Shown one piece after another: positions 1 to 64,000 of a DNA stretch of 64,000 bases. The notes beneath the pieces are model-generated. The model saw only the letters and a list, made by a program, of their open reading frames with translations, was not told where the DNA came from and ran no database searches. Positions within the stretch are counted from its first letter, which is position 1. Each line of letters starts with the position of its first letter. The translations under genes and the position numbers were made by a program. This stretch comes from Oceanibaculum nanhaiense (GTDB taxonomy: Bacteria; Pseudomonadota; Alphaproteobacteria; Oceanibaculales; Oceanibaculaceae): assembly GCF_002148795.1 (NCBI RefSeq), contig NZ_MPOB01000001.1:124001-188000 (forward strand). The letters are read 5' to 3'.

Positions 1-28
1 AGTATTGTCACAAGGACTGCAGCTAGAC

Positions 29-1123
29 ATGGTGCGGATGACCCCAGCTTTTCTTGCCAGGACTTCTCTCTGCGGTGCCGTCCTGGCGGTATCCGTCGCG
101 GCGGCGACGCCGCACGCCGTGGCCCAGAACACCACGGCCCAGAACGCCACGGGCAGCCAGACCGTTGGCGAGAACAGCTCGGCCGTCGTGCTGATGTATC
201 ACCGGTTCGGCGAAGAGGATCTGCCCTCCACCAGCATCCGCATCGACCAGTTCGAGGCGCATCTGGCCGAATTGAAGAGCGGCGGCTACCAGGTGCTGCC
301 GCTGTCGCGGATCGTGGCCGCCTTGCGCGACCGCAAGCCGCTGCCCGACCGCGCCGTCGCGATCACCATCGACGACGCCTACCGCTCGGTCTATCTGGAG
401 GCCTGGCCGCGGCTGCGCGCCGCCGACCTGCCCTTCACCCTGTTCGTCTCGACCGATGTGGTGCAGCGCAGCGGCGGCGATTATATGAGCTGGGACGAAA
501 TCCGAGAAATGGCGCGGGGCGGCGTGGAGATCGGCAACCAGACCGCCAGTCACGACCATCTGCCGACCCTGCCGCTCGACCGGGTGCGCGACGATATCCG
601 CGCGGCCAATGCGCGCATCGAGGCCGAGATCGGGCAAAAACCGACCCTGCTGGCCTATCCCTACGGGGAATATTCGGCGGCGATCCGGGATCTGGTGGCG
701 GGTGAGGGCTTCCTTGCCGCCTTCGGCCAGCATTCCGGCGTGGCGCACAGCCAGATGGACCGCCATCAGCTGCCGCGCTTTCCGCTGAACGAGAATTATG
801 GCGGGCTGGACCGGTTCCGGCTGGTCGCCAACGCGCTGCCGCTGCCGGTCACCGAGCTGACTCCGAACGATCCGGTGCTGACCGGCAGGAACCCGCCGGC
901 CATCGGATTCACCGTGATGCCCGGCATCGGCGATACGGCGCAGCTCGATTGTTTCGCCTCGCGCCAGGGTCGCACCATTATCGAGCGGCTGCCCGCCGGC
1001 CGGATCGAAATCCGCCTGAGCGAGCCGCTGCCCGCCGGCCGCGCGCGTCTCAACTGCACCATGCCTGGCCCGGAGTCGCGCTGGCGCTGGTTCGGCCTGC
1101 AATTCTACGTGCCGGAGAACTGA
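29..1123 (+). CDS. Polysaccharide deacetylase family protein (NodB fold), exported
   Basis: About 364 residues from ATG 29; an AAGGA at 11-15 supports this start, and ATG 38 is an alternative. A hydrophobic stretch ending in alanines before residue ~35 looks like a signal peptide, so the protein is probably periplasmic. The NodB homology domain covers roughly residues 50-265: VVLMYHRF at its start, TIDDAY (Asp115/Asp116) as motif 1, SHDHLP (His175, His177) as motif 2 and YPYGEY near 210 as motif 3. In the family, two Asp and two His bind metal and remove N-acetyl groups from polysaccharides. Here the first motif-2 histidine aligns with Gln171 (GNQTASH), so activity is uncertain. The C-terminal 80-100 residues look like a beta-rich add-on I cannot name. 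The family is secure; the substrate is unknown. Confidence 0.8.
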   Translation: MVRMTPAFLARTSLCGAVLAVSVAAATPHAVAQNTTAQNATGSQTVGENSSAVVLMYHRFGEEDLPSTSIRIDQFEAHLAELKSGGYQVLPLSRIVAALRDRKPLPDRAVAITIDDAYRSVYLEAWPRLRAADLPFTLFVSTDVVQRSGGDYMSWDEIREMARGGVEIGNQTASHDHLPTLPLDRVRDDIRAANARIEAEIGQKPTLLAYPYGEYSAAIRDLVAGEGFLAAFGQHSGVAHSQMDRHQLPRFPLNENYGGLDRFRLVANALPLPVTELTPNDPVLTGRNPPAIGFTVMPGIGDTAQLDCFASRQGRTIIERLPAGRIEIRLSEPLPAGRARLNCTMPGPESRWRWFGLQFYVPEN

Positions 1124-1138
1124 AGCGAAAACTGACCC

Positions 1139-2248
1139 TCAGCTCTCGTCCCGCCGGTTCGGGGCCTCATCCGCCATCGCCACGACCATGCCGCTGGCCA
1201 GGCTGGCCTGCTGCAACTCGTCCAGGCGATTGGCGCGGATGATGATGCGCAGCGTGCGCACATAATCCTGCCCGCGTTCCGAATAGCGCAGCAGATGACC
1301 GGCCAGCGCCTCGGCATCCAGCGGCTTGCCGGCAGCCCTCAGCGAGGCCCGCGCCGCGCGGAAATCATGATAGGCGGGATGGGTGTTCAGATTCAGGCTG
1401 TAGGCCGCCGCCGCATCGATGACACGGTCGAAGCTGCGCACCACATGGGCGGTGTCCGGTCCGCTGCCCGCCGGCTTCAGCCCGGCCGATTCGCTCCAGG
1501 CATACTGGCCGTACAGCGCATTGCCTTCACGGGCAAAGCGCGAGGTGCCCCAGCCGCTCTCCTCGATGGATTGCGCCAGCGCCAGCGCCACCGGAATTTC
1601 ATCCACCCGAAGCAGCAGCGCCGCCAGATCGGGCAGGCCGCCCGGCTGCGCCGCCTCAAGACCGTAGGCGGCGGCGAGGCTGTTCAGCCAGCGCCGCTCC
1701 GCCGGGCCGGGCACCGCACCCGCCTTCAGCCGCGCGTCCAGCGCCAGCAGCCGACTGCGATCCTCGGCGATTTCCTCATTCACCCGCAGGATCAGCGGCA
1801 GCACCGTCTTGATGAAGATGCTCTTGCGTTCCTCGACCTCGCGCAGCTTGCGCAGATCGTTCGGCACCTGTGCCAGAAACAGCCGCGGGACATCGCTTTC
1901 GCCGGCCCGCACCGCCGCCAGATCATAGCCAGCCAGCTCGAACAGCTGGCGCGCCTCATGGCTGCGCCGGACGCTGGTAACGGTGCCCGGCAGCGGCGCA
2001 TCAGCTGCACCGGTAAACAGCCGCACCCGGGGAAGGGCGGTGGCATATCGGGCCTTGGCGGCGGTTATGGCCGCGTCCGCCTGCGGCGGCTGCATCACGG
2101 TGGCGGTCGCCGCCGGAACGGCCTGCCCGATCCCCGATGCGGGATAATAGGGCAGGGTGGGTCCGGCAAAGATCGCCGTCGCCTGCAGCACAACCACGGC
2201 GGCGGCCAGCAGGCCGAGGGAAGAAGTCGCGAAATCGGGCTTCCGCAT
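1139..2248 (-). CDS. Bax-like glucosaminidase domain protein
   Basis: About 369 residues from the ATG at 2248, chosen because a signal-anchor (residues ~10-30, ending in ATAIFAG) follows directly; the frame stays open upstream without plausible N-terminal sequence. The C-terminal half holds a glucosaminidase (lysozyme-superfamily) domain as in E. coli Bax and FlgJ: QSIEESGWGTSRFAREGN around residues 227-244 carries the likely catalytic Glu, followed by ALYGQYAW and a conserved AYSLNLNTHPAYHDFR segment. The predicted role is cleavage of peptidoglycan glycan strands in the periplasm. The middle region (residues ~95-200) is probably the Bax-type helical part. It is convergent with the deacetylase and 15 bp from it, and reads in the same direction as nfuA. 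Confidence 0.8.
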   Translation of the reverse strand: MRKPDFATSSLGLLAAAVVVLQATAIFAGPTLPYYPASGIGQAVPAATATVMQPPQADAAITAAKARYATALPRVRLFTGAADAPLPGTVTSVRRSHEARQLFELAGYDLAAVRAGESDVPRLFLAQVPNDLRKLREVEERKSIFIKTVLPLILRVNEEIAEDRSRLLALDARLKAGAVPGPAERRWLNSLAAAYGLEAAQPGGLPDLAALLLRVDEIPVALALAQSIEESGWGTSRFAREGNALYGQYAWSESAGLKPAGSGPDTAHVVRSFDRVIDAAAAYSLNLNTHPAYHDFRAARASLRAAGKPLDAEALAGHLLRYSERGQDYVRTLRIIIRANRLDELQQASLASGMVVAMADEAPNRRDES

Positions 2249-2351
2249 CCTCGTGTCGCTCCGTCTTGTTAAAACAAACCCCTTCCGCCCGCGCCTTGCG
2301 GCACGGCCATCGAACGCGGGAACGGTCGGGGGATCGGGGCGGGGGCGGCCG

Positions 2352-2903
2352 CTACATCGCGGCGCGTACCTCCGCAACCTCGGGGATATAATGCTTCAGC
2401 AGATTCTCGATGCCCATCTTCAGGGTCGCGGTCGAGCTGGGGCAGCCGGCGCAGGCACCCTGCATGTGAAGATAGACGACGCCATCCTCGAAACCCTTGA
2501 AGACGATGTCGCCGCCATCCTGGGCAACCGCCGGGCGGACACGGGTATCGAGCAGTTCCTTGATGGTCTGCACGATCTCGCTATCCTCGCCGGCCGGCGC
2601 CGCGTCGGCCGCATCATCGGCCAGCAGCAGCGGGTCGCCCGCCGTGAAATGCTCCATGATGGCACCCAGCACGGCCGGCTTCAGCACGTACCATTCCTTG
2701 TCGTCCCGCTTGGCGACGCTGACGAAGTCGGAACCGAAGAACACGCCGGTCACGCCATCGACGGCGAACAGCCTTTTGGCCAGCGGCGAGCGCTGGGCGG
2801 ACTCGGCATCGGCGAAATCCGCCGTACCTTCTTCCATCACGCTACGCCCCGGCAGGAACTTCAGGGTTGCCGGGTTCGGCGTCGATTCGGTCTGGATGAA
2901 CAT
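2352..2903 (-). CDS. nfuA: NfuA/NFU1-type Fe-S cluster carrier
   Basis: 183 residues from ATG 2903; the start is fixed by the family's N-terminal MFIQTESTPNPATLKFLPG. An Nfu_N domain covers residues 1-88, a short acidic linker follows (~92-105), and the NifU-like C-terminal domain carries the cluster-ligating pair Cys151-x-x-Cys154 (GACAGCPS). This is the architecture of mitochondrial NFU1 and alphaproteobacterial Nfu, a scaffold/carrier that delivers 4Fe-4S clusters to apoproteins. It is transcribed from its own 156-bp upstream gap, which contains an interrupted palindrome over a possible promoter (see separate entry). Confidence 0.95.
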   Translation of the reverse strand: MFIQTESTPNPATLKFLPGRSVMEEGTADFADAESAQRSPLAKRLFAVDGVTGVFFGSDFVSVAKRDDKEWYVLKPAVLGAIMEHFTAGDPLLLADDAADAAPAGEDSEIVQTIKELLDTRVRPAVAQDGGDIVFKGFEDGVVYLHMQGACAGCPSSTATLKMGIENLLKHYIPEVAEVRAAM

Positions 2904-2948
2904 GGCTATCACTCCACGCGACACGCGTTTTGCTTTGCTGACAGGATC

Positions 2949-2974
2949 AATTCAGGACCTATATGGTCCGAATT
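2949..2974. promoter_or_regulatory. Interrupted palindrome in the nfuA promoter region
   Basis: The arms AATTCaGGACC and GGTCCGAATT flank TATAT; they pair perfectly apart from one extra A in the left arm. On the minus strand, CCTATA at 2958-2963 reads as a -10-like TATAGG, with TTGATC (2983-2988) 19 bp upstream, a slightly long spacing. The dyad lies about 46 bp before the nfuA ATG, a usual operator position. A binding regulator is inference; the motif does not match an Fe-S regulator site I can name. Confidence 0.4.
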
Positions 2975-3059
2975 CCCTGCCGGATCAAGCGGACGCGCAT
3001 CATGGCAGGTAATCGGATAGCGCCGGATTGCGGCGCGAAAACGGCAAAACCAAGGAATT

Positions 3060-4061
3060 CTAACGCAGGAAGCCGACGATATCGTGCACCTGATCGACGA
3101 TCGGGGCGGCAATGGCGTTGGCCTTCTCCCCGCCCTCGCGCAGCACGGAATCGACATAGCCGGGGTCGGCGGTCAGGCGCTGCATCTCCAGCCCGATCGG
3201 CCCCAGCACCGACACGGCGAGATCAGCCAGCCGGGTCTTGAACTCGGCGAAGCCCTTGCCGGCGAATTCCGTCACCACATCGGCAATATCGCGATCCGAC
3301 AGGGCCGCATAGATGCCGATCAGATTGGCGACTTCCGGGCGCGCCGCCATATCCTCGACGGATTCCGGCAGCGGCAGCGGGTCGGTCTTGGCGCGCTTCA
3401 GCTTCTGCGCGATCTCGTCCGGCCCGTCGGTCAGATTGATGCGGCTCTGGTCGGAAGCGTCCGACTTGCTCATCTTCTTGGTGCCGTCGCGCAGGCTCAT
3501 GACGCGGGTCGCCGCGCCGAAAATCTGCGGCTCCGGCAGCGGGAAGAATTCGACGCCATACTGGCTGTTGAAGGCCTGGGCGATGTCGCGCGCCAGCTCC
3601 AGATGCTGCTTCTGGTCGTCGCCGACCGGCACATGGGTTGCCTTGTAGGTCAGGATGTCGGCGGCCATCAGGTTCGGATAGACGTAGAGCCCGACCGTGG
3701 CGTTGTCGCGGTTCTTGCCGGCCTTGTCCTTGAACTGGGTCATCCGGTTCAGCCAGCCCATGCGCGCGATGCAGTTCAGCACCCAGGCAAGCTCCGCATG
3801 CGCCGGCACGCGGCTCTGGTTGAACAGGATGTTCTGCTTCGGATCGACACCCGACGCGATCAGACCGGCCGCGACCTCGCGAATGCTGGCATGCAGCACC
3901 TTGGGGTCCTGCGGGATGGTGATGGCGTGCAGATCGACGACGCAGAAGATGCAGTCGAAATCATTCTGCAGCTTCACCCAGTTGCGGATCGCGCCCAGGT
4001 AATTGCCGAGATGCAGGTTTCCGGTCGGCTGGATGCCGGAAAAGATCAGATTATTGGACAT
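3060..4061 (-). CDS. trpS: Tryptophanyl-tRNA synthetase
   Basis: 333 residues, the usual length for bacterial TrpS. It charges tRNA-Trp with tryptophan using ATP in the cytoplasm. The class I signatures are both present: HLGN (residues 17-20, in [16 protein letters not shown]) and KMSKS (near residue 195, followed by [16 protein letters not shown]). The start MSNNLIFSG fits the family. It lies downstream of murJ on the same strand with a 113-bp gap, so it may be the last gene of a glnD-murJ-trpS unit. Confidence 0.97.
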
Positions 4062-4136
4062 GCGCGAAAACCCTGATGGGGAAAGCTGTGGATAAGAGCC
4101 GGGGACTATTCCCGCATCGCGCGGCCAGGGTCAAGT

Positions 4137-4186
4137 GCGGCATGCTCGCGGCATGCTCTCAGGGCTTTCGGCTCTCAGGGCTTTCG
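4137..4186. repeat. Two adjacent short tandem duplications at the murJ 3' end
   Basis: GCGGCATGCTC is repeated head to tail at 4137-4147 and 4148-4158. GCTCTCAGGGCTTTCG is repeated perfectly at 4155-4170 and 4171-4186. The murJ stop codon (4175-4177) lies inside the second copy of the 16-bp unit, and the first copy carries the same stop triplet in the 3' untranslated region. They look like recent slippage duplications that did not change the protein. Confidence 0.8.
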
Positions 4187-5722
4187 GCGCAGCATGCCCT
4201 TCAGCTCGCCCCAGCGCGCCGCGCCGGTGAGCTGGCAGGCGATGCCATAGAGCGCCGCCCCGGCGGCCACCAGCCCGGCCAGCACCGCGGCGCGCAGCGC
4301 CGGCGCCATGCCCTGGCTCAGGGTCCAGACCTCCAGCCCGGCCAGCAGCAGCCCGACCATGGCGAGGCAGGCGACCAGGATGCGCCAGGCCCGGCCGCGC
4401 AGCCTTGCATCCGGCACGAAGCCGCCGCGCCGCGCCAGGATCGTGCCCAGCAGCGCGACATTCAGCCAGGAGGAGAAAGCCGTCGCCAGGGCAAGCCCGA
4501 CATGGGCGATGAACTGCATCAGCACCACGCCGACGACAATGTTGGCGGCCATCGCGGCGATCGCCACCTTCACCGGCGTCGCCGTATCCTCGCGGGCATA
4601 GAAGCCGGGTGCCAGCACCTTCACCGCAACATAGGCCGGCAGGCCCAGCGAATAGGCGGCGAGCGCCAGCCCGGTCGCCTGCGCGTCGGCGGCGGTGAAG
4701 GCGCCGCGCTGGAACAGCACCTCGACGATCGGGCCGGCCAGCACCACCAGCCCCGCCGTTGCCGGCAAGGTGAGTAGCAGCGCGATCTCCAGCGCGCGGT
4801 TCTGGCTGACCAGCGCCGCCGCATCCTCGCCGGCCTTCACCTGGCGCGACAGCAGCGGCAACAGCGCCGTGCCGATGGCGATGCCGACCACACCCAGCGG
4901 CAGCTGGTTGATCCGGTCGGCGTAATAGAGGTAGGAGATCGCCCCGGTCGGCAGCAGCGAGGCCAGCAGCACATCGACCAGCAGGTTGATCTGCATGACG
5001 CCGGCCCCCACCGCGGCCGGCAGCATCAGCCGGAACAGCTTGCGGATGTCGGGCGTGAGGCGCGGCCGCACCAGGCGCAATGGCAGGCCGTTACGGCGCG
5101 CCGCCGCCAGCAGGAAGAAGAATTGCGCGAATCCTGCGACCAGCACGCCCCAGGCCAGCGCATGGCCCGGCGTCTCGGCATAGGGAACCAGCGCGAACAA
5201 CGACAGGATCAGGCAGATGTTCAGCAGGATGGGCGCCGCCGCCATCGCCGCGAACCGGTCGGTCGCGTTCAGCAGTCCGCCGATCAGCGCGACGAAGGAA
5301 ATCAGCGGCAGGTAGGGAAAAGTGATGCGGGCCAGATCGACCGCGAGATCGAACTTGGCCGGGTCGGCGACGAAGCCGGGCGCGATGACCTGCATCGCCC
5401 AGGGCATGATCGCCTCCATCACGGCAAGGAAGCCCAGCATCACAACGGCCATCACCGCCAGGGTGCGCTGCGCGAAATCCAGCGCCGCCGCCCGTCCCTG
5501 CGTTGCCAGCAGGCCGGAGACCATCGGCACGAAGGCGATGGTAAAGGCGCCCTCGCCAGAGAGCCGGCGGAAGAAGTTCGGGAATTTGAAGGCGACGAAG
5601 AAGGCGTCGGCCACCGGCCCCGCGCCCACCAGCGCGGCGATGAGGATATCCCGGGCGAAGCCGGTGACCCGGCTTGCCAGCGTATAGCCGCCGACCGTGG
5701 CGATGTGGCGCAGCATCGACAT
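4175..5722 (-). CDS. murJ: Lipid II flippase MurJ (MviN family)
   Basis: 515 residues, usual for MurJ. An inner-membrane protein of the MOP superfamily with about 14 transmembrane segments, which moves undecaprenyl-linked peptidoglycan precursors to the periplasmic face. The N-terminal stretch MLRHIATVGGYTLASRVTGF and the following ARDILIAALVGAGPVADAF are characteristic of the family. It lies 57 bp downstream of glnD on the same strand; glnD-murJ adjacency is common in alphaproteobacteria. The stop codon sits in a 16-bp tandem duplication. Confidence 0.97.
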   Translation of the reverse strand: MSMLRHIATVGGYTLASRVTGFARDILIAALVGAGPVADAFFVAFKFPNFFRRLSGEGAFTIAFVPMVSGLLATQGRAAALDFAQRTLAVMAVVMLGFLAVMEAIMPWAMQVIAPGFVADPAKFDLAVDLARITFPYLPLISFVALIGGLLNATDRFAAMAAAPILLNICLILSLFALVPYAETPGHALAWGVLVAGFAQFFFLLAAARRNGLPLRLVRPRLTPDIRKLFRLMLPAAVGAGVMQINLLVDVLLASLLPTGAISYLYYADRINQLPLGVVGIAIGTALLPLLSRQVKAGEDAAALVSQNRALEIALLLTLPATAGLVVLAGPIVEVLFQRGAFTAADAQATGLALAAYSLGLPAYVAVKVLAPGFYAREDTATPVKVAIAAMAANIVVGVVLMQFIAHVGLALATAFSSWLNVALLGTILARRGGFVPDARLRGRAWRILVACLAMVGLLLAGLEVWTLSQGMAPALRAAVLAGLVAAGAALYGIACQLTGAARWGELKGMLRRKP

Positions 5723-5779
5723 GGCGAAAGGCTCTAGCCGATTTGTGAGAGTCTGGCGATCCCGATTTCGCGGGCGGCG

Positions 5780-8710
5780 CTATTCCGCCGCCTGCACCGT
5801 GGCCGATTTGCGGCGCTTTTCGCCCGAGTGCCCCTGGGCCTGTACCGGGGCCGAGGCCGCTCCAGGCTCGGCCAGGGCGGCGAGCAGCTTCTCGCGGATC
5901 GCCGACAGCTTGCTGGCATGCTCGACCTTCAGCCCGAACACATCCTTCACATAGAACACGTCGATGGCGGTCTCGCCATAGGTCGAGATCTTCGCCGAGG
6001 AGACCTGCAGCGAAAGCTGGTTCAGCGCCCGCGCGATATCGGACAGCAGGCCCGGCCGGTCGCGACCGTTCAGCTCGATCACCGTGTTGGTGGCGCTGGC
6101 CTTGTTGTCGATCAGCACGCGCGGCGGCACCTTGAACACGCGGGTCCGGCTGGGCAGCGCGCCCGCCGCCTTCTCGCGCAGCGCCTGACGCGGCTTCAGT
6201 TCGCCCGACATCGCCTTGTGGATCGCCGCCGACAGCCGCGCCAGCTTGCTCGGCTGGTCGAACGGCCCGTCGGTCGCGTCCTGCACCCAGAAGGTGTCGA
6301 GCGCCATGCCGTCGGCCATGGTGAAAATACGGGCATCGACGATGCTGGCCCCGGCAACCGCCATAGCGCCGGCCAGCCGGCTGAACAATCCGGGATGATC
6401 GGGCGTGCAGATGGTGATCTCGGTAACGCCGCGCTGGCCGTCGATGCGGGTATCGATCAGCAGCGGCTGGTCGATCTCCGCCGCCTCGCGCATCAGCAGG
6501 GCGTGGCGCACCAGTGCCTCGGTGTCGTGGCCGAGCCAGTAGGAAAGCGGCCCCTTGGCGAGATGCGCCTCGATTGTCTTCGCTGGCCAGTCCGGCAGTG
6601 CCGCCCGCAGCGCAGATTTGGCCTGTTCGGCGCGCGCCATGTTCTGCTGGCCGCTGGCCAGGGCCGCCTCCGACACCTCGCCGGACAGCACCTCGTCGGC
6701 CCGGTAATAGAGGCTGCGCAGCAGCGCCGCCTTCCAGTTGTTCCAGATCGCCGGGTTGGTCGCGCGCATATCGGCCACGGTCAGCACCAGCAGCAGGCGC
6801 AGCCGTTCCGGCGATTTGATGATCTCGCAGAAATCCTGAACCGTCTTCGGGTCGCCGATATCGCGCTTGAAGGCGAAGGCGGTGAACCAGAGATGGTTGC
6901 GCACCAGCCAGGCGACCGTCTCGGTCTCCTCGTCGCTGAGGCCGAGACGCGGCCCCAGCCGATGGGCCACCTTCTCGCCCAGCAGCGAGTGGTTGCCGCC
7001 GCGCCCCTTGGCGATGTCGTGCAGGAACATTCCAAGATAGAGCGCGCGGCGCGACAGCACCTTGTGCACCACCTCGCTGGCCACCGGCGCCACCTCGGCA
7101 AGCGCGCCGGATTCGATCTGGTGCAGGATGCCCATCGCCCGGATGGTGTGCTCATCCGTCGTATAGACGTGATACATGTCGAACTGCATCTGCGCCACGA
7201 CGCGGCCGAAATCCGGGATGAAGCGACCCAGCACGCCGGCCTCGTTCATCAGCCGCAGGATGCGTTCCGGCCCCTTGCGTGAGATCAGGATATCGAGGAA
7301 CAGCCGGTTCGCATCGGCATCGTTGCGCAGCGCCGCATCCACCCGCCGCAGATTCTGCGTGATCAGCAGCAGCGCGTCGGGATGCACGTCGAGATCATGT
7401 TCCTGCGCCGTATGGAACAGCCGGATGAAGTTCACCGGGTCGGCCTCGAACATATCCGGGCGCGGCACCGACAGGCGCTCGCCATCCAGAACGAAACCGT
7501 CGAAATTGCGCTTGCGGAACGGCAGGGACGGCAGGCGCAGCCTGGGGCGGCGCTGAATCTTCGCCTCAATGGCGGCGCAGACGATGCGGGTCAGATTGCC
7601 GACATCCTTCGCCACCACGAAATAATGCTTCATGAAGCGCTCGACGGCGATGGCGCCAGCATGGTCGGTATAGCCCAGCCGCCGCGCCATCTCGCTCTGC
7701 ACGTCGAAGGTCAGCCGCTCCTCGGCGCGCCCGGTCAGATAATGCAGGTGGCAGCGCAGCGTCCACAGGAAGTCCTGCGCCTTGGCGAATTTGCGGCGTT
7801 CGGCGGCGGTCAGCACGCCAGCCTCCACCAGCCCGCTCACCGTCTCCGTGTGATAGACATACTTGCCGATCCAGTAGAGCGTGTGCAGATCGCGCAGGCC
7901 GCCCTTGCCCTCCTTGATGTTCGGCTCAAGCACATAGCGCGAGCCGCCGACCTTGCTATGCCGCGCGGCGCGTTCGGCCAGCTTCGCCTCGACGAACTCC
8001 AGCACCGTGCTGTCAGCAAGCTCGTCCCAGAAACGCTGCTGCAGATCCTCATGCAGCGCCTCGTTGCCCCAGATGATCCGCGATTCCAGCAGCGCGGTGC
8101 GGATCGTTACATCCTCACGGGCCTGACGCAGGCATTCATCCACCGACCGCGTGGCATGGCCGACCTTCAGCCCCATGTCCCACAGCATGTAGAGCATGTA
8201 TTCGACGATCTGCTCGCCGCGCGGAGTCTGCTTGTAGGGCAGCAGGAACAGCAGATCGACATCGGATTGCGGCGCCAGCTCGCCGCGTCCGTACCCGCCG
8301 ACCGCGACCACCGCCAGCTGCTCGCCGAGCGTCGGATTGGCGGAGGGGTAGGCCGTGCCGGCAGCGAAATCGGCCAGCGCCCGCACCAGCTCGTCGATCA
8401 GGAAGGCGAGGCTGCGCACGGTCTTTTCGCCGATCCGCTCGCCCGGCTTGTGGGCAAGAAAGCGCCGCTCCACCTCGTCATGGCCGGCCGCCAGCGCGTC
8501 GCGCAGACGCGACAGCACGCCGTTGCGAAGCTCCTGCGCCTTCAGATCGTCACGCGCCGCCAGCGCCGCCAGATCGCGGCGCAGCCTGACCGGATCGATG
8601 ATCGCGGCCTTGTCGGCGACAGCGCCGCCGGGCCGTCCGGCGACCGCCTTGCCGGGCGTCTTGCCCGATTCCTTACCCAGCGGGGCCTTGCCCAGAATCG
8701 AAGACAACAT
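5780..8710 (-). CDS. glnD: Bifunctional PII uridylyltransferase/uridylyl-removing enzyme
   Basis: 976 residues. GlnD senses glutamine and adds UMP to, or removes it from, PII proteins (GlnB/GlnK), controlling nitrogen assimilation. Domains in order: a variable N-terminus (1-40), the nucleotidyltransferase with GGYGRGEL at 138-145 and Asp150/Asp152, a GlnE-like linker, an HD phosphohydrolase (HDIAKG near residue 563), and two C-terminal ACT domains starting near 762 (TICTPDHPGLFSRLAGAM) and 875 (LNGRDRPGLLSDIAR). All catalytic motifs are present, so both activities are expected. In many alphaproteobacteria glnD lies beside mutS; here mutS is about 33 kb away. Confidence 0.97.
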   Translation of the reverse strand: MLSSILGKAPLGKESGKTPGKAVAGRPGGAVADKAAIIDPVRLRRDLAALAARDDLKAQELRNGVLSRLRDALAAGHDEVERRFLAHKPGERIGEKTVRSLAFLIDELVRALADFAAGTAYPSANPTLGEQLAVVAVGGYGRGELAPQSDVDLLFLLPYKQTPRGEQIVEYMLYMLWDMGLKVGHATRSVDECLRQAREDVTIRTALLESRIIWGNEALHEDLQQRFWDELADSTVLEFVEAKLAERAARHSKVGGSRYVLEPNIKEGKGGLRDLHTLYWIGKYVYHTETVSGLVEAGVLTAAERRKFAKAQDFLWTLRCHLHYLTGRAEERLTFDVQSEMARRLGYTDHAGAIAVERFMKHYFVVAKDVGNLTRIVCAAIEAKIQRRPRLRLPSLPFRKRNFDGFVLDGERLSVPRPDMFEADPVNFIRLFHTAQEHDLDVHPDALLLITQNLRRVDAALRNDADANRLFLDILISRKGPERILRLMNEAGVLGRFIPDFGRVVAQMQFDMYHVYTTDEHTIRAMGILHQIESGALAEVAPVASEVVHKVLSRRALYLGMFLHDIAKGRGGNHSLLGEKVAHRLGPRLGLSDEETETVAWLVRNHLWFTAFAFKRDIGDPKTVQDFCEIIKSPERLRLLLVLTVADMRATNPAIWNNWKAALLRSLYYRADEVLSGEVSEAALASGQQNMARAEQAKSALRAALPDWPAKTIEAHLAKGPLSYWLGHDTEALVRHALLMREAAEIDQPLLIDTRIDGQRGVTEITICTPDHPGLFSRLAGAMAVAGASIVDARIFTMADGMALDTFWVQDATDGPFDQPSKLARLSAAIHKAMSGELKPRQALREKAAGALPSRTRVFKVPPRVLIDNKASATNTVIELNGRDRPGLLSDIARALNQLSLQVSSAKISTYGETAIDVFYVKDVFGLKVEHASKLSAIREKLLAALAEPGAASAPVQAQGHSGEKRRKSATVQAAE

Positions 8711-8747
8711 CCTCTTGCTTTCAGCCGTTTCGGGAAGCCCGTTCCCT

Positions 8748-8762
8748 CGCTATAAGATAGCG
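8748..8762. promoter_or_regulatory. Short perfect dyad between glnD and the divergent oxidoreductase
   Basis: CGCTAT-AAG-ATAGCG lies in the 133-bp divergent intergenic region, 38 bp before glnD. An A+T-rich patch surrounds it, including TATAAG and a second looser AGCGCTAAAGCTAAGCG symmetry. A shared promoter/operator region is plausible, but I cannot assign a regulator. Confidence 0.3.
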
Positions 8763-8843
8763 CTAAAGCTAAGCGATTTAAGGCCCCCGCACCACGCCTA
8801 TCCGGGATCGTGCCCGGCCGAACCATCAGGAAAGCGCCCTATC

Positions 8844-10064
8844 GTGAGCGACCAGGTTCCCAACAGCCCCGTGAACAGCACGGACATCGCCATCGTCGGC
8901 GGCGGCGTCATCGGCAGCGCCATCGCCTATTTCCTGGCCAGCGATCCCGGCTTTTCCGACCGGGTCACGGTGATCGAGCGCGACCCGACCTACGCCCGCG
9001 CCTCCACGCCCTTGTCGGCCGGCGGCATCCGCCAGCAATTCTCCACCCCGGAGAACATCGCCATCGGCCAGTTCGGTGCGGCTTTCCTGAAGCGCGTACC
9101 CGATCTGCTGGAGGTCGAGGGCGAGCGCCCCGACATCCATTTCGTCGAGGGCGGCTATCTGTTCCTGGCCAGCGAGGCCGGCCGCGCCATCCTGGAGCGG
9201 AACCACGCCACCCAGCGCGCCCAGGGCGTCGATGGCACGGTGCTGCTGGAACCGGACGAGCTGGCCCGCCGCTTCCCCTGGCTCAGCCTCGACGGCCTCG
9301 CCCTCGGCTGCCTCGGCGTGCGCGACGAGGGCTGGTTCGACCCCTTCACCCTGTTGCAGGCCTTCAAGCGCAAGGCGCGGTCACTGGGCGTCACCTATCT
9401 GAAGGACGAGGTGGTCGGCATCGAGCGGGATTCTGGGCGGGAAGGGGGGCGCATTACCGCCGTCACCCTGCGCGAGGGAGGTCGTCTCGCTTGCGGAACG
9501 ATGGTGAACGCGGCCGGTGCGCAAGCCGGCCGGCTTGCGGCGCTGGCCGGAATCGCCCTGCCAGTCGCGCCCCGGAAGCGCTTCGTCTATGTGTTCGACT
9601 GCCGCACACCCATCGCGCCACTGGCGCCACTGACCATCGATCCGTCCGGGGTGTATTTCCGGCCCGAGGGCAAGGGCTTCATCGGCGGCGTCTCGCCGCC
9701 CGAGGACCGCGACCCGGATTCCGACGATCTGGAGGTTGAGTACGATCTGTTCGAGGAGGTCGTCTGGCCGGCGCTGGCGGCGCGCGTGCCGGCCTTCGAG
9801 GCGATCAAGCTGACCGGCGCCTGGGCCGGGCATTACGATTACAATATCGTCGATCAGAACGGCATCGTCGGCCGCCATCCGGAGATCGCCAACCTGATCT
9901 TCGCCAACGGCTTCTCCGGCCACGGGCTGCAGCAGAGCCCAGCGGTCGGCCGTGCCGTCGCCGAACTGATCCTGCAGGGCGGCTATCGCAGCATCGACCT
10001 GACCCGCTTCGGCTATGAGCGCTTCGCCCGCGACGAACCGATCCTGGAGCTGAACGTCGTCTAG
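8844..10064 (+). CDS. FAD-dependent oxidoreductase, FOXRED1-like (DAO fold)
   Basis: 406 residues from GTG 8844, chosen because AGGAAAG at 8828-8834 lies about 10 nt upstream; GTG 8871 is an alternative. The Rossmann motif IAIVGGGVIGSAIAYF (Gly19-x-Gly21-x-x-Gly24) binds FAD. The rest follows the D-amino-acid-oxidase/sarcosine-oxidase-beta fold, ending with GHGLQQSPAVGRAVAELI. The segment GGIRQQFSTPENI closely resembles human FOXRED1, a complex I assembly factor, rather than a catabolic amine oxidase. No catabolic partners are adjacent. The DAO family is secure. A FOXRED1-type role is inference from that motif. Confidence 0.8.
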   Translation: MSDQVPNSPVNSTDIAIVGGGVIGSAIAYFLASDPGFSDRVTVIERDPTYARASTPLSAGGIRQQFSTPENIAIGQFGAAFLKRVPDLLEVEGERPDIHFVEGGYLFLASEAGRAILERNHATQRAQGVDGTVLLEPDELARRFPWLSLDGLALGCLGVRDEGWFDPFTLLQAFKRKARSLGVTYLKDEVVGIERDSGREGGRITAVTLREGGRLACGTMVNAAGAQAGRLAALAGIALPVAPRKRFVYVFDCRTPIAPLAPLTIDPSGVYFRPEGKGFIGGVSPPEDRDPDSDDLEVEYDLFEEVVWPALAARVPAFEAIKLTGAWAGHYDYNIVDQNGIVGRHPEIANLIFANGFSGHGLQQSPAVGRAVAELILQGGYRSIDLTRFGYERFARDEPILELNVV

Positions 10065-10072
10065 TTAATCCG

Positions 10073-11488
10073 TCAATTTATAAGCGGCTGGAAGCTCTGC
10101 GGCGCCGGATCGATGACGCGACGCTGGCCATCGCCGATTTCATAGACCGCGAGACCGCGCTCGTTCAGCCCGTCGGGCTTGAGCCGGAAAATGCCGTTCA
10201 CCCCGGCAAAGCCCTCCGGCGAGGTCAGCGTCTCCAGGCTGAAATCCGGCTGGTCACGGTCGCGCGCCAGCAGCGCCACCAGCGCCGTGGCATCGTAGGC
10301 AAGGCCGGCCACCAGCGGCGGGCGGGCGCCGAAAGCCTGCTGATAGCGGTTCTCGAAGGTCGCCCGCATATCGGCCGCGGGAGCGGCGTACCAGCCGCCG
10401 CCCAGTGTCGGCTCGCCGGCGATGGAGGCATCGTCCCACAAGGTGGTGCCCAGCATCCGGACCTTGCGGTTATCGACATCGAAATAGGCCAGCATCGGGG
10501 CCAGGCTGCGCAGCCGCTGGCCGGCATCGGGCAGCAGCACGGCCTGATAGGGCAGTTCCTCCACCGTTTCCATGCGTTCCAGCCGCGCCAGCGCACGCCT
10601 GGAGGCCTCGTCATCGCGCCCGGCGAGCCTTGCCTTATCCGATGCCAGCGCGCGCTTGCGCTGGTCGTAATCGGCGAACTGGCGGGCGATCTGGGTGAAA
10701 TCCCCAGTGCCGGGATTGTACAGCGTGGCGCGTACGGTCGTCGCCCCGGCTTCCTGCGTCGTCTCCTGCAGGGCACGCGTGACCGAACGGCCATAAGGCG
10801 TGTCGGGGGCCAGCGCGGCATAGCGCACAATGCCCTGCGCGGTAGCGTAGCGCACCACCCGCGCCACCTGGTCGCGCGGCAGGAAGCCCAGCACGAACAC
10901 GCCCTGGTCGGCGACCGCCTCGTCATTCGAGAAGCTGAGAACCGGCACGCCGGCCTGATGCGCGTAGGGGGCGACGGCGGTCGTCGCCGCGGCGAACAGC
11001 GGCCCCAGGATGATCTCGGCGCCGTCGGCCAGCGCCTGCTGCGCCACCGCGCCAGCCTCCATGGGGTCGGCGCCGGTATCGTAGGGGCGCAGCTGGAAAT
11101 CGGCATCCGCCACGTCGAACAAGGCAAGCTGGGCCGCGTTCAGCAGCGCCTGGCCGATGCGCGCCTCCGGGCCGCTCAACGGCAGCAGAATGGCGATCCT
11201 GACCTGGCCGCCGGGCGCGCGGACCGACGGCGGAATCAGCGATGGCGCGGCCGGCACGGTGGAGAGCGGCCCCTGAGTGGCCGGCGGCGGCGTTGCCGGC
11301 GCCGATGGTGCCGGCGTGGCCAGCGCCGGCCCGCTGGCTGAATCGCCGAATATATCGCTGCCAAGGCCCCGCGAGCCGCCGCAGCCGGCCAGCAGCGGCA
11401 CCGCCAGAACACACACCAGGGCGATCGCCGCATAGGCGGAACGCTTTTGCGGCACGCCGCGACGCTTTAGCGTAGAAAGGCCAGACAC
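10073..11488 (-). CDS. LpoA-like penicillin-binding protein activator, lipoprotein
   Basis: 471 residues from GTG 11488, chosen because GGAG lies 6 nt upstream; the upstream TTG at 11500 would put that Shine-Dalgarno inside the gene. A type II signal peptide ends with PLLAG|C, so the mature protein is lipidated. The rest is a periplasmic-binding-protein type 1 fold: VRIAILLPLSGPEARIGQAL, then IILGPLFAAATTAVAPYA and VPVLSFSNDEAVA. This is the C-terminal domain of E. coli LpoA (YraM), which activates PBP1A; the N-terminal TPR domain of E. coli LpoA is absent, as usual in alphaproteobacteria. It is divergent from rsmI by 30 bp, and yraN follows, matching the yraLMN grouping. Confidence 0.85.
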   Translation of the reverse strand: MSGLSTLKRRGVPQKRSAYAAIALVCVLAVPLLAGCGGSRGLGSDIFGDSASGPALATPAPSAPATPPPATQGPLSTVPAAPSLIPPSVRAPGGQVRIAILLPLSGPEARIGQALLNAAQLALFDVADADFQLRPYDTGADPMEAGAVAQQALADGAEIILGPLFAAATTAVAPYAHQAGVPVLSFSNDEAVADQGVFVLGFLPRDQVARVVRYATAQGIVRYAALAPDTPYGRSVTRALQETTQEAGATTVRATLYNPGTGDFTQIARQFADYDQRKRALASDKARLAGRDDEASRRALARLERMETVEELPYQAVLLPDAGQRLRSLAPMLAYFDVDNRKVRMLGTTLWDDASIAGEPTLGGGWYAAPAADMRATFENRYQQAFGARPPLVAGLAYDATALVALLARDRDQPDFSLETLTSPEGFAGVNGIFRLKPDGLNERGLAVYEIGDGQRRVIDPAPQSFQPLIN

Positions 11489-11518
11489 CTGTTTCTCCAA
11501 GCTGCCATCGGTAAACCC

Positions 11519-12466
11519 ATGTCGCGCTCCGTGATCGACCGCAAACCGCCCAGCCAGAGGCCGGCTGCCCCTACACTAGGTGATCGCCCTAAACCGGGTG
11601 ACCGGAAGCCGGTCACGGCGCTGACGCCGGCACTCTACATCGTCGCCACGCCGATCGGAAACCTGGGCGATCTTACCATGCGTGCCCGCGACATTCTCGC
11701 TGCCGCCGATCTGGTGGCCTGCGAGGATACAAGAATCACCGGCAAATTACTGACCGCCTTCGGCCTGAAGCGTCCACTCATTGCCTATAACGACCATAAT
11801 GCCGATAAGGTTCGCCCGACCCTGCTGGACGCGCTGCGTCAGGGTAAGGCGGTGGCGCTGGTCAGCGATGCCGGCACGCCGCTGGTGTCGGACCCGGGCT
11901 ACAAGCTGGTGCGCGACGTGGCGGCGGCCGGGCTGGCGGTCACCGCAGCCCCTGGCCCCTCGGCGCTGCTGACGGCGCTGGTGCTGGCCGGACTGCCAAC
12001 CGACCGGTTCCTGTTCGCCGGTTTCCTGCCGCCCAAATCCGGCGCGCGGCGCACCGCGCTGGGCGAACTGGCCGCGGTACCGGCGACGCTGGTCTTCTAC
12101 GAATCCGGGCCGCGCCTCGCCGCCAGCCTTGCCGATATGGCGGCCGTGCTGGGCGACCGTCCCGCCGCCGTGGCGCGCGAGCTGACCAAACTGTTCGAGG
12201 AGGTGCGCCGCAATCCGCTCTCGGCATTGGCGGCGCATTATGCCGAGGCCGGGCCGCCGAAGGGCGAGATCGTCGTCGTGGTCGGCGCACCGGCAGCGCA
12301 AGCGGCCAGTGCCGACACGCTGGATGCGGCCCTGCGCCGGGCGCTCGCGGACAACAGCACACGCGACGCCGCCGCCCTGGTGGCCGGGGAGACCGGTCTG
12401 CCGCGCAAGCAGGTCTATGCCCGCGCGCTGGAGCTGGCCCGGGAGCAAACCCGGGAGCAAAAATGA
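11519..12466 (+). CDS. rsmI: 16S rRNA (cytidine(1402)-2'-O)-methyltransferase
   Basis: 315 residues. RsmI methylates the 2'-OH of C1402 in 16S rRNA with S-adenosylmethionine and fine-tunes decoding. The tetrapyrrole-methylase fold is clear: LYIVATPIGNLGDLTMRARD near residue 40, CEDTRITGKLL, VSDAGTPLVSDPGYKLV and AAPGPSALLTALVLAGLP. The first ~35 residues are a low-complexity extension, so translation might begin later, but no better start has a ribosome site. The stop overlaps the yraN start by 4 bp, so the two are translationally coupled. Confidence 0.95.
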   Translation: MSRSVIDRKPPSQRPAAPTLGDRPKPGDRKPVTALTPALYIVATPIGNLGDLTMRARDILAAADLVACEDTRITGKLLTAFGLKRPLIAYNDHNADKVRPTLLDALRQGKAVALVSDAGTPLVSDPGYKLVRDVAAAGLAVTAAPGPSALLTALVLAGLPTDRFLFAGFLPPKSGARRTALGELAAVPATLVFYESGPRLAASLADMAAVLGDRPAAVARELTKLFEEVRRNPLSALAAHYAEAGPPKGEIVVVVGAPAAQAASADTLDAALRRALADNSTRDAAALVAGETGLPRKQVYARALELAREQTREQK

Positions 12467-12840
12467 AGCGCCGCAGCCGGCAGGAACGGCAGCGGGCGCG
12501 CCGGCGGGGCATCGCGGCGGAGACGCTGTGCCTGTGGCTGCTGCGGCTGAAGGGCTACCGCATCCTGGCGCGCGACCTGCGCACCCCGGTCGGCGAGATC
12601 GATATCGTTGCCCGGCGCGGGCGCACGCTGGTCGCGGTCGAGGTGAAGCGGCGCGGCCGGCTGGAGGATGCCGCCGAGGCCATTGGCCGGGACCAGCGCC
12701 GCCGCATCCTGCGCGCGCTCGGCTGGTTCGCCCAGCGCCAGCCGGATGGGGACCGGCTTTCCCTGCGATTCGACGCCATGCTGCTGGATGGCGGCCTGCT
12801 GCCCCGCCATATCCGTGACGCCTGGCGGGAAGGTGTCTAG
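12463..12840 (+). CDS. yraN: YraN family protein (UPF0102), endonuclease-like fold
   Basis: 125 residues. GEIDIVARRGRTLVAVEVKRR (residues ~43-63) has the D-x(n)-E-x-K pattern of restriction-endonuclease-like folds, here Asp46, Glu60 and Lys62. The very basic N-terminus (RRSRQERQRARRRG) fits nucleic-acid binding. The biological role is not established. It follows rsmI with a 4-bp overlap, the usual arrangement across proteobacteria. Confidence 0.92.
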   Translation: MKRRSRQERQRARRRGIAAETLCLWLLRLKGYRILARDLRTPVGEIDIVARRGRTLVAVEVKRRGRLEDAAEAIGRDQRRRILRALGWFAQRQPDGDRLSLRFDAMLLDGGLLPRHIRDAWREGV

Positions 12841-12946
12841 CCGCCGCAATCTTACGGGCTGCATGACGGCCCTTTTTCTGCGACATTTCAGAGGCACAGT
12901 ACCGCTCATCTTCGCCTCACGCGCCGATTCGGGAACCACAGACTCC

Positions 12947-13693
12947 ATGATCCGCTCTCGTTTTCTGCTGCTTTCCATCCTTTTCGCCCTTTCCCTCCCG
13001 GTCCTCGCCGCCTGCACGCCGCTCGGCATCGCGGTAGGCGCCGGTGCGACCGCCGGCGTTGCCGCGCAACAGGAGGGCGGGCTGAACACCGCCGCCAGCG
13101 ACACCGGCATCCGCGCGCAGATCAACCGGCTCTGGTTCGAGAAGGACATCGAGATGATGCGCCGCGTCGGCCTGTCGGTCTCCAATGGCAGGGTGCTGCT
13201 GACCGGCGTGGTGCCAAAGCCGGAAGACCGGGTGGAAGCCGTGCGGCTGGTCTGGCAGGTCCAGGGCGTGCGCGAGGTGATCAACGAAATCCGCGTCGAT
13301 GGCGAGGAAGGCTCGCGCGGCGGCAGCTACGCCACCGATGTGTGGATCAGCACGCAGCTGCGCAGCAAGCTGCTGTTCGACAGCCAGATCAACGCCATCA
13401 ATTACAGCGTCGAGACCATCCACAGCATCGTCTATCTGATGGGCGTGGCGGTCAGCCGCGAGGAGCTGGAACGCGTCATCAACCACGCCCGCAACATCAG
13501 CGGCGTGAACAAGGTCGTGAACCATGTGCTGCTGAAGGGCGATCCGAAGATACGCGCGCCCTCAGGCGCCCCGGAGAGCGGCCCGACACCGAATGCCACC
13601 CCTGCCGCCCCATCGGCGGACAGTCCGGTCACGCCCATCGAACCCGCGCCCTCCTCGCAATCGGCGCCGATACAGCGCGTGCCGTTGCAATAA
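12947..13693 (+). CDS. Two-BON-domain lipoprotein, DolP/YraP-like
   Basis: 248 residues from ATG 12947, the start that gives a clean lipoprotein signal (FALSLPVLAAC, Cys near residue 19). Two BON domains follow: about residues 50-115 (RAQINRLWFEKDIEMM to VINEIRVDG) and 125-190 (WISTQLRSKLLFDSQI to VNKVVNHVLL). The last ~55 residues are Pro/Ser/Ala-rich and probably disordered. E. coli DolP (YraP), an outer-membrane lipoprotein that supports envelope integrity and the BAM complex, has the same layout and sits in the same rsmI-lpoA-yraN neighbourhood. The DolP assignment combines domain content and context; diaA is missing here. Confidence 0.83.
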   Translation: MIRSRFLLLSILFALSLPVLAACTPLGIAVGAGATAGVAAQQEGGLNTAASDTGIRAQINRLWFEKDIEMMRRVGLSVSNGRVLLTGVVPKPEDRVEAVRLVWQVQGVREVINEIRVDGEEGSRGGSYATDVWISTQLRSKLLFDSQINAINYSVETIHSIVYLMGVAVSREELERVINHARNISGVNKVVNHVLLKGDPKIRAPSGAPESGPTPNATPAAPSADSPVTPIEPAPSSQSAPIQRVPLQ

Positions 13694-13696
13694 CAG

Positions 13697-14542
13697 ATGG
13701 AGAGCGGCACGGAAGCGAATGCCATCCTTGCCGGCCTTGCCACCTGCGGCGCGGCACCGTTCGATATTGCCGGGGCCGGCCTGGCGCTGGCCAGCTTCGA
13801 CCGGCCGGGCGTCAGCTTTTCCTGGTACCGCCGGCATCTGTCGGAACTGGGCGAAGCCCTGACGGAGACACTGGCCGACACCGCCCCCGGCCAGGATCGC
13901 GACATCGCCGGCTGCGCCGGGGCGCTGAGCGACGTGATGGCCGGGCGCTTCGGCTATCAGGGCGACGAGCTGACCTATGACGACATGCAGAACGCCAATC
14001 TGATGCGCGTGATCGAGCGCCGGCGCGGCCTGCCGGTGGCGCTGGGCATCCTCTATATCCACACCGCCCGCAGCCAGGGCTGGCAGGCCGAGGGGCTTAA
14101 CTTCCCCGGCCATTTTCTGATCCGCCTGCAGGCTGCCGGCGGCCGCGCCATCCTCGACCCGTTCCATGGCGGTCGGGCGCTGGAGGCGGTCGATCTGCGC
14201 CAGCTGCTGACCGCCATCGCCGGCCAGGACGCGACCCTGCTGCCGGACTATTACGAGCCGGTACCGGACCGCGATATTCTGTTACGGCTGCAAAACAATA
14301 TTCTGCTGCGGGCGGTCCGGCAGGGCGAGTTCGAGCGCGCGCTGTCGGTCATCGGCCGCATGCTGCTGTTTGCCCCGGACCATGTGCCGCTGTGGCGCGA
14401 ATCGGCGCTGATCAATGCCCGGCTGGAACGCATGGGTGCCGCCATCGAGGCGCTGGAGCGCTTCGTCGAACTGGCACCGTCCAGCACGGAGCGGCACGAG
14501 GCGGCGGCGCTGCTGCAGGCCTGGCGCGGTCGTCTGAATTAA
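13697..14542 (+). CDS. SirB1-type transglutaminase-like protein with TPR tail
   Basis: 281 residues; ATG is 3 nt after the preceding stop, so it is co-transcribed with the BON lipoprotein. The N-terminal SirB1 domain (transglutaminase-like) includes SDVMAGRFGYQGDELTYDD, NLMRVIERRRGLPVALGILY and GLNFPGHFLIRL. The C-terminal ~90 residues look like TPR helices (NNILLRAVRQGEFERALSVI, FAPDHVPLWRESALINAR). E. coli SirB1/YchA-type proteins have this layout but no firm function. In this family the papain-like Cys is not conserved, and I see no candidate nucleophile near the expected place. Confidence 0.82.
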   Translation: MESGTEANAILAGLATCGAAPFDIAGAGLALASFDRPGVSFSWYRRHLSELGEALTETLADTAPGQDRDIAGCAGALSDVMAGRFGYQGDELTYDDMQNANLMRVIERRRGLPVALGILYIHTARSQGWQAEGLNFPGHFLIRLQAAGGRAILDPFHGGRALEAVDLRQLLTAIAGQDATLLPDYYEPVPDRDILLRLQNNILLRAVRQGEFERALSVIGRMLLFAPDHVPLWRESALINARLERMGAAIEALERFVELAPSSTERHEAAALLQAWRGRLN

Positions 14543-14571
14543 ACCAACAACTAAGCCGGCAACTAACCCGA

Positions 14572-14599
14572 TTGGGTTGCTTGGTAAGAGGCTCTATAG
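14572..14599 (+). promoter_or_regulatory. Candidate sigma-70 promoter of gshB
   Basis: TTGGGT at 14572-14577 and TATAGT at 14594-14599, separated by 16 bp, lie 40 bp before the gshB start in a 96-bp gap. The -10 is close to consensus; the -35 matches three of six positions. No operator symmetry is visible apart from a CAACTAA repeat just upstream. Confidence 0.4.
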
Positions 14600-14638
14600 T
14601 GCCGGCAAAACCATTCCTCTTTGGGAGTTATGCCGGCC

Positions 14639-15604
14639 ATGAGCCTTGCCGTCGCCATCCAGATGGACCCGATCGAGCCGATCAATATCGACGCCGACAG
14701 CACCTTCGTGCTGGCGCTGGAAGCCCAGCGCCGCGGTCACGCGCTGTTCCACTACACGCCGCAGGATCTGTCGCTGAAGGGCAACCGCGCCATCGCCCGC
14801 GCAAGATCACTGACCGTCCGGCGCGAGAAGGGCAACCACGCCAGCATGGGTGCGCCTGAGAGCATCGACCTCGCCACCATGGATGTCGTGCTGCTGCGCC
14901 AGGACCCGCCCTTCGACATGAGCTACATCACCACCACGCATATCCTGGAGCATGTGCATCCGGGCACGCTGGTGGTGAATGACCCGGTCCATGTGCGCAA
15001 CGCGCCGGAAAAGCTGTTCGTCACCCATTTCCCGGATCTGATGCCGCCGACGCTGATCACCACCGACCGCGCGGAAATTCTCGCCTTCCGGGCCGAGCAC
15101 AAGGACATCATCGTGAAGCCGCTGTTCGGCAATGGCGGTTCCGGCGTGTTCCACATCAAGCCGGATGACGAGAATCTCTCGGCCTTGCTGGAGACCTTCA
15201 CCCAGCTCTACCGCGAGCCGATCATCGTGCAGCGCTATCTGCCGGAAATCCGCCAGGGCGACAAGCGCATCATCCTGATCGACGGCAAGGCGGCGGGCGC
15301 CATCAACCGCATCCCGGCCGATGGCGAGGCGCGCGCCAACATGCATGCCGGCGGCAAGGCGATCGCCAGCCAGCTGACCCGCCGCGAGCAGGATATCTGC
15401 GACGCCATCGGCCCGGCCCTGCGCGAGCGCGGGCTGCTGTTCGTCGGCATCGACGTGATCGGCGATTACCTGACCGAGATCAACGTCACCTCGCCGACCG
15501 GCCTGCAGGAAATCGACCGTTTCGACGGTGTCAGCCTGGCGGCGCAGATCTGGGACGCCATCGAGGGCAAGCTGACCAGCCGCACCGGGGTTGCGTCGGC
15601 ATAG
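14639..15604 (+). CDS. gshB: Glutathione synthetase
   Basis: 321 residues from ATG 14639. The in-frame ATG at 14630 is only 2 nt from GGGAG (14623-14627), while 14639 has 11 nt, and the family starts at this point ([20 protein letters not shown]). It joins gamma-glutamylcysteine and glycine with ATP, the second step of glutathione synthesis. An N-terminal domain ([20 protein letters not shown]) is followed by ATP-grasp: [33 protein letters not shown] and [19 protein letters not shown]. Length and motifs match E. coli GshB. Confidence 0.97.
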
Positions 15605-15628
15605 AAGCTGGTTTCCAGCCGTATATAA

Positions 15629-15658
15629 AATCCCTCTCCCCTTCCGGGGCGAGGGATT
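15629..15658. terminator. Strong hairpin after gshB (terminator or dispersed repeat)
   Basis: AATCCCTC-T-CCCC and GGGG-C-GAGGGATT pair around a TTCC loop, 13 positions with one T/C mismatch, starting 25 bp after the gshB stop. Only a weak TCTTG follows rather than a T-run, so it may be a factor-assisted terminator or a copy of a REP-like intergenic palindrome. No other copy is visible in this window. Confidence 0.5.
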
Positions 15659-15735
15659 CTTGAGTCCCCACAAACTTTCCGCTGGCCCGAACTCCCTGCG
15701 CCCCATACCATCGCAGGTAGCAGCGGGGAGGACGG

Positions 15736-17244
15736 ATGGTCGCGCGGGTCAACACGGTCGCGTTCCAGGGCATCGAGGTGCTGCCGGTCGATGTCCAGGT
15801 GCAGATGGCGGCCGGCCTTCCCGCCTTCACCATCGTCGGCCTGCCGGACAAGGCGGTCGGCGAAAGCCGGGAGCGGGTGCGCGCCGCCCTTGGCGCCATG
15901 GGGCTGGCATTGCCGCCCAAGCGCATCACGGTGAACCTCGCCCCCGCCGACCTGCTGAAGGAAGGCAGCCATTTCGACCTGCCGATCGCGGTCGGGCTGC
16001 TGGTCGCCATGGGCGTGCTGCCGGGTGAGGAGATATCCGGTTATACCGTGCTGGGCGAGCTGGGACTGGACGGCTCCATAACATCCGTCGCCGGGGTGCT
16101 GCCTGCCGCCATCGGCGCCAGCGCCGCGGATCGCGGGCTGATCTGCCCGGCGGCCTGCGGCGGCGAGGCGGCCTGGGCCGGGCGCATCGAGATATTGGCG
16201 GCGCCGACGCTGCTGTCCCTCATCAATCATTTCAAGGGCACCCAGGTGCTGACCCCGCCCGAGGCGCTGCTGGCCGGGGAGGAAGAACGCTACCCCGATC
16301 TGCGCGACATCAAGGGGCAGGAGACGGCGAAGCGGGCGCTGGAGGTGGCGGCAGCCGGCGGCCACAACCTCCTGATGATCGGGCCGCCCGGCTCCGGCAA
16401 GTCGATGCTGGCGCAGCGCCTGCCGGGGCTTTTGCCGCCGCTCGACCCAGCGGAAGCGCTGGAGGTCAGCATGATCCATTCCATCGCCGGCCATCTGGAA
16501 GGCGGGCGGATGCGCCGGCGGCGGCCGTTCCGCGACCCGCACCATTCCGCCTCGCTGCCGGCGCTGGTCGGCGGCGGCATCCGCGCCAAGCCGGGGGAAA
16601 TCAGCCTCGCCCACAACGGCGTGCTGTTCCTGGACGAACTCCCCGAATTCGCGCGCGGCACCCTCGAATCGCTGCGCCAGCCGTTGGAATCCGGCCGCGC
16701 CGTGGTCGCCCGCGTCAATGCCCATGTCACCTATCCGGCCCGGGTGCAGCTGGTGGCGGCGATGAATCCCTGCCGCTGCGGCCATCTGGACGATCCTGCG
16801 CTGACCTGCGGGCGCGCACCGCGCTGCGCGCTGGACTACCAGTCGAAGATTTCCGGCCCGCTGTTCGACCGCATCGATCTGCATGTCGAGGTGCCGGCGG
16901 TCAGCCCGTCCGACCTCGCCTTGCCCAGCCCGCGCGAGGGATCGGCCGAGGTGGCGGCGCGCATCGCAGCGGCACGGGCGATCCAGCGGACACGCTATAC
17001 CGGCACGGACATAAGGGTGAACGCGCAGGCCGACGGCACACTGCTGGAGGAGGTCGCCACACCCGACGCCGCCGGCAAGGCGCTGCTGGCCGAGGCGGCG
17101 GAGCGCATGAAACTGTCGGCGCGCGGCTATCACCGGGTGATGCGCGTCGCCCGCACGCTGGCCGACCTCGCCGGGGTGGAGCAGGTGGGCCGTATCCAGA
17201 TCGCGGAGGCGCTCAGTTACCGCCGCGTCGCCCCCGGACGATAA
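15736..17244 (+). CDS. comM: ComM/YifB family AAA+ ATPase
   Basis: 502 residues. ComM is a hexameric helicase-like AAA+ protein that promotes branch migration when DNA taken up by transformation is integrated; in non-competent bacteria the YifB role is less clear. An N-terminal Lon-protease-like domain (residues 1-170, GLPDKAVGESRERVRAAL) precedes a Mg-chelatase-type AAA module with Walker A GPPGSGKSMLAQRLPG (~residues 216-231), LFLDELPEF as Walker B, and a C-terminal ARGYHRVMRVARTLADL segment. A cysteine cluster (NPCRCGH through CALDY) matches the family's zinc-finger-like insert. It is convergent with hemW, with a 17-bp gap. Confidence 0.94.
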   Translation: MVARVNTVAFQGIEVLPVDVQVQMAAGLPAFTIVGLPDKAVGESRERVRAALGAMGLALPPKRITVNLAPADLLKEGSHFDLPIAVGLLVAMGVLPGEEISGYTVLGELGLDGSITSVAGVLPAAIGASAADRGLICPAACGGEAAWAGRIEILAAPTLLSLINHFKGTQVLTPPEALLAGEEERYPDLRDIKGQETAKRALEVAAAGGHNLLMIGPPGSGKSMLAQRLPGLLPPLDPAEALEVSMIHSIAGHLEGGRMRRRRPFRDPHHSASLPALVGGGIRAKPGEISLAHNGVLFLDELPEFARGTLESLRQPLESGRAVVARVNAHVTYPARVQLVAAMNPCRCGHLDDPALTCGRAPRCALDYQSKISGPLFDRIDLHVEVPAVSPSDLALPSPREGSAEVAARIAAARAIQRTRYTGTDIRVNAQADGTLLEEVATPDAAGKALLAEAAERMKLSARGYHRVMRVARTLADLAGVEQVGRIQIAEALSYRRVAPGR

Positions 17245-17261
17245 AGGGGGGACGGTAGGGT

Positions 17262-18437
17262 TTAGCCCAGCAGCGCCGGCAGCAGGGCGTTCAGGCGCTG
17301 GCGGCCCTCGGATGTCGCGCGCAGGCCGACCGCGTCGGCGATCAGGAACCCGCCTTCGACCAGCCGATCCAGCCGTTCCGCATCCAGTGCGCCGCGCATC
17401 TCCTGGCCGGTCTCGCGGATGAAGCGGTCCGCCGGCACGCCCTCGACCGTGCGCAGCCCCATCATCAGCATCTCGGTCAGCCGTTCTTCCGGGAGTACCG
17501 GCAGCTCGGCCTGGGTGGCATGGCCGTCGCGCTCCACCCGCTCCAGCCAGATCTGCGGCGCGCGGTGCTGGCGGGTCGCCAGCTTCTCGCCCTCAATACT
17601 CAGCCTTCCATGCGCGCCGGGGCCGATGCCGGCATAATCGGCATAGCGCCAATAGGCGAGGTTGTGCCGCGATTCCTCGCCCGGCCTTGCATGGTTGGAA
17701 ATCTCGTAGGCCGGCAGGCCGGCCTGTTCCAGCACCGCCTGCGTCGCCTCATAGAGGGCGGCGCCGGTATCCTCGTCGGGAATCTTGAACTCACCGCGGG
17801 CATGGCGCAGATGGAAGGGCGTGCCCTCCTCGATGGTCAGCTGATAGGCCGAGATATGGCCCACCGCATGGGACAGTGCCTGGCGCAGCTCCGCTTCCCA
17901 TGCTTCCACCGTCTGGCCGGGCCGGGCATAGATCAGATCGAAACTGAAACGATCGAACAGCCGGGCGGCTATATCGACCGCTTCCAGCGCCTCGCGCGCA
18001 GAATGCTCGCGGCCCAGGAATTTAAGGTCGGCATCGTTCAGCGCCTGCACGCCGAGCGAGACCCGGTTCACCCCGGCGCTGCGGAAGCCTGCCAGCAGCG
18101 CCGCCTCGACCGAGGTCGGGTTGGCCTCCAGCGTGATCTCCACGCCATCGTCAAGGCGCCAGCGTTTGCCGATCTGCTCGATCACCGCCGCCGCCGTCGC
18201 CGGCTCCATCAGCGAAGGCGTGCCACCACCGAAGAAGATCGAGCTGACGGTGCGGCCCGGCGTGCGGTCGGCATAATGATCGATCTCACGCAGCAATGCC
18301 GCCCGCCAGCGCGCATGGTCGATGCTGGCCGAGACATGGGAATTGAAGTCGCAGTAGGGGCATTTCGACCGGCAGAACGGCCAGTGGACATAGACGGCCA
18401 AACTGTCCGGGGTACGGGACGTTTCCGGTGCCGTCAT
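17262..18437 (-). CDS. hemW: Radical SAM heme chaperone HemW
   Basis: 391 residues. The 4Fe-4S site is C-x3-C-x2-C in WPFCRSKCPYCDFNSH (near residue 22), followed by the SAM-binding FFGGGTPSLMEP and VSLGVQALND. In the coproporphyrinogen oxidase HemN the motif has one more cysteine (CxxxCxxCxC); here Phe occupies that place, the accepted mark of HemW, which binds heme and passes it to respiratory proteins. The C-terminal HemN_C domain is present. It starts 3 bp after the rdgB stop region, making rph-rdgB-hemW one minus-strand unit. Confidence 0.93.
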   Translation of the reverse strand: MTAPETSRTPDSLAVYVHWPFCRSKCPYCDFNSHVSASIDHARWRAALLREIDHYADRTPGRTVSSIFFGGGTPSLMEPATAAAVIEQIGKRWRLDDGVEITLEANPTSVEAALLAGFRSAGVNRVSLGVQALNDADLKFLGREHSAREALEAVDIAARLFDRFSFDLIYARPGQTVEAWEAELRQALSHAVGHISAYQLTIEEGTPFHLRHARGEFKIPDEDTGAALYEATQAVLEQAGLPAYEISNHARPGEESRHNLAYWRYADYAGIGPGAHGRLSIEGEKLATRQHRAPQIWLERVERDGHATQAELPVLPEERLTEMLMMGLRTVEGVPADRFIRETGQEMRGALDAERLDRLVEGGFLIADAVGLRATSEGRQRLNALLPALLG

Positions 18438-18440
18438 ATC

Positions 18441-19052
18441 TCAGGCCTTGAAGCAGGCCTCGACCAACTGCCGGAACGCCGCCGCCCGGTGGCTGGTCGC
18501 GTGCTTCTGGTCGGGGTCGATCTCGCCATAGGTCAGGCTCTCGCCTGTGGGTTGGCCCGCCGGGCGGAACATCGGGTCATAACCAAAGCCCTTGTCCCCG
18601 CGCGGCGGCCAGACCAGACCGCCCGCGACCGTGCCCTCAAAAATCTCGACATGGCCGTCCGGCCAGGCCAGCGCCAGCGCGCAGACGAAGCGGGCACTGC
18701 GATCCGTTTTGCCGGCCAGCGCGTCCTCGACCTTCTGCATCGCCAGGCCGAAATCCTTCGACGGGCCGGCCCAGCGCGCGGAGTAAATGCCGGGATCGCC
18801 ATTCAGCGCGGTGACGGCGAGGCCGGAATCGTCGGCCAGCGCCGGCAGGCCCGAGGCTTCCGCCGAATGCCGGGCCTTCAGCTCGGCATTGGCGCGAAAG
18901 GTGGTCCCGGTCTCCTCCGGCTCGGAAATGCCGAGATCGCCGGCAGACACCACCTCCACCGCGAAGGCGCGCAGCAGATCACCGATCTCCCGCACCTTGC
19001 CGGGATTGTGGCTGGCAATGACCAGCTTCTTCTCCGTGAACCGGCGGGCCAT
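18441..19052 (-). CDS. rdgB: RdgB/HAM1 non-canonical purine NTP pyrophosphatase
   Basis: 203 residues. It hydrolyses dITP, XTP and related purine NTPs to monophosphates and keeps deaminated bases out of nucleic acids. Family motifs: [18 protein letters not shown] at the N-terminus (substrate and magnesium), [10 protein letters not shown], and [25 protein letters not shown], with GFGYDPMF near residue 150 and [10 protein letters not shown] at the C-terminus. It lies 3 bp downstream of rph, so the two are surely co-transcribed. Confidence 0.96.
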
Positions 19053-19055
19053 GGC

Positions 19056-19775
19056 TCAGTCCAGTCCCAGCGCCTTGCGCTGCAGGATCGCCAGATCGGC
19101 CACGCCCTTGTTGGCGAGATCCAGCAGCTCGGCAAGCTGCGCCTGGCTGAAGGGCGCGCCCTCGGCGGTGCCCTGCACCTCGACGATACCGCCGGTGCCG
19201 GTCAGCACGAAATTGGCATCAGCCCCGCAATCGGAATCCTCCGGATAGTCCAGATCAAGCACCGACTGGCCCTTGTAGATGCCGCAGGAAATCGCCGCCA
19301 CTGAATCGCTGAGCGGGATTTCCTTGATCATGCCAAGCTTCAGCAGATGCTGGAATGCCTGATACAGCGCCACATAGGCGCCGGTGATCGCCGCCGTGCG
19401 GGTGCCGCCATCGGCCTGCAGCACGTCGCAATCGATCTTGATGGTAATCTCGCCCATCTTCTCGGTGCGGGTGATGGCGCGCAGCGAACGGCCGATCAGC
19501 CGCTGGATTTCCTGGGTGCGGCCGCTCTGCTTGCCCTTTGCCGCCTCGCGGTCCGTGCGGGTATGGGTGGAGCGCGGCAGCATGCCGTATTCCGCCGTCA
19601 CCCAGCCCTTGCCGGCATTGCGCAGGAACGGCGGCACGCGATCCTCGATGGAGGCGGCGCACAGCACATGTGTGTCGCCGAATTTGGCGAGGCAGGAGCC
19701 TTCGGCGTACTTGGACGCACCGGGCTCAAGGGTAACGGCGCGCATCTGATCCGGCGCACGGCCCGAGGGTCGCAT
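19056..19775 (-). CDS. rph: Ribonuclease PH
   Basis: 239 residues from ATG 19775; GGAGG ends 5 nt upstream and the family begins MRPSGR. RNase PH is a phosphorolytic 3'-5' exonuclease that trims tRNA 3' ends. Motifs include [40 protein letters not shown] and [13 protein letters not shown]; Asp residues in [17 protein letters not shown] complete the phosphate and metal site. It is divergent from hrcA. Confidence 0.97.
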
Positions 19776-19854
19776 AATGTCCTCCACGATCTTGACTGGT
19801 CTTCAGCTTTCGGCGCGCAAGCTAGCCCCATGCGCGCGGCGCGTCGAGGACACA

Positions 19855-19883
19855 TTGACGCTGTGCCGGGGCGTACCTAGATT
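19855..19883 (+). promoter_or_regulatory. Sigma-70-type promoter of hrcA
   Basis: TTGACG (19855-19860) and TAGATT (19878-19883) with the ideal 17-bp spacer lie 27 bp before the hrcA ATG. No TTAGCACTC-N9-GAGTGCTAA (CIRCE) element is present here, so autoregulation of hrcA through CIRCE is not supported by this sequence. Confidence 0.55.
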
Positions 19884-19910
19884 CGGAGGGCTTCGAACAA
19901 CCCGAAAGCC

Positions 19911-20984
19911 ATGGATTTGTACGGAATTTCAACGCCGCCACCAATGTCGGCGGTCGGTCAGCTGAATGAACGGTCGCGGGAGATATTCCGCCTCATCGTT
20001 GATGCCTATATGGAAACCGGCGAACCGGTCGGCTCGCGCACCCTGTCGCGCCGGCTCGATCTGTCGCTGTCGGCGGCGACGATCCGTAATGTCATGGCCG
20101 ATCTGGAAGCGGCCGGCCTGCTGTTCGCGCCGCACACCTCGGCCGGCCGCCTGCCCACCGAGGCCGGCCTGCGTATGTTCGTGAACGGCCTGCTGGAAGT
20201 CGGCCGGCTGACCGAGAACGAACGCACCGCCATCGAGGCGAAGTGCGCCGCGCTTGGCCGCTCCTTCGGCGACGTTCTGGAGCAGGCGACGACGACCCTG
20301 TCGGGCCTGGCGAACTGCGCCGGCCTCGTCATGGCGCCAAAGCAGGATGACCGGCTGAAGCACATGGAATTCGTCAGCCTGGCGCCGGACCGCGCGCTGG
20401 TCGTCATGGTGTCCGACAATGGCATGGTCGAGAACCGGGTGATCGAGCTGCCCGCCGGCATGCCGCCCTCGGCGCTGATGGAGGCGGGCAATTATGTCAA
20501 TGCACGGCTGAACGGCCGCACCATCGAGGAGGCAAGGCTGTTTATCCAGCAGGAGCTGGAACAGCACCGCGCGCAGCTCGACTCGCTGTCGCAGAAGGTG
20601 GTCGAGGCCGGGCTCGCGACCTGGACGGCCGGTGACGATTCAGGCTATCTGATCGTGCGCGGGCAGGCGCGGTTGCTGGAGGATGTGACCGCGCTGGAGG
20701 ATCTGGAGCGCATCCGCACCCTGTTCCAGACGCTGGAAACCAAGGAAAGCCTGATGCGGCTCCTGGAGGCGACGAACAAGGGCGAGGGCGTGCAGATCTT
20801 CATCGGCGCGGAGAACCAGCTGTTCGGCCTGGCCGGCTGCTCGATGATCGTCGCCCCCTACGCCAACAGCCGCGAGCAGGTGCTGGGGGCCATCGGCGTC
20901 ATCGGCCCGACCCGGATGAACTATGCCCGCATCATTCCCATGGTCGATTACACGGCCAAGACCATCGGCCGCATGATCGGCTGA
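19911..20984 (+). CDS. hrcA: Heat-inducible transcription repressor HrcA
   Basis: 357 residues. HrcA represses chaperonin genes by binding CIRCE operators, with GroEL promoting its activity. The N-terminal winged helix carries RSREIFRLIVDAYMETGEPV and SAATIRNVMADLEAAGLL; SAGRLPTEAGLRMFV and a C-terminal GAF-like region (IFIGAENQLFGLAGCSMI, GAIGVIGPTRMNYARIIPMV) complete the family pattern. ATG 19911 was kept because the promoter ends close upstream; ATG 19944 is a shorter alternative. The next gene is grpE, 30 bp away. No CIRCE copy occurs in this window, so the main target (probably groESL) lies elsewhere. Confidence 0.96.
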   Translation: MDLYGISTPPPMSAVGQLNERSREIFRLIVDAYMETGEPVGSRTLSRRLDLSLSAATIRNVMADLEAAGLLFAPHTSAGRLPTEAGLRMFVNGLLEVGRLTENERTAIEAKCAALGRSFGDVLEQATTTLSGLANCAGLVMAPKQDDRLKHMEFVSLAPDRALVVMVSDNGMVENRVIELPAGMPPSALMEAGNYVNARLNGRTIEEARLFIQQELEQHRAQLDSLSQKVVEAGLATWTAGDDSGYLIVRGQARLLEDVTALEDLERIRTLFQTLETKESLMRLLEATNKGEGVQIFIGAENQLFGLAGCSMIVAPYANSREQVLGAIGVIGPTRMNYARIIPMVDYTAKTIGRMIG

Positions 20985-21014
20985 TTCAAGAAAACCGGAA
21001 GCAAGCAGCGAACC

Positions 21015-21647
21015 ATGACACAGAACACCAATCCGCAGAACGATGCCGCCGAAACCCAGGAACCGGAGGTGACCGCCACCGCCGAGACCGAGGCGCAGGA
21101 AGCCATGGACGAGGCCGGTTCCACCGCCGGGGACGCCGAGATCGATGAGGCCACCCGGGCGCTGGCCCAGGAGCTGGCGGATACCCGCGACAAGCTGCTG
21201 CGCGCCGTCGCCGAGATCGACAATATGCGCAAGCGCGCCGAGCGCGACCGCGAGCAGGACCGCAAGTTCGGTATCGCCAATTTCGCCGGGGACGTGGTCG
21301 GGGTGGCCGACGATCTGCGCCGGGCGCTGTCTTCCGTGCCGGCCGAGGCGGCGCACGAGCCCGCCGTGAAGGCGCTGATGGAAGGCGTCGAGATGACCGA
21401 GCGCGTGCTGCTCGCGGCGCTGGAAAAGCACGGCGTGCGCCGGGTGGCGCCCGAGCCGGGCGAGCCCTTCGACTATAATTATCACCAGGCCATGTTCGAA
21501 GTGGAGAACAGCGGCCAGCCGGCAGGCGCCGTCGTGCAGCTGCTGCAGCCGGGCTATGTCATCCATGAACGGCTGCTGAAGGCCGCCATGGTCGGCGTCG
21601 CCAAGGGCGAGGCCAAGCCGGCCGACCGCGTCGATACCTCTGCCTGA
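21015..21647 (+). CDS. grpE: Nucleotide exchange factor GrpE
   Basis: 210 residues. GrpE releases ADP from DnaK. The N-terminal ~45 residues are Glu/Thr-rich and disordered, followed by the long helix (ALAQELADTRDKLLRAVAEI, DNMRKRAERDREQDRKFGIA) and the C-terminal beta domain with HQAMFEVENSGQPAGAVVQL and LQPGYVIHERLLKAAMVGVA. It follows hrcA by 30 bp. In the usual cluster dnaK would come next; here an antisense DUF1848 gene separates them. Confidence 0.96.
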   Translation: MTQNTNPQNDAAETQEPEVTATAETEAQEAMDEAGSTAGDAEIDEATRALAQELADTRDKLLRAVAEIDNMRKRAERDREQDRKFGIANFAGDVVGVADDLRRALSSVPAEAAHEPAVKALMEGVEMTERVLLAALEKHGVRRVAPEPGEPFDYNYHQAMFEVENSGQPAGAVVQLLQPGYVIHERLLKAAMVGVAKGEAKPADRVDTSA

Positions 21648-21672
21648 CCTGTCGCCCTTTCGGCGCCAAGCT

Positions 21673-22563
21673 TTACGGCAACAGGCTTTCGGCCGCCGGG
21701 TCATGCGCCCGGTGGCGACGCCGCGCCTTGTCATGATCGGCAACCGCATAGCAATAGGTGCAGCCATGCGGGCAGCTGTCATAACCGCCGATGTCCCGCG
21801 ATTCGGCGCACAGGCAGCCCGGCCGGTTGCCCTTCACCCGGGCCGCGATGTCGCGGCCCGCGACATCCGACAGGCGCCCTGCATCGATGCAGGCGGCAGG
21901 CGAGAGGCCATCCGTCAGCCGGTCGGGCTGGGCGCACAGCGTGAGCCGCATGCCCGCATCCTTCGCGATCTCCGCAAGATCGGTCAGCAATGCCGACGAT
22001 TCCGCCGGTTCCGGCACGCGCCAGGCCAGGCCGTGACGCTGCGCCGCCCGATCCAGATTGCGCACGGCCTTGCGATAGGGAGCGAGGATCGAGACCACCG
22101 CCTCGTCCACCGCCCCGGCAAGCGCCTGCGCCATCCGGCGGAAAGTGGTGCGATGCCAGTCGGCATCCATACAGTCCGCACCCATCCCGTCGGCGAACAG
22201 GATCGGATCATAGCGCCAGACCACCGCACGCTGCCCATAGGCCGTCGCCATCGCGCGCATCTGGGCGATGGCGGCATCGGCCGGCAGGGTGGCGCGCTCC
22301 CACTCGCGCGGATAGCCGGTCGCCGTGTACTGGACGATAAAAGGCAGCCTCCGCGCCGTGACCTCTTCGAGCGCCGGCAGGAAGGGTGCGACGTTACGCG
22401 TCCAGAACACGAAGCCGTCCACGGCATCCGCCGTGAGCGCCACCCTGTAAGGCCTGCTGCCATAGGGATTGGCGACCATACAATGGCCCGCGCGCAGCCG
22501 TTCCCGGAACCACTCGCCATAGAAAGCCGGAATGTCGGTACGGTAGCTCGCAGAGACGATCAT
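21673..22563 (-). CDS. DUF1848 family protein
   Basis: 296 residues. The family pattern is clear: IVSASYRTDIPAFYGEWF at the N-terminus, DGFVFWTRNVAPFLPAL, and a C-terminal cysteine group CLCAESRDIGGYDSCPHGC followed by TYCYA, which likely holds an iron-sulfur cluster. The fold is related to radical-SAM/spore-photoproduct-lyase-like proteins, but the reaction is not known to me. It lies antisense between grpE and dnaK, 25 bp from the grpE stop, with its start facing the dnaK promoter. Confidence 0.85.
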   Translation of the reverse strand: MIVSASYRTDIPAFYGEWFRERLRAGHCMVANPYGSRPYRVALTADAVDGFVFWTRNVAPFLPALEEVTARRLPFIVQYTATGYPREWERATLPADAAIAQMRAMATAYGQRAVVWRYDPILFADGMGADCMDADWHRTTFRRMAQALAGAVDEAVVSILAPYRKAVRNLDRAAQRHGLAWRVPEPAESSALLTDLAEIAKDAGMRLTLCAQPDRLTDGLSPAACIDAGRLSDVAGRDIAARVKGNRPGCLCAESRDIGGYDSCPHGCTYCYAVADHDKARRRHRAHDPAAESLLP

Positions 22564-22609
22564 GTGCGGTTTTGCCGGTTTTTGCGTCTGAATTGGCGGA
22601 TTTTCACCG

Positions 22610-22638
22610 TTGCAGCGCCAAGTACTGCTGCCTATATA
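22610..22638 (+). promoter_or_regulatory. dnaK promoter, sigma-70/sigma-32-like
   Basis: TTGCAG (22610-22615) and TATATA (22633-22638) are 17 bp apart. The -10 region read as CCTATATA also fits the heat-shock sigma-32 pattern CYTATNT described for alphaproteobacteria, although the -35 lacks the usual CTTGAA form. It is 102 bp before the dnaK ATG, leaving a leader of about 95 nt. No CIRCE element is seen. Confidence 0.5.
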
Positions 22639-22740
22639 CCCTTGCAGTTCCGTCAGGTCAGCTTAACCCCATCGCATAAGGGGGCTCCGACCGGTGCCTT
22701 GACGGGCCGAGTGAGCCCTGCTGAAGAAAGGAAATAGAGC

Positions 22741-24687
<1,947 letters not shown>

Positions 24688-24737
24688 AGTCCGATGACCG
24701 CGAACGGCACAGTCCGTTACGCAACCGAAATGCCTGT

Positions 24738-24765
24738 GACCTCCGGGGCATCATCCCCGGAGGTC
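24738..24765. promoter_or_regulatory. Perfect 11-bp hairpin between dnaK and dnaJ
   Basis: GACCTCCGGGG (24738-24748) and CCCCGGAGGTC (24755-24765) pair without mismatch around CATCAT. No T-run follows, so it is not a classical terminator. It is well placed to stabilise the upstream dnaK transcript end or to attenuate read-through, giving more DnaK than DnaJ; that role is inferred. Confidence 0.7.
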
Positions 24766-24804
24766 GCGGTGCCTACTCATCGTCAGTCCAGGGGCCGCTA
24801 AACA

Positions 24805-25950
24805 ATGGCGAAGCGGGACTATTACGAGACACTCGGCGTCGATCGCGGGGCCGACAAGGACGGGCTGAAGCGGGCCTACCGCAAGCTCGCCATGCAATAT
24901 CATCCGGATCGCAATCCGGACGATCCCGAGGCCGAGGCACGCTTCAAGGAAGTGAACGAGGCCTATGACGTCCTGAAGGACGAGGAAAAGCGCGCGGCCT
25001 ATGACCGGTTCGGCCACGCCGCCTTCGAGAATGGCGGCGGCCCGCGCGGCAACGGGCGCGGCGCCGGCGGCTTCGATTTCGGCGGCGGCTTTGCCGATAT
25101 CTTCGACGAGATGTTCGGCGAGTTCATGGGCGGCCAGCGTGGCCGCGGCGGCCAGCGTGGCCGCGGCGCCGACCTTAGGCTCAATCTGGAAATCACCCTG
25201 GAGGACGCCTTCGCCGGCGCCACCAAGGAACTCCGCATCCCGACCTCCGTGGCCTGCGAAGCCTGCGATGGCAGCGGCGCCGAGGCCGGCTCCCAGCCGG
25301 TGTCCTGCCCGACCTGCGCCGGTGCCGGAAAGGTGCGTGCGCAACAGGGCTTCTTCACCATCGAGCGCAGCTGCCCGACCTGTGGCGGTGCCGGCAAGGT
25401 GATCGAGAATCCGTGCCGTTCCTGCGGTGGCAGCGGCCGCCAGCAGCGCGAGAAGGCCCTCTCCGTCTCCATCCCGGCCGGCGTCGAGGAAGGCACGCGC
25501 ATCCGCCTGTCCGGCGAGGGCGAGGCCGGGTTGCGCGGCGCCGCCACCGGCGATCTCTATATTTTCCTGACCATCGCCCCGCACCGCTTCTTCCAGCGCG
25601 ATGGGGCGGACATCCATTGCCGGGTGCCGATCCCGATGACCAAGGCCACGCTGGGTGGCTCCATCGAGGTGCCGACACTGGAAGGCAAGCGGGTGAAGGT
25701 CAGCGTGCCCGAGGGCACCCAGAACGGCCATCAGTTCCGCCTGCGCGGCAAGGGCATGACCGTGCTGAACAGCAATCTGCGCGGCGATCTCTATATTGAA
25801 GTTACTGTCGAGACCCCGGTGAGCCTGACCAAGCAGCAAAAGGAGCTGCTGAAGCAGTTCGAGGAAAGCGGCAACCACGACAAGACCAACCCGGAATCCG
25901 CCGGCTTCTTCGCCAAGGTGAAGGAGCTGTGGGAAGACCTGCGAGACTAG
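24805..25950 (+). CDS. dnaJ: Chaperone DnaJ (Hsp40, class A)
   Basis: 381 residues. Co-chaperone that stimulates the DnaK ATPase. The J domain (1-70) has YHPDRNPDD with the essential HPD; a Gly/Phe-rich region follows; the zinc centre has four CxxCxGxG repeats ([32 protein letters not shown]) at about residues 150-217; C-terminal substrate domains complete it. In the G-rich part an 18-bp direct duplication (25132-25149, 25150-25167) encodes GQRGRG twice, a small lineage-specific insertion. A terminator follows directly. Confidence 0.99.
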
Positions 25951-25977
25951 TCCTCACACCCGCATTATCGCGGTATC

Positions 25978-26012
25978 GCCGGGGGGTAGCGCTGCTGCTC
26001 CCCGGCTTTTTT
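25978..26012 (+). terminator. Intrinsic terminator of dnaK-dnaJ
   Basis: GCCGGGG (25978-25984) pairs with CCCCGGC (26000-26006) and is followed by six T. It starts 28 bp after the dnaJ stop codon and ends the chaperone transcript. Confidence 0.85.
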
Positions 26013-26154
26013 ATGTGCCGGAATTCAGCCTTTCAGGGAAGCGCCCTTCACCTGCGGGAGCGCTGACGCCATGATACCGTAGTCCAAGATAAGTATTTGA
26101 TCTATCGAGAGGTAATACCGCAACTCGGCGCCCTATCCAGCTATCTGCATCGCC

Positions 26155-26691
26155 CTAGCGGGCTTTGCGGTCGCGTTCGATCGCATTCACGATGGCGCGG
26201 CCTTCGCCCTGCAGGAAGTCGATAGCGGCGCGCGCCATCACCTGGCCGAAGCGGGCGACAAAACGCTGGCCTTCGGTCGGCGGACTACCGCGATAGGTCT
26301 GGAAATGCGCCAGCACACCGCGCGATTCCGCCAGCCGCTCATCCAGCAGCCGGTCCAGCGTGTCCCGATCCAGCATGTCGGCAAAGAACATGGCGGCCAG
26401 GAATTCGGAGCGGGTCTGTTCCTGGCCCTTTGCGCGAATCAGGCTGGAATGCAAGGATTCCCGTCCTTTTTCGGTCAGCCGATAGGTCCGCTTATCGAGC
26501 GCCGACACCTTGTCGCCATCCAGGCTCTCGATCTCGGCAGCGGCCAGTAATTTCGCCAGCGCCGGGTACAGCGCGCCATAGCTCATGCCCTGATAGGGGC
26601 CGAAACTGTCCTTCAGCCGCTTTCTGATCTCATAGCCGGTGGCATCGCCCAGACTGAGCACGCCAAGACAGAGGCAACGAATGTCGATCAT
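26155..26691 (-). CDS. PadR family transcriptional regulator
   Basis: 178 residues. The N-terminal winged helix has the PadR signature: IRCLCLGVLSLGDATGYEIR, then MSYGALYPALAKLLAAAEIE and RTYRLTEKGRESLHSSL. The C-terminal half is the Vir-like helical dimerisation domain (LAAMFFADMLDRDTLDRLLD, AHFQTYRG). PadR proteins usually repress an adjacent gene and respond to phenolics or membrane stress. The 213-bp A+T-rich gap upstream separates it from divergent dapB, and autoregulation there is likely. Its target is not apparent, as its neighbours are housekeeping genes. Confidence 0.88.
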   Translation of the reverse strand: MIDIRCLCLGVLSLGDATGYEIRKRLKDSFGPYQGMSYGALYPALAKLLAAAEIESLDGDKVSALDKRTYRLTEKGRESLHSSLIRAKGQEQTRSEFLAAMFFADMLDRDTLDRLLDERLAESRGVLAHFQTYRGSPPTEGQRFVARFGQVMARAAIDFLQGEGRAIVNAIERDRKAR

Positions 26692-26836
26692 ACCGGAAAC
26701 CCTCGGTTCTGGTCAGCATATCGAGAAGAATTTATCATATATTTCAAATAACATTTCCCGCCAACCCCGAACAGCCCGAAAATTCGGAGTGCCGGCCCCG
26801 CCACGCGATCACACCGTCATGGACCGGAAGTGCCGC

Positions 26837-26866
26837 TTGGTAATCCACCGGAAAACCGGTTATAAC
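26837..26866 (+). promoter_or_regulatory. Candidate dapB promoter
   Basis: TTGGTA (26837-26842) and TATAAC (26861-26866), spaced 18 bp, lie 38 bp before dapB. The spacer contains a small ACCGGAAAACCGGT dyad. Confidence 0.45.
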
Positions 26867-26904
26867 GGGCGTCAAGCAAGGCGCTACCGGGCAGGGGGAA
26901 GAAA

Positions 26905-27714
26905 ATGACGGCCATGAAGATCGGAATCGTCGGTGCCGGCGGCGTCATGGGCCGCATGCTCATCCAGGCCGTGGCGCGCTCGGACAAGACCGTGCTGGTT
27001 GGTGCCACCGACCGACCCGGCACGCCGCATATCGGCAAGGATGCAGGGCTGGTTGCCGGAATCGAGGCGCTGGACGTCCCGATCACCGAGGATGCCGAGG
27101 CACTTTTCGCCGCTGCCGAAACGATCATCGATTTCACCGCCCCAGCCGCCAGCCTGGCGCATGCCGAACTGGCCGCCCGCCACGGCACCGCCCTGGTGGT
27201 CGGCACCACCGGCCTCACCCAATCGGATCGCACGGCGCTGCAGCTGCAGGCCCAGAAAATCCCGCTGGTTTTCGCTCCGAATATGAGCATCGGCGTAAAT
27301 CTGATGTTCGCGCTGACGCGCCAGATCGCCGCCGTGCTGGATAATGATTACGATATCGAAATTGTTGAGATGCACCATCGCCGCAAGGTCGATGCCCCCT
27401 CCGGCACGGCGCTGGGGCTGGGCGAGGCCGCGGCGGCCGGCAGGGGTGTCGATCTAGCCGAAGTGCAGCAACGCGCCCGCGATGGCCATACCGGGCCGCG
27501 CACCCCCGGCGATATCGGTTTCGCCGTACTGCGCGGCGGCGATGTGGTCGGCGACCATACGGTGGTGTTCGCGGCCGAGGGCGAGCGCATCGAACTCACC
27601 CACAAGGCCAGCAACCGCACCATCTACGCCGATGGAGCGCTGCGCGCCGCGCTGTGGACCCGTGGGCGCGCGCCTGGCTTCTACGGCATGGATGACGTGT
27701 TGGGGCTTAACTAA
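26905..27714 (+). CDS. dapB: 4-hydroxy-tetrahydrodipicolinate reductase
   Basis: 269 residues; GGGGGAAG lies about 7 nt before ATG 26905, while the internal ATG at codon 4 is a possible alternative. It reduces 4-hydroxy-tetrahydrodipicolinate with NAD(P)H in the diaminopimelate/lysine pathway. The nucleotide-binding GIVGAGGVMGRMLIQAV is at residues 6-22; FAPNMSIGVNLMFAL, the catalytic EMHHRRKVDAPSGTALGLGE, and GHTGPRTPGDIGFAVLRGGD follow the family. The stop codon overlaps that of the convergent DUF2244 gene by 3 bp. dapB after dnaJ is common in alphaproteobacteria. Confidence 0.97.
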   Translation: MTAMKIGIVGAGGVMGRMLIQAVARSDKTVLVGATDRPGTPHIGKDAGLVAGIEALDVPITEDAEALFAAAETIIDFTAPAASLAHAELAARHGTALVVGTTGLTQSDRTALQLQAQKIPLVFAPNMSIGVNLMFALTRQIAAVLDNDYDIEIVEMHHRRKVDAPSGTALGLGEAAAAGRGVDLAEVQQRARDGHTGPRTPGDIGFAVLRGGDVVGDHTVVFAAEGERIELTHKASNRTIYADGALRAALWTRGRAPGFYGMDDVLGLN

Positions 27715-28277
27715 CCCAGATCCGGCGCGCGGCTGCGCTGAAGCGCCTCGCGCAGCGCTTCCGCCAGTTCTGTCTTCTCCGGCTGGCTCAGAAAGCTGGC
27801 GATCTCCAGCTGCCTGCCATGGCTCGCCAGCACCAGCGGCACCGGATACTCGCTGGCCGCCTCATGCCGCACCTTCAGCCAGTAGGGCTGGAAACTCCAG
27901 CGCCGCTCATGACCGGACGGGCTGAATCGCTGCACCGTCAGCTCCGACTCGTCGAGCCGGACGGTCTCGCGGGCCAGCGCCGCGCGGTAATTCATTCTGA
28001 AAGCGAAATAGAGCAGGGCGACATCGAGCCCGAGGAAGCCGAAAACCGGCCAGGCGCCGATCAGCAGGAACATGATCCCCATGGTCAGCGACACGCCGCC
28101 AACCGCGCCCATCAGCAGATAGAAGCCGGCAGGCGGCAGGCTGCGGTGCGGCGTCAGCGTCGCATCGAAATAGAGCCGGCGCGCCGCGCCGCTCTCCGGG
28201 GTTTCCGCGATCTCCATGGGATCAAAGGTAGGATTGTCGGAGGGGTGCGTAAAGCCCGCCCCGTTAACCCCCGCCAT
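27711..28277 (-). CDS. DUF2244 domain membrane protein
   Basis: 188 residues from ATG 28277; ATG 28217 (residue 21) is a credible alternative, and neither has a strong ribosome site. FDATLTPHRSLPPAGFYLLM leads into two closely spaced transmembrane segments (about residues 52-92), followed by a cytoplasmic C-terminal domain with VRLDESELTVQRFSPSGHER and LASHGRQLEIASFLSQPEK. This is the pattern of DUF2244, whose function is unknown. It is divergent from nth with 44 bp between the starts, an association I recall as common in alphaproteobacteria. Confidence 0.82.
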   Translation of the reverse strand: MAGVNGAGFTHPSDNPTFDPMEIAETPESGAARRLYFDATLTPHRSLPPAGFYLLMGAVGGVSLTMGIMFLLIGAWPVFGFLGLDVALLYFAFRMNYRAALARETVRLDESELTVQRFSPSGHERRWSFQPYWLKVRHEAASEYPVPLVLASHGRQLEIASFLSQPEKTELAEALREALQRSRAPDLG

Positions 28278-28321
28278 GAGCCGTCTTGCCCGCTGCCCGC
28301 ACCCCGGCTAGAAAGCCACTC

Positions 28322-28978
28322 ATGGCACGCATGACCAAGGCCGATATCGAGGGGTTTTTCGCCCGGCTCCAGGACGCCAATCCGGAACCGGTGGGAGAGC
28401 TCGACTATGTGAACCCCTATACGCTGCTGGTGGCGGTCGCGCTGTCGGCGCAGGCGACCGACGTGTCGGTGAACAAGGCGACCGCGAAGCTGTTCCCCAT
28501 CGCCGATACGCCGGAAAAGATGCTGGCGCTGGGCGAGGCGGGACTGAAGCAGCACATCAAGACCATCGGCCTGTTCAATTCCAAGGCGAAGAACGTCATC
28601 GAGATGAGCCGCCTGCTGATTGAGCGGCATGGCGGCGAGGTGCCGGCCGACCGCACGGCGCTGGAGGCACTACCCGGGGTTGGCCGCAAGACCGCGAACG
28701 TAGTGCTGAACATCGCCTTCGGCCAGCCGACCATCGCCGTCGACACGCATCTCTTCCGGGTCTCGAACCGCACCGGCCTCGCCCCCGGCAAGACGCCGCT
28801 GGCGGTTGAGCTGGGGCTGGAGAAGCGCATTCCCGCGCCCTATTTGCGGCATGCCCATCACTGGCTGATTCTGCACGGCCGCTATATCTGCAAGGCGCGC
28901 AAGCCGGATTGCTGGCGCTGCATCGTCGCTGATTTCTGCAAATTCAAGGAAAAGACACCCGATCCCGCCAGCCTGTAA
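28322..28978 (+). CDS. nth: Endonuclease III
   Basis: 218 residues from ATG 28322 (MARMTKADIEGFF). A DNA glycosylase/AP lyase that removes oxidised pyrimidines. The helix-hairpin-helix LPGVGRKTANVVLN contains the catalytic Lys, VDTHLFRVSNR the catalytic Asp, and the C-terminal 4Fe-4S loop is C-x6-C-x2-C-x5-C (CKARKPDCWRCIVADFC). Length and spacing are standard. Confidence 0.97.
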   Translation: MARMTKADIEGFFARLQDANPEPVGELDYVNPYTLLVAVALSAQATDVSVNKATAKLFPIADTPEKMLALGEAGLKQHIKTIGLFNSKAKNVIEMSRLLIERHGGEVPADRTALEALPGVGRKTANVVLNIAFGQPTIAVDTHLFRVSNRTGLAPGKTPLAVELGLEKRIPAPYLRHAHHWLILHGRYICKARKPDCWRCIVADFCKFKEKTPDPASL

Positions 28979-29015
28979 CCGGCCTGGCCCGTGAGACGGT
29001 TAGCTGGGGCGGTTC

Positions 29016-29585
29016 TTAGCTGCCGCGCAGAGAGGCGGGCAGCACGGCGAGCCCGTTCAGGCAGGAGCCGACATTCAGTGCCGACAGGCTGCGCGGGTCA
29101 CGCGTCTCGACATGGACGACGCGATATTCGCCCTGCTCCGGATAGAGGAAGATGTCGAGGATGCAGCGGCGGTCGGTATATTGCCAGACCTGGGCCGGGC
29201 TCTCGCGGCGCAGATAACGCGGCTGGCCCAGCAGGCCGCCCAGCTGCTGCGCCGTCATGCCAACCAGTTCCGGCGCCGCGGCCCCCGTCCCGGCCTGCGG
29301 GGCCAGAGACATATTATCCGGCCTGGCCGACGGTTCCGGCAGCAGCCCGGCCAGCCCACCAGAGAGCCCGCTGGCGAAACCAGGCAAGGCGGACGGTTGG
29401 GCAACCATGTCGGAACCCTGCACCGGCGCGGCGGACGCTGCCGTGGATGCGATTGTCGGGCCGGATGGCGCTTCCGTGGCGCAACCCGCCAGCAACAGCG
29501 CCGAAACGGACAGAAGACGGGGCAACAGGCCGCTCTTGCGGCCCTCCTGCCTGTTCCGCCCGATATGCCTGCCCGCCACCTTCAT
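29016..29585 (-). CDS. Small lipoprotein with SmpA/OmlA-like domain
   Basis: 189 residues. A signal peptide ends LLSVSALLLAG|C (Cys near residue 35), so it is lipidated. A long Ala/Ser/Pro-rich tether follows. The only folded part is the C-terminal ~85 residues: ELVGMTAQQLGGLLGQPRYL, then EDRR-type basic residues and CILDIFLYPEQGEYRVVHVE. The GMT...LLGQP element resembles the SmpA/BamE-OmlA family motif, but the match is short, and I give no function. The N-terminal basic stretch (GRNRQEGRKSG) is long for a lipoprotein, so a later start is possible. It ends 37 bp from nth (convergent) and lies 43 bp downstream of the bactofilin gene on the same strand. Confidence 0.72.
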   Translation of the reverse strand: MKVAGRHIGRNRQEGRKSGLLPRLLSVSALLLAGCATEAPSGPTIASTAASAAPVQGSDMVAQPSALPGFASGLSGGLAGLLPEPSARPDNMSLAPQAGTGAAAPELVGMTAQQLGGLLGQPRYLRRESPAQVWQYTDRRCILDIFLYPEQGEYRVVHVETRDPRSLSALNVGSCLNGLAVLPASLRGS

Positions 29586-29628
29586 GCCGTACCTGCCCGA
29601 ATCCGGTTTGCCGCCCCACTACCCCGCG

Positions 29629-30234
29629 TTACGACGCGGCGGTCGGCTTTTCTTCCGTCTTGATCTCGCCCTTGGCGTCCGCCTTGGCAGGCGCGCCGGA
29701 GCGCACATCGCCGTTGATCTCGCCGCCGGCCTCGACCTCAAGCTGGCCATACCGCACCGAGCCCTGGATGCGCCCGCCATTGCGGACGGTCAGCCGGCCA
29801 CGCACGGTAAGCGCGCCATCGAAGCTGCCGCTGATATCGGCTTCCTCGATCTCCGCCTCGCCCTTGAAAACACCCGAAGGCGTGATCTCGATGGCCTGGC
29901 AGTTCTTCAGCTTGGCATCCACCCGGCCTTCCACCACCAGCACCTCGCAGGCGGTGATGTCGCCGCTCAGCACGATCTCCCGGCCGACGGTCAGGCGCCG
30001 GCTGTCCGATACATTGCTGCGCACGGCGCCATCGCCACGACGCCCGGCACCCGGGATATCGAGGCTGCGGCGCGGCAATTCCGGCACGAAATTCGGCGAG
30101 TTCGGCTTGATCGTTGACATTGTGCTCCCCCGTTTTCCTTCCGTATCCGCCTGCCCCCCGGCTTTTTCGGAACGGTCCGAAATCGCATCCTGCGCAGCGA
30201 TTACTTCAGGAGATACTTTTTTGCGCCTGAACAT
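29629..30234 (-). CDS. Bactofilin family cytoskeletal protein
   Basis: 201 residues. The bactofilin (DUF583) beta-helix covers about residues 80-175: VGREIVLSGDITACEVLVVE, GVFKGEAEIEEADISGSFDG, LTVRGRLTVRNGGRIQGSV and EVEAGGEINGDV, with the regular Gly/Val/Ile spacing of the six-stranded rungs. Both ends are disordered and charged, as usual. Bactofilins form nucleotide-free filaments that place cell-wall enzymes or stalk proteins. Neighbours are a lipoprotein and an EI24 membrane protein; no M23 peptidase, its frequent partner, is adjacent. Confidence 0.9.
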   Translation of the reverse strand: MFRRKKVSPEVIAAQDAISDRSEKAGGQADTEGKRGSTMSTIKPNSPNFVPELPRRSLDIPGAGRRGDGAVRSNVSDSRRLTVGREIVLSGDITACEVLVVEGRVDAKLKNCQAIEITPSGVFKGEAEIEEADISGSFDGALTVRGRLTVRNGGRIQGSVRYGQLEVEAGGEINGDVRSGAPAKADAKGEIKTEEKPTAAS

Positions 30235-30296
30235 GTAAATAAATTATTAATGGTTTCCGTACGGCTTCGGACAAGCCGAACATTATGGCTTCGAAA

Positions 30297-31004
30297 TTAT
30301 GCCGGATTTGCTTGCCGCCGCAAGCCCTCGAATAGATGAATCATGGCCGCAGTTGCGAAAACCGGCGCCATCAGATTCACCAGGGGAATCGTCATGAGGA
30401 AGGCAAACAGCGCGCCGAGCGTCACGATGCGCGCACCATACCGTTTCCGCAACGCGGCAGCCTCTGCCGGGTCGAGGCGGCGCAGCGCGGCCTGTTCAAA
30501 ATACTCACGCCCGATCAGATAGCCGTTCAGCAAATAAAACAGCAAAAAATTGACGGCGGGCAAAAGGAGATAAACCGGCAAGGCCAGAAGATTGAGCAAC
30601 AGCGACAGCGCAAGGAACCGCGCCGCCATTGCAACTGCTTCGACGATGCCTTGCTCGCGCGCCGCCGGCAGCCCCGGATAGTGGCGGTCCTCCACGGCGA
30701 CTGCGACGCGATCCAGGAAAATCCCGCTCACTGCCGTCGCCACCACGGGGAACAGCAGCCAGGTCAGCCCCAGCACCGCCAGTCCGCCCAGCACATCGAC
30801 CAGCAGGCGGAACGGATATTCGAACGGCGACGCGGTTTCCGGCGACAGACCGAGATCGGTCAGGCTGACCCCCGACAGCAGCCAGCCGATGGCCCAGAAC
30901 AGCAAGCCGAACACCAGCGCCGCCGCACCGATGCCCAGCCACACCACGCTGCGCAGCCGCGGATCGGAGAATTGCCTGAGGGCTTTCAGAAGGGCGTCCA
31001 GCAT
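30297..31004 (-). CDS. EI24/CysZ-type membrane protein
   Basis: 235 residues from ATG 31004 (MLDALLKALRQFSDPRLR); the open frame further upstream lacks membrane-protein character. Four or more transmembrane segments are visible: VVWLGIGAAALVFGLLFWAI, VLGGLAVLGLTWLLFPVVAT, LALSLLLNLLALPVYLLLPA and GALFAFLMTIPLVNLMAP. The conserved core (VSGIFLDRVAVAVEDRHYPG, FYLLNGYLIGREYFE) is that of EI24/CysZ proteins. CysZ transports sulfate, but alphaproteobacterial members are uncharacterised, and no cysteine-biosynthesis gene is near, so I do not assign sulfate. It is divergent from the adenosine-kinase-like gene. Confidence 0.83.
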   Translation of the reverse strand: MLDALLKALRQFSDPRLRSVVWLGIGAAALVFGLLFWAIGWLLSGVSLTDLGLSPETASPFEYPFRLLVDVLGGLAVLGLTWLLFPVVATAVSGIFLDRVAVAVEDRHYPGLPAAREQGIVEAVAMAARFLALSLLLNLLALPVYLLLPAVNFLLFYLLNGYLIGREYFEQAALRRLDPAEAAALRKRYGARIVTLGALFAFLMTIPLVNLMAPVFATAAMIHLFEGLRRQANPA

Positions 31005-31159
31005 GGAAGGCAGCTTTCGGTTAGGGGCAGAATCCCGTAGAGATCGGAATGGCAAAGGGCAACGGCAAGCGCCACTTGTTGCCAGCGGCGCGGCGGTTAT
31101 ACTGCCACGCCATCGACGATGATTCCGCAAGCTTGGCCATCCGCCGGGAAGATAAAGTA

Positions 31160-32155
31160 ATGACAGAAACCCGCTTCGACGTTCTCGGCATCGGCAATGC
31201 CATCGTGGACGTGCTCAGCCGCACCGACGATGCCTTCCTGGAAACCCACGGCCTGGACAAGGGGGCGATGCGGCTGATCGATGCGGAACAGGCGGAACGT
31301 CTCTATGCCCAGATGGGACCAGGGGTGGAGATGTCCGGCGGATCGGCGGCCAACACGCTGCATGGCATCGCCTCGCTGGGCGGGCGCGGCGCCTTCATTG
31401 GCAAGGTGCGCAACGATACGCTGGGAAACATCTTCCGCCACGACATGAAGGCAGCCGGTGTCAGCTTCGAGACCGCATCCGCCAGTGACGGGCCGCCGAC
31501 CGCGCGCTGCCTGATTCTGGTGACCCCGGACGCGCAGCGCACCATGAACACTTTTCTTGGCGCCTGTATCGAGCTGACGCCCGACGATGTGGATACCGAT
31601 CTCGTCGCGGCCTCCGCCTACACCTATCTCGAAGGCTATCTGTGGGATCCGCCGCAGGCCAAGGCCGCCTTCCTGAAGGCGGCGAACGCGGCGCATGAGG
31701 CCGGCCGCAAGGTTGCGCTGTCGCTGTCGGATGCCTTCTGCGTGGAACGCCACCGCCGGGAATTCCGCGCGCTGGTGGAAAAGCATGTCGATGTGCTGTT
31801 CGCCAACGAGGCGGAGATCAAGGCGCTGTTCGAAGTCGCCAGCTTCGACGACGCGATGCAGGCGATCCGCGGCAAGGTCGAGGTCGCGGCGCTGACCCGC
31901 AGCGAGAAGGGCGCGGTGATCGTCACCGCAGACGAGGTGCATGTGCTGGATGCCGAGCCGGTCGAGGCGGTGATGGACACCACCGGCGCCGGTGATCTGT
32001 ACGCCAGCGGCTTCCTGTACGGGCTGACCCGCGGCCTGCCGGTCGCGGTCTGCGGTTCGCTGGGCGCGCTGGCCGCCGCCGAGGTGATCTCGCATTTCGG
32101 TGCCCGTCCGGAACGGTCCCTGGCAGAGCTGGTGGCGGACAAGGTGCATGCGTGA
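31160..32155 (+). CDS. PfkB family carbohydrate/adenosine kinase
   Basis: 331 residues from ATG 31160 (MTETRFDVLGIGNAIVDVL), preceded by a GGGAAG. Ribokinase/PfkB fold: the N-terminal lid with EMSGGSAANTLHGIASLGGR and the C-terminal signature DTTGAGDLYASGFLYG with the catalytic Asp. The pattern is that of alphaproteobacterial adenosine-kinase-like proteins, which phosphorylate adenosine or a related nucleoside. The stop overlaps the next gene's start by 4 bp. Confidence 0.88.
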   Translation: MTETRFDVLGIGNAIVDVLSRTDDAFLETHGLDKGAMRLIDAEQAERLYAQMGPGVEMSGGSAANTLHGIASLGGRGAFIGKVRNDTLGNIFRHDMKAAGVSFETASASDGPPTARCLILVTPDAQRTMNTFLGACIELTPDDVDTDLVAASAYTYLEGYLWDPPQAKAAFLKAANAAHEAGRKVALSLSDAFCVERHRREFRALVEKHVDVLFANEAEIKALFEVASFDDAMQAIRGKVEVAALTRSEKGAVIVTADEVHVLDAEPVEAVMDTTGAGDLYASGFLYGLTRGLPVAVCGSLGALAAAEVISHFGARPERSLAELVADKVHA

Positions 32156-33489
32156 ACGCAACGGGTGGTCTGGCGGGCCGTTTCGTCCGTAGCCTGAGAG
32201 GTTGGCTGGCGGACTCCACCATCTATCTGGAACGGCCGGTCCTTACCCAGTTCTTCCTCGGTTTCGCCAGTGGCCTGCCGCTGCTGCTGACCTTGTCCAC
32301 GCTGACCGTGTGGCTGGCCGAATCCGGCGTCTCCAAGACCGCCATCGGCCTGTTCGCCCTGGTCGGCGCGCCCTATACCTTCAAATTCGCCTGGGCGCCG
32401 CTGATCGACCGCCTGCCGATCCCGGTGCTGACCGGGCTGTTCGGCCGCCGGCGCGGCTGGATGCTGGCCTGCCAGGCCGGCCTCGTGCTGGCGATCCTCG
32501 GCCTCGGCGCCAGCGATCCCGCGGTCGATGCGGGCCGCACTGCGATCTTCGCGCTGCTGGTCGCCTTCTTCTCCGCCAGCCAGGACATCGTGATCGACGC
32601 TTTCCGCGTGGAAAGCCTGGAGACGCGCCAGCAGGGTGCGGGGGCGGGCATCCTGGTGTTCGGCTATCGCATGGGCATGCTGGTGGCGGGGGCGGGATCG
32701 CTCTATCTCGCTGCCTTCCATGGCTGGTTCGCGACCTACGCGATCATGGCGGTCCTCGCGCTCACCGGCAGTCTCGCCATCCTGCTGAGTCCGGAACCGG
32801 CGGATGGCCAGCCGGCACAGGAGGGCACGCCGGGTCTCGCCGCCTGGCTGCACGGCGCGGTGGTCGCCCCCTTCGCCGATTTCCTGACGCGGCCGTCCTG
32901 GCTGGCGATCCTGCTGTTCATCGTGCTGTACAAGTTCGGTGACGCGCTGGCCGGCGTGATGGCCAACCCGTTCTATATCGAGATGGGCTTCTCCAAGATC
33001 GAGATCGCCAATGTCTCCAAGCTGTTCGGCCTGGTGGCGACGCTCGCCGGCGGGCTGATCGGCGGCATCATGGTGGCCAGGTTCGGCCTGCTGAAAAGCC
33101 TGATGGTCTGCGGCGTGCTGCAGATGGCCTCCAACCTGATGTTCGCGGTGCAGGCGATGGCCGGCTACGACCTTGCCCTGCTGACCGTGACCATCGGCCT
33201 GGAGAATCTGACCGGCGGCATGGGCACGGCGGCCTTCGTCGCCTATCTCTCCAGCCTGTGCAACGTTGCCTATACGGCGACGCAATATGCGCTGCTCAGC
33301 TCGCTGATGGCCTTCGCGCGCACCGTGCTGGCCTCCTCCGGCGGCTGGCTGGCCGATCACATGGACTGGGTCGGCTTCTTCCTGCTGTCGGCGGTGGCCG
33401 CACTGCCCGGCCTTGTGATGCTGATCTGGCTGATGCGCGCGCTGCCGGCACACGCCGCTGCGCTGCGCCAGGACCGTCCCGCCGAGTGA
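32152..33489 (+). CDS. AmpG-like MFS transporter
   Basis: 445 residues from GTG 32152, overlapping the kinase stop (GTGA), which indicates translational coupling. About 12 transmembrane helices in the major facilitator pattern. The AmpG family marks are FLGFASGLPLLLTLSTLTVW, APYTFKFAWAPLIDRLPIP, FSASQDIVIDAFRVESLE and LTGGMGTAAFVAYLSSLCN. AmpG imports GlcNAc-anhydro-muropeptides for peptidoglycan recycling. No amp or nag gene adjoins, so the substrate is a family-based inference. Confidence 0.88.
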   Translation: MNATGGLAGRFVRSLRGWLADSTIYLERPVLTQFFLGFASGLPLLLTLSTLTVWLAESGVSKTAIGLFALVGAPYTFKFAWAPLIDRLPIPVLTGLFGRRRGWMLACQAGLVLAILGLGASDPAVDAGRTAIFALLVAFFSASQDIVIDAFRVESLETRQQGAGAGILVFGYRMGMLVAGAGSLYLAAFHGWFATYAIMAVLALTGSLAILLSPEPADGQPAQEGTPGLAAWLHGAVVAPFADFLTRPSWLAILLFIVLYKFGDALAGVMANPFYIEMGFSKIEIANVSKLFGLVATLAGGLIGGIMVARFGLLKSLMVCGVLQMASNLMFAVQAMAGYDLALLTVTIGLENLTGGMGTAAFVAYLSSLCNVAYTATQYALLSSLMAFARTVLASSGGWLADHMDWVGFFLLSAVAALPGLVMLIWLMRALPAHAAALRQDRPAE

Positions 33490-33516
33490 ATTTTTGCCGC
33501 AGCGGTGCGACAAGGC

Positions 33517-33544
33517 TTGCTGCGCCGCAACAAATGCGTAGGAT
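33517..33544 (+). promoter_or_regulatory. Candidate ppa promoter
   Basis: TTGCTG (33517-33522) and TAGGAT (33539-33544), 16 bp apart, lie 55 bp before ppa in a 109-bp gap. Confidence 0.35.
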
Positions 33545-33598
33545 GCGCGCCAACTCCGGCCCTTGCGGCCTGCAGCCTATTCAGCCAGCGAGACCGTT

Positions 33599-34132
33599 AT
33601 GGACATCAGCAAGATTTCGATCGGCAAGAACCCGCCTTACGACGTGAATGTCATCGTCGAGATTCCGCTTGGCGGCGCGCCCGTGAAGTATGAGGTGGAC
33701 AAGGAATCCGGCGCGATGTTCGTCGATCGCTTCCTGCACACCGCCATGTATTACCCGGCCAATTACGGCTTCGTCCCGCACACCCTGTCCGAGGATGGCG
33801 ATCCGGTCGATGTGCTGGTGCTGGGCAATGTGCCGGTGGTGCCGGGCTCGGTGATGCGGTCGCGCCCGGTCGGCGTCATGCTGATGGAAGACGAGAAGGG
33901 GCCAGACGAGAAGATTCTGGCCGTCCCGGTGGACGAACTGCACCCCTATTACAACAATATCGCCAGCTACAAGGATGTGCGCGAGGTGCTGTTGCAGCAG
34001 ATCGAGCACTTCTTCACCCACTATAAGGATCTGGAGCCGAACAAGTGGGTCCGGGTGAATGGCTGGGGCGATGCCGAGCAGGCGCGGGCCATGATCACCG
34101 CCGCCATCGAGCGCGACAAGACGGCGAAGTAG
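33599..34132 (+). CDS. ppa: Inorganic pyrophosphatase (family I)
   Basis: 177 residues from ATG 33599 ([20 protein letters not shown]). It hydrolyses pyrophosphate released by biosynthesis. The metal-binding core [12 protein letters not shown] with three Asp, the upstream [14 protein letters not shown] and the downstream [16 protein letters not shown] match the family; length is that of bacterial hexameric enzymes. A bidirectional terminator separates it from the convergent HIT gene. Confidence 0.97.
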
Positions 34133-34154
34133 GAAGTAGGCGGATATATCCGGT

Positions 34155-34184
34155 AAAAAAAACCCCCGCTCCGGCGGGGGTTTT
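34155..34184. terminator. Bidirectional intrinsic terminator, ppa / his operon
   Basis: AAAACCCCCGC (34159-34169) pairs with GCGGGGGTTTT (34174-34184) around TCCG. An A-run precedes and a T-run ends the stem, so it works for ppa on the plus strand and for the his operon and HIT gene on the minus strand. Confidence 0.9.
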
Positions 34185-34187
34185 GCT

Positions 34188-34556
34188 TTACGCCGTCACC
34201 TTGTTGATCATGCGGCCCAGCGAGGCGCCGCCGAACACATGGATATGGAGGTGCGGCACTTCCTGATGGCCGTTCTGGCCGATGTTGGAGAGGATGCGGT
34301 AGCCGGCCTCGGCGCAGCCCAGATCGCGCGCCACCTTGCCGACCATGCGGATCAGCGCCGCGATTTCCGCCTCCGAGGCGTTTGCCGAGAAATCGTCGAA
34401 GGAGATATAGGCCCCCTTCGGAATCACCAGCGCATGCACCGGCGCCATCGGATTGATGTCGTGGAAGGCGAGCGTGTGCTCGTCCTCGGCGATTTTCTTG
34501 CAGGGAATCTCGCCGCGCAGGATGCGGGCGAAGATGTTGTTCGGATCGTAGGCCAT
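34188..34556 (-). CDS. hinT: HIT family protein (HinT-like purine nucleoside phosphoramidase)
   Basis: 122 residues. The HIT motif HLHIHVFGG is at about residues 102-110 and the N-terminal NNIFARILRGEIPCKKIAED is typical of HinT, which cleaves AMP-lysine and other nucleoside phosphoramidates. It is the last gene of the his operon, 21 bp after hisE. hinT next to hisE is a frequent pairing, with no known pathway link. Confidence 0.93.
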   Translation of the reverse strand: MAYDPNNIFARILRGEIPCKKIAEDEHTLAFHDINPMAPVHALVIPKGAYISFDDFSANASEAEIAALIRMVGKVARDLGCAEAGYRILSNIGQNGHQEVPHLHIHVFGGASLGRMINKVTA

Positions 34557-34577
34557 CGTGCTTCCCCCTGTTACCAG

Positions 34578-34898
34578 TCAGTCCGCCTTGCGGGACTTCT
34601 TCTCCTCCAGGCCGGAGCGGCCCATGCGCGCCTCCAGCGAGCGCCAGACCTCTTCCGGCTGAATGCCCAGCGCCACCCAGGACACCAGCAGGTGATAGAG
34701 CACGTCGGCGCTTTCCGAGACCAGCTTGTCGCGGTCACCCATCAGCACTTCCAGCGCCGCCTCGACGCCCTCCTCGCCCAGCTTCTTGGCGATCTTCTTG
34801 CGGTCGCCCAGCAGCTTCGCCGTATAGCTGACGTCGGGATCGGCATCCTTGCGCGATTCCAGGATACGGAACAGTTCGTCCAGCGTGCTCTGGCTCAT
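34578..34898 (-). CDS. hisE: Phosphoribosyl-ATP pyrophosphatase
   Basis: 106 residues. Second step of histidine synthesis: PR-ATP to [25 protein letters not shown] and [12 protein letters not shown] carry the all-alpha NTP pyrophosphatase acidic motif (E-x-x-E, then E-x-x-D). It starts inside the hisF stop (4-bp overlap). HisI (PR-AMP cyclohydrolase) is not fused and not in the window. Confidence 0.96.
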
Positions 34899-35671
34899 GC
34901 CGCCTGCCTTTCCGGGGTCAGTCTGACGGGAATGCCGGCGGCCGCCATCGCCGCCTTCACCTCGGCGATGCGGTATTCGCCGAAATGGAAGATTGAGGCC
35001 GCCAGAACCGCCGAGGCATGACCCTCGGTCACGCCCTCGATCAAATGCTGCAGATTGCCGACACCGCCCGAGGCGATGACCGGGATGGTGACGGCATCGG
35101 CGATGGCGCGGGTCAGCGGCAGGTCGAAGCCCTGTTTGGTGCCGTCGCGGTCCATCGAGGTCAGCAGGATTTCGCCGGCGCCATATTCCATCATGCGCTG
35201 CGCCCAGCCGACCGCCTCAATGCCGGTGGCGTTGCGGCCACCATGGGTGAACACCTCGAAGCCATCGCCGGCGCGCTTGGCGTCCACCGCCACGGTGATG
35301 CACTGGCTGCCGAACTTCTGGGCGGCCTGACGCACGAAATCCGGGTCCTTCACGGCGGCGGTGTTGATCGACACCTTGTCGGCCCCGGCCAGCAGCAGCT
35401 TGCGGATATCGTCGAGCGTGCGCACGCCGCCGCCGACGGTCAGCGGCATGAAGCATTGCTCGGCGGTGCGCGACACCACATCGAGGATGATGCCGCGATT
35501 GTCGGAAGAGGCGGTGATGTCGAGGAAGCACAGCTCGTCCGCGCCCTCACGGTCATAGAGCCTTGCCTGCTCGACCGGATCGCCGGCATCACGCAGATCG
35601 ACGAAGTTCACGCCCTTCACGACGCGCCCGCCCTTCACGTCGAGGCAGGGGATGATGCGGGTCTTCAGCAT
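34895..35671 (-). CDS. hisF: Imidazole glycerol phosphate synthase, cyclase subunit
   Basis: 258 residues from ATG 35671 ([20 protein letters not shown]). A TIM barrel that with HisH turns PRFAR and ammonia into IGP and AICAR. The catalytic Asp residues are in [12 protein letters not shown] (Asp11) and [25 protein letters not shown] and [13 protein letters not shown] bind the two phosphates. It is one base from the hisA stop and overlaps hisE by 4 bp. Confidence 0.97.
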
Positions 35672-35672
35672 G

Positions 35673-36410
35673 TCAGGCGGCCTCCTTCCCATCGAGAACG
35701 GCAATCGCCTGCGTCAGGTCGATGCGCCCATCATAGAGCGCGCGGCCGCTGATCACGCCCTCGATGCCGGACTCGGCCACCGCCATCAGACCCCGCAGAT
35801 CGTCCAGTGAGGCGACGCCGCCCGAGGCGATGACCGGGATCGAGATGGCACGCGCCAGATCGGCGGTCGCCTGTACATTCACACCCTGCAGGGCGCCATC
35901 GCGGTCGATATCGGTATAGATGATGGCGGCAACGCCGGCATCCTCGAAGCGGCGCGCGAGGTCGAGCGCGGTCACGTCCGAGGTTTCGGCCCAGCCCTCG
36001 ACCGCCACCCGGCCGCCGCGCGCGTCGATGCCCACCGCGATCCGGCCCGGATGCGCCTTGCAGGCCTCGATGACCAGCTGCGGGTTGCGCAGCGCCGCCG
36101 TGCCCAGGATGATTCGGGAAATGCCGGCCGCCAGCCAGCGCTCGATTCCGGCATGATCGCGGATGCCGCCGCCAAGCTGCACCGGCACCGAGACGGCGGC
36201 AAGGATCGAGCGCACCGCCACCTCGTTCACCGCCTTGCCGGCGAAGGCGCCGTCGAGATCGACCACATGCAGCCACTGGCAGCCGGCGGCCTGGAACTTG
36301 GCGGCCTGCGCGCCCGGGTCGTCGCTGAACACGGTGGCCTTGTCCATCTCGCCATGCAGCAGGCGGACACACTCGCCGCCCTTCAGGTCGATGGCGGGGT
36401 AGAGGATCAT
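35673..36410 (-). CDS. hisA: ProFAR isomerase HisA
   Basis: 245 residues. Isomerises ProFAR to [25 protein letters not shown] has the catalytic Asp8; [25 protein letters not shown] (second Asp) and [16 protein letters not shown] complete the (beta/alpha)8 phosphate sites. It overlaps the upstream acetyltransferase gene by 4 bp. Confidence 0.97.
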
Positions 36411-36973
36411 GACAGCGGAATCTCCTGCTTCGGCGCCTCGGTCTCGCTGAGGTTCTTGTAATAGAAATGGCCGGCGATAATGTCGCCCCCCACCCGGGCA
36501 TAATAGGGATGCGTGCCCCAGCGCACATAGCCCAGCGATTCGTAAAGCTTGATCGCCGCCGACTGGCTGTCGCGCACATCAAGGTTGATGCTGCGGAAGC
36601 CCCAGGCCCGCGCCGCCTGCTCGGCAGCCACGACAATGGCGCGCGCCAGACCATGCCCGCGCGCCCAGGGCGCCACGAAATGACCGGTCAGCTGCAAGGC
36701 GAAAGCCTGCGCCTCATTATTGCGGGCCGGGCGCAGAGTCTGCGCCGCCGCCGCGATGGTGCCGTCCAGCCGGCCGACGAACAAGTGCCGCTCCGGCACC
36801 AGCAGCACGCCGCGCCAGTAGGCTTCCAGCACATGGCGCGCCGGCGGCGTCACCCAGCCGAAGCCGCCGCCATCCAGAATGGCGCCCTCGGTGGCGTCGC
36901 ACAAATCCTCGAGATCGTTCCCGGAGAATTCTTCCAGCCGCTCGGCCGATGTCCTGACCGCGATTTCCGTCAT
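36407..36973 (-). CDS. GNAT N-acetyltransferase inside the his operon
   Basis: 188 residues. The GNAT core is in the second half: [40 protein letters not shown] (acetyl-CoA loop, R-G-H-G-L-A in place of Q/R-x-x-G-x-G/A) and [20 protein letters not shown]. The substrate is unknown. It overlaps hisH and hisA by 4 bp on each side, so it is translated as part of the histidine operon. From memory, the Azospirillum his operon has an unassigned ORF in the same place, which suggests a lineage-specific but old insertion. Confidence 0.88.
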
Positions 36974-37626
36974 GGTGTCCAGCCCAGGAAATTGGCGATC
37001 AGCCGCAAGCCGGCCTCCTGGCTCTTTTCCGGATGGAACTGCGTGCCGACCAGATTATCGCGCCCGATGATGGCGGTGACCGGCCCGCCATAATCGACCG
37101 TCGCCAGCCTATGTGCCGGATCGGCAACCGCCAGATGATAGGAATGCACAAAATAGGCATGGTCGCCTGAGCGGATGCCGGCCAGCACCGGATGCTCCGC
37201 GCCGTTCAGCTCCAGCTCGTTCCAGCCCATATGCGGCACTTTCAGCGTCTTGTCCGACGGCGTCAGCGCCACCACGTCGCCGGGAATCCAGCCCAGCCCC
37301 TGGCTGGTCTCGAATTCCAGGCCGCGATCCGCCATCAGCTGCATGCCGACGCAGATGCCGAGGAACGGCTTGCCGCCCTGGATCACCTGCGCCTCCAGCG
37401 CCTCGATCATGCCGGGCACCGCTGTCAGGCCGCGCTTGCAATCGGCGAAGGCGCCGACGCCGGGCAGCACGATATGGCTGGCCGTGGCCAGCACCGCCGC
37501 CTCGTCGGTGACTGTCACCTCGGCATCGATGCCATTGTCGCGCGCCGCGCGCTCGAAGGCCTTGGCCGCCGAACGAAGGTTGCCGGAGCCGTAATCGATG
37601 ATGACGGCCCGCTTCTTCCCTGTCAT
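36970..37626 (-). CDS. hisH: Imidazole glycerol phosphate synthase, glutaminase subunit
   Basis: 218 residues. Class I glutamine amidotransferase that feeds ammonia to HisF. The nucleophile is in [17 protein letters not shown] (Cys ~92); the His/Glu pair is in [36 protein letters not shown] begins the protein. It lies 9 bp after hisB and overlaps the GNAT gene by 4 bp. Confidence 0.97.
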
Positions 37627-37635
37627 CGCCGCCTC

Positions 37636-38235
37636 CTAGAGCGTGCCGCCGAGGACGCCCTTGGTCGAGGGCACGGCATCGGCCTTGCGCGGGTCGATCT
37701 CGATGGCCTGGCGCAGGCTGCGGGCCAGTGCCTTGAAGCAGCTCTCGACGATGTGGTGATTATTCTCGCCGTAGAGATTCTCCACATGCAGCGTCACCCC
37801 GCCGGCCTGGGCGAAGGCCTGGAACCATTCCTTGAACAGTTCGGTATCCATCTCGCCCAGCTTCGGCCGGGTGAAATTCACCTTCCAGATCAGATAGGGC
37901 CGGTTCGAGCAATCCAGCGCCACGCGGGTCAGCGTCTCGTCCATCGGAATCAGTGCCGAACCATAGCGGGTGATGCCCTTGCGCTCGCCCAGCGCCTTGG
38001 AGAAGGCCTCGCCGATGGCGATCCCGCTATCCTCGGTGGTGTGGTGATAATCGATGTGCAGATCGCCTTCCGCGCGGACCTTCAGGTCGATCAACGAGTG
38101 GCGCGATAGCTGCTCCAGCATATGATCGAGGAAGCCGATCCCGGTCTTCACGTCATAGACGCCCGTGCCATCGAGGTTGAGCTCGACGGAGATGCGGGTT
38201 TCCTTGGTATTGCGCACGACGCTGCCCTCGCGCAT
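37636..38235 (-). CDS. hisB: Imidazoleglycerol-phosphate dehydratase
   Basis: 199 residues from ATG 38235, supported by AGGAGAG about 7 nt upstream; the frame remains open far upstream without homology. Monofunctional IGP dehydratase: the two metal-binding motifs are [17 protein letters not shown] with [17 protein letters not shown], and [20 protein letters not shown]. It is first in the operon; the promoter should lie in the 168-bp gap shared with divergent hslV. Confidence 0.97.
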
Positions 38236-38313
38236 CGGCACTCTCCTCGCTGGAATGATCAGAACGAGGCTTATGTAGCAGTTGCGAGGCCCCGGGCCAA
38301 GGGCAGGCGGCAT

Positions 38314-38342
38314 CTTGACCGAAGGATCGCGCGGCCCAACAT
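38314..38342 (+). promoter_or_regulatory. Candidate sigma-32 promoter of hslV
   Basis: CTTGACC (38314-38320) and CCCAACAT (38335-38342), 14 bp apart, resemble the heat-shock pattern CTTGAAA-N(11-16)-CCCCATNT. It is 61 bp before the hslV start, which suits a protease gene known to be heat induced. Confidence 0.45.
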
Positions 38343-38403
38343 GCTCTGCTAGTTTCGGCGGGTCTCCCTGACGCCCGCCCACCCGCAACGAAAGCAAGCC
38401 TTC

Positions 38404-38952
38404 ATGTCCGATAGCAACCAGGCCGTCTGGCACGGCACAACGATCCTTTCCGTACGCAAGGGCGGCCGGGTGGTCGTCGCCGGCGACGGCCAGGTCAGTC
38501 TCGGTTCGACCGTCATCAAGTCGAACGCGCGCAAGGTGCGCCCGCTGGCCAACGGCGCGGTATTGGCCGGCTTTGCCGGCGCCACCGCCGACGCCTTCAC
38601 CCTGTTCGAGCGGCTGGAGGCGAAGCTGGAGCAATATCCGACCCAGCTGACCCGCGCCTGCGTCGAGCTGGCGAAAGACTGGCGCACCGACCGCTATCTG
38701 CGCCGACTGGAGGCGATGATGGCGGTGGCCGACCAGAATGTCTCGCTGATCCTCTCGGGTACCGGCGACGTGCTGGAACCGGAGGACGGCATCATCGCCA
38801 TCGGCTCCGGCGGCATGTACGCGCTCGCCGCCGCCCGCGCGCTGATCGACCGCGAGGATATGGACGCCGAGGCGGTGGCGCGCCGCGCCATGGGCATCGC
38901 CGCCGATATCTGCGTTTACACCAACACCAACGTCACGCTGGAAAGCCTGTGA
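38404..38952 (+). CDS. hslV: ATP-dependent protease HslV, proteolytic subunit
   Basis: 182 residues. Forms the double-hexamer peptidase of the HslUV proteasome-like protease. The N-terminal nucleophile Thr is at residue 12 ([13 protein letters not shown]), so an 11-residue propeptide must be removed, whereas E. coli HslV exposes Thr after Met removal only. [20 protein letters not shown] and RKVRPL follow, then [14 protein letters not shown] and the C-terminal [10 protein letters not shown]. The stop overlaps a glycerophosphodiesterase gene that separates it from hslU. Confidence 0.97.
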
Positions 38953-39935
38953 GGGGAATAACCCTGATCGCGGCGCTGGCGCTGCTGCTGAGCGCCGGTC
39001 CTGCTGTCGCGTTTGATCTGCAGGGCCATCGCGGCGCGCGCGGGCTGCTGCCGGAAAATTCGCTACCCGGCTTCGCCAGGGCGTTGAGCCTGGGCGTAAC
39101 CACGCTGGAACTCGACCTGGCGATGACCGCCGACGGGCAGTTGGTCGTCACCCACGATCCGAGGCTGAATGGCGACCTCGTGCGCGGCCCGGACGGCGCC
39201 TATTTCGGCGAGGACGGCCCGCTGATCCGCGATCTGACGCTGGCGCAGGTGCAATCCTACGATGTCGGCACGCTGCGCCCCGGCAGCGGCTATGCCGGCA
39301 ATTTCAAGGATCAGCAGGCGGTGCCCGGCACACCCATGCCGACGCTGGCCGAGGTGGTCGCGCTGACCGAACGCGCCGGTGCCACCGCCATGCGCTTCAA
39401 CATCGAGGTGAAGGTGAACCCGACGCGGCCGGAGCTGACCGTGGATCGTGAAACCTTCACGCGAGCGGCGGTGGCGGAAATCGTGCGGCTCGGCATTGCC
39501 GGGCGCACCACCCTGCAATCCTTCGACTGGGCGGTGCCGATGCAGGCGCAGCAGCTGGAACCAGCGCTGAAGACCGCCTACCTGACCATCGCGCGCGGCC
39601 GCAACGACAATATCCAGCGCGGCCGGCCCGGCACCTCACCCTGGATGGGCGGGCTGGATATCGACGATTTCGCCGGCTCCGCACCGAAGGCCATCAAGGA
39701 AGCCGGCGGCGCGATCTGGTCGCCCTTCTTCCGCGACCTGACGGACGAGGATCTGACGGCGGCGCACGCGCTTGGGCTTCAGGTCATTCCCTGGACAGTG
39801 AACGATCCGCAGGACATGGCCAATCTCATCGAGCGCGGGGTGGACGGTATCATTACCGACTATCCCGACCGGCTGCGCACCGTGCTGGCGGAAAAGAACA
39901 TGGCGCTGCCCGCCGCTTTTGCCGTGCAACCCTAG
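38949..39935 (+). CDS. Secreted glycerophosphodiester phosphodiesterase
   Basis: 328 residues from GTG 38949, overlapping the hslV stop (GTGA). A signal peptide ([18 protein letters not shown]) precedes the GDPD TIM barrel. The catalytic motif is [19 protein letters not shown] with the two general acid/base His in GHRG and in VVTHDPRLN; metal-binding [11 protein letters not shown] and MRFNIEVK follow. It hydrolyses glycerophosphodiesters to glycerol-3-phosphate and an alcohol, probably in the periplasm. Both flanks are protease subunit genes; a functional link is not evident. Confidence 0.9.
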
Positions 39936-39995
39936 TTTCCGTTCCGCAAAAGTCCCATCTAACGCATTCCGACCCGATAGAGACAGAATTCCACC

Positions 39996-41306
39996 ATGAC
40001 CGCTTTCACCCCCCGCGAGATCGTCTCCGAACTCGACCGCTACATCGTCGGCCAGAATGACGCCAAGCGTGCCGTCGCCATTGCGCTGCGCAACCGCTGG
40101 CGCCGCCAGCAGCTGCCCGAGGCGCTGCGCGAGGAGGTGCTGCCGAAGAACATCCTGATGATCGGCCCGACCGGCGTCGGCAAGACCGAGATCGCCCGCC
40201 GCCTCGCCAAGCTGGCGCAGGCCCCGTTCATGAAGGTCGAGGCCACCAAATTCACCGAGGTCGGTTATGTCGGCCGCGATGTCGAGCAGATCGTGCGCGA
40301 CCTGCTGGAGATCGCCATCACCCAGACCCGCGAGCGCCTGCGCGCCGAGGTCGAGGCCAAGGCACAGCTTGCCGCCGAGGAGCGTGTCATCACCGCACTG
40401 GTCGGCGAGGGCGCCGCTGCCGATACCCGCCACCGCTTCCGCAAGATGCTGCGCGAGGGCCAGCTCGATGCCCGCGAGATCGAGATCGAGGTGACCGACA
40501 CCAGCGGTTCGGCGATGCCGACCATGGATATTCCCGGCATGCCCGGCGCGCAGATGGGCATGATCAATCTGAACGACATTTTCGGGAAGGCGTTCGGCCA
40601 GCGCACCCAGAAGAAGAAGCTCTCGGTCTCCGACAGCTACACCCTGCTCATCGAGGAGGAGGCGGACAAACTGCTGGAAGAGGATGCGATCGTGCGCGAG
40701 GCGATCCAGGCGGTGGAGCAGAACGGCATCGTGTTCCTCGACGAGATCGACAAGATCTGCGCGCGCTCCGAGCGTTCCGGCGCCGATGTCAGCCGCGAGG
40801 GCGTGCAGCGCGACCTGCTGCCGCTGATCGAGGGCACCACGGTCGCCACCAAGCGTGGCCCGGTGAAGACCGACCATATCCTGTTCATCGCGTCGGGTGC
40901 CTTCCACCTGGCGAAACCGTCCGACCTGCTGCCGGAGCTGCAGGGAAGGCTGCCGATCCGTGTCGAGTTGCAGGCGCTGACCCGCGACGATTTCAAGCGC
41001 ATCCTGACCGAGCCGGAGGCCAGCCTGATCAAGCAATATGTAGCGCTGCTGGCGACCGAGCAGGTGACGCTCGACTTCACCGAGGACTCCATCGACGCGC
41101 TGGCCACCCTGTCGGCGGAGGTGAACGCCTCGGTCGAGAATATCGGCGCGCGCCGGCTGCACACCGTCATGGAACGGCTGCTGGAGGAGGTGAGCTTCAC
41201 CGCCACCGACAAGGCCGGCGAGACCATCACCGTGGATGCCGCCTTCGTGCAGAAGCATGTCGGCGACCTCGCCAAGAACGCCGACCTCAGCAAGTTCATC
41301 CTGTAG
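39996..41306 (+). CDS. hslU: ATP-dependent protease ATPase subunit HslU
   Basis: 436 residues. AAA+ unfoldase that feeds substrates to Hsl[21 protein letters not shown], Walker [17 protein letters not shown], the [14 protein letters not shown] pore-region motif, Walker [12 protein letters not shown], and the sensor [13 protein letters not shown] are present; the C-terminus ends in the HslV-activating KFIL. It is 60 bp after the phosphodiesterase gene and convergent with mutS (3-bp gap). Confidence 0.98.
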
Positions 41307-41309
41307 GGA

Positions 41310-44030
41310 TCACTCCCCCGCCAGCCCCTTCAGCCGGTAGAGCGCGTCGAGCGCCTGGCGCGGCGTCAGCTCGTCGGGATTGATCCCGGCCAGCGCCGCC
41401 TCGGCGGGCGAAGGGCCGGCGGGCTGTGCCGGCGCTGCGACCGGGCGCTGCACCATGGCGGCGAACAGCGGCAGATCCTCGGCGATGCGGGAGGAGGAGG
41501 CACCCGTCTCGCCTTCCTCCAGCTTCTTCAGCACGGTTTCGGCGCGGGCGACAACCGGCGCCGGCAAGCCGGCCAGCTTGGCGACATGGATGCCATAGGA
41601 GCGGTCGGCAGCGCCCGGCCCCACCTCGTGCAGGAAGACGATCTCATCCTGCCATTCCTTCACCCGCATGGTGTGACAGGCGAGGTTTTCCAGCTTCTCC
41701 GCCAGCTGCGTCAGCTCGTGATAATGCGTGGCGAACAGTGTGCGACAGCGATTGACCGCGTGCAGATGCTCGACCGTCGCCCAGGCGATGGAGAGCCCGT
41801 CATAGGTCGCCGTGCCGCGGCCGATCTCATCCAGGATGACCAGCGAGCGCGGGCCGGCCTGGTTCAGGATCGCCGCGGTCTCCACCATCTCGACCATGAA
41901 GGTGGAACGCCCACGCGCCAGATCGTCGGCGGCACCCACCCGACTGAACAGCCTGTCCACTGCCCCGATCCGCGCCGTCTCCGCCGGCACGAAGCCGCCG
42001 ATCTGCGCCAGGATGGCGATCAGCGCATTCTGCCGCAGGAAGGTCGATTTGCCGGCCATGTTCGGACCGGTCAGCAGCCAGTGCCGCTTCTCGCCCTCCA
42101 GCACGCAGTCATTGCCGACGAAGCGTTCGCCCGCCGCCTGCAGGGCGGCCTCAACCACCGGATGGCGGCCGCCGGCGATGGCGAACTCAGTGCCCTCCGT
42201 CATTTCCGGGCGGACATAGCGGTTGTCGGTGGCCAGCTCGGCCAGCGCCGAGGCGACATCCAGCCGGGCGATGGCGCTGGCGGCTAGCGCGATGGCGTCG
42301 GCATGGGCCGTCACCTCGCCGACCAGATCGCGGAACAGCGCCAGCTCCACCGCCAGCGCCTTGTCGGCGGCGCTGGAGAGTTTCTGTTCCAGCTCGCCCA
42401 GTTCCACCGTGGTGAAACGCACCGCGCTCGCCATGGTCTGGCGGTGGATGAAATCCTCGTGGGCCAGCAGCTTGTCGCCGTGATTGGTCGAGACCTCGAT
42501 GAAATAGCCCAACACGTTGTTGTGCTTGATCTTCAGGCTGGAAACCCCGGTCTCCTGCTGGTAGCGCGCCTGTAATCCGGCGATCAGCCGGCGGCTCTCG
42601 TCGCGCAGCGTGCGCAGCTGGTCCAGCTCCGGCGCGTAGCCCGGCGCGATGAAGCCGCCATCGCGGGTCAGCACCGGCAGATCGGCCGCCAGCGCGCGGG
42701 CGAGACGGTCCACCAGCGGGCCATGCCGGCCAAGATCGTCGAGCGCCTGGGCGATCCCCTTCGGCAGCGGCGCCAGCGATGGTGCGCCCGCCAGATCGCG
42801 CAGCACCGCACTTTCCGCCAGCGCGTCGCGGATCGCCGCCAGGTCGCGCGGGCCGCCCCGGTCCAGCGTCAGCCTTGTCAGCGCGCGCTCGATATCCGGG
42901 CAGCGCTTCAGCGTCTCGCGCAGCTTCGCGCGCAATGATTCCTGGTCGAAGAAGAGCTGTACCCGGTCGAGCCGGTCCTCGATGGCCGGCACCTCGGTCA
43001 GCGGTGCGGCCAGCCAGGCCGCCAGCAGCCGCGCGCCGGTCCCGGTCACCGTGCAGTCGATGACGGCCAGCAGGCTGCCCTTGCGCTCGCCGGTCTGGGT
43101 GCGGGTCAGCTCCAGCGAGCGGCGCGTCGCCGCGTCGATCTCCATGACCGCACCGGCCTGCAACCGGCGCGGCGCGGACAGGCGCGGCAGCTTGCCCTTC
43201 TGCGTCAGCTCGACATAGTCCACCAGCGCCCCGGCGGCGGCCAGCTCGGCCCGCTCGAACACGCCGAAACTGTCCAGCGCCTGCACCTCATAGAGAGCCA
43301 TCAGCCGCTTCTCGCCGGCCACACTGTCGAAGCGCGAGCCGGGCTGCGGCGTCATCACCTGCTTCCAGTCGGCAAAGGCCTCGAAAAGCCCCTCGCGCTG
43401 CAACAGCCGGTCGGGGAGCAGCAATTCCTGCGGGTCGAGCCGGGCCAGCGCAGCCGCCACCGCCGCCTCCGCCACCGGCTGCACCTGGAACTCGCCGGTG
43501 GACATATCGACCCAGGCGAGGCCCAGCTTGCCTTGCGCGTCTGCCAGGCAAACCAGATGATTGTTGCGCCGTGCGTCGAGCAGTGCATCCTCGGTCACCG
43601 TGCCCGGCGTGACGATGCGCACCACCTCGCGCTTCACGAGCGACTTGCCGCCGCGCTTCTTCGCCTCGGCGGGATCCTCGACCTGCTCGCAGATCGCCAC
43701 CTTGTAGCCCTGCCGGACGAGGCGCGAGAGATAGGCGTCATAGGCATGCACCGGCACGCCGCACATCGGCACGTCCTGGCCGGCATGCTGGCCGCGCTTG
43801 GTCAGCGTGATGTCCAGCGCGGCGGCGGCGGTGACCGCGTCGTCCAGGAACAGCTCGTAGAAATCGCCCATCCGATAGAACAGCAGGCAGTCGGGATGCG
43901 ACCGCTTGGTCTCGATGTAATGCGCCAGCATCGGCGTGGTGGCGGCAGGTTCCGGGGCGGCCCCCGGGGGGATATCTGTCTGAGCGTTCAAGGCGGCATC
44001 GCAAGGGTTTCGGTGGCGGTCGCCGACCAT
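41310..44030 (-). CDS. mutS: DNA mismatch repair protein MutS
   Basis: 906 residues from ATG 44030; homology begins near residue 30 ([20 protein letters not shown]), so a later start is possible. The mismatch-reading Phe-x-Glu is in [13 protein letters not shown]; the connector, lever and clamp regions follow; the ABC ATPase has Walker [14 protein letters not shown] and [20 protein letters not shown]. The helix-turn-helix tail and C-terminal ~80 residues are complete. It begins repair by recognising mispairs and recruiting MutL. mutS is usually beside glnD in alphaproteobacteria, and here it is not. Confidence 0.98.
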
Positions 44031-44092
44031 AGCATTTCGCGTCCGCTACCCGGAAGGCCGCAAGCCGGTCCTGCGAAAGAGCCGCTGGTAAT

Positions 44093-44133
44093 GCCACTTT
44101 CGCCCAAGTAGCCTGTTGGGGAAGAAAAGTGGC
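44093..44133. promoter_or_regulatory. Composite inverted repeat in the maeB leader
   Basis: GCCACTTT (44093-44100) pairs with AAAGTGGC (44126-44133), and inside it CCCAA (44103-44107) pairs with TTGGG (44116-44120). The structure ends 38 bp before the maeB ATG in the 141-bp region divergent from mutS. It may be an operator or a leader stem-loop. Confidence 0.45.
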
Positions 44134-44171
44134 GCCATCATCGCGCCGGAGGAAACCCGAGGATTCCGTCT

Positions 44172-46445
<2,274 letters not shown>

Positions 46446-46456
46446 CGCATAGCCGG

Positions 46457-46530
46457 CCTGCCGTGAATCGGCAGGATTGACCGTCGAAAAGGGCAGGGGT
46501 TCTTAGAACCCTTGCCCTTTTCTGTTTTTC
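46457..46530 (+). terminator. Double hairpin after maeB with intrinsic terminator
   Basis: A first hairpin, CCTGCCG (46457-46463) with CGGCAGG (46469-46475), is followed by a 16-bp stem from 46487-46502 (starting AAAAGGGCAGGGG) to 46506-46521 with one G-U pair and a TTA loop, then CTGTTTTTC. The A-run on the left arm makes the second hairpin potentially bidirectional. Confidence 0.85.
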
Positions 46531-46622
46531 CGACTTACGCTGCACGCATAAAAACTAATAACTAATGATCGTACGGCCAGACTCAACTGCGCCTTAAAAA
46601 CAGGGAATGGGAGGAAACCAAA

Positions 46623-47597
46623 ATGAAAAGACTCGTATTGTCTCTTGCCGCAGCCGCCATTGTCGGCGTTGCCGGGCTTTCCGGCGCGCAAGCCGCCGAG
46701 AAGCTGAAATACGCCCATGTGTACGAAACCACCGAGCCCTATCACAAGCGGGCGCTGTGGGCGGCTGAGGAGATCAAGAAGCAGACCAATGGCCGCTATG
46801 AGATCGAGGTCTTCCCGGCCTCCTCGCTCGGCAAGGAATCCGACATCAATGAAGGCCTCGGCCTCGGCACGGTGGACATCATCTATACCGGCGCCCTGTT
46901 CGCCGGCCGGTTCTACGGGCCGATCGCGATTTCCGGCGCGCCCTTCATGTTCCGCGACCTCGATCACTGGAAGTCCTACGCCGCCAGCGACCTGTTCCAG
47001 GAACTGTCCGCAGGCTATCGCAAGAAGACCGGCCATACCGTGCTGGCGCTCACCTATTACGGCCAGCGCCACGTCACCTCGAACAAGCCGATCCTCAAGC
47101 CCGAGGACATGAAGAACCTGAAGATCCGCGTACCGGACGCGCCGCTCTACCGGATGTTCCCGGAAGCCGTGGGCGCCAATCCGACGCCGATCGCCTTCGC
47201 CGAGGTCTATCTGGCCCTGCAGCAGGGCGTGGCCGACGCGCAGGAAAACCCGCTGCCGACCATCCAGGCCAAGAAATTCTATGAGGTGCAGAAGCACATC
47301 AACCTGACCGGCCACATCACCGACGCCCTGCTGACCATCGTCAGCGGCACGCGCTGGGACAGCATGAAGCCGGAGGATCAGAAGATCTTCGCCAGCGTGC
47401 TGAAGGAGGCCGCCGCCAAGGCGACCGCCGATATCGTCGAGTCGGAGCAGAAGCTGGCCGACTGGTTCGTGAAGGAAGGCGTCACCGTGAACAAGGTGGA
47501 TCGCGGCCCGTTCCGCGAGGCCGTGGTGAAGCTGCATAACGGCCCGTCCGCGACCTGGGACAAGGCCACCTACGACAAGCTGCAGGCGCTGAAGTAA
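46623..47597 (+). CDS. dctP: TRAP transporter solute-binding protein (DctP family)
   Basis: 324 residues, with a strong GGGAGG 8 nt before the ATG. The signal peptide ends GAQAAEKLKYAH. DctP pattern: LGKESDINEGLGLGTVDIIY, YYGQRHVTSNKPI, MKNLKIRVPDAPLYRMF, and AFAEVYLALQQGVADAQENP, which carries the Arg/Asn region that binds ligand carboxylates. It captures an organic acid in the periplasm for the DctQM permease. The nearby UxaA-family enzyme suggests a sugar acid ligand, an inference. The symbol is a family label. Confidence 0.92.
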   Translation: MKRLVLSLAAAAIVGVAGLSGAQAAEKLKYAHVYETTEPYHKRALWAAEEIKKQTNGRYEIEVFPASSLGKESDINEGLGLGTVDIIYTGALFAGRFYGPIAISGAPFMFRDLDHWKSYAASDLFQELSAGYRKKTGHTVLALTYYGQRHVTSNKPILKPEDMKNLKIRVPDAPLYRMFPEAVGANPTPIAFAEVYLALQQGVADAQENPLPTIQAKKFYEVQKHINLTGHITDALLTIVSGTRWDSMKPEDQKIFASVLKEAAAKATADIVESEQKLADWFVKEGVTVNKVDRGPFREAVVKLHNGPSATWDKATYDKLQALK

Positions 47598-47652
47598 GCG
47601 AAGCGCGACGCCGGCCCGATCCATTAACTGGCCCCAGAAGCGGAATCCTGCG

Positions 47653-48207
47653 ATGAGCGATGAAATCGCGAAAACCCAGCTGTTTCCCGAGGATGAGCCT
47701 GATTCGGCGGTCGATCTTTCCGACTTCCGGCCGGAGGATATCGTCAACCTGCTGGTGTTCTGGGCGCTGGCCGGCGTCGTTTTCCTGCAGTTCTTTACCC
47801 GTTACGCGCTGAACAATTCCATTGGCTGGACCGAGGAAATCGCCCGCTATCTGCTGATCGGCGTCGGTTTCCTCGGCTCCATCATCGCGACGCGCAAGAA
47901 CACCCATATCGCGGTGCAGTTCTTCTACCGCTACCTGTCGGTCAATGTTGGCCGCGCCCTGTCCACCCTGGTCGATCTCGGCAATATCGTCTTTTACGCC
48001 GCCGCCACCTGGATCTGCATCAAGCTGGCGATGCGCACCCGGCAGTACATGGCCGTGGTCGATCTGCCGAAATCCATCGTCTACTGGGTTGTGGTGGCCG
48101 GTTTCGTTGGCATGACGATCTATGCCGTGCTGGTCGCGCTGAAGCACTGGCGCCAGGGCTATAGCGACCTGACGCAGCCGACCGGCGCCATCAAGACGAC
48201 GGACTGA
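47653..48207 (+). CDS. dctQ: TRAP transporter small permease (DctQ family)
   Basis: 184 residues with four transmembrane segments (about 35-55, 75-93, 110-130 and 152-172). LNNSIGWTEEIARYLLIGVG and GSIIATRKNTHIAVQFFYRY are standard DctQ features. It pairs with DctM, adding an elevator-support layer to the sodium-driven transporter. The first ~30 residues are acidic and cytoplasmic. It lies 55 bp after dctP. Confidence 0.92.
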   Translation: MSDEIAKTQLFPEDEPDSAVDLSDFRPEDIVNLLVFWALAGVVFLQFFTRYALNNSIGWTEEIARYLLIGVGFLGSIIATRKNTHIAVQFFYRYLSVNVGRALSTLVDLGNIVFYAAATWICIKLAMRTRQYMAVVDLPKSIVYWVVVAGFVGMTIYAVLVALKHWRQGYSDLTQPTGAIKTTD

Positions 48208-48252
48208 CGCCGCCAGCCTTTCCCTCTTTTCTATCCAGTCGGAGGCCGCACC

Positions 48253-49533
48253 TTGCTGCTGACCCTGCTCTTCGTGATGGTTTTCGGCATGCTCATCATG
48301 GGCGTGCCTGTCGCGGTCGCGCTGTGCGGCTCCTCGCTGATCTACATCCTGCTGGCCGGCAGCGCCCCGGACGTGGTGGTGCTGCACCGGATGATCAACG
48401 GCGTGGACAGCTTCCCGTTGCTGGCGATTCCGTTCTTCATCCTGGCCGGCAATCTGATGAACTCGGCCGGCATCACCAACCGCATCTTCGACTTCGCCAA
48501 GGCCTGCGTCGGCTGGATGCGCGGCGGCCTGGGCCATGTGAATATCGGCGCCAGCGTGATCTTCGCCGGCATGTCTGGCGCGGCGGTGGCCGATGCCGGT
48601 GGTCTCGGTACCATCGAGATCAAGGCAATGCGCGATGCCGGCTATGACGACGAATTCGCCGTCGGTGTCACCGCCGCCTCCTCGACCATCGGGCCGATCA
48701 TCCCGCCCTCGCTGCCCATCGTGATCTATGGCGTCATGGCCAATGCCTCCATCGGCCAGCTGTTCGCCGCCGGCTTCATCCCGGGCCTGCTGATGGCCGT
48801 CGCGCTGATGATCATGGTGGCCTGGTATTCGCGCCGGCGCGGCTATCCGCGTGATGCCGCCTTCTCGGTGCGCCGCCTGGTCATGAGCTTTTTCTATGCC
48901 ATTCCATCGCTGATGACCCCGGTCATCATCATCGGCGGCATCCTATTCGGCCTGTTCACCCCGACAGAGGCGGCCATCGCCGCCGTGTTCTACGCCTTGC
49001 TGCTGGGCGTGCTGGTCTATCGCACGCTGGGCTGGCGGCGCATCGTGCGCGTCACCATGGACACCATCGAGACCACGGCGATCATCCTGCTGATTGTCGC
49101 CGGCGCCTCGATCTTCGCCTGGATCCTGACCAGCACACGCGCCACCGAACAGTTTGCCGATCTGGTGCTGCACATCACCGAAAACCCGATCCTGATCCTG
49201 CTGATGATCAATGTAATCCTGATCGTGGTCGGCTGCTTCATGGAGACCATCGCCGCCATCACCATCCTGGTGCCGGTGTTGCTGCCGGTGGTGGAGAAGC
49301 TGGGCATCGATCCGGTGCATTTCGGCATCATCATGGTGCTGAACCTGATGATCGGTCTGCTGACGCCACCGGTTGGCATGGTGCTCTATGTGCTTTCGCG
49401 CGTGTCAGGCGTATCCTTCGAACGGTGCGTGGCCGCGACCGCGCCGTTCCTCATACCGCTGGTCACGGTGCTGATTCTGGTCACCTTCGTGCCGCAGCTC
49501 TCCTTGTGGCTGCCGACCCTGATCTATCGCTAA
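48253..49533 (+). CDS. dctM: TRAP transporter large permease (DctM family)
   Basis: 426 residues from TTG 48253, chosen because GGAGG (48241-48245) sits 7 nt upstream and no ATG or GTG fits. About 12 transmembrane helices; family motifs include FPLLAIPFFILAGNLMNSAG, AGMSGAAVADAGGLGTIEIK, FTPTEAAIAAVFYALLLGVL, and LLTPPVGMVLYVL. It forms the sodium-coupled transport domain. It is 45 bp after dctQ. Confidence 0.94.
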   Translation: MLLTLLFVMVFGMLIMGVPVAVALCGSSLIYILLAGSAPDVVVLHRMINGVDSFPLLAIPFFILAGNLMNSAGITNRIFDFAKACVGWMRGGLGHVNIGASVIFAGMSGAAVADAGGLGTIEIKAMRDAGYDDEFAVGVTAASSTIGPIIPPSLPIVIYGVMANASIGQLFAAGFIPGLLMAVALMIMVAWYSRRRGYPRDAAFSVRRLVMSFFYAIPSLMTPVIIIGGILFGLFTPTEAAIAAVFYALLLGVLVYRTLGWRRIVRVTMDTIETTAIILLIVAGASIFAWILTSTRATEQFADLVLHITENPILILLMINVILIVVGCFMETIAAITILVPVLLPVVEKLGIDPVHFGIIMVLNLMIGLLTPPVGMVLYVLSRVSGVSFERCVAATAPFLIPLVTVLILVTFVPQLSLWLPTLIYR

Positions 49534-49574
49534 ATCCCGCCACGGGCGGGCGCCCTGTAGGAGGGGCATAGCCA

Positions 49575-51104
49575 ATGTCCGGAACCGAGAGTCTCAGCAT
49601 CCGCCTGCATCCGGCGGACAATGTTGTGGTCGCCAGGCTGGCGCTGATGCCCGGCGCCGCCCTGCCGGCGGAAGGGATTGCCGCCGCCGCGTCCATTCCG
49701 GCTGGGCACAAGGTGGCGACGGCGCCGATCAGCGCCGGGGAGCCGATCCGCAAATACGACCAGATCATCGGCTTCGCGACGGACGACATCGCGCCGGGCG
49801 ATCATGTTCATGTCCATAATGTCGAGATGCGCGATTTCGAGCGTGACTATGCCTTTTCCAGTGCCGTGAAACCGACCGACTATGTGCCGGAAGCCAACCG
49901 CGCGACCTTCCAGGGCTTCCTCCGGCCCGGCGGGATGGCCGGCACGCGCAACTATATCGGCATCCTGACCTCGGTGAACTGCTCGGCCACGGTGGCGAAA
50001 TATATCGCCGCCGCGATCACGCCGGAGATTCTGGCGCAATATCCGAACGTCGATGGCGTGGTGGCGCTGGTGCATTCCACCGGCTGCGGCATGGCCGATA
50101 GCGGCGAGGGCTATGCCAATCTGCAGCGGACATTGTGGGGCCATGCGCGGCATCCGAACTTCGCCGGCATCCTGATGGTCGGCCTCGGCTGCGAGGTGAA
50201 CCAGATCGACTTCCTGCTGGAGGCCTACGGGCTGGAACGCGGCCCGCGCTTCCAGACCATGACGATTCAGGATATTGGCGGCACCCGCAAGACGGTGGAT
50301 CGCGGCGTCGAGATCGTGAAATCCATGCTGCCCGCGGCCAACGAGGCGCAGCGCACCGCGCTGCCAGCCAGCCATCTGACGCTGGCCCTGCAGTGCGGCG
50401 GCTCCGACGCCTATTCCGGCATCACCGCCAACCCGGCGCTGGGCGCGGCGGCCGATCTGCTGGTCCGGCATGGCGGCACCGCGATCCTGTCCGAAACCCC
50501 GGAGATTTATGGCGCCGAACATCTGCTGACCCGCCGCGCCATCGACCGCAAGACCGGCGAGAAGCTGATCGAGCGCATTCGCTGGTGGGAGGAATACACA
50601 CGGCGCAATGGCGGGGAGATGAACAACAACCCCTCGCCCGGCAACAAGGCCGGCGGCCTCACCACCATCCTGGAGAAGTCGCTGGGCGCGGCCGCCAAGG
50701 GCGGCACCAGCAATCTGACCGGCGTGTTCAAATATGCCGAGCCGATCAACACCAAGGGCTTCGTCTTCATGGATTCGCCGGGCTACGACCCCTGTTCGGT
50801 GACCGGGCAGGTGGCCAGCGGCGCCAATATCGTCTGTTTCACCACCGGGCGCGGCTCGGTGTTCGGCAACAAGCCCTCGCCCTCGCTGAAACTCGCCACC
50901 AATTCCGCCATGTACCGCAAGCTGGAAGAGGATATGGACGTGAATTGCGGCGACGTGCTGGATGCCGGCGTGTCAATTCAGGAGATGGGCCAGCGCATTT
51001 TCGAGCTGATCCTGCGCGTGTCTTCCGGTGAAAAATCCAAGAGCGAAGCACAGGGCTTCGGCGATGCGGAATTCATTCCCTGGCAGGTTGGCGCCGTCAT
51101 GTAA
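49575..51104 (+). CDS. UxaA-family altronate/galactarate dehydratase
   Basis: 509 residues, with GGAGGGG about 8 nt before ATG. An N-terminal SAF domain (residues ~12-95, HPADNVVVARLALMPGAALP, GDHVHVHNVEMRDF) joins the catalytic UxaA_C region: VNCSATVAKYIA, HSTGCGMADSGEGY, VGLGCEVNQIDF, LQCGGSDAYSGITANPALG and FTTGRGSVFGNKPSPSLK. The conserved cysteines bind iron or a cluster. The family dehydrates altronate (UxaA) or galactarate (GarD) to a 2-keto-3-deoxy sugar acid; the exact substrate cannot be chosen from sequence alone. It lies 41 bp after dctM, implying uptake and first catabolic step in one operon. Downstream enzymes (KDG kinase/aldolase, reductase) are not in the window. Confidence 0.88.
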   Translation: MSGTESLSIRLHPADNVVVARLALMPGAALPAEGIAAAASIPAGHKVATAPISAGEPIRKYDQIIGFATDDIAPGDHVHVHNVEMRDFERDYAFSSAVKPTDYVPEANRATFQGFLRPGGMAGTRNYIGILTSVNCSATVAKYIAAAITPEILAQYPNVDGVVALVHSTGCGMADSGEGYANLQRTLWGHARHPNFAGILMVGLGCEVNQIDFLLEAYGLERGPRFQTMTIQDIGGTRKTVDRGVEIVKSMLPAANEAQRTALPASHLTLALQCGGSDAYSGITANPALGAAADLLVRHGGTAILSETPEIYGAEHLLTRRAIDRKTGEKLIERIRWWEEYTRRNGGEMNNNPSPGNKAGGLTTILEKSLGAAAKGGTSNLTGVFKYAEPINTKGFVFMDSPGYDPCSVTGQVASGANIVCFTTGRGSVFGNKPSPSLKLATNSAMYRKLEEDMDVNCGDVLDAGVSIQEMGQRIFELILRVSSGEKSKSEAQGFGDAEFIPWQVGAVM

Positions 51105-51115
51105 CGAAACGGCGG

Positions 51116-51146
51116 TTGACCGGCGGCATCCCTACGGGCCTATGCT
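51116..51146 (+). promoter_or_regulatory. Weak promoter-like sequence before phoR
   Basis: TTGACC (51116-51121) and TATGCT (51141-51146) are 19 bp apart, longer than ideal, 40 bp before the phoR ATG. No Pho box is seen here. Confidence 0.3.
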
Positions 51147-51185
51147 GTAAAGTCAGTTTCAGCCTTCCGCCAGCCCGAGGCCCCC

Positions 51186-52595
51186 ATGCCCGCATTCCGG
51201 CCATCGCGATCCGCGATCGTCAAGACCAGCCTGCTGCTGTCGCTGCCGGTCGGCATGGTGCTGCTGATGCTGGTGGCTGGTGGCCTGTTGAATGGCTGGC
51301 CCGCTCTGCTGGCCTGGGCCGTCACTCCCGGTATCTTCGCCCTTCTGGTGCAGCGCCATTTCGAGCGCATCGCCCGGCTGGAGGCGACGGTGGAAGGCGG
51401 ATCGGCGGATATCGAGCCCAACAGTCCGCTTGCACCGCTGGCCGGTCGCATCGAATCGCTGCACCGCGCACATGCGGAAAGCCTCGCCGCCCTGCGGCAA
51501 CGTCTGCATGCCGCCCATGTGGCGCTGGAATCGTTGCCCGATCCACTTTTTCTGATCGATGCCGAAGCGACCATCGTCTCCACCAACCGGGCCGCCCGAG
51601 AGATTTTCGGCGAGGCGCTGGCGGGCCGCGCCGTGGCCAGCAATCTGCGCCATCCGGAAGTGCTGAAGGCGGTGGAATCGGCGCTGGAGCAGCGGCGGGC
51701 GCGCACGGTCGAGATGACCATGCTGGTCCCGATCGAGCGCAGCTTCGCGGTCAGTGTCGAGCCCCTGTCCGAGCCGGGGCCGGACAACAGCCAGGCATTG
51801 ATCCTGATGCACGAGCTGACGGCCATGAAGCGCACCGAGCAGATGCGCGCCGATTTCGTCGCCAATGCCAGCCATGAGCTGCGCACGCCGCTGTCCACGC
51901 TGGTCGGCTTTATCGAAACGCTGCGTGGCCCGGCCAAGGACGATCCAGAAGCACATGAACGCTTCCTGGAGATCATGCACGAGCAAAGCCTGCGCATGTC
52001 GCGGCTGGTGAATGACCTGTTGTCACTCTCCCGTATCGAGCTGAACGAACATACCCCGCCGCGGGGGCTGGCCGACCTGTCGCGCATCCTGGCCAGCGTG
52101 AAAGCCACGCTCGACATGCAGGCCGCAACCAAGGACATGGCAATCCAGCTCGAGCTCGAGGCCGGGCTGCCGCCCGTCACCGGCGACGAGGACGAGCTGG
52201 CGCAGGTTGCGCAGAACCTGATCGACAATGCGACGAAATATGGCCGGCCCGGCACCCCGATCCGCGTGGTGGCGCGACGGGCCGACAGCGTGCCGGCGGC
52301 GTTTCCGAAAGCGCCTCACGGCGCTGTGCTGATCCGCGTCCAGGACCAGGGCGAAGGCATTCCGCGCGAACATATTCCGCGTCTGACGGAACGGTTTTAT
52401 CGGGTAGACAAGGCGCGCAGCCGCGATCTTGGCGGCACCGGCCTTGGACTGGCCATCGTGAAGCATATCGTCAGCCGCCATCGCGGCGCGCTGGCCGTCG
52501 AGAGCCAGGTCGGCAAGGGCAGCACTTTCACGGTCTATCTGCCGGTCGCCTCTCCTGCGGCCATCTCTGGTCCAGCGCCCGCTCCGGCCGCCTGA
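51186..52595 (+). CDS. phoR: Phosphate regulon sensor histidine kinase PhoR
   Basis: 469 residues. Two N-terminal transmembrane segments (TSLLLSLPVGMVLLMLVAGG and PALLAWAVTPGIFALLV) with almost no periplasmic loop, then a PAS domain (ALESLPDPLFLIDAEATIVS), the HisKA site FVANASHELRTPLSTLVGF, and HATPase_c boxes DNATKYG, VQDQGEGIPREH and LGGTGLGLAIVKHIV. PhoR has no phosphate-binding domain of its own and senses through PstSCAB and PhoU. phoU is 140 bp downstream. Confidence 0.93.
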   Translation: MPAFRPSRSAIVKTSLLLSLPVGMVLLMLVAGGLLNGWPALLAWAVTPGIFALLVQRHFERIARLEATVEGGSADIEPNSPLAPLAGRIESLHRAHAESLAALRQRLHAAHVALESLPDPLFLIDAEATIVSTNRAAREIFGEALAGRAVASNLRHPEVLKAVESALEQRRARTVEMTMLVPIERSFAVSVEPLSEPGPDNSQALILMHELTAMKRTEQMRADFVANASHELRTPLSTLVGFIETLRGPAKDDPEAHERFLEIMHEQSLRMSRLVNDLLSLSRIELNEHTPPRGLADLSRILASVKATLDMQAATKDMAIQLELEAGLPPVTGDEDELAQVAQNLIDNATKYGRPGTPIRVVARRADSVPAAFPKAPHGAVLIRVQDQGEGIPREHIPRLTERFYRVDKARSRDLGGTGLGLAIVKHIVSRHRGALAVESQVGKGSTFTVYLPVASPAAISGPAPAPAA

Positions 52596-52627
52596 ATGCC
52601 CGGGTGGCGAACCCGAATTCCGCATCG

Positions 52628-52662
52628 ATGTAATAAAAATGTCACCAAAACGTAGTATTTAT
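52628..52662 (+). promoter_or_regulatory. Pho box and -10 of the phoU-phoB promoter
   Basis: ATGTAAT-AAAA-ATGTCAC (52628-52645) is two 7-bp direct repeats with a 4-bp A/T spacer, the PhoB-binding layout (consensus CTGTCAT-N4-CTGTCAT). After 10 bp comes TATTTAT (52656-52662), the spacing at which PhoB replaces -35 contacts. A degenerate third repeat, ACGTAGT, follows at 52650. The box is 91 bp before the phoU start. Confidence 0.75.
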
Positions 52663-52735
52663 GCCGTGCAAGCCCGGTATTGATAAGCCCAAGCGCACGG
52701 TCCGCTGACGTTCTTGCCCGTGGAAAGGAAGTTTC

Positions 52736-53446
52736 ATGCCCACCCATACCGTTAAGTCCTTCGATGAAGAGTTGAAGCGGCTGATGAATCTGATCTCACA
52801 GATGGGGGGGCTGGTCGAAACTCAGGTCCAGGACTGCATTCTGTCGCTGGCAAAGCGGGACAGCAATATCGCCGAGCGGGTGATCCAGGGCGACCTGAAG
52901 ATCGACGGGCTGGAATATGATGTGAACGATCTGACCGTTCGCATGCTGGCGTTGCGCCAGCCGCTGGCCGAGGATCTGCGCCGCGTCGTCGGCGCCCTGA
53001 AGATTTCCGCGGATCTGGAGCGCATCGGAGATTATGCCGCCAACATCTCCAAGCGCGCGGTCGCGCTGAACCAGCTGCCGCCGGCGCGGCCGGCGGCCGG
53101 CATTCCGCGCATGGGCAAGATGGTCCAGCAGATCCTGAAGGAAGTGCTGGACGCCTATGTCGAGCAGGATGCCGAGAAGGCCCTGCTGGTGTGGCGCCGG
53201 GACGAGGAAGTGGACGAGATGTACACCAGCCTGTTCCGCGAATTGCTGACCTACATGATGGAAGACCCGCGCAACATCACGCCCTGTACGCATCTTCTGT
53301 TCATGGCGAAGAACATCGAGCGCATCGGCGACCATGCCACCAACATCGCCGAGACGCTGTATTACCAGGTGACCGGCCGGCCGCTGACCGCCGAGCGCCC
53401 GAAGGGCGACACCAGTGCTTTCACCGTCATCGAGCCAGAGAGCTGA
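52736..53446 (+). CDS. phoU: Phosphate signalling protein PhoU
   Basis: 236 residues; AAGGAAG lies 5-11 nt before the ATG. Two PhoU three-helix repeats: SFDEELKRLMNLISQMGGLV at the start, RQPLAEDLRRVVGALKISAD with LERIGDYAANISKR, and the second copy MAKNIERIGDHATNIAETLY with E-R-I-G-D metal motifs. PhoU keeps PhoR in the phosphatase state when phosphate is ample by contacting PstB. phoB follows after 38 bp. Confidence 0.96.
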   Translation: MPTHTVKSFDEELKRLMNLISQMGGLVETQVQDCILSLAKRDSNIAERVIQGDLKIDGLEYDVNDLTVRMLALRQPLAEDLRRVVGALKISADLERIGDYAANISKRAVALNQLPPARPAAGIPRMGKMVQQILKEVLDAYVEQDAEKALLVWRRDEEVDEMYTSLFRELLTYMMEDPRNITPCTHLLFMAKNIERIGDHATNIAETLYYQVTGRPLTAERPKGDTSAFTVIEPES

Positions 53447-53484
53447 CGCACGCGGCTTGAAGCATTTCCCATCGCCTGCCGAGA

Positions 53485-54198
53485 ATGGACCACACCATGA
53501 AGCCGTTGATCCTGATTGTCGAAGACGAGGCCGCGATCGTCACGCTGCTGAGCTACAATCTGGAGCGCGAGGGCTTTCAGGTTCTCGAAGCGCGCGATGG
53601 CGAGGAAGGGCTGCTGCTGGCCACCGAACGCCGGCCTGACCTCATCCTGCTCGACTGGATGCTGCCGCTGCTGTCCGGCATCGAGGTCTGCCGCCGGCTG
53701 CGCCGCACGCCACAGACCCGCAGCATCCCGATCATCATGCTGACAGCCAGGGGTGAGGAAGGCGACCGGGTGCGCGGCCTGAATGCAGGCGCCGACGATT
53801 ATGTCACCAAACCCTTCAGCCCCAGCGAGCTGCTGGCGCGCGTCCGTGCCGTCATGCGCCGAGCCCGGCCGTCCGCCGATGCGGAGACGCTGCGCTGCGG
53901 CGACATCGTGATGGACATCGCCGCCCACAAGGTGAAGCGCGGGGACCGGGATGTGCATCTGGGGCCGACCGAATTCCGCCTGCTGCGCCATTTCCTGGAG
54001 CATCAGGGCCGGGTGTTCTCCCGCGAGCAGCTGCTGGACTCGGTGTGGGGGGCGGATGTCTATGTCGAGCCGCGCACCGTGGATGTGCATATCCGCCGGC
54101 TGCGCAAGGCGCTGAACGAGGAAGCCGAGGGCGATCCGATCCGTACCGTGCGCTCCGCAGGCTATGCGCTGGACGCCGTCGCCCCGCAATATGCCTGA
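53485..54198 (+). CDS. phoB: Phosphate regulon response regulator PhoB
   Basis: 237 residues from ATG 53485; ATG 53497 (MKPLILIVEDEAA) is an equally good start. Receiver domain: acidic VEDE pair, phosphoacceptor Asp in PDLILLDWMLPLLSG, Lys in DYVTKPFSPSELLARV. C-terminal OmpR-type winged helix: LGPTEFRLLRHFLEHQGRVF, SREQLLDSVWGADVYVEPRT and VDVHIRRLRKAL. Phosphorylated PhoB binds Pho boxes, including the one 5' of phoU here, so the unit is likely self-activating under phosphate limitation. Confidence 0.95.
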   Translation: MDHTMKPLILIVEDEAAIVTLLSYNLEREGFQVLEARDGEEGLLLATERRPDLILLDWMLPLLSGIEVCRRLRRTPQTRSIPIIMLTARGEEGDRVRGLNAGADDYVTKPFSPSELLARVRAVMRRARPSADAETLRCGDIVMDIAAHKVKRGDRDVHLGPTEFRLLRHFLEHQGRVFSREQLLDSVWGADVYVEPRTVDVHIRRLRKALNEEAEGDPIRTVRSAGYALDAVAPQYA

Positions 54199-54280
54199 AG
54201 TCCGGCCACTGCCTTTCCATGGCAGGCCGCTATATAAGAAATTAATGTAAAATACGAATATATTGCCGTTTATCGGCCTG

Positions 54281-54649
54281 TCATTCCGATTTCCGGTGCT
54301 TCTCTTCGACCTGCGACAGCAGCGATACGAGCGCCTCCTCATCGAGGTCGGCAATGTTCTTCGACAGCCGATGCGCCAGCCTGGTGGCCGTCGGCGACAG
54401 GCCGGCGGTATCGATAACCACGCGCGGATGGGAAATCTCCGCCAGGTGATGCAGCGCTTCCGCATCATCCCAGATCAGCCCGAAATAGCCGCAGATCTGA
54501 TGGATCAGCCCATCGGTGGGCTGGCCGCGATGACCATGCTCAAGTGCCGAGAGATAGGCCGAGGAGACCTGCAGCGCCGCCGCCATCTCCTTCAGCGTGA
54601 TTCCGCGCCCGGCGCGCAGTGCCCGCAGCTTTTCTCCGAACGGCGTCAT
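54281..54649 (-). CDS. XRE family helix-turn-helix regulator
   Basis: 122 residues. HTH_3/XRE domain at residues 5-62: LRALRAGRGITLKEMAAALQ, with VSSAYLSALEHGHRGQP as the recognition region. The remaining 60 residues (ISHPRVVIDTAGLSPTATRL, HRLSKNIADLDEEALVSLLS) are a conserved extension in alphaproteobacterial members that follow Smr genes. Its start overlaps the Smr stop by 4 bp. The target is unknown. It is convergent with phoB across an 82-bp A+T-rich gap. Confidence 0.88.
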   Translation of the reverse strand: MTPFGEKLRALRAGRGITLKEMAAALQVSSAYLSALEHGHRGQPTDGLIHQICGYFGLIWDDAEALHHLAEISHPRVVIDTAGLSPTATRLAHRLSKNIADLDEEALVSLLSQVEEKHRKSE

Positions 54650-55269
54650 GTCCCCTCCCGCACCCGGCGCAGCAGGACATAGAGCGCGCCGCCACCGCCA
54701 TCCTTCGGCTGGGCATGGGCGAAGGCCAGCACCTTCTCCCGGTTGCCGCCCTCATTCAACCACCGCGGCACCTCGCGCTTCAGCACGCCCGCCTCGTAGC
54801 GGCCGAAATCATCGCGCCTCGTTCCCTTGCCGGTGATCACCAGGACACAGCGCAGCCCGCGCGCCTGCGACCGCGCAACAAACCCGTTCAGCGCCGCATG
54901 GGCGGCATCCTGGGTCATGCCGTGCAGATCGATGCGCGCCTCGATGGCGACCTGGCCGCGCTTCAGGCGCATCTGCGTGCGCTTGTCGAGGCCCGGCGCG
55001 CTGTCATGCTTGAGAGCGGGCAGGGTCACCGGCGCCTTTACCGGCGGCGCAGCCGGCTGCGGCAGCGGATCGTCCTTCGGCACCCGGCCGCGCTTGCGCT
55101 TGGCCGGGGCAACGCCCTCGGCCATCGGCGCCGCCGGAACCGCCTCGACATCGGGCGGCAGCTCGAACGCGCTCAGACGGCGCTTGGCCTCGGCGGGCAG
55201 CGGCTTGGCATCTTTTACGACCTGGCGGAAAAGCTCAGCCTCGTCCTTGCTGGCGCGCCGCCGGACCAT
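54646..55269 (-). CDS. Smr domain protein
   Basis: 207 residues. A disordered, basic N-terminal half (KRKRGRVPKDD and Pro/Ala stretches) precedes the C-terminal Smr domain (~115-205): ARIDLHGMTQDAAHAALNGF has the LDLHG-type motif, VLVITGKGTRR the GxG motif, and LAFAHAQPKDGGGGALYVLL the end. Stand-alone Smr proteins are nucleases or nucleic-acid binders involved in RNA quality control or recombination. It sits 2 bp after lutC and overlaps the XRE gene. Confidence 0.9.
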   Translation of the reverse strand: MVRRRASKDEAELFRQVVKDAKPLPAEAKRRLSAFELPPDVEAVPAAPMAEGVAPAKRKRGRVPKDDPLPQPAAPPVKAPVTLPALKHDSAPGLDKRTQMRLKRGQVAIEARIDLHGMTQDAAHAALNGFVARSQARGLRCVLVITGKGTRRDDFGRYEAGVLKREVPRWLNEGGNREKVLAFAHAQPKDGGGGALYVLLRRVREGT

Positions 55270-55271
55270 GC

Positions 55272-55955
55272 CTAGCCGTCGATCAGGACGATGTGCAGCC
55301 GGCGTGGTCCGTGGGCGCCCATCAGGATTTTCTGCTCGATATCGCCGGTGCGCGACGGGCCGGTGATGAAATTCACCGTGCGCGGCATCGTGTCCTTGTC
55401 CTGAATGTCGCGCAGCCGCGTCCAGCCATCCTCATAGGAACCGACGATCTGGCTTTTCTTCAGCACCACGATATGGGTCTCGGGCAGCAGATTCAGCGTC
55501 GTCGGGCTGTCCGGGCCGGAGGTCAGCATCAGCGTGCCGGTCTCGGCGATGCCGGCAAGCGCCGGCGTGACGCTGGCCGTATCCGGCTCTTCCGCCCTGC
55601 CGGTCTTGATCGTCAGCGTCGGGCGCTTGCCCCAGGGCAGGCCGGAGAGCCACGCATCGGGCGCGACACGCAAATCGGCCGGCAGATTATGCTGGGCCAG
55701 ATACTCGGCGATGGCATCGGGCACTTCCTGCGCGCTGGCAACCTGGCTGATGGTGGTCTGCACGCCCTCCGCCATCTCGACAAACAACGCCACCTGCGCC
55801 TCATGCGGAAGCTGCGCGCGCTGCGGGATGAGGTTGGGCCTGTGTTCCGCGATCCGCGTCTCCAGCGCGTCGGCTGGTTCGCCTTCCAGCGCACCACGGC
55901 CAAGGGAGCGGCGGATACCGGCCAGGATCTGGTCGCGCGGCGACATGTCGGGCAT
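55272..55955 (-). CDS. lutC: Lactate utilization protein C (LutC/YkgG)
   Basis: 227 residues from ATG 55955, sharing one base with the lutB stop; ATG 55946 is an alternative, and the frame upstream is not coding. The LutC fold has LRVAPDAWLSGLPW, SVTPALAGIAETGTLMLTSG, LNLLPETHIVVLKKSQIVGS and ITGPSRTGDIEQKILMGAHG. With LutA and LutB it oxidises L-lactate to pyruvate. It is the last gene of the operon. Confidence 0.93.
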   Translation of the reverse strand: MPDMSPRDQILAGIRRSLGRGALEGEPADALETRIAEHRPNLIPQRAQLPHEAQVALFVEMAEGVQTTISQVASAQEVPDAIAEYLAQHNLPADLRVAPDAWLSGLPWGKRPTLTIKTGRAEEPDTASVTPALAGIAETGTLMLTSGPDSPTTLNLLPETHIVVLKKSQIVGSYEDGWTRLRDIQDKDTMPRTVNFITGPSRTGDIEQKILMGAHGPRRLHIVLIDG

Positions 55956-57376
55956 CAGGCGGCTCCCTTCTTGTCGCGATAGAGCTGCTGGAAGGTTCGG
56001 CCCTGCGGCGCCGGCATGTCGCGCACCGAGGTCCAGCCGCTGGCCAGCGGCAGGCTCCTGAACCGGCCTTTGCTGCGACCGAAGCGGCCGAGCAGCCCCA
56101 TGGCGAGACCCGTCACCCGCTGATAGAGCACCGGGCGCTTGGCAAAAAACGCCCATAGGCCGAGGCCAGCGCGATAGGGTGCCGGCGACAGCTTCTTCTC
56201 GAATTCCCGCTTGCGCCAATGCCGCATCATCCGCGGCAGCGGAATGCGCATCGGGCACACGCTCTCGCAGCGGCCACAGAAGGTGGAGGCGTTCGGCAGG
56301 TGTCCGGCCTCCTCGACCCCGACCAGGGTGGGTGTCAGCACCGCCCCCATCGGCCCCGGATAGACCCAGCCATAGGCATGGCCGCCGACCGCGCTATAGA
56401 CCGGGCAGTGATTCATACAGGCAGCACAGCGGATACAGCGCAGCATCTCCTGGAACTCGGTGCCCAGCATGCCGCTGCGGCCATTATCCAGCAGCACCAC
56501 ATGGAACTGTTCCGGCCCGTCCAGATCCTCCGGCCGCTTCGGACCGGTGGAGAAGGTGGTATAGACCGACATTTCCTGCCCGGTGGCCGACCGCGCGAGC
56601 AACCGCAATATGGTCGAGGCATCCTCCAGCGTCGGCACCACTTTTTCCAGACTGGCCAGTACAATATGGATTTTCGGCAGGGTCTGGGTCAGATCGCCAT
56701 TGCCCTCGTTGGTCACGATGACGGTCGATCCAGTCTCGGCGATCAGGAAGTTGGCCCCAGTAATACCGACATCGGCCTTTATGAACCTGTTCCGTAGTTT
56801 CGCGCGCGCCTCGTCGAGCAGCTGGCGCGGCTCCGACAGCGGTCGGTCAACCGGCAGGTCAGTGTGGATCTTGCGGAAGCTTTCCTCGACATCCGACTGG
56901 TTCAGATGGACCGCCGGCGCGATGATGTGGCTCGGCGGTTCCTTGCGGATTTGGATGATATATTCGCCGAGATCGGTCTCGATCGGCTCGACGCCGCTTT
57001 CTTCGAGGAAATCGTTCAACGCGATCTCCTCGGCGATCATCGACTTGCCCTTGGTGACGGTTTTCGCCTCCACGGAGCGACAGATTTCCAGGATTTTCTC
57101 CCGCGCTTCCTGCGGCGTGCGCGCCCAGTGCACATGGCCGCCATTCTCGGTCACCCGGCGCTCGAAGCGCTCCAGGTAATAATCGAGATTGGCCAGCGTA
57201 TGGTTCTTGATGTCGCGGCCCATGTCGCGCAGCGCCTCGAACTCCGGCAGCCGGTCGATGGCCGCGCGGCGCTTGTCCTGAAAACCGACCCGCATGTTGC
57301 CCAGCGCCCGCTGCAACCGTTCGTCATGCAGGGCGGTGGTGGCGTTGCTCTTGAAGGAATGGCTGGTGGATTGCAT
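55955..57376 (-). CDS. lutB: Lactate utilization iron-sulfur protein B (LutB/YkgF)
   Basis: 473 residues. The N-terminal LUD domain (GVEPIETDLGEYIIQIRKEP, GVTGANFLIAETGS-type GITGANFLIAETGSTVIV) shares the LutC fold. The C-terminal ferredoxin module has two 4Fe-4S groups: CIRCAACMNHCPVYSAVGG near residues 312-330 and FCGRCESVCPMRIPLPRMM near 365. The tail (ARRPVLYQRVTG-like segment) is the DUF3390 helix bundle. It passes electrons from lactate to the respiratory chain. It lies 4 bp from lutA. Confidence 0.94.
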   Translation of the reverse strand: MQSTSHSFKSNATTALHDERLQRALGNMRVGFQDKRRAAIDRLPEFEALRDMGRDIKNHTLANLDYYLERFERRVTENGGHVHWARTPQEAREKILEICRSVEAKTVTKGKSMIAEEIALNDFLEESGVEPIETDLGEYIIQIRKEPPSHIIAPAVHLNQSDVEESFRKIHTDLPVDRPLSEPRQLLDEARAKLRNRFIKADVGITGANFLIAETGSTVIVTNEGNGDLTQTLPKIHIVLASLEKVVPTLEDASTILRLLARSATGQEMSVYTTFSTGPKRPEDLDGPEQFHVVLLDNGRSGMLGTEFQEMLRCIRCAACMNHCPVYSAVGGHAYGWVYPGPMGAVLTPTLVGVEEAGHLPNASTFCGRCESVCPMRIPLPRMMRHWRKREFEKKLSPAPYRAGLGLWAFFAKRPVLYQRVTGLAMGLLGRFGRSKGRFRSLPLASGWTSVRDMPAPQGRTFQQLYRDKKGAA

Positions 57377-57380
57377 GGCG

Positions 57381-58166
57381 CTAATTCCCGCGTCCGGGTT
57401 CGCCGATGGCCGGCGTATCGGTCATACCCGCCAGTACCTCCGCGACATGGCGGACCTGCACCTTCTCGCCGCGCCGCTTCAGCTTGCCGGCCATGTTCAG
57501 CAGGCAGCCGAGATCGCCGGCCAGCAGCGTCTGCGCCCCGGTCTTCACGATGTCATCGGCCTTGTCGGAAACCATACGATCGGAAATATCCGGATATTTG
57601 ATGCAGAAAGTGCCGCCGAAGCCGCAGCAGATTTCCGCCCCCGGCAGCTCCGTCAGCTTCAGCCCCGCGACCGAGCCAAGCAGGCTGCGCGGCTGCTGCT
57701 TCACATCCAGCTCGCGCAGGCCGGAACAGCTGTCGTGATAGGTCACCGTGCCGTCGAAATGCGCCTCGACGCTCTTCATCCCCATCACATCGACCAGGAA
57801 AGAGACCAGCTCATAGGTGCGGTGGCCGACATGATGGGCGCGCGGGCCCCATTCGGGGTCCTCCTTGAACAGCTCGGCATAATGCTTGCGCAGCATGCCG
57901 GCGCAGGAGCCGGACGGCGCGACCACATAGTCATACCCTTCGAAGGCGCGGATGGTGTTGCGCGCGATGTCCTTGGTATCCGCGAAATCGCCGGAATTAT
58001 AGGCCGGCTGGCCGCAGCAGGTCTGCGCCTCCGGAACCTCCACATCGCAGCCCGCCTGTTCCAGCAGCCGGATCGCGGCGAAACCGACGGACGGGCGGAA
58101 CAGATCGACGAGACAGGTAACGAACAGCCCGACCCGGGGTTTCTTCTGTGGCGTTTCCTCGACCAT
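57381..58166 (-). CDS. lutA: Lactate utilization protein A (LutA/YkgE)
   Basis: 261 residues. Two CCG domains as in heterodisulfide reductase and glycolate oxidase subunits: QTCCGQPAYNSGDF near residue 49 and ICCGFGGTFCIKYPDIS near residue 185, with SGSCAGMLRKHY and YHDSCSGLRELDV supplying more cluster cysteines. First gene of lutABC, 87 bp after mltA on the same strand. No lactate permease or GntR regulator is beside it. Confidence 0.94.
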   Translation of the reverse strand: MVEETPQKKPRVGLFVTCLVDLFRPSVGFAAIRLLEQAGCDVEVPEAQTCCGQPAYNSGDFADTKDIARNTIRAFEGYDYVVAPSGSCAGMLRKHYAELFKEDPEWGPRAHHVGHRTYELVSFLVDVMGMKSVEAHFDGTVTYHDSCSGLRELDVKQQPRSLLGSVAGLKLTELPGAEICCGFGGTFCIKYPDISDRMVSDKADDIVKTGAQTLLAGDLGCLLNMAGKLKRRGEKVQVRHVAEVLAGMTDTPAIGEPGRGN

Positions 58167-58218
58167 TTTAGGCGCTTCCTGCCGTGGCGTTTTTGCTTCG
58201 CCGTTAAGATGACTTCTG

Positions 58219-58239
58219 CCGGCTTGCTTGACAAGCCGG
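58219..58239. promoter_or_regulatory. 8-bp hairpin between mltA and lutA
   Basis: CCGGCTTG (58219-58226) and CAAGCCGG (58232-58239) pair perfectly around CTTGA. It is 14 bp after the mltA stop and 52 bp before lutA. With no T-run on either side, it could be a factor-dependent stop for mltA or an operator for lutABC. Confidence 0.45.
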
Positions 58240-58253
58240 ACCGGTATTACCAG

Positions 58254-59450
58254 TCAGGAAGCGGGGATCAGCCCCTTGGGCAGCAGCAGATAATAGCGGC
58301 CGGGGGATTTCATGCGGCCGGCCAGATCGGCCGCGCCGTCGCCATGGCCCCAGAACAGATCGCCGCGCACCGGGCCCCGGATCGCGCCGCCGACATCCTG
58401 CGCCACGACCAGCCGGCGCAGCCGCGCGGTGCCCGGGTCCGGATGTTCGGCGTCAAGCCAGACCGGCGTGCCCAGCGGCACGAAGCGGCGGTCTACCGCC
58501 AGGCTGCGCAGTGGCGTCAAGGCCGCGCCCTGCGCGCCGACCGGCCCGTCGCCCGGCAGTTCACGGAAGAAGACATAGGACGGATTGGCGTTCATGAGGG
58601 CCGCGGCCTCGGCCGGATTGGCCGCCAGCCAGGCGCGGATCGACTGCATGGAAACGGTCTCGCGGGTCAGCGCACCGCGGGCGATCAGTTCCCGCCCGAT
58701 GGCGACATAGGGATGGCCATTCTGCCCGGCATAGCCCAGGCGCATCACCCTTCCATCCTCCAGCGTCACCCGCCCGGAACCCTGGATCTGCAGGAAGAAG
58801 GCATCGACCGGATCATCGACCCAGACGATCTCCAGATTCCGGGGATCGAGCGCCCCTTCCACGATGGCCTTGCGGTCCTCATAGGGCTTCAGATTGCCGC
58901 TGACCACCCGGCCGGCGATGCGCTGGCCCTTCAGTTCCTCGCGGAACTGGCCGAGATCGACCATGACCAGATCGTCGGGCCGACGATGCAGCGGCACCGG
59001 ATAACGGGCCGAGCGCTGCAAAGCACCGCGCAGCTCCGCCTCGTAATAACCGGTGAACAGGCCGTCGGCTGAGCCGTTATTGGCGGCGCGATAGGGCTTG
59101 AAGCTGGCTTCAAAGAAATTGCGGACCGCAGCCGTGTCGCCGGCGGGTACGGATCGCGCCGCATCACAGAGCGGCAGCCAGTCGGCGATGGTGCCGAAAT
59201 GCGCTTCCGGCCCGAAATTACGCGTCGGCGGCTGGGGCTTCAGCCGATCACAGGATTTCAGCAGCGCCGGCATGGCCTCGGTCAGGGAATCCGCCCGCCA
59301 TCCAGGAAGCTCGGCGAAGCTGACCGGCTTCAGTGTCAGCCGGTCCGGCGCCTCGGGCACTGGGGCGCAGGCCGCCAGCACAAGCAGAAAGAAGGCCGCC
59401 GTCAGGGCGAGACTGTTAAACGCACGGCCGGAACAGGGGCGGGCAGACAT
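58254..59450 (-). CDS. mltA: Membrane-bound lytic murein transglycosylase A
   Basis: 398 residues. Lipoprotein signal peptide ending LLVLAA|C (Cys28). The MltA barrel (GLFTGYYEAELRGALQRSAR, VDAFFLQIQGSGRVTLEDG, YVAIGRELIARG) is followed by the 3D domain with catalytic Asp near residue 352 in VVAQDVGGAIRGPVRGDLF and WGHGDGAADLAGRM. It cleaves glycan strands to 1,6-anhydromuropeptides at the outer membrane. It lies 6 bp after the Tim44-like gene. Confidence 0.96.
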   Translation of the reverse strand: MSARPCSGRAFNSLALTAAFFLLVLAACAPVPEAPDRLTLKPVSFAELPGWRADSLTEAMPALLKSCDRLKPQPPTRNFGPEAHFGTIADWLPLCDAARSVPAGDTAAVRNFFEASFKPYRAANNGSADGLFTGYYEAELRGALQRSARYPVPLHRRPDDLVMVDLGQFREELKGQRIAGRVVSGNLKPYEDRKAIVEGALDPRNLEIVWVDDPVDAFFLQIQGSGRVTLEDGRVMRLGYAGQNGHPYVAIGRELIARGALTRETVSMQSIRAWLAANPAEAAALMNANPSYVFFRELPGDGPVGAQGAALTPLRSLAVDRRFVPLGTPVWLDAEHPDPGTARLRRLVVAQDVGGAIRGPVRGDLFWGHGDGAADLAGRMKSPGRYYLLLPKGLIPAS

Positions 59451-59456
59451 GAACCG

Positions 59457-60131
59457 TCAGTTCGGCGTACGGGTCGCGGCCAGCAGCCAGTTCGGATCGT
59501 CCGATCTTGTATCCCGACGGAACGTCCAGATATCCACGACGGTCTCGACCTCATCGGGATCGCCGTCGATCACCTCGCCCGCCGCGTTGCGGGTCAGATT
59601 GACCTGCTCGCTGACGAATTCCACCGTCACCTCGGCGAGCGGACCATTCATGCGGGCCTCGGTGATGTCAGCCGCATTCAACGCGATGAGGCGTGTTTCC
59701 AGGGTTTCCTTGCGGGCTTCGCGGCTGTCGATGGCGCCGGCGAACCGCTCATAGACCTCGTTGGCCAGCAGCGGGCGCAGCGCCTCCCGGTCACCGCGGG
59801 CAAACGCCTCGACGATCATCTCGAAGGCTGCGCGCGAACCGTTGGCAAAATATTTTTCCTCGAAGCTGGAATCCGCGAGCTTGATCTGGGTCAGACCGGC
59901 AGCCACGGAACCCGGCGGCGCGTCTTCCAGATCAGCGGCCTGTTTCGCGCGCTGCGGCAATGCCACGACATTGTCGGCGTCATTCTCGGCTTCCGGCTTC
60001 GGGCTGAACGGATCCGGCCGATCCCGCTCATTGCCGGTGCGTCGCCCCAGCACGCTGCGCAGGCGCAGAATAAGAAACGCCGCTACCATGGCGAAAAAGA
60101 TGATGTCCAGAAAAGGAAGCCCGTCGCCCAT
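59457..60131 (-). CDS. Tim44-like domain protein
   Basis: 224 residues. One N-terminal membrane helix (LDIIFFAMVAAFLILRLRSV), a charged linker (~30-80), and a Tim44 domain from about 85: FANGSRAAFEMIVEAFARGD, LRPLLANEVYERFAGAIDSR and VVDIWTFRRDTRSDDPNWLL. Bacterial homologues of the mitochondrial import motor protein Tim44 are inner-membrane anchored; their function (TimA) is little known. mltA follows at 6 bp. It is divergent from fxsA. Confidence 0.93.
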   Translation of the reverse strand: MGDGLPFLDIIFFAMVAAFLILRLRSVLGRRTGNERDRPDPFSPKPEAENDADNVVALPQRAKQAADLEDAPPGSVAAGLTQIKLADSSFEEKYFANGSRAAFEMIVEAFARGDREALRPLLANEVYERFAGAIDSREARKETLETRLIALNAADITEARMNGPLAEVTVEFVSEQVNLTRNAAGEVIDGDPDEVETVVDIWTFRRDTRSDDPNWLLAATRTPN

Positions 60132-60195
60132 CTATATATACCGGGCCGGACCGAACTGGACCGTCACCCGCCCTTTGCGCTAAGTAATATCACGT

Positions 60196-60210
60196 CTGTC
60201 AGGCTGACAG
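60196..60210. promoter_or_regulatory. Perfect palindrome between Tim44-like gene and fxsA
   Basis: CTGTCAG-G-CTGACAG lies near the centre of the 146-bp divergent region, 65 bp from the Tim44-like start and 68 bp from fxsA. Seven-base perfect arms one base apart are operator-like. No regulator is identified. Confidence 0.45.
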
Positions 60211-60277
60211 CATGATGCGTGCTGTTTCAATAGACGAATCAAACCCTACATAGGGGCGAACAGACGAAAGAGCAAGC

Positions 60278-60856
60278 ATGCCCCTTATAATCCTGGCCCT
60301 GTTGATCGGCATTCCGCTGATCGAAATTGCCCTGTTCATCGAAATTGGCGACGAGATCGGCATCTGGCCGACCATCGGGCTGTGCATTGCCACGGCGCTG
60401 GCCGGCAGCCTGATGCTGCGCGTCCAGGGGCTATCGACACTGATGCGGGCCCGCGCCGCGATGGCGCGTGACCAGATGCCGGTGCGGGAAATGCTGGATG
60501 GCATCGGCCTTGCCATCGCCGGCGCCCTGCTGCTGACGCCCGGATTCGCCACTGACACGGTGGGGCTGTTGCTGTTCATACCCGCGGTGCGGCGCTGGCT
60601 CGGCCGCGGGTTTTGGAGCTTCCTGGTCAAGAGCGGGCGTTTTCATGTCGTTGGCACGCCTTTCCCCGGCGGGCCGCGCTCCGGTGCTGCCGCGCGGGGC
60701 GGCGGCACCGTGATCGATGGAGAATATCGCGACATCACCGAGGCCGATGACGGCAAGGCCGGCAACCCGGCCTCGCCCTGGCGCCAGCTGCCCGACGAAA
60801 CCGCGCCAGATGCTTCTCCTGGCCACCCCACCGACAAGACGGAAAAACAGCCATGA
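60278..60856 (+). CDS. fxsA: FxsA family membrane protein
   Basis: 192 residues. Transmembrane segments in IILALLIGIPLIEIALFIEI, IGLCIATALAGSLMLRVQGL and IGLAIAGALLLTPGFATDTV, the FxsA pattern, then a cytoplasmic Gly/Pro-rich tail with the conserved VIDGEYRDI. In E. coli, extra FxsA relieves exclusion of phage T7 by the F plasmid; the cellular role is unknown. It overlaps the phosphatase gene by 4 bp. Confidence 0.92.
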   Translation: MPLIILALLIGIPLIEIALFIEIGDEIGIWPTIGLCIATALAGSLMLRVQGLSTLMRARAAMARDQMPVREMLDGIGLAIAGALLLTPGFATDTVGLLLFIPAVRRWLGRGFWSFLVKSGRFHVVGTPFPGGPRSGAAARGGGTVIDGEYRDITEADDGKAGNPASPWRQLPDETAPDASPGHPTDKTEKQP

Positions 60857-61407
60857 TCCTGGTCCGCCACGGCCAGTCCGAATTCAACGTGCATTATGCC
60901 AAGACCCGGATCGACCCCGGTATTGTCGATCCGGCTCTGACCGAGGAAGGCCGGCTGCAGGCGCAGGCCGCCGCCGAGATTCTGCGCGCGCATGAGATTG
61001 AACGGGTGCTGGCCAGCCCCTTCACCCGGACATTGCAAACCGCGGAGATCATCGCCGGGGCGCTGAAGCTGCCGGTCGAGATCGAGCCTCTGGTGCATGA
61101 GCATGCCGCCTTCATCTGCGATATCGGCACGCCGGCCGGCGATCTAGCCAAACGCTGGCCGGACTGGCGCTTCGATCATCTGCCGGACCGCTGGTGGCCA
61201 GAATCCGAGCAAGAAGAGCAGCTACAAGCGCGCTGCCAGCGTTTCTGGGATCTGGTGGAAACCCACGCGGCACGACCGCGCACGCTGGTCGTCACCCATT
61301 GGGGTTTCATCCGGGCACTGACCGGCCTGCGGGTTGGCAATGGCCATCTGGTGCGCTTCACCGCACCTGGTGCTGCGGAACTGCTGCATCCGCGCGAGAC
61401 AGCCTGA
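60853..61407 (+). CDS. Histidine phosphatase family protein
   Basis: 184 residues. The phospho-acceptor His is in ILVRHGQSEFNVHYAK at the N-terminus; ASPFTRTLQTAEII gives the second Arg and VVTHWGFIRALTG the second His, so the active site is complete. Substrate (sugar phosphate, or small phosphomonoester) cannot be read from sequence. It overlaps fxsA by 4 bp and separates it from secB. Confidence 0.9.
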   Translation: MILVRHGQSEFNVHYAKTRIDPGIVDPALTEEGRLQAQAAAEILRAHEIERVLASPFTRTLQTAEIIAGALKLPVEIEPLVHEHAAFICDIGTPAGDLAKRWPDWRFDHLPDRWWPESEQEEQLQARCQRFWDLVETHAARPRTLVVTHWGFIRALTGLRVGNGHLVRFTAPGAAELLHPRETA

Positions 61408-61420
61408 ACGCAGCGACCTG

Positions 61421-61467
61421 AGCGCGGCCCGCCGGTTTCTTCGGGGATAGTTTCTTTGGGCCGCGCT
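61421..61467. promoter_or_regulatory. 10-bp inverted repeat upstream of secB
   Basis: AGCGCGGCCC (61421-61430) and GGGCCGCGCT (61458-61467) pair perfectly around a 27-nt loop containing TTTCTT twice. It starts 13 bp after the phosphatase stop and ends 63 bp before the secB ATG. TTGTAC (61467-61472) with TAGCGA (61490-61495), 17 bp apart, could be the secB promoter at its edge. Confidence 0.45.
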
Positions 61468-61530
61468 TGTACACATGGCCGATCCGTGATAGCGAGCCGG
61501 CCAGTTTCCGAACCGAGGGGCGAGAGCAAG

Positions 61531-62043
61531 ATGAGCGACACGACGGCGAGCAACGGCCAGGATCAGACAGCACAGGCGGGCGGCCTGCCGCTGGTGGTGC
61601 ACGCGCAGTACATCAAGGATTTCTCCTTCGAGAATCCGAACGCGCCGATGAGCCTGCAGCCGACCGGCAAGCAGCCCGATGTCGATGTCGGTGTCGATGT
61701 GCAGGCGCGCCGGCTGCGCGAGGACGATCCGGTCTTCGAAGTGCTGCTGACCATCCGCGCCACGACAAAGAATGAGGAGCAGCAGCTGTTCCTGCTGGAA
61801 CTGACCTATGGCGGCGTGTTCAGCCTGCGCGGCGCGCCGGAAGAACATCTGCACCCGATGGTGATGATCGAGTGCCCGCGCCTGCTGTTCCCCTATGCCC
61901 GGGCCATTGTCTCCGAAACCACGCGCGATGGCGGTTTCCCGCCGCTGATGCTGCAGCCGATCGATTTCGTGGAGCTGTACCGCCGCCGCGTTGCCCAGCA
62001 GAGCGATTCGCTGGCCTCCAGCGAGGCCGAAGGCACCGCCTGA
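61531..62043 (+). CDS. secB: Protein-export chaperone SecB
   Basis: 170 residues from ATG 61531 (MSDTTASNGQDQ), the start that gives the usual length. Tetrameric chaperone holding preproteins unfolded for SecA. Family motifs: LVVHAQYIKDFSFENPNAPM, VFEVLLTIRATTKN, ELTYGGVFSLRGAPEEHLHP, and the C-terminal IECPRLLFPYARAIVSETTR with GGFPPLMLQPIDFVELY. It is convergent with dnaQ (32-bp gap). Confidence 0.96.
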   Translation: MSDTTASNGQDQTAQAGGLPLVVHAQYIKDFSFENPNAPMSLQPTGKQPDVDVGVDVQARRLREDDPVFEVLLTIRATTKNEEQQLFLLELTYGGVFSLRGAPEEHLHPMVMIECPRLLFPYARAIVSETTRDGGFPPLMLQPIDFVELYRRRVAQQSDSLASSEAEGTA

Positions 62044-62075
62044 GCGGAGGCAGGCATCGCCCGGCTGGCTCTGGG

Positions 62076-62771
62076 TTAGCCCTGCTTCAGCCAGATCGGA
62101 TTTTTCAGCTTCTCCAGCATACCCGTATGCGCCTCCAGCTCTGCCTGGGTTGGCGCATGCGGGCGTGGTGGCCGTTTCTGCTCGGCCCCTGGCGGCACCA
62201 CCAGGATGGTTTCGCCGGCCTGTCTTTCCTCGCCGGTTCCGGCCAGCAGCAGTCCGGGTTCACGGCCGCCGATCAGTTCCAGATAGACCCCCGCCAGCAG
62301 ATCGGCATCGACCAGCGCGCCATGCAGATCGCGGTGGCTGTTATCGATGCCGAAGCGGCGGCACAGGGCGTCCAGACTGCTTTGCGCACCGGGGAACTTG
62401 CGGCGCGCGATGGCCAGCGTATCGACGGCGCGCTCTTTCGGCAGAGCAGAAAGGCCGAGTTGGGTCAGCTCGGCATTCAGGAACCGCATGTCGAATTCGG
62501 CATTGTGGATTACCAGCCTGGCATCGCCGATGAAATCCAGGAATTCCCGGGCGACCTCGGAGAAGACCGGATGGCCGGCAAGGAAGTCGGCGGACAGGCC
62601 GTGCACCCGAAAGGCCTCTTCCGGCATATCGCGCTCAGGATTGATATATTGCTGGTAGGTGCGGCCCGTCGGCAGGAAATTATCCAGCTCGACACAGGCA
62701 ATCTCGACGATGCGGTGGCCGGCCTTGGGATCGAGGCCAGTGGTTTCCGTGTCGAGCGCGATCTCACGCAT
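62076..62771 (-). CDS. dnaQ: DNA polymerase III epsilon subunit (proofreading exonuclease)
   Basis: 231 residues. 3'-5' exonuclease of the replicative polymerase. Exo I motif [10 protein letters not shown] with Asp7 and Glu9; Exo II in [16 protein letters not shown]; Exo III H-x4-D in [20 protein letters not shown]. The C-terminal tail (~185-231) is the flexible polymerase-binding segment. It overlaps coaE by 8 bp; maf-coaE-dnaQ is a conserved alphaproteobacterial order. Confidence 0.96.
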
Positions 62772-63405
62772 GGTTTCTCCGTCGGCGGCGATAGGAATCC
62801 GGATTTTCCCGGAGGAGTCTGACGATGCGTTTCAGCTGCCGCAAGCTCCGATCATGGCCAAGCCCGGTGGACACCACGAAATCGGCGCGGCGGCGCTTCT
62901 CGGCATCGGGCATTTGCTGCTGCAGGATCTGCGCGAATTTCTGCTGGGTCATGCCGGGACGGGCCAGAACGCGCCGCGCCTGCAGGATGGCGGGGGCGGA
63001 CACCACGATCACCGCATCCACACGGGCAGCGCCCCCGGTCTCGTAAAGCAGCGGAATATCGAGCACGACGATCCGCTTACGGCGGCGGCGCATCCGTTTC
63101 AGGAAGGCCTGCTCTTCCTTGCGTACTAACGGATGCAGCACGGATTCGAGGCGGCGCAGCGCGGCCGGATCGGCGAAGACGATGCCGCCCAGCCTCTGCC
63201 GGTTCACCGCTGCCTTCTCGTTCGCGCCAGCTTCGACAGCCGTGGGAAACAGCGCCTGGATCGCCGGTACGGCCTTGCCACCGGGGCCGAGCAGCCGGTG
63301 CACGGCCGCGTCGGCATCATGGACCGGCACGCCGAGGCGGCGCAGCGCCCGCGCGGCGCTGGTCTTACCCATGCCGATGGAACCGGTGAGGCCGAGAATG
63401 ATCAT
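62764..63405 (-). CDS. coaE: Dephospho-CoA kinase
   Basis: 213 residues. Last step of coenzyme A synthesis. P-loop [20 protein letters not shown] at residues 5-24, [14 protein letters not shown], and [12 protein letters not shown] with the substrate-binding [12 protein letters not shown]. The C-terminus is very Arg-rich. Start and maf stop share one base. Confidence 0.95.
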
Positions 63406-64000
63406 CAGCGCTTCAGGACACCTTGCAGCCGCAGGAAATCGAGCAGCGGCAGCAATGGCAGGCCCAGGATGGTGAAATAATCACCCTCAATCCGGCTGAA
63501 AAGCTGCGCGCCGAGCCCTTCCAGCTGATACGCGCCGACCGAATTGAGCACGGCCTCGCCGGCAGCATCAAGATAGGCCTCGATGAACGCCTCGCTCAAG
63601 GGACGCACGCTCAGCCGGGCCGTCGAGAGATGGTGCCAGATCCGCTGCCCGTCGCGGGCGACGACAATGCCGCTTGAGAGGGTGTGGTCGCGGCCGCGCA
63701 AGGCCTGCAAATGCGCGCGGGCATGATCGCGGTCGCCGGGTTTTTCGAACCAGACACCATTGCAATCGAGCATCTGGTCGCAGCCGATGACCAGGGCACC
63801 GGGCCGCTTACGGGAAACCCTAAGGGCTTTCGCCTCGGCCAGCACGATAGCCGTGTCGCCGGCACTGGCGCCCTCAGCCTGCAGCGCGATGCGGATTTCG
63901 GCCTCATCGACCGGCGCCGTCTCAATGCTGAAATCCAGCCCGGCACCACGCAGAAGCTGGGCGCGAATGAGGCTGCCCGACGCCAGAATCAGCGCTGTGG
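63405..64000 (-). CDS. maf: Maf family nucleotide pyrophosphatase (5' end outside the window)
   Basis: The reading frame is open to the window edge, so only the first few residues are missing. The visible N-terminus is TALILASGSLIRAQLLRGAG, matching the Maf motif LASxSxxRxxLL; the catalytic ALVIGCDQMLDCNGVWFEKP and the C-terminal NSVGAYQLEGLGAQLFSRIE follow. Maf proteins hydrolyse canonical and modified dNTPs/NTPs and prevent their incorporation. It is the first visible gene of the maf-coaE-dnaQ unit. Confidence 0.93.
   Translation of the reverse strand, partial: TALILASGSLIRAQLLRGAGLDFSIETAPVDEAEIRIALQAEGASAGDTAIVLAEAKALRVSRKRPGALVIGCDQMLDCNGVWFEKPGDRDHARAHLQALRGRDHTLSSGIVVARDGQRIWHHLSTARLSVRPLSEAFIEAYLDAAGEAVLNSVGAYQLEGLGAQLFSRIEGDYFTILGLPLLPLLDFLRLQGVLKR

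Follow-up and report, generated by a model that had tools for sequence, protein, structure and literature searches.

The 140-nt gap between phoR and phoU in the window (the whole stretch of 64,000 nucleotides analysed) contains a predicted Pho box of three tandem 11-nt half-sites, TGTAATAAAAA|TGTCACCAAAA|CGTAGTATTTA (52629-52661), which would serve as a PhoB operator driving phoU-phoB and would have a history as a stranded pst promoter. This reading is the best explanation of the locus, with a probability of about 0.85; the history, taken by itself, is only somewhat more probable than not. It was drawn directly from sequence, conservation, position, and the gene order of relatives, from which we infer binding, induction, the start site, and the direction of the history. 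Judged from its sequence, the Pho box before phoU-phoB is real and of an ordinary kind. The original prediction is corrected on three points, namely the third half-site, the likely −10 element, and the partial dependence on phoR, and the point added beyond an ordinary Pho box is that the site probably descends from a pst promoter left stranded.

All features of the locus lie on the + strand. The upstream gene (51186-52595) encodes a sensor kinase with HisKA, HATPase_c, and PAS domains; it is PhoR-like by domains and place, and the name phoR is used with reserve, as its score for phoR_proteo TIGR02966 (326.6 bits) is just below the curated threshold of 334.2. The phoR stop codon ends at 52595 and the phoU ATG lies at 52736. 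phoU (52736-53446) matched TIGR02135 with 248.3 bits (cut-off 130.25), and phoB (53485-54198, with an in-frame ATG at 53497 as a possible alternative start) matched TIGR02154 with 351.9 bits (cut-off 296.2). A probable ribosome-binding site for phoU, proposed from its sequence (AAAGGAAG), is found at 52724-52731. The box begins 107 nt ahead of the phoU ATG, is oriented in the direction of transcription, and has a phosphate-regulon gene downstream.

The original prediction had described two 7-nt repeats separated by a four-base spacer and followed ten bases further by a −10 element, and each part is present: ATGTAAT (52628-52634), AAAA (52635-52638), ATGTCAC (52639-52645), ten bases, and TATTTAT (52656-52662). 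A Pho box consists of two direct 11-nt repeats of seven conserved and four less conserved bases (PMC4415409), a form that TGTAATAAAAA plus TGTCACCAAAA takes at 52629-52650. In the register given by a matrix built outside the genus, half-site 1 (52629-52639) begins one base after the first described repeat and carries one substitution (TGTAA for TGTCA), and half-site 2 (52640-52650) contains the best TGTCA match of the site. Two elements had gone unremarked, namely half-site 3 (52651-52661), in the same 11-nt register and overlapping the −10 first proposed, and another conserved TA-rich element, at 52678-52684.

The matrix was constructed from 26 sites that lie before pst genes in bacteria outside the window genus. 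From the phoU loci of 80 relatives, the 59 with a pstB match and at least 3 kb before pstB were scanned over as much as 7 kb ahead of that gene for TGTCAYN5TGTCAY, one mismatch being allowed, which yielded 34 matches on the pst strand (28 loci) versus three on the other strand (three loci). One site was kept for each locus, the leftmost where two overlapped, and the sites of L058 and L108 were left out by hand; one training locus (L106) is titled gammaproteobacterial. The leave-one-out scores had a median of 30.1 bits and ranged from 39.8 down to 6.7, several of the sites being weak and possibly false. The phoU site scored 33.1 bits, above this median, and ranked first among the 127,934 34-mers of the window, the next non-overlapping match reaching 12.0. 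Its 17-nt core alone scored 23.2 bits, and the next non-overlapping core in the window 12.5. The strict pattern TGTMAYN5TGTCAY had two matches in the 3.84-Mb genome, the phoU site and one before pstS, and none in the reversed-pattern controls; the M was picked after the site was seen, so that this test is partly circular and its count is supporting evidence only. Among three congeners, the strict pattern matched the phoU site of G002 only. A plain motif search of the window with up to three mismatches returned the site itself only, and with an expected count of about one it was uninformative.

The original prediction had proposed looking for the repeats in related genomes, and all three congeners keep the box, one of them (G001) weakly. 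With scores of 30.8 (G003), 32.9 (G002), and 16.8 bits (G001), all four genomes of the genus fall between 16.8 and 33.1 bits. In an ungapped comparison of the four, anchored on the box and run outwards, 22 of its 34 columns were invariant, compared with 2 of the 40 just upstream and 17 of the next 30 downstream. Within the box, the best kept parts were half-site 1 (10 of 11 invariant columns) and the third block, at offsets 22-33, where 9 of the 12 columns were invariant. Half-site 2 (3 of 11) was the most variable, and two congeners have a degenerate form of it. All four genomes keep the downstream element along with half-sites 1 and 3, and they have GTAGTATT of half-site 3 in common. The conservation continues beyond the box across 52662-52685, where it takes in the −10 candidate.

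The −10 first proposed, TATTTAT at 52656-52662, is doubtful. Its initial TA is conserved at that offset from the box start (offsets 27-28; T in 23 and A in 22 of the 26 training sites, 7 and 11 of 11 held-out sites), but it forms the tail of half-site 3, and a T at position 6 of the hexamer is rare there (2/26 in training, 0/11 held-out). Twenty-two nucleotides further downstream, at offsets 49-50, the T and A were found in 16 and 18 of the 26 training sites and in 9 and 10 of the 11 held-out sites, with a T at position 6 in 9/26 and 6/11; the window has TATTGAT here (52678-52684) and two congeners have TATGGAT, the TA being conserved in all four genomes of the genus. The contrast was weaker in the six box-bearing loci of a second locus set, with TA in four at either offset and a position-6 T in 0/6 at the upstream offset and 1/6 at +49. 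In the window genus, position 6 is A rather than T at the 52678 candidate, and the 52656 element has A or G there. The E. coli K-12 pstS sequence carries TATTTT at exactly +49 from the box start, which we take to be the pstS −10. From the position-6 counts in relatives together with this E. coli hexamer, the predicted element at 52678-52684 is favoured as roughly twice as likely to be the −10 as that at 52656-52662. A sigma-70 scan of 51000-54300 returned no promoter-like site on the + strand. The likeness to E. coli pstS extends to the box, in which 11-nt units from TGTCAT lie at 0, 11, 22, and 33, compared with 0, 11, 22, and a degenerate 33 in the window; the differences are that the unit at 22 is the weak one in E. 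coli and that the E. coli box drives pstS while the box of the window precedes phoU-phoB.

Two other arrangements of this promoter depend on the upstream −10. A single two-repeat Pho box with its −10 at 52656-52662, the third repeat being a by-product of the −10, would have the ten-base spacing that is presumably E. coli phoA-like, and the T and A frequencies at offsets 27-28 agree with it; it is nevertheless unlikely, given the scarcity of a position-6 T (2/26, 0/11, and 0/6), the A-rich offsets 30-31 that fit the tail of the half-site itself, and the second TA element at +49, also conserved in the genus. Considerably less probable is dual control, in which PhoB would activate from half-sites 1-2 and at high level repress through half-site 3 lying over the −10. 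Half-site 3 does overlap the 52656 element and is kept in all four genomes, and the available text of PMC6194859 describes a precedent in E. coli, a weak second site around the phoB promoter −10. The same text of PMC6194859, however, places that repression site on the antisense strand, its half-sites sharing 1 bp; a third half-site is present in pst promoters too, and the model requires the −10 at 52656.

The claim that a Pho box stands before phoU-phoB has good evidence in the outside matrix, the genus conservation, and the recognition helix of the encoded PhoB, and the same kind of evidence supports the proposed autoregulation of phoB. The DNA-binding domain of PhoB matches that of PhoB 1gxp (VYVEDRTVDVHIRRLRKAL aligned to VYVEPRTVDVHIRRLRKAL), which we take to be E. 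coli PhoB on DNA, and its recognition region VYVE-x-RTVDVHIRRLRKAL differs from 1gxp by one residue. We propose that 52629-52661 is a PhoB operator with at least three tandem 11-nt half-sites, to which PhoB phosphorylated by PhoR would bind head to tail when phosphate is scarce. Bound PhoB would recruit sigma-70 RNA polymerase, most likely at the −10 of 52678-52684, and the transcription of phoU-phoB would raise PhoB in a positive feedback, and PhoU along with it. The basal level of PhoB would probably come from leakage or from read-through from phoR. In E. coli, phoB is positively autoregulated (PMC3812086, available text), and phosphorylated PhoB on tandem half-sites before phoB raises its own level at the phoBR promoter, as predicted here (available text of PMC3812086 and PMC6194859); the difference is that phoR shares a run with phoB in E. 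coli, while here phoU does and phoR lies upstream.

Control of phoU-phoB independent of phoR, a further claim of the original prediction, holds in part. The genes have their own predicted box, but a terminator scan of 51000-54300 gave no terminator-like site in the phoR-phoU gap; independence from phoR is thus partial, and phoU-phoB could be transcribed from the PhoB-driven promoter as well as by read-through. No site before phoR was among the six best matrix matches of the window (the sixth had 8.0 bits). That phoU-phoB would be mainly read through from phoR, with a minor or decaying box, would agree with this lack of a terminator-like site, with the differences in half-site 2 among congeners, and with two box-less loci of relatives (L063 and L210) in which phoR ends close to phoU. 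It is improbable given the selective conservation of the box relative to the 40 nt just upstream and a score exceeding the training-site median. Least probable of all is a chance resemblance or a site of another regulator: the TGTAA of half-site 1 departs from TGTCA and part of what the genus conserves falls downstream of the box (17 of 30 columns), but the site ranks first in the window with a matrix built without the genus and sits immediately before phoU-phoB.

In most relatives examined, phoU-phoB lies behind pstB, and the presence of a box before phoU was compared with this linkage using a 13-bit line that was set after the first locus set was seen and before the second. The first set comprised 109 loci. 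None of its 91 pstB-phoU loci reached 13 bits upstream of phoU (best 7.1), and eight of the nine loci with phoR next to phoU, three of them from congeners, had a box of at least 16.8 bits; in the ninth (L063), phoR abuts phoU. Where neither pstB nor phoR was detected, three of nine reached 13 bits (L058, L033, and L032) and six did not: L007, L027 (6.4 bits), L023, L057 (which shows a PstB-like reading), L043 (with a box further upstream), and L065 (cut off upstream). The second set comprised 100 new loci among the matches listed, with a match in 163 of 289 genomes. At least 13 bits were reached by six of its eight loci without pstB, versus none of the 92 pstB-linked loci (best 5.4; Fisher p 2e-8, with relatedness ignored). 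The two box-less loci were L210, whose phoR match ends 82 nt before phoU, and L276, with only 7.6 bits. Three of the eight (L238, L248, and L276) belong to one genus with G007 (first-set locus L019), so that lineages are fewer than loci, and L179 and L203 are of one family. Over both sets and outside the window genus, a box of at least 13 bits preceded phoU in 14 of the 23 loci without detected pstB there and in 0 of the 183 pstB-linked loci; of the exceptions among the 23, some are cut short, some have phoR close before phoU, and some are unexplained. Among random 353-nt stretches of the relatives' loci, 20 of 2000 reached 13 bits, true pst boxes included. The locus collections share organisms (L006/L039 and L016/L066 are identical rows in the tree), and the counts are therefore not fully independent. 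On the PhoU+PhoB tree, with linkage labels taken from BLAST hits and L065 dropped, six supported pairs differ in pst linkage. The box changes in the matching direction in an average of 4.5 of these pairs and in the contrary direction in none (median p of 0.125 by sign test); with so few independent pairs, the link between the box and pst loss is consistent but falls short of significance once relatedness is taken into account.

The gene order of relatives points to the origin of the box. In the nearest outgroup on the PhoU+PhoB tree, G038 (L163), the order is phoR-[box of 28.6 bits]-pst-phoU-phoB, from which the position behind phoR looks ancestral. The same order occurs in G031 (L168), whose half-site 3 has the same register (CGTAGTATTTC) and which shares CGTAGTATTT with the window. 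In both, the box lies just behind phoR in the register seen here, and the difference is that pst genes stand between box and phoU, where the window has none. A further case is the interval L043:9600-10000, where a 25.9-bit box, placed after a ribulose-phosphate 3-epimerase-like gene (by eye), is followed by an apparent pstB 3' remnant (by eye) and then phoU-phoB; no box lies within 350 nt of phoU, and tblastn reported no pstB there. This interval probably preserves the remains of a pst operon that was deleted.

In the window genome, the pst operon is found on another contig and has its own box before pstS. It is of a long type (L120:7509-11904 on G000:C8, − strand) with a PstC of 877 aa and a PstA of 578 aa, of which Pfam recognises only the C-terminal permease part, so that several hundred residues have no Pfam assignment. 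The search for PstS with TIGR00975 gave only a 23.9-bit fragment, below the cut-off, in a protein part of which matches TIGR02136 (116.6 bits over a 128-aa piece, cut-off 206.6). The long type is patchy across the relatives examined. It forms one clade on a quick PstB tree (SH-aLRT 99; one change), and the pst types require eight changes on the PhoU+PhoB tree, or seven with the row of the congener G002 (L004) left out. The pst of G002 is of the other type and located elsewhere; its nearest relatives by path are Xanthobacteraceae and other Hyphomicrobiales, without a tight supported group; the genus thus holds two different pst types at other loci. The change counts on the two trees and the G002 type suggest that the transporter was probably exchanged while the phoR/phoU-phoB core stayed. 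Two Elioraea genomes (L055 and L059) carry pst genes next to phoU-phoB at the same place but of different types, which suggests an exchange in place.

The old promoter would once have driven pst-phoU-phoB from just behind phoR. With pst lost from between box and phoU, and a pst operon at another place, under a box of its own, taking over, the regulator genes phoU-phoB would have been left under the old pst promoter. On these comparisons of sequence and gene order, the phoU site is somewhat more probably than otherwise this former promoter, stranded after pst loss; the box may instead have been re-created after relocation and not inherited.

Elsewhere in the genome, a search with one mismatch gave 36 matches, including the two exact ones, versus 10 for the reversed-pattern controls, and among the matches that were scored with the matrix only three besides the phoU and pstS sites reached 19 bits (L150, L171, and L174/L155). 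The first, at L150:1484-1517 (G000:C3, about 416995), scored 20.5 bits. The second, at L171:2431-2464 (G000:C10, about 17947; 20.1 bits), has a cyclopropane fatty acid synthase-like gene on one side and a 518-aa ORF on the other and was absent from the three congeners when searched with up to three mismatches. The third, at L174:2005-2038 (G000:C5, about 276004; 19.5 bits), precedes a run of glpR-like, ugpC-like, and ugpB-like genes, none above its curated cut-off, and has a near copy in G003 (2 mismatches in 20, for the sequence only, neighbour genes aside); this run is a plausible further member of the Pho regulon. In G000 and G001, the box-like sequences that precede a LacI-family regulator gene (L176:1944-1977 and L131:1484-1517) both carry GCGCTGTCATGGT and may represent a LacI-type operator rather than a Pho box.

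In Caulobacter, also an alphaproteobacterium, pstC-pstA-pstB-phoU-phoB is under PhoB control (available text of PMC11208175), and direct regulation of the pstS and phoB transcripts is cited in the available text of PMC10294691. A PhoB-dependent promoter serves phoU-phoB there as well; the difference is that in Caulobacter the two genes share an operon with pst, whereas the window locus has no pst and its box stands immediately ahead of phoU. A genome-wide alphaproteobacterial prediction exists (Yuan 2006, cited in PMC4415409), and a pstSCAB-phoUB operon is mentioned in the available text of PMC8857273. No description of the phoR-[box]-phoU-phoB arrangement was found in the listed titles and abstracts on phoU-phoB and the Pho box, phoR-phoU orders, alphaproteobacterial pst order, and the Pho box with Sinorhizobium meliloti, with few subscription journals covered; PMC10128002 and PMC8857273 name PhoRUB and phoUB and, in their available text, do not describe the arrangement.

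The site is a well-placed and testable candidate for a PhoB promoter in a little-studied lineage. We put at about even odds that phoR-[Pho box]-phoU-phoB is a stable core in several alphaproteobacterial lineages, in which pst is lost or exchanged and the stranded promoter keeps phosphate control. This predicts a box before phoU at loci where phoU-phoB has left pst, as held in 14 of 23 outside the genus. If the reading of the core is true, the sensing transporter would be the swappable part and the regulator would keep its inherited promoter, which suggests that a regulator may stay autoregulated after the break-up of an operon by reusing the promoter of the lost transporter genes.
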